A stretch of 12,579 bases of DNA, taken from a bacterium. GTDB lineage: Bacteria > Coprothermobacterota > Coprothermobacteria > Coprothermobacterales > JAADFF01. Below the pieces are notes generated by a model. It saw only the letters and a list, made by a program, of their open reading frames with translations. It did no database searches and was not told where the DNA came from. Shown here one piece after another: positions 1 through 12,579 of this stretch (the first letter of the stretch is position 1; each line of letters begins with the position of its first letter). The stretch is from NCBI GenBank assembly GCA_027063755.1, contig JAMORD010000018.1, positions 1 through 12,579 of the forward strand. The letters run 5' to 3'. Made by a program: the position numbers and the translations under genes.

Positions 1-3023
<3,023 letters not shown>

Positions 3024-3028
3024 CTATG

Positions 3029-3036
3029 CCCCCTTT
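3029..3036 (-). promoter_or_regulatory. ligA ribosome binding site with a G5 tract
   Basis: AAAGGGGG lies 8 nt before the ligA ATG. Its GGGGG core differs from the AGGAGG-type sites of most genes in the window. It is complementary to the CCCCC motifs of the adjacent C-rich RNA, so it could be masked in cis or in trans. Confidence 0.7.
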
Positions 3037-3059
3037 CACACCTCTACTTTATTCTACCC

Positions 3060-3095
3060 AAAAAGAGGAGAAGGACCCCTGGGGGTACGGGGTCC
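3060..3095 (-). terminator. Rho-independent terminator or attenuator upstream of ligA
   Basis: On the minus strand GGACCCC (3095-3089) pairs perfectly with GGGGTCC (3079-3073) around a 9-nt loop that contains CCCCC. A pyrimidine-rich tract ending in TTTTT (3064-3060) follows. It ends the candidate small RNA and probably also any read-through from the tRNA-Ser gene. It lies 40 nt upstream of the ligA start, so it could equally act as a ligA attenuator. Confidence 0.65.
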
Positions 3096-3156
3096 ATTAG
3101 GGGGATGCATTTTCTTCCGTCTGTGGAGAAGCGGGGGACACTTCTCCTCAGGGGGT
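3060..3156 (-). ncRNA. Candidate C-rich small RNA or structured ligA leader
   Basis: A transcript of about 97 nt is bounded by a good promoter and a U-run. Predicted structure from inspection: a 5' tail with CCCCC (3155-3151); hairpin 1 with GGAGAAG (3147-3141) pairing CTTCTCC (3131-3125) around a 9-nt loop holding CCCCC (3137-3133); an unpaired linker with CCCCC (3104-3100); and terminator hairpin 2 with CCCCC (3085-3081) in its loop. All four C5 motifs are therefore exposed. GAGGAGAAG (3149-3141) is also a perfect 9-nt complement of CTTCTCCTC (3073-3065) just before the U-run, so an alternative closed fold exists. C-rich unpaired motifs that bind SD sequences are known from Gram-positive small RNAs such as the RsaE/RoxS group. 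No sequence family is recognised here, and the function is inferred. It does not show the conserved SRP RNA apical domain. Confidence 0.5.
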
Positions 3157-3162
3157 AAGGAT

Positions 3163-3191
3163 ATACTACCAAGTCTTAAAACTGTCGTCAA
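3163..3191 (-). promoter_or_regulatory. Sigma-70-type promoter of the C-rich RNA (and possibly ligA)
   Basis: On the minus strand TTGACG (3191-3186) is separated by exactly 17 nt from TAGTAT (3168-3163). Each box differs from consensus at one or two positions. The expected start site is near A3156, immediately before the CCCCC tail. The promoter lies between the tRNA-Ser 3' end and the RNA, which argues that the RNA is an independent unit rather than tRNA trailer. Confidence 0.65.
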
Positions 3192-3220
3192 GGGTATTTG
3201 CTTAATATTTCTTAAAAGTT

Positions 3221-3313
3221 TGGCGGAGGGGGTGGGATTTGAACCCACGGGACGGCCTGGAACCGTCCAAGGGATTTCAAGTCCCCCGCATTCGTCCGCT
3301 CTGCCACCCCTCC
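3221..3313 (-). tRNA. tRNA-Ser(UGA)
   Basis: A complete 93-nt class II tRNA. The acceptor GGAGGGG (3313-3307) pairs with CCCCTCC, followed by discriminator G, typical of serine, and an encoded CCA (3223-3221). The D arm is GCAGAGCGGACGAATGC. The anticodon loop CTTGAAA has anticodon TGA and reads UCA-type serine codons. A long variable arm with a 6-bp stem (GGACGG/CCGTCC) is the class II mark, and the T arm is GTGGG-TTCAAAT-CCCAC. The two bases before the mature 5' end (GC) would extend the acceptor pairing but belong to the precursor. It is transcribed divergently from alr. Confidence 0.97.
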
Positions 3314-3333
3314 GCAATGGAAGACCATGGAGT

Positions 3334-3362
3334 ATTATATAACAAAAAGGTACCTCTCGGAA
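3334..3362 (-). promoter_or_regulatory. Probable promoter of tRNA-Ser
   Basis: A perfect TATAAT (3339-3334) lies on the minus strand with a weak -35, TTCCGA (3362-3357), 17 nt upstream. The start site would fall about 12 nt before the mature tRNA. The same A+T block (3333-3343) read on the plus strand gives TATTAT and TATAAC, so it may also carry the alr -10. I see no convincing plus-strand -35, because that position is inside the tRNA gene. Confidence 0.5.
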
Positions 3363-3374
3363 GGGGGAATTTGT

Positions 3375-4448
3375 ATGAAAACTGCTTTTATCAGTAAAAG
3401 CAGTATCGCTCACAACATCAGCGAAATTCGCAAGCTTACATCATCGGAGATACTTGCCATGGTAAAGGCAGACGCATATGGTCACGATGTGCACATTGTT
3501 GTGCCGGCACTACTTGAACTTGGTATAAAAAGATTTGGTGTGGCAACACTGCAAGAAGCACTTACTGTTTCACGACTGGGGGCTAAATGGATACTAATTA
3601 TGGGCACAACTGACCAATATGAACCATCTATACTTGATGAACTGGCCCTAAAGGGCATACGTATAGTCATCAATAACGCAGATTTTGGACGATTCGTGCT
3701 TGCAAATACGAAGAAACTAAAGGCACACATCATGATAGATACAGGTATGCACAGACATGGTATACTTTACTCCAATATAGACTCTATCAAGAAACTTCTT
3801 GCCACTTTTCCAGGTAGAATAGAAGGCATACTCACCCACTTTGCCAAAGCAGACAGCGACGAAGAGGTAACCCGCACCCAGATAAACAGGTTTATGTCCG
3901 TATTAAACGAAATACCACGAGAAGATCTTATTGTGCATGCAGCTAACAGCAGTGCCATATACAACTACCCAGAAGTGCACTTTGACATGGTCAGGCCTGG
4001 TATAGCCATATACGGATACAGTGAAATACCAGAATTTGACAAGAAACTTAAGAGGGTTATGCGGGTAGAAGCCACAGTATCAGACATAAGGGAAATACCA
4101 CCAGGTGAAGGGGTATCATATGGCTGGCGTTTTATTGCCGATAAACCCACAAGGGTGGCCACAGTGTCTATGGGATATGCCGATGGATACAAACGTATTC
4201 TCAGCTGTAAGGTATGGGCTGGTATCAAAGGCAAAACGGCAAGACAAATTGGGAATATAGCCATGGATTTTTCCATGTTTGATATAACAGACATTGATGG
4301 TGTCAAAGTGGGCGATAAAGTTGTTATTATGGGAGAGTGGAAAGAAGGCAGTATATGGGCAAATGATATGGCAAATCTTGCAGGAACAATACCCTACGAA
4401 ATACTTGTATCATTTGGAAAACGGGTAGAAAGGAAGGAGATAGAATGA
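3375..4448 (+). CDS. alr: Alanine racemase
   Basis: PLP enzyme converting L-alanine to D-alanine for peptidoglycan. The 357-residue protein has the Fold III layout: a TIM barrel with the PLP lysine Lys31 in AMVKADAYGHD (29-38), HAANSSA (188-194), VRPGIAIYG (206-214), then a C-terminal beta domain with catalytic Tyr249 in SYGWRF and IAMDFSMFDITD (296-306). Both catalytic residues are present and the length is close to the 360-390 usual for the family. The start at 3375 is preferred over an upstream ATG at 3327 because a strong SD (GGAAGGGGG) lies 7 nt before it and family proteins begin here. The SD contains AGGGGGA, complementary to UCCCCCU in the neighbouring C-rich RNA. The stop overlaps the next start as ATGA (4445-4448). 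Racemases for other amino acids share this fold, so alanine is the likely but unproven substrate. Confidence 0.93.
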   Translation: MKTAFISKSSIAHNISEIRKLTSSEILAMVKADAYGHDVHIVVPALLELGIKRFGVATLQEALTVSRLGAKWILIMGTTDQYEPSILDELALKGIRIVINNADFGRFVLANTKKLKAHIMIDTGMHRHGILYSNIDSIKKLLATFPGRIEGILTHFAKADSDEEVTRTQINRFMSVLNEIPREDLIVHAANSSAIYNYPEVHFDMVRPGIAIYGYSEIPEFDKKLKRVMRVEATVSDIREIPPGEGVSYGWRFIADKPTRVATVSMGYADGYKRILSCKVWAGIKGKTARQIGNIAMDFSMFDITDIDGVKVGDKVVIMGEWKEGSIWANDMANLAGTIPYEILVSFGKRVERKEIE

Positions 4449-5224
4449 AGGTCATATCAAGCAAAGACAACCCTACCTACAAAGAGATCAAGAAACTCCT
4501 CACATCATCCTCACACCGCAAGAAAACAGGCCTAACTGTTGCCATAGGGAGAAAAATAGTAGATGACATCGTTACCAGCCATCTATCAACCGATGTTAAA
4601 TATATCGTGCTGACCGATGAGAAAGATGTCTCATTCTATGAAGATTTTAACCTCATATTACTAAATCCCAAATTGGCTAAAACGCTTGATGATGTTATGG
4701 CAGACCAAGGTATTATGGCCGTAATAGAAAGACACTATGTAGATGCCAACAATATACCAGTACAAGGCCCCTTTCTCGTGCTTGATGGGGTATCAGACCC
4801 ACTTAATGTGGGAACACTTATTCGCACAGCTGTAGGACTACAGTATAAGGCCATACTGGTAGGAGAAGGAACAGCGGATCCTTTATCTCCTAAAGTTATA
4901 CGCTCATCAGCAGGATATAGCCTGTTTATTCCCATCTTCAAAGGGAAAAACAAAGATATATTCAAGATACTGAAAGATAGAGCCATAAAAGTTATCACAA
5001 CCTATATCCATCAAGAACACTGTAAGCCAACATTCAACACAAAACTTGACGATTTTGCCCTATGCCTTGGCAGTGAGGGAAAAGGACTCTCTGATATATG
5101 GAAAGAATATCCCGACAGCATAAACCTAATTCTTAAATCTATATCCATAGATTCATTTAATGTAGCAGTAGCCGGTAGCATACTCATGTATATACTGAAA
5201 ACAGGAGGTGAGCTCTGTGGGTAA
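4445..5224 (+). CDS. TrmH/SpoU-family RNA 2'-O-methyltransferase
   Basis: Probable SAM-dependent ribose 2'-O-methyltransferase of the SPOUT superfamily, 259 residues, acting on rRNA or tRNA. The N-terminal part (1-100) has the L30e-like substrate-binding pattern starting ISSKDNPTYKEIKKL. The trefoil-knot catalytic domain carries motif 1 LDGVSDPLNVGTLIRTA (113-129, with Asn121 and Arg127), motif 2 ADPLSPKVIRSSAG (144-157) and motif 3 LGSEGKGLS (208-216) plus SFNVAVAGSILMYIL (237-251), the SAM-binding knot. The target nucleotide cannot be read from sequence; RlmB-like and TsnR-like members both look like this. The N-terminal EG pair often seen near residue 34 is IG here. The SD AAGGAGA is 5 nt upstream, inside the end of alr, and the ATGA overlap indicates translational coupling. 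The 3' end overlaps the next gene by 8 nt. Confidence 0.92.
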   Translation: MKVISSKDNPTYKEIKKLLTSSSHRKKTGLTVAIGRKIVDDIVTSHLSTDVKYIVLTDEKDVSFYEDFNLILLNPKLAKTLDDVMADQGIMAVIERHYVDANNIPVQGPFLVLDGVSDPLNVGTLIRTAVGLQYKAILVGEGTADPLSPKVIRSSAGYSLFIPIFKGKNKDIFKILKDRAIKVITTYIHQEHCKPTFNTKLDDFALCLGSEGKGLSDIWKEYPDSINLILKSISIDSFNVAVAGSILMYILKTGGELCG

Positions 5225-5978
5225 GATTGCATTTGTAGGAGGAGGGACAAAAGGTATTGGCAAAGCCATTGTGAAAACACTTGTAGGTAAAGGTTATACA
5301 GTATATACAGCTTCAAGAAACGAAGACAATATTAAAGCTCTTTTAGAAGAACTACCTCATGTTATCGCCTATACAGGAGACTTGTCTAACAAAGACGATA
5401 TTAACCGTATATTTGACGACATTCTTGAAAAAGAAGGGCATATTGATATTTTGGTTAACAACCTCGGTGGTCCACCACCCGGCAACTTTGATGATATAGA
5501 TGATGAAACTTGGATAAAATCATTTTATCTAACATTCCTTAGCAAAGTAAGGATGATCAGGAAAGTGCTTCCCTGCATGAAACAGCAAAAATGGGGACGC
5601 ATTGTCAATATGGAATCGGTATCTGTGAAAATGCCATATCCCAACTTACTAACTTCAAACGCCATCAGACCGGCTGTTGTAGGTTTGTCTAAGCATTTAG
5701 CCTTTGAACTGGCCCCTTACAACATTACTGTCAATACCATAGCCACAGGTTTAACCGCAACCCAGCGTATGGAAAATCTTATAAACTATGCAGCAAACCA
5801 GAAAGGCATAACATATGAAGAAGAGGAAAAACTTCGCGTTAAAGATGTGCCCATGGGTAGACTGGCAAAACCTGAAGAGATAGCTGCAGCTGTTGCGTTT
5901 CTCGTATCCGATGAGGCATCATTTATTACAGGTGCCGTCATACCTGTAGATGGTGGCTGGGTTAAGTGCACCCTATAG
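5217..5978 (+). CDS. Atypical short-chain dehydrogenase/reductase-like protein (active-site Tyr and Lys replaced)
   Basis: A Rossmann-fold protein of 253 residues with the overall SDR plan: GGGTKGIG (8-15) in place of TGxxxGIG, NNLGGP (81-86) in place of NNAG, a Ser-containing strand MESVSV (132-137), VNTIATG (172-178) in place of the usual VNxIxPG, and the C-terminal FITGAVIPVDGGW (236-248). The canonical YxxxK catalytic pair should fall at residues 147 and 151, but the sequence there is SNAIR: Ser replaces Tyr and Arg replaces Lys. This matches a known divergent BKR-like SDR subgroup that lacks the classical tetrad. It probably still binds NAD(P) but may not use the standard mechanism; do not read it as a proven FabG. 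The GTG at 5217 is chosen because AGGAGG ends 8 nt before it; the in-frame GTG at 5208 overlaps that SD. It is the last gene of the alr operon, followed by a strong hairpin. Confidence 0.88.
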   Translation: MGKIAFVGGGTKGIGKAIVKTLVGKGYTVYTASRNEDNIKALLEELPHVIAYTGDLSNKDDINRIFDDILEKEGHIDILVNNLGGPPPGNFDDIDDETWIKSFYLTFLSKVRMIRKVLPCMKQQKWGRIVNMESVSVKMPYPNLLTSNAIRPAVVGLSKHLAFELAPYNITVNTIATGLTATQRMENLINYAANQKGITYEEEEKLRVKDVPMGRLAKPEEIAAAVAFLVSDEASFITGAVIPVDGGWVKCTL

Positions 5979-5987
5979 GCAACACTA

Positions 5988-6020
5988 AAGGGCAAACAGG
6001 ACTATTCCCTGTTTGCCCTT
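5988..6020. terminator. Bidirectional terminator between convergent operons
   Basis: A perfect 13-bp inverted repeat, AAGGGCAAACAGG (5988-6000) and CCTGTTTGCCCTT (6008-6020), has a 7-nt loop. It is followed by T-rich sequence on both strands (TTATTT to the right, TTTAGTGTT to the left). It ends the plus-strand operon 9 nt after the SDR stop. Its right arm forms the last codons of the convergent LOG-like gene. Confidence 0.88.
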
Positions 6021-6556
6021 ATTTCTCTAAGAATCTTCATAACATCTTCTATACTATCAGCTATATATACCCCACCGGCAAGGCGGTAATCAAGGGAGTT
6101 GCCATTTAGTGATGTGTCTTCTTCCAGTATCTTAATAATCCTATCCGTCCAGCCCCCGGTTCCCCTCATGAGTATGAGGGGCTTTCTATATGAATAGGCC
6201 ATAAATATCTCAATAGAAGTACCTGCTGCACCACCAATAGATACTACAGCATCGGCAGAGTTTAAAAGCACTCCTGAACGCATAGCCATATCAAGACCTG
6301 TAGAAATCTCTATAGCATAAGGGGTAATACCCCCAGAAGCATAAGGAGTTATCCCCAAGACAATAGCCCCCTCCTCTGCTGCCCCCTTACTAACAAGGTG
6401 CATCACACCATCTCTACCGCCGGTCAATACTACATATTTCTCTTTTCCTAATGCATTCCCCAAACGAAGGGCTATATCGGAAACATGGGAAACAGGAGGC
6501 TTATCAATGTCTCCCGCATACCCAATAACGGCAACTTTAAACATATCTCTATACAT
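6002..6556 (-). CDS. LOG-like Rossmann-fold nucleotide-binding protein (TIGR00725 type)
   Basis: A 184-residue protein of the TIGR00725/LOG-like superfamily. Visible marks are FKVAVIGYAG (6-15), YVVLTGGRDGVMHLVSKGA (41-59), GITPYA (repeated near 68-81) and SIGGAAGTSIEI (105-116), which aligns with the GG..GT..E phosphate-binding loop of LOG proteins. True LOG enzymes cut nucleoside 5'-monophosphates to free base and ribose 5-phosphate; TIGR00725 relatives are mostly uncharacterised, and some are called molybdenum cofactor carriers. No function is assigned. The start at 6556 has AAGGAGATGA upstream, overlapping the stop of psuK; the ATG at 6544 is an alternative. It ends the operon, and its final codons form the terminator stem. 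Its position after psuG and psuK suggests a link with nucleotide breakdown, which is inference. Confidence 0.85.
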   Translation of the reverse strand: MYRDMFKVAVIGYAGDIDKPPVSHVSDIALRLGNALGKEKYVVLTGGRDGVMHLVSKGAAEEGAIVLGITPYASGGITPYAIEISTGLDMAMRSGVLLNSADAVVSIGGAAGTSIEIFMAYSYRKPLILMRGTGGWTDRIIKILEEDTSLNGNSLDYRLAGGVYIADSIEDVMKILREIRANRE

Positions 6557-6570
6557 AGTTTATCATCTCC

Positions 6571-7395
6571 TTAAATATCAGACGAATAACTCTCAAGACT
6601 CATACGGGCATAATCCAAAGCAGCTTTCACACTCTCCATAAGATCAATACCCATCAATAAATGATGATAGATCACAGCAGCAGTAAATGTATCCCCTGCT
6701 CCAGTATCATCTACATAATCGTGAACAGGAGCAAAGTGAACATTATTAATCTTTCCTCTATGCCAAATAGATATGCTGCTATGGCTTGTACCTATAAGAA
6801 TGTCTTTAGGTCTAATATTTTTTACGAATTCCAGCTCTTCCCTATTTACAATAGCCATGTTTACACGCTCAACAACATGTATAACAGACTCCAATTTCTT
6901 AGGAGAAGCAGGAACCATAACAGTAAACACTCCTCTCTTCTGGGCCTCTTCTACAATCTTTTCAATGAGCTGTGGTGAGAGGTTGGTATCAAAGATCCAT
7001 ATACCAGCATCTGCAACAAAGTCTTTGATATCATCCCACACAAGCTCATATGCTGGATTTTTACCGGCAACACCAATAATTGTCTTTCCATGATTATCAA
7101 GCACACCCACATATGTTCCAGTATATCCCTTATCTATAACATATACATCTATATCTTGCCTATCTAAACTGGCCCTGATTGTCAATCCCCATTCATCGGT
7201 ACTAAACGATGTAATGAGAGATACCACAGCCCCTAGTGTTGCCAGTGTAGAGGTGATATTCCGTGCTACACCACCGGGAGTAATATATACCTCACCAGGA
7301 TTGGAATTGCCCAGTACCGGGGGAACATTACTTCTACCCTTTATATCTATATTGCTTCCCCCTATAATAAGCACAGGTGTAACATCCATCTTCAT
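6571..7395 (-). CDS. psuK: PfkB-family kinase, probable pseudouridine kinase
   Basis: Probable kinase phosphorylating pseudouridine to pseudouridine 5'-phosphate with ATP. The product is 274 residues from the chosen start, slightly shorter than the usual 300-plus. It has the PfkB N-terminal signature LIIGGSNIDIKG (9-20), the glycine loop TPGGVARNI (39-47), and the C-terminal signature DDTGAGDTF (229-237) with catalytic base Asp235. GGSNIDIKG resembles the start of pseudouridine kinases more than ribokinase or fructokinase. The assignment rests mainly on the directly adjacent psuG, whose substrate is this kinase's product; adenosine or ribose kinase cannot be excluded from this protein alone. 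Start: GTG 7404, ATG 7401 and ATG 7395 are in frame. AAGGTGA (7407-7401), overlapping the psuG stop, best fits 7395. Confidence 0.85.
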   Translation of the reverse strand: MKMDVTPVLIIGGSNIDIKGRSNVPPVLGNSNPGEVYITPGGVARNITSTLATLGAVVSLITSFSTDEWGLTIRASLDRQDIDVYVIDKGYTGTYVGVLDNHGKTIIGVAGKNPAYELVWDDIKDFVADAGIWIFDTNLSPQLIEKIVEEAQKRGVFTVMVPASPKKLESVIHVVERVNMAIVNREELEFVKNIRPKDILIGTSHSSISIWHRGKINNVHFAPVHDYVDDTGAGDTFTAAVIYHHLLMGIDLMESVKAALDYARMSLESYSSDI

Positions 7396-7405
7396 ACTCA
7401 TCACC

Positions 7406-8290
7406 TTACAGGAACCTTGCTATAGCACCAGCAACACGGGCATTGTTTACAAGCAAAGCAATATTGGCCTCTACCACTTTATCTCCTAACCTGTCTGCAA
7501 TACGCGATAATAGGAACGGGGTTACATCCTTACCGGTAATATTTTTCTCTTCCATCTCCTCAAGAACACTCTCCATAATACTCTCCATTTCAGACTGAGG
7601 AATAGCCTTATCTTCAGGAATGGGATTAGCAAGAAGCATACCTTTATCTAAACCTACCGCCTTATGTGCTCTCCAATAAGCAGCAACCTGATTAGGCGTT
7701 TCAAAGCTATGGCGTAGTTTCAATACTGTCTTACCCGTATAAAACGCAGGAAACACACTTGTCTGATATCCAAGCACCGGCACTCCTAAGGTCTCAAGAT
7801 ACTCCAGAGTCTTTGGTAAATCAAGAATACTCTTAGCACCAGATGACACCACCATTACCGGTATTGTTGCCAAAGCATGCATGTCGGCAGAAATATCCCA
7901 TGTCCTCTCCACATGGCGGTGTACACCTCCAATACCACCTGTGGCAAATATCTCTATACCCACCTTATGGGCTATCCACATTGTGGCACTTACCGTGGTC
8001 CCTCCGTTCCACTTAGCATATACAGCCAGTGGAATATCTCTAATAGATACCTTTTGCCTATTATCTACAGTGCCAAGCATCTCTATTTCATCAAGTGCAA
8101 GTCCTACCTTAATAACACCATTGACAATACCTATAGTGGCAGGAACTGCTCCTGCTTCCCTTACAGCCTTTTCCATCTGAAGAACAGCTTCTACATTTTT
8201 AGGATATGGCAGGCCATGTGTTAGCACTGCTGTTTCCAGTGCAACAACATGAGATTTTCCCACTACTTCTTTAGAAACATATATATGCAT
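7406..8290 (-). CDS. psuG: Pseudouridine-5'-phosphate glycosidase
   Basis: Splits pseudouridine 5'-phosphate at its C-C glycosidic bond to uracil and ribose 5-phosphate (reversible in vitro), a manganese-dependent cytoplasmic enzyme. At 294 residues it is of near-normal length. Family landmarks are VVALETAVLTHGLPYP (15-30), QKVSIRDIP (79-87), GGTTVSATM (96-104), IFATGGIGGVHR (114-125), DISADMHAL (132-140), GAKSILDLPKTLEYLETLGV (151-170) and LLANPIPE (219-226). Glu19, Lys80 and Lys153 match the catalytic Glu and two Lys of the E. coli enzyme by position and context, and the conserved Asp for the metal lies in DISAD. The SD AAGGAGGTGA is strong and doubles as the last two Arg codons and stop of the preceding glycosyltransferase gene. 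It is followed directly by the kinase that would supply its substrate. Confidence 0.95.
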   Translation of the reverse strand: MHIYVSKEVVGKSHVVALETAVLTHGLPYPKNVEAVLQMEKAVREAGAVPATIGIVNGVIKVGLALDEIEMLGTVDNRQKVSIRDIPLAVYAKWNGGTTVSATMWIAHKVGIEIFATGGIGGVHRHVERTWDISADMHALATIPVMVVSSGAKSILDLPKTLEYLETLGVPVLGYQTSVFPAFYTGKTVLKLRHSFETPNQVAAYWRAHKAVGLDKGMLLANPIPEDKAIPQSEMESIMESVLEEMEEKNITGKDVTPFLLSRIADRLGDKVVEANIALLVNNARVAGAIARFL

Positions 8291-8294
8291 AGTG

Positions 8295-8990
8295 TCACCT
8301 CCTTATAGCCTTCTTTACCCATCGCTCCACATTTCTTACAAAGGCTAATACTATATCTTTATACATACCAATACGCATTTGGGTACCTGTCTTAAAACCA
8401 TACTTCTCCTCTTTCATAATCTGGGCTACTCCCCAAAGTTTTACATACTCAACTCTAAGGTTATGCTCTTTGGCAAATCGCCTAAGACCTTCTTCTATAC
8501 CATATCCGCTGATATCACCATATTCTTCAAAAAATTTACGAAACATATCTGCTTTCATAGCCCTCTGGCCAGATATATGAGGAACAAGACTTTGGGAAAG
8601 ATGAGTGGTAACACGACCACCAAGCAACAGTCCAATCGTCATATCTGCCCTGCCTCTCAGCACAGGCTCAAGAAGATCATAAACATGAGAAGGATGCAGC
8701 CCTGTCAAATCAGCATCAAATAAAACGACATACTTGCAGCGACGAATATATTTTGAGGCTATCTTCAAAGCTTGGGCTTTACCCACATTCTCTGGAATAA
8801 TTAAAACAGTGGCCCCCGACATAGCTGCATCAAGCGAAGTCTTATCGGTAGAACCATCATCTACAACAAGCACATAGTGCAAAAGGTGCCTGAGAACTTT
8901 AGCAATCCCAGACACTCTTCCCTCTTCATTAAATGCTGGAACTATGGCACATACCTTCTTAGACTTAATATGTATATTCTCACTGCCCAT
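8295..8990 (-). CDS. Family-2 glycosyltransferase (GT-A fold, DPM1-like)
   Basis: A soluble glycosyltransferase of 231 residues. It has the GT2 opening VCAIVPAFNEE (13-23), the nucleotide-binding VVDDGSTDKT (42-51), NVGKAQAL (68-75), the metal-binding DAD (92-94) and an SGQRAM segment (140-145) similar to the acceptor-side motif of dolichyl/polyprenyl-phosphate sugar transferases. There are no transmembrane helices. It probably moves a sugar from a nucleotide sugar to a lipid or glycan in the cytoplasm; donor and acceptor are unknown. The start at 8990 is preferred to an in-frame ATG at 9071 because AGGAGG lies 7 nt upstream and the GT fold begins shortly after. It overlaps the proS end by 11 nt, and its own last codons form the psuG SD, so three genes are translationally linked. 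Confidence 0.88.
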   Translation of the reverse strand: MGSENIHIKSKKVCAIVPAFNEEGRVSGIAKVLRHLLHYVLVVDDGSTDKTSLDAAMSGATVLIIPENVGKAQALKIASKYIRRCKYVVLFDADLTGLHPSHVYDLLEPVLRGRADMTIGLLLGGRVTTHLSQSLVPHISGQRAMKADMFRKFFEEYGDISGYGIEEGLRRFAKEHNLRVEYVKLWGVAQIMKEEKYGFKTGTQMRIGMYKDIVLAFVRNVERWVKKAIRR

Positions 8991-10683
8991 AAAGCTTCCT
9001 CCTGAAGAAAGGAACAATCTCATCTTTAGATACTTTAAAAATTGCTCCTGTCTTCCTATCCTTAATTTCATATTCTCCTGAAGACACGGTCTTCTTTGAT
9101 ACTACAACTCTAAATGGAATACCAATAAGATCGGCATCTTTAAATTTAACACCAGGCCTAAGATCCCTGTCATCAAGGATTGTTTCTATACCAGCATCTG
9201 TTAGTGCCTCATAAATCTCTTCTCCAATGGCCATAATATCGTCTTTCTTGACATCAAGAACAGTAATAATAACATGATATGGTGCCACAGCTATCGGCCA
9301 TATAATACCGTTTTCATCATGGCTTCTTTCAACAATAGTAGCCATCACACGGCTAATACCTATGCCATAGCATCCCATAATATACGGCTTACGCTGACCA
9401 TTTTCATCAAGATATGTGGCCCCCATAGGTTCACTGTAGCGAGTGCCTAAATTAAAGATATGACCAACCTCTATGGCTGTATACCTCTTCAGTGGAGCAC
9501 CACATACAGGACAGGCATCACCATCGTTGACCTGTCTGATATCCACATACTCTACATCAAACTCATCTATATTGAAGTGAATATAGTGGTAATCTGTTTC
9601 GTCAGCACCAATAACACCATCTTTGACATCCTGAACAGACTCATCGGCAATAATCTTGATATCTTTGTCTTTAACAGCATACGGAGAAATGTATCCTTTC
9701 ACAAGTCCCATATCGTCAAGCTCATCGGGAGTAAGCAGTCTCACTTCCGAGGCATCAAGAACCTTGGCAAGTTTGGTCTCATTAACCTCATAGTCTCCTC
9801 TGATAAGCACCATAACAACCTTGCCATCTACCATGTAAAGCATAGACTTGATAATACGAGAAGGCTCAACGCCCAAAAACTCTGCAAGCTGCTCTATCGT
9901 ATGGGTGCCTGGTGTATAAACCTTTTCTATAGGCTTATCTGATGGAGGATAGTTGACTTTCTTATAAGGTGCATGTGCCACCTCTATAGTGGCCTTGTAT
10001 CCACACTTCTCGCACTTTACAACTTCACTCTCTCCATATTCAGCGGGCACCAAAAACTCATGGGACATCTTGCCACCAATAGCACCACTGTCGGCTTCAA
10101 ATGCTTCGGCATCAAGTCCTACCCTGCGGAATATATTGCTATATGCCCTATACATATCATCATATGTTTTCTTCAAATCATCTACAGATGTATGGAAGGA
10201 ATAGGCATCTTTCATAATAAACTCTCTACCTCTGATAACACCAAAACGAGGCCTAAGCTCATCTCTAAACTTTGTATTAATTTGATAGAAAATCATAGGT
10301 AGCTGTTTGTATGAAGACACATTGTCTCTAACAAGGGCCGTTATCTGCTCTTCATGTGTTGGTCCAAGGCAAAACCATCTTCCCTTACGGTCTTTTGTCT
10401 TAAACATCTCATCACCATAAAGGTCCCAACGGCCTGTTTCATCCCACATTTCCTTTGGCATCAAGATAGACATCAGCACTTCTTGCCCACCAATAGCATC
10501 CATCTCTTCTCTGACAATGTCTTCAATTTTCTTCAAAACACGCCATGCCAGTGGCAAATATGCATAAACACCAGCGGATATCTTACGAATGTAACCAGCC
10601 CTTACAAGGAGCTTATGAGAAATAGATTCTGCATCGGCAGGATCTTCCCTTAATGTCGGAATCAGCATTCTTGACATTCTCAT
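8980..10683 (-). CDS. proS: Prolyl-tRNA synthetase, bacterial type with editing domain
   Basis: Charges tRNA-Pro with proline and can clear mischarged Ala-tRNA-Pro. The 567-residue enzyme has the bacterial class II plan: the N-terminal opening MRMSRMLIPTLRE, catalytic motif GPTHEE (107-112), motif 2 FRDELRPRFGVIRGREFIMKD (139-159), the inserted YbaK-like editing domain (about 225-390) with its conserved lysine in IIKSMLY (Lys279), motif 3 MGCYGIGISRVMA (436-448) and a C-terminal anticodon-binding domain (from about 467). Cysteine pairs CEKC (224-227) and CPVC (391-394) flank the editing domain and may form a zinc site. The length matches the usual 565-575. The SD AGGAGGT is 8 nt before the ATG, inside the end of ispG, which stops 3 nt upstream. 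It sits mid-operon with no room for a T-box leader, so it is not separately controlled by tRNA-Pro here. Confidence 0.97.
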   Translation of the reverse strand: MRMSRMLIPTLREDPADAESISHKLLVRAGYIRKISAGVYAYLPLAWRVLKKIEDIVREEMDAIGGQEVLMSILMPKEMWDETGRWDLYGDEMFKTKDRKGRWFCLGPTHEEQITALVRDNVSSYKQLPMIFYQINTKFRDELRPRFGVIRGREFIMKDAYSFHTSVDDLKKTYDDMYRAYSNIFRRVGLDAEAFEADSGAIGGKMSHEFLVPAEYGESEVVKCEKCGYKATIEVAHAPYKKVNYPPSDKPIEKVYTPGTHTIEQLAEFLGVEPSRIIKSMLYMVDGKVVMVLIRGDYEVNETKLAKVLDASEVRLLTPDELDDMGLVKGYISPYAVKDKDIKIIADESVQDVKDGVIGADETDYHYIHFNIDEFDVEYVDIRQVNDGDACPVCGAPLKRYTAIEVGHIFNLGTRYSEPMGATYLDENGQRKPYIMGCYGIGISRVMATIVERSHDENGIIWPIAVAPYHVIITVLDVKKDDIMAIGEEIYEALTDAGIETILDDRDLRPGVKFKDADLIGIPFRVVVSKKTVSSGEYEIKDRKTGAIFKVSKDEIVPFFRRKLYGQ

Positions 10684-10686
10684 AGG

Positions 10687-11751
10687 TTATACCTCCTCTT
10701 CAAGAATTTTATCTATTTCCGTTGTAATTATTTTCATTATATCTGCATCACTGTCAAAATGGAAAGTGCGGTAAACTTGGCCTTTTTTAAAGAGCACTGC
10801 CTCACCAGGTCCGCCAAATGCAATACCAACATCGGCCTCTTTGGCTTCACCTGGTCCATTAACTGCACATCCCATTACGGCAACGGTAATATGCTTTTTT
10901 ATATGTGCATATTTATCTTCTATCTTCTGGGCTATCTCCCAAACAGGACCAGTGCTTCTGGCACATTTAGGACATGAAATAATGTTTAACCCTCTACACT
11001 GGCCTACAGATGCACATAGTATCTTCCATGCCACTTTAACCTCCTGCCAAGGCTCGGCAGAAAGAGAAACTCTTATAGTATCTCCTATCCCCTCTCTAAG
11101 AAGATAACCCAATGCATAAGAAGATTTAATTGTACCATCAAGAAGTGTACCGGCTTCTGTTACACCAATGTGAATAGGTCCATCAAACCATTGACTAAGG
11201 GCTTTGTTGAGAGCTATCGTATCATTGGGTGTTGAAGACTTTATAGAAATAATAATATTTTCAACTCCAACATCGTTTAGCATATCTACATCTTCACGGG
11301 CTATGCGAATAATAGCTTCTTTGATATCTTCACCAGACTTTATACGTTCTTTGGGCAAAGAGGCCATATTATATCCTAATCTTATAGGCAATTTTCTCTC
11401 TGCAATAAGTTTTAGGGCATCTTTCACCCTTTTTACTGCTATTGTGCCAGGATTCCACCGAATTTTATGTACACCAGCCTCAACAGCCAATATAACCTGA
11501 TGAGGGTCATAATGGATATCTGCAACAATAGGTACAGGTGAATGTTTCACAAGCCACACCAGATGTTCAAAATCATCAGGGCTGGGAAAAGACACCCTTA
11601 CAATCTCAGCCCCGGCATTTACGGCATCAAGTAAGTCTTTCAGATTACCTTCCCTATCAGCCAGTGGACGCCAAAGCATTGTTTGAACAACAACAGGATA
11701 TCCTCCACCAATGGGAACATCGCCAACATAAACAATTTTCTTAGAAAACAT
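10687..11751 (-). CDS. ispG: 4-hydroxy-3-methylbut-2-en-1-yl diphosphate synthase
   Basis: Penultimate MEP-pathway enzyme, converting MEcPP to HMBPP with a [4Fe-4S] cluster and an external electron donor (flavodoxin or ferredoxin). The 354-residue protein starts IVYVGDVPIGGGYPVVVQTM (6-25). The TIM-barrel part includes VADIHYD (76-82) and VHKIRWNPG (94-102), and the iron-sulfur domain carries Cys260 and Cys263 (SCPKCARSTG), Cys295 and Glu302 (MGCAVNGPGEAKEADVG). These match the three Cys plus Glu ligands of E. coli IspG. It is the short bacterial form without the plant-type insert. One deviation is PIRLGYNMASL (122-132), where most family members read RIGVNxGSL. The start at 11751 is chosen over the ATG at 11778 because GGAGGT lies 7 nt upstream, made from the last codons of rseP, which ends 1 nt before it. 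Confidence 0.95.
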   Translation of the reverse strand: MFSKKIVYVGDVPIGGGYPVVVQTMLWRPLADREGNLKDLLDAVNAGAEIVRVSFPSPDDFEHLVWLVKHSPVPIVADIHYDPHQVILAVEAGVHKIRWNPGTIAVKRVKDALKLIAERKLPIRLGYNMASLPKERIKSGEDIKEAIIRIAREDVDMLNDVGVENIIISIKSSTPNDTIALNKALSQWFDGPIHIGVTEAGTLLDGTIKSSYALGYLLREGIGDTIRVSLSAEPWQEVKVAWKILCASVGQCRGLNIISCPKCARSTGPVWEIAQKIEDKYAHIKKHITVAVMGCAVNGPGEAKEADVGIAFGGPGEAVLFKKGQVYRTFHFDSDADIMKIITTEIDKILEEEV

Positions 11752-11752
11752 G

Positions 11753-12579
11753 TTACAAACCTCCACCAATGATGGCAAGTATATCTTTAAAGGTTACAAG
11801 AACTAATATTGCCAGCAGTGCATAAAATCCATACATATGTATTTTTTCCTCTACCTTCTTACTAATCTTCAAGCCAAAAAGAGACAATATTGCAAATACC
11901 AACCTACCACCATCAAGAGCAGGAAGTGGTAAGAGATTGGTAAGTCCCAGGGCAACAGTAATAAGGGCACTCATATTAATAAAAGACGACAGTTTGAGAA
12001 TAAAGGAAACCTTAGCAGACAAGGCCTCCCCCATAATGGCAACAATACCCACAGGTCCGGAAACATACTTAAGACTAATACGCCCTTTAATCATGAGCCA
12101 GAGTCCTTTAAAGAACAATACTGTGGTAGCCCATGTTTTCTGCAAACCTTTCCCTAAAGCGGTAAATACATTGTATCTCTCTATCCTTGCCGGGCTTTCT
12201 GGCACAAATCCCAGCACATATGAGTCCTTATCTTTGACAACATCTATATTTACAGTTATCTCTTTGCCATCCCTCATAAGTGCCAATGTATAGGAATATT
12301 TCTCACCGGTAGCCGTCTTCATGATATATTCATAGACCTCATTAAATGAAGATACAGGTTGACCATCAATGGAAACGATTTTATCCCCCTTTTGCACCTT
12401 TCCATAGGCGGGAGAATCTTCTATAACATCACCAACAATAGGTGGATAATATAAGGCCACACCAATAATATATCTACCATCATCTGCTTGCGTTGGAGTT
12501 ACAGTAAACATGAGTGTTTTACCATCACGCTTTACTTCAACATTGACAGAACGAGGGGGCTCATAATTCATCATCATAT
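11753..12579 (-). CDS. rseP: Site-2 protease RseP-like membrane metalloprotease (N-terminus outside the window)
   Basis: C-terminal 274 residues or so of an M50 intramembrane zinc protease, the class that cleaves anti-sigma factors and leftover signal peptides. The frame stays open to the right edge, so the HExxH helix is off the window. Visible parts in order: the tail of a first PDZ domain (about 10-42, VKRDGK...VTPTQADDGRYIIGV), a second PDZ domain (about 47-126, with KGDKIVSIDGQPV), a membrane-proximal SGPVGI segment (173-178), a membrane helix (about 200-218) carrying the metal-binding NLLPLPALDGG motif (214-224, with Asp222), and a last membrane helix (about 252-270). Two PDZ domains resemble E. 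coli RseP. It leads the visible operon and ends 1 nt before ispG, a common bacterial neighbour. The ATG triplets at 12575 and just downstream are probably internal methionines rather than starts. Confidence 0.92.
   Translation of the reverse strand, partial: MMMNYEPPRSVNVEVKRDGKTLMFTVTPTQADDGRYIIGVALYYPPIVGDVIEDSPAYGKVQKGDKIVSIDGQPVSSFNEVYEYIMKTATGEKYSYTLALMRDGKEITVNIDVVKDKDSYVLGFVPESPARIERYNVFTALGKGLQKTWATTVLFFKGLWLMIKGRISLKYVSGPVGIVAIMGEALSAKVSFILKLSSFINMSALITVALGLTNLLPLPALDGGRLVFAILSLFGLKISKKVEEKIHMYGFYALLAILVLVTFKDILAIIGGGL

Follow-up and report, generated by a model that had tools for sequence, protein, structure and literature searches.

Several small RNAs (sRNAs) that use cytosine-rich segments to pair with mRNAs have been described. 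The sX13 sRNA of Xanthomonas is a 115-nt, Hfq-independent RNA with stable stems, whose C-rich loops pair with G-rich motifs near translation starts; such motifs sit at the ribosome-binding position of 5% of the genes there, sX13 acts on virulence, pilus and hfq mRNAs, and the flanking nucleotides were reported not to be conserved among its targets (PMC3771888). RoxS/RsaE, FsrA and CsfG of the Firmicutes use C-rich single-stranded regions for pairing with mRNAs in regulons of redox and central metabolism or iron, and a G-rich sponge RNA, RosA, titrates RoxS (PMC8216469). Known pyr operon attenuators use a terminator/antiterminator switch between the promoter and pyrB, with PyrR as the regulator in Bacillus and UTP-coupled leader-peptide translation as the signal for pyrBI in Escherichia coli. 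In pT181-type plasmids, a cis-encoded antisense RNA pairs with a leader and makes a terminator form.

Here we analyzed a 12,579-nt contig (JAMORD010000018.1 of assembly GCA_027063755.1, hereafter the window), which is part of a 1.5-Mb draft genome (G000) of the Coprothermobacterota. A preliminary description had proposed that a C-rich RNA of about 97 nt lies between tRNA-Ser and ligA, with its own promoter, a GC hairpin plus U-run at its end, and four exposed CCCCC motifs in the 5' tail, the loop of hairpin 1, the linker and the terminator loop. It had further suggested that the RNA recalls Gram-positive sRNAs pairing with Shine-Dalgarno (SD) sequences and matches no known family. The features of the locus are as follows (RNA nt n corresponds to window position 3157-n).

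3221..3313, minus strand: tRNA-Ser(UGA), the upstream neighbour, not part of the RNA
3163..3191, minus strand: promoter TTGACG-17-TAGTAT with TG before the -10
3060..3156, minus strand: C-rich small RNA gene, about 97 nt
3143..3156, minus strand: seed 1, 5' tail ACCCCCUGAGGAGA (nt 1-14), with 14 bp to adk and 9 bp to acpP
3121..3151, minus strand: hairpin 1 (nt 6-36), loop GUCCCCC
3129..3140, minus strand: seed 2, loop side UGUCCCCCGCUU (nt 17-28), matching purF, a purine-type permease and the pyrB leader
3089..3117, minus strand: seed 3, linker GAAGAAAAUGCAUCCCCCUAAUGGACCCC (nt 40-68), matching the pyrB leader (20 bp), a PHO4 permease (18 bp), pyrF, purH, purE, a PhoU-like gene, DegV and fumarase
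3073..3095, minus strand: terminator-like hairpin GGACCCC-GUACCCCCA-GGGGUCC (nt 62-84)
3060..3064, minus strand: terminal U5
729..3020, minus strand: ligA, the downstream neighbour, probably a separate unit

The observation itself was confirmed, as the sequence, the promoter hexamers and the four CCCCC tracts are all as described. The 97-nt RNA folds better than all of 200 dinucleotide shuffles (-33.7 kcal/mol, z -3.87), and the mean unpaired probabilities of the four tracts are 0.72, 0.80, 0.89 and 0.99, so that stable hairpins with unpaired C-rich tracts are predicted, as in the sX13 and RoxS/RsaE class. It was the only stretch with four C5 tracts within 97 nt in 567 kb of the sister genome. 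However, exposure of all four tracts is not in itself a significant signal, since 14% of block-preserving shuffles expose theirs as much. The terminator is not textbook either: the GGACCCC/GGGGUCC stem is followed by UUCUCCUC before the U5, and the predicted fold extends the stem by pairing GGA.GAA with UUC UCC, which brings the stem next to UCUUUUU and leaves the linker C-tract in a one-sided loop. In contrast to the Gram-positive comparison made earlier, the organism is not Gram-positive; the sister species (G001, public record JAADFF01) is recorded as Dictyoglomota bacterium isolate L_MetaBat.91, and the order-mates look like Coprothermobacter.

Conservation upstream of ligA in related genomes had been named in advance as a test of the element, and it was passed. 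Over 11.3 kb the two sister genomes, the only two of the genus examined, are 82.7% identical, whereas 3028-3172 is 97.9% identical, with runs of 79 and 39 identical bases; only parts of proS match this. The RNA differs at one of 97 positions (98-99% identity), an unpaired one, and the promoter is likewise conserved, while the neighbouring tRNA-Ser gene is visibly more diverged between the two species. The proposed covariation of the stems, and co-evolution of seeds and target sites, could not be examined with two near-identical copies. No expression data exist, and the promoter and terminator are predictions only. The element is absent upstream of ligA in four order-mates, and BLAST and a covariance model built on the RNA found it only in G000 and G001 of nine genomes of the phylum, with one copy per genome and a next best hit at E 2.9. 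A BLAST hit in a genome of another phylum was treated as chance. A search for relatives of ligA among genome contigs gave only the sister MAG and one distant gene. No Rfam 15 family matched at the gathering score; only the tRNA was found in the window, and hits at E up to 10 were at chance level.

The first BLAST search showed that prominent non-self matches in both genomes are antisense to the 5' regions of genes. One C-rich match first appeared to be a paralogue but is the antisense strand of the pyrB leader, the adjoining gene, initially considered as argF, being pyrB. The exact complement of the linker seed, GGGGGATGC, occurs 13 times per genome against 3-4 for the reversed control. Leaving out the locus itself, most of these sites lie at translation starts or the pyrB leader and are conserved: pyrF, purH, purE (one C-to-U change that keeps a G-U pair), a PHO4-family permease and the PhoU-like gene before it, fumarase alpha, DegV and the pyrB leader. 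The complement of the hairpin-1 loop seed, AAGCGGGGG, lies in the 5' regions of purF, a purine-type (xanthine/uracil-family) permease and, again, the pyrB leader in both species. The complement of the 5'-tail seed lies at adk (adenylate kinase) as a 14-bp perfect match in both species, and at acpP. Uridine kinase (udk) keeps the purF-like GGGGGAATGC at its SD in both species, amid otherwise diverged upstream sequence. The terminator-loop seed is at control level and shows no target signal.

We next asked whether these matches exceed chance, using sampled stretches rather than whole genomes. The match at the PHO4-permease start is 18 bp without mismatch in both species, and none of 1000 C-tract-preserving shuffles of the RNA gave 18 or more anywhere in 567 kb of G001. 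In 536 sampled start regions of G001, at least 10 nt of perfect complement occurs in 9 against 2.9 expected (p 0.027), and at least 11 nt in 4 against 0.67 (p 0.015), whereas 8- and 9-nt matches are not enriched over flank shuffles. Location-blind 12-nt matches are only mildly enriched (6 against 3.35, p 0.14), but four of the six lie in 5' regions on the sense strand. GGGGG or longer serves as the SD-position motif in 74 of the 536 predicted genes (about 14%), so short C/G matches are cheap; moreover, part of the sampled sequence was chosen because it held hits, and several sites share an operon (purF/H/E; pyrB/F) and are not independent. By transcription unit, the nucleotide theme rests on pyr, pur, the permease, adk and, more weakly, udk, while acpP, DegV and fumarase do not fit it. 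Duplex energies of the linker rank the PHO4 permease, purF, fumarase, purH and pyrF as the top five of the 536.

The pyr operon is pyrB-pyrC-pyrK-pyrD-pyrF. On the G000 stretch that carries its start (L042), a TATAAT element is followed by a leader (from about L042:932) that begins CUUGGGGGUUCAUUAGGGGGAUGC, then AAGCGGGGG, then the terminator GGGAGCC-UUUAC-GGCUCCC-U10, and pyrB starts at 1095. The RNA is complementary to GGGGUUCAUUAGGGGGAUGC over 20 bp, with one G-U pair in G000 and two in G001, where the substitution keeps pairing, and to AAGCGGGGG by its loop as a second 9-bp site. The two sites are in collinear antiparallel order with similar spacing, the other point substitutions between the species fall between them, and the predicted dimer gain is about -24 kcal/mol. 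The partition function gives the terminator a probability of 0.16 (G000) or 0.01 (G001) in the free leader and 1.0 in both when the RNA's site is blocked, indicating by folding alone a mutually exclusive terminator and antiterminator switched at this site in both species. Shuffling the upstream leader gives 0.16 or less in only 1.5% of 200 cases, so an antiterminator seems built in, although blocking almost any stretch of the first 56 nt of the leader also frees the terminator in silico. No Rfam family, including the PyrR element, was found in the pyrB-leader contigs of either species; the presence of PyrR protein was not examined. A possible 49-codon reading frame (40 in the sister) also runs through the leader and terminator (L042:932-1100), as in E. 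coli pyrL.

Taken together, we believe, with a probability of about 0.6, that the locus encodes an independently transcribed, Hfq-independent, trans-acting sRNA whose C-tracts, each made specific by its flanks, pair with G-rich 5' regions of nucleotide and phosphate genes. At most targets (pyrF, purF, purH, purE, the purine-type permease, adk, the PHO4-family permease and its PhoU-like partner) the duplex would cover the SD sequence or start codon and block translation. At the pyr operon, the RNA would pair with the 5' end of the pyrB leader, disrupt the antiterminator and let the intrinsic terminator form. The net effect would be coordinated repression of purine and pyrimidine synthesis and phosphate uptake. 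Our computations demonstrate the conservation, the complementarity in both species, the clustering of sites in nucleotide genes and the two-state folding of the pyrB leader, whereas transcription, pairing in the cell and the direction of regulation are inferred; neither a discrete transcript nor regulation of any target was measured, and the signal has not been identified. Independence from Hfq is assumed because no match to PF17209 was found in either genome, though both are incomplete MAGs. The earlier interpretation of an SD-pairing C-rich sRNA without a known family is largely upheld and sharpened, but everything rests on sequence and it is only partly supported, since transcription is unproven, the fourth tract has no target signal, the lineage is not Gram-positive, and at the pyrB leader the predicted action is termination control rather than SD blocking.

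Other explanations were considered. The RNA might be a general anti-SD RNA whose tracts bind many GGGGG SD sequences with little specificity, the nucleotide theme being partly a sampling effect. The frequency of such SDs, the lack of enrichment of 8-9-nt matches and the non-nucleotide hits agree with this, but matches of 10 nt or more are enriched and extend into the flanks, those of 14, 18 and 20 bp are conserved in both species, and three different seeds point to nucleotide genes; we consider it unlikely. Of similar standing, and not exclusive of our main reading, is the possibility that the pyrB leader is itself the regulator, its terminated G-rich RNA acting as a sponge for the C-rich RNA as RosA does for RoxS, with pyr attenuation following another signal such as UTP-coupled translation of the leader ORF. 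The leader has three G-tracts, two of them matching the RNA, a strong terminator and the open frame; however, the binding site lies within the predicted antiterminator, so pairing should itself affect termination, and the first ATG of the frame directly abuts the G-run, a poor SD distance.

A cis-acting leader or attenuator of ligA, or a trailer of the tRNA-Ser transcript, without trans targets, appears improbable. The element lies 40 nt before the ligA start and directly after the tRNA, and conservation continues to the ligA SD, but it has its own conserved promoter, is missing upstream of ligA in the four order-mates, and would leave the long trans matches unexplained. In addition, a -10-like TAGAAT (3051-3056) just after the terminator, inside a fully conserved block, is probably ligA's own promoter. 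Least likely is that the complementarity reflects shared ancestry of an inverted copy or a shared protein-binding motif. The antisense of the pyrB leader does resemble the RNA over two segments with equal spacing, yet matches are found at unrelated genes with different seeds, and no promoter is needed on the C strand of the pyr leader, while the G strand has TATAAT and a terminator.

In its proposed action the RNA works like sX13, but no Rfam or sequence relation was found, its flanks give 10-20-bp matches, its predicted targets are nucleotide and phosphate genes, and one site is a leader terminator. It likewise resembles RoxS/RsaE, FsrA and CsfG in the use of C-rich regions, without an Rfam match and in another lineage. 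Compared with the pyr attenuators of Bacillus and E. coli, the switch strand is complementary to a separate small RNA, although a leader ORF would be E. coli-like; compared with pT181-type attenuation, the RNA would be trans-encoded and chromosomal. Nucleotide synthesis in bacteria is usually described as controlled by repressor proteins, PyrR, riboswitches or nucleotide-sensitive transcription. We found no paper, in a search that reached few subscription journals, describing a single sRNA that pairs with both the pur and the pyr operon or a trans-encoded RNA that drives an intrinsic terminator in a pyr leader. If true, the regulon and the trans attenuation would be new, adding an RNA-only way of coordinating purine, pyrimidine and phosphate supply in a little-studied lineage where no Hfq was found, with concrete pairs (the RNA with the pyrB leader, adk or the PHO4 permease) that can be tested in vitro without culturing the organism. 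A bolder possibility, which we hold only tentatively, is that this one RNA is the master feedback brake on purine and pyrimidine synthesis and phosphate uptake in the lineage, attenuating the pyr operon in trans and blocking the SDs of pur, kinase and transporter genes. Its level might follow CTP, as it is predicted to start ACCCCC, but this link is pure speculation.

An unusual anti-SD was also considered; the 16S gene is not assembled in either MAG, but SDs such as AGGAGGTGA indicate a normal one. A small ORF inside the RNA (GTG TCC CCC ... TAA) appeared weak, because the SD lies 2 nt from the GTG and the only substitution between the species would be non-synonymous. A conserved inverted repeat, GGGGGGAC-loop-GTCCCCCC, which includes AAGCGGGGG, was found in both genomes (C93 in G000 and C54 in G001), and on the other strand it looks like a terminator followed by GCTTTTT.
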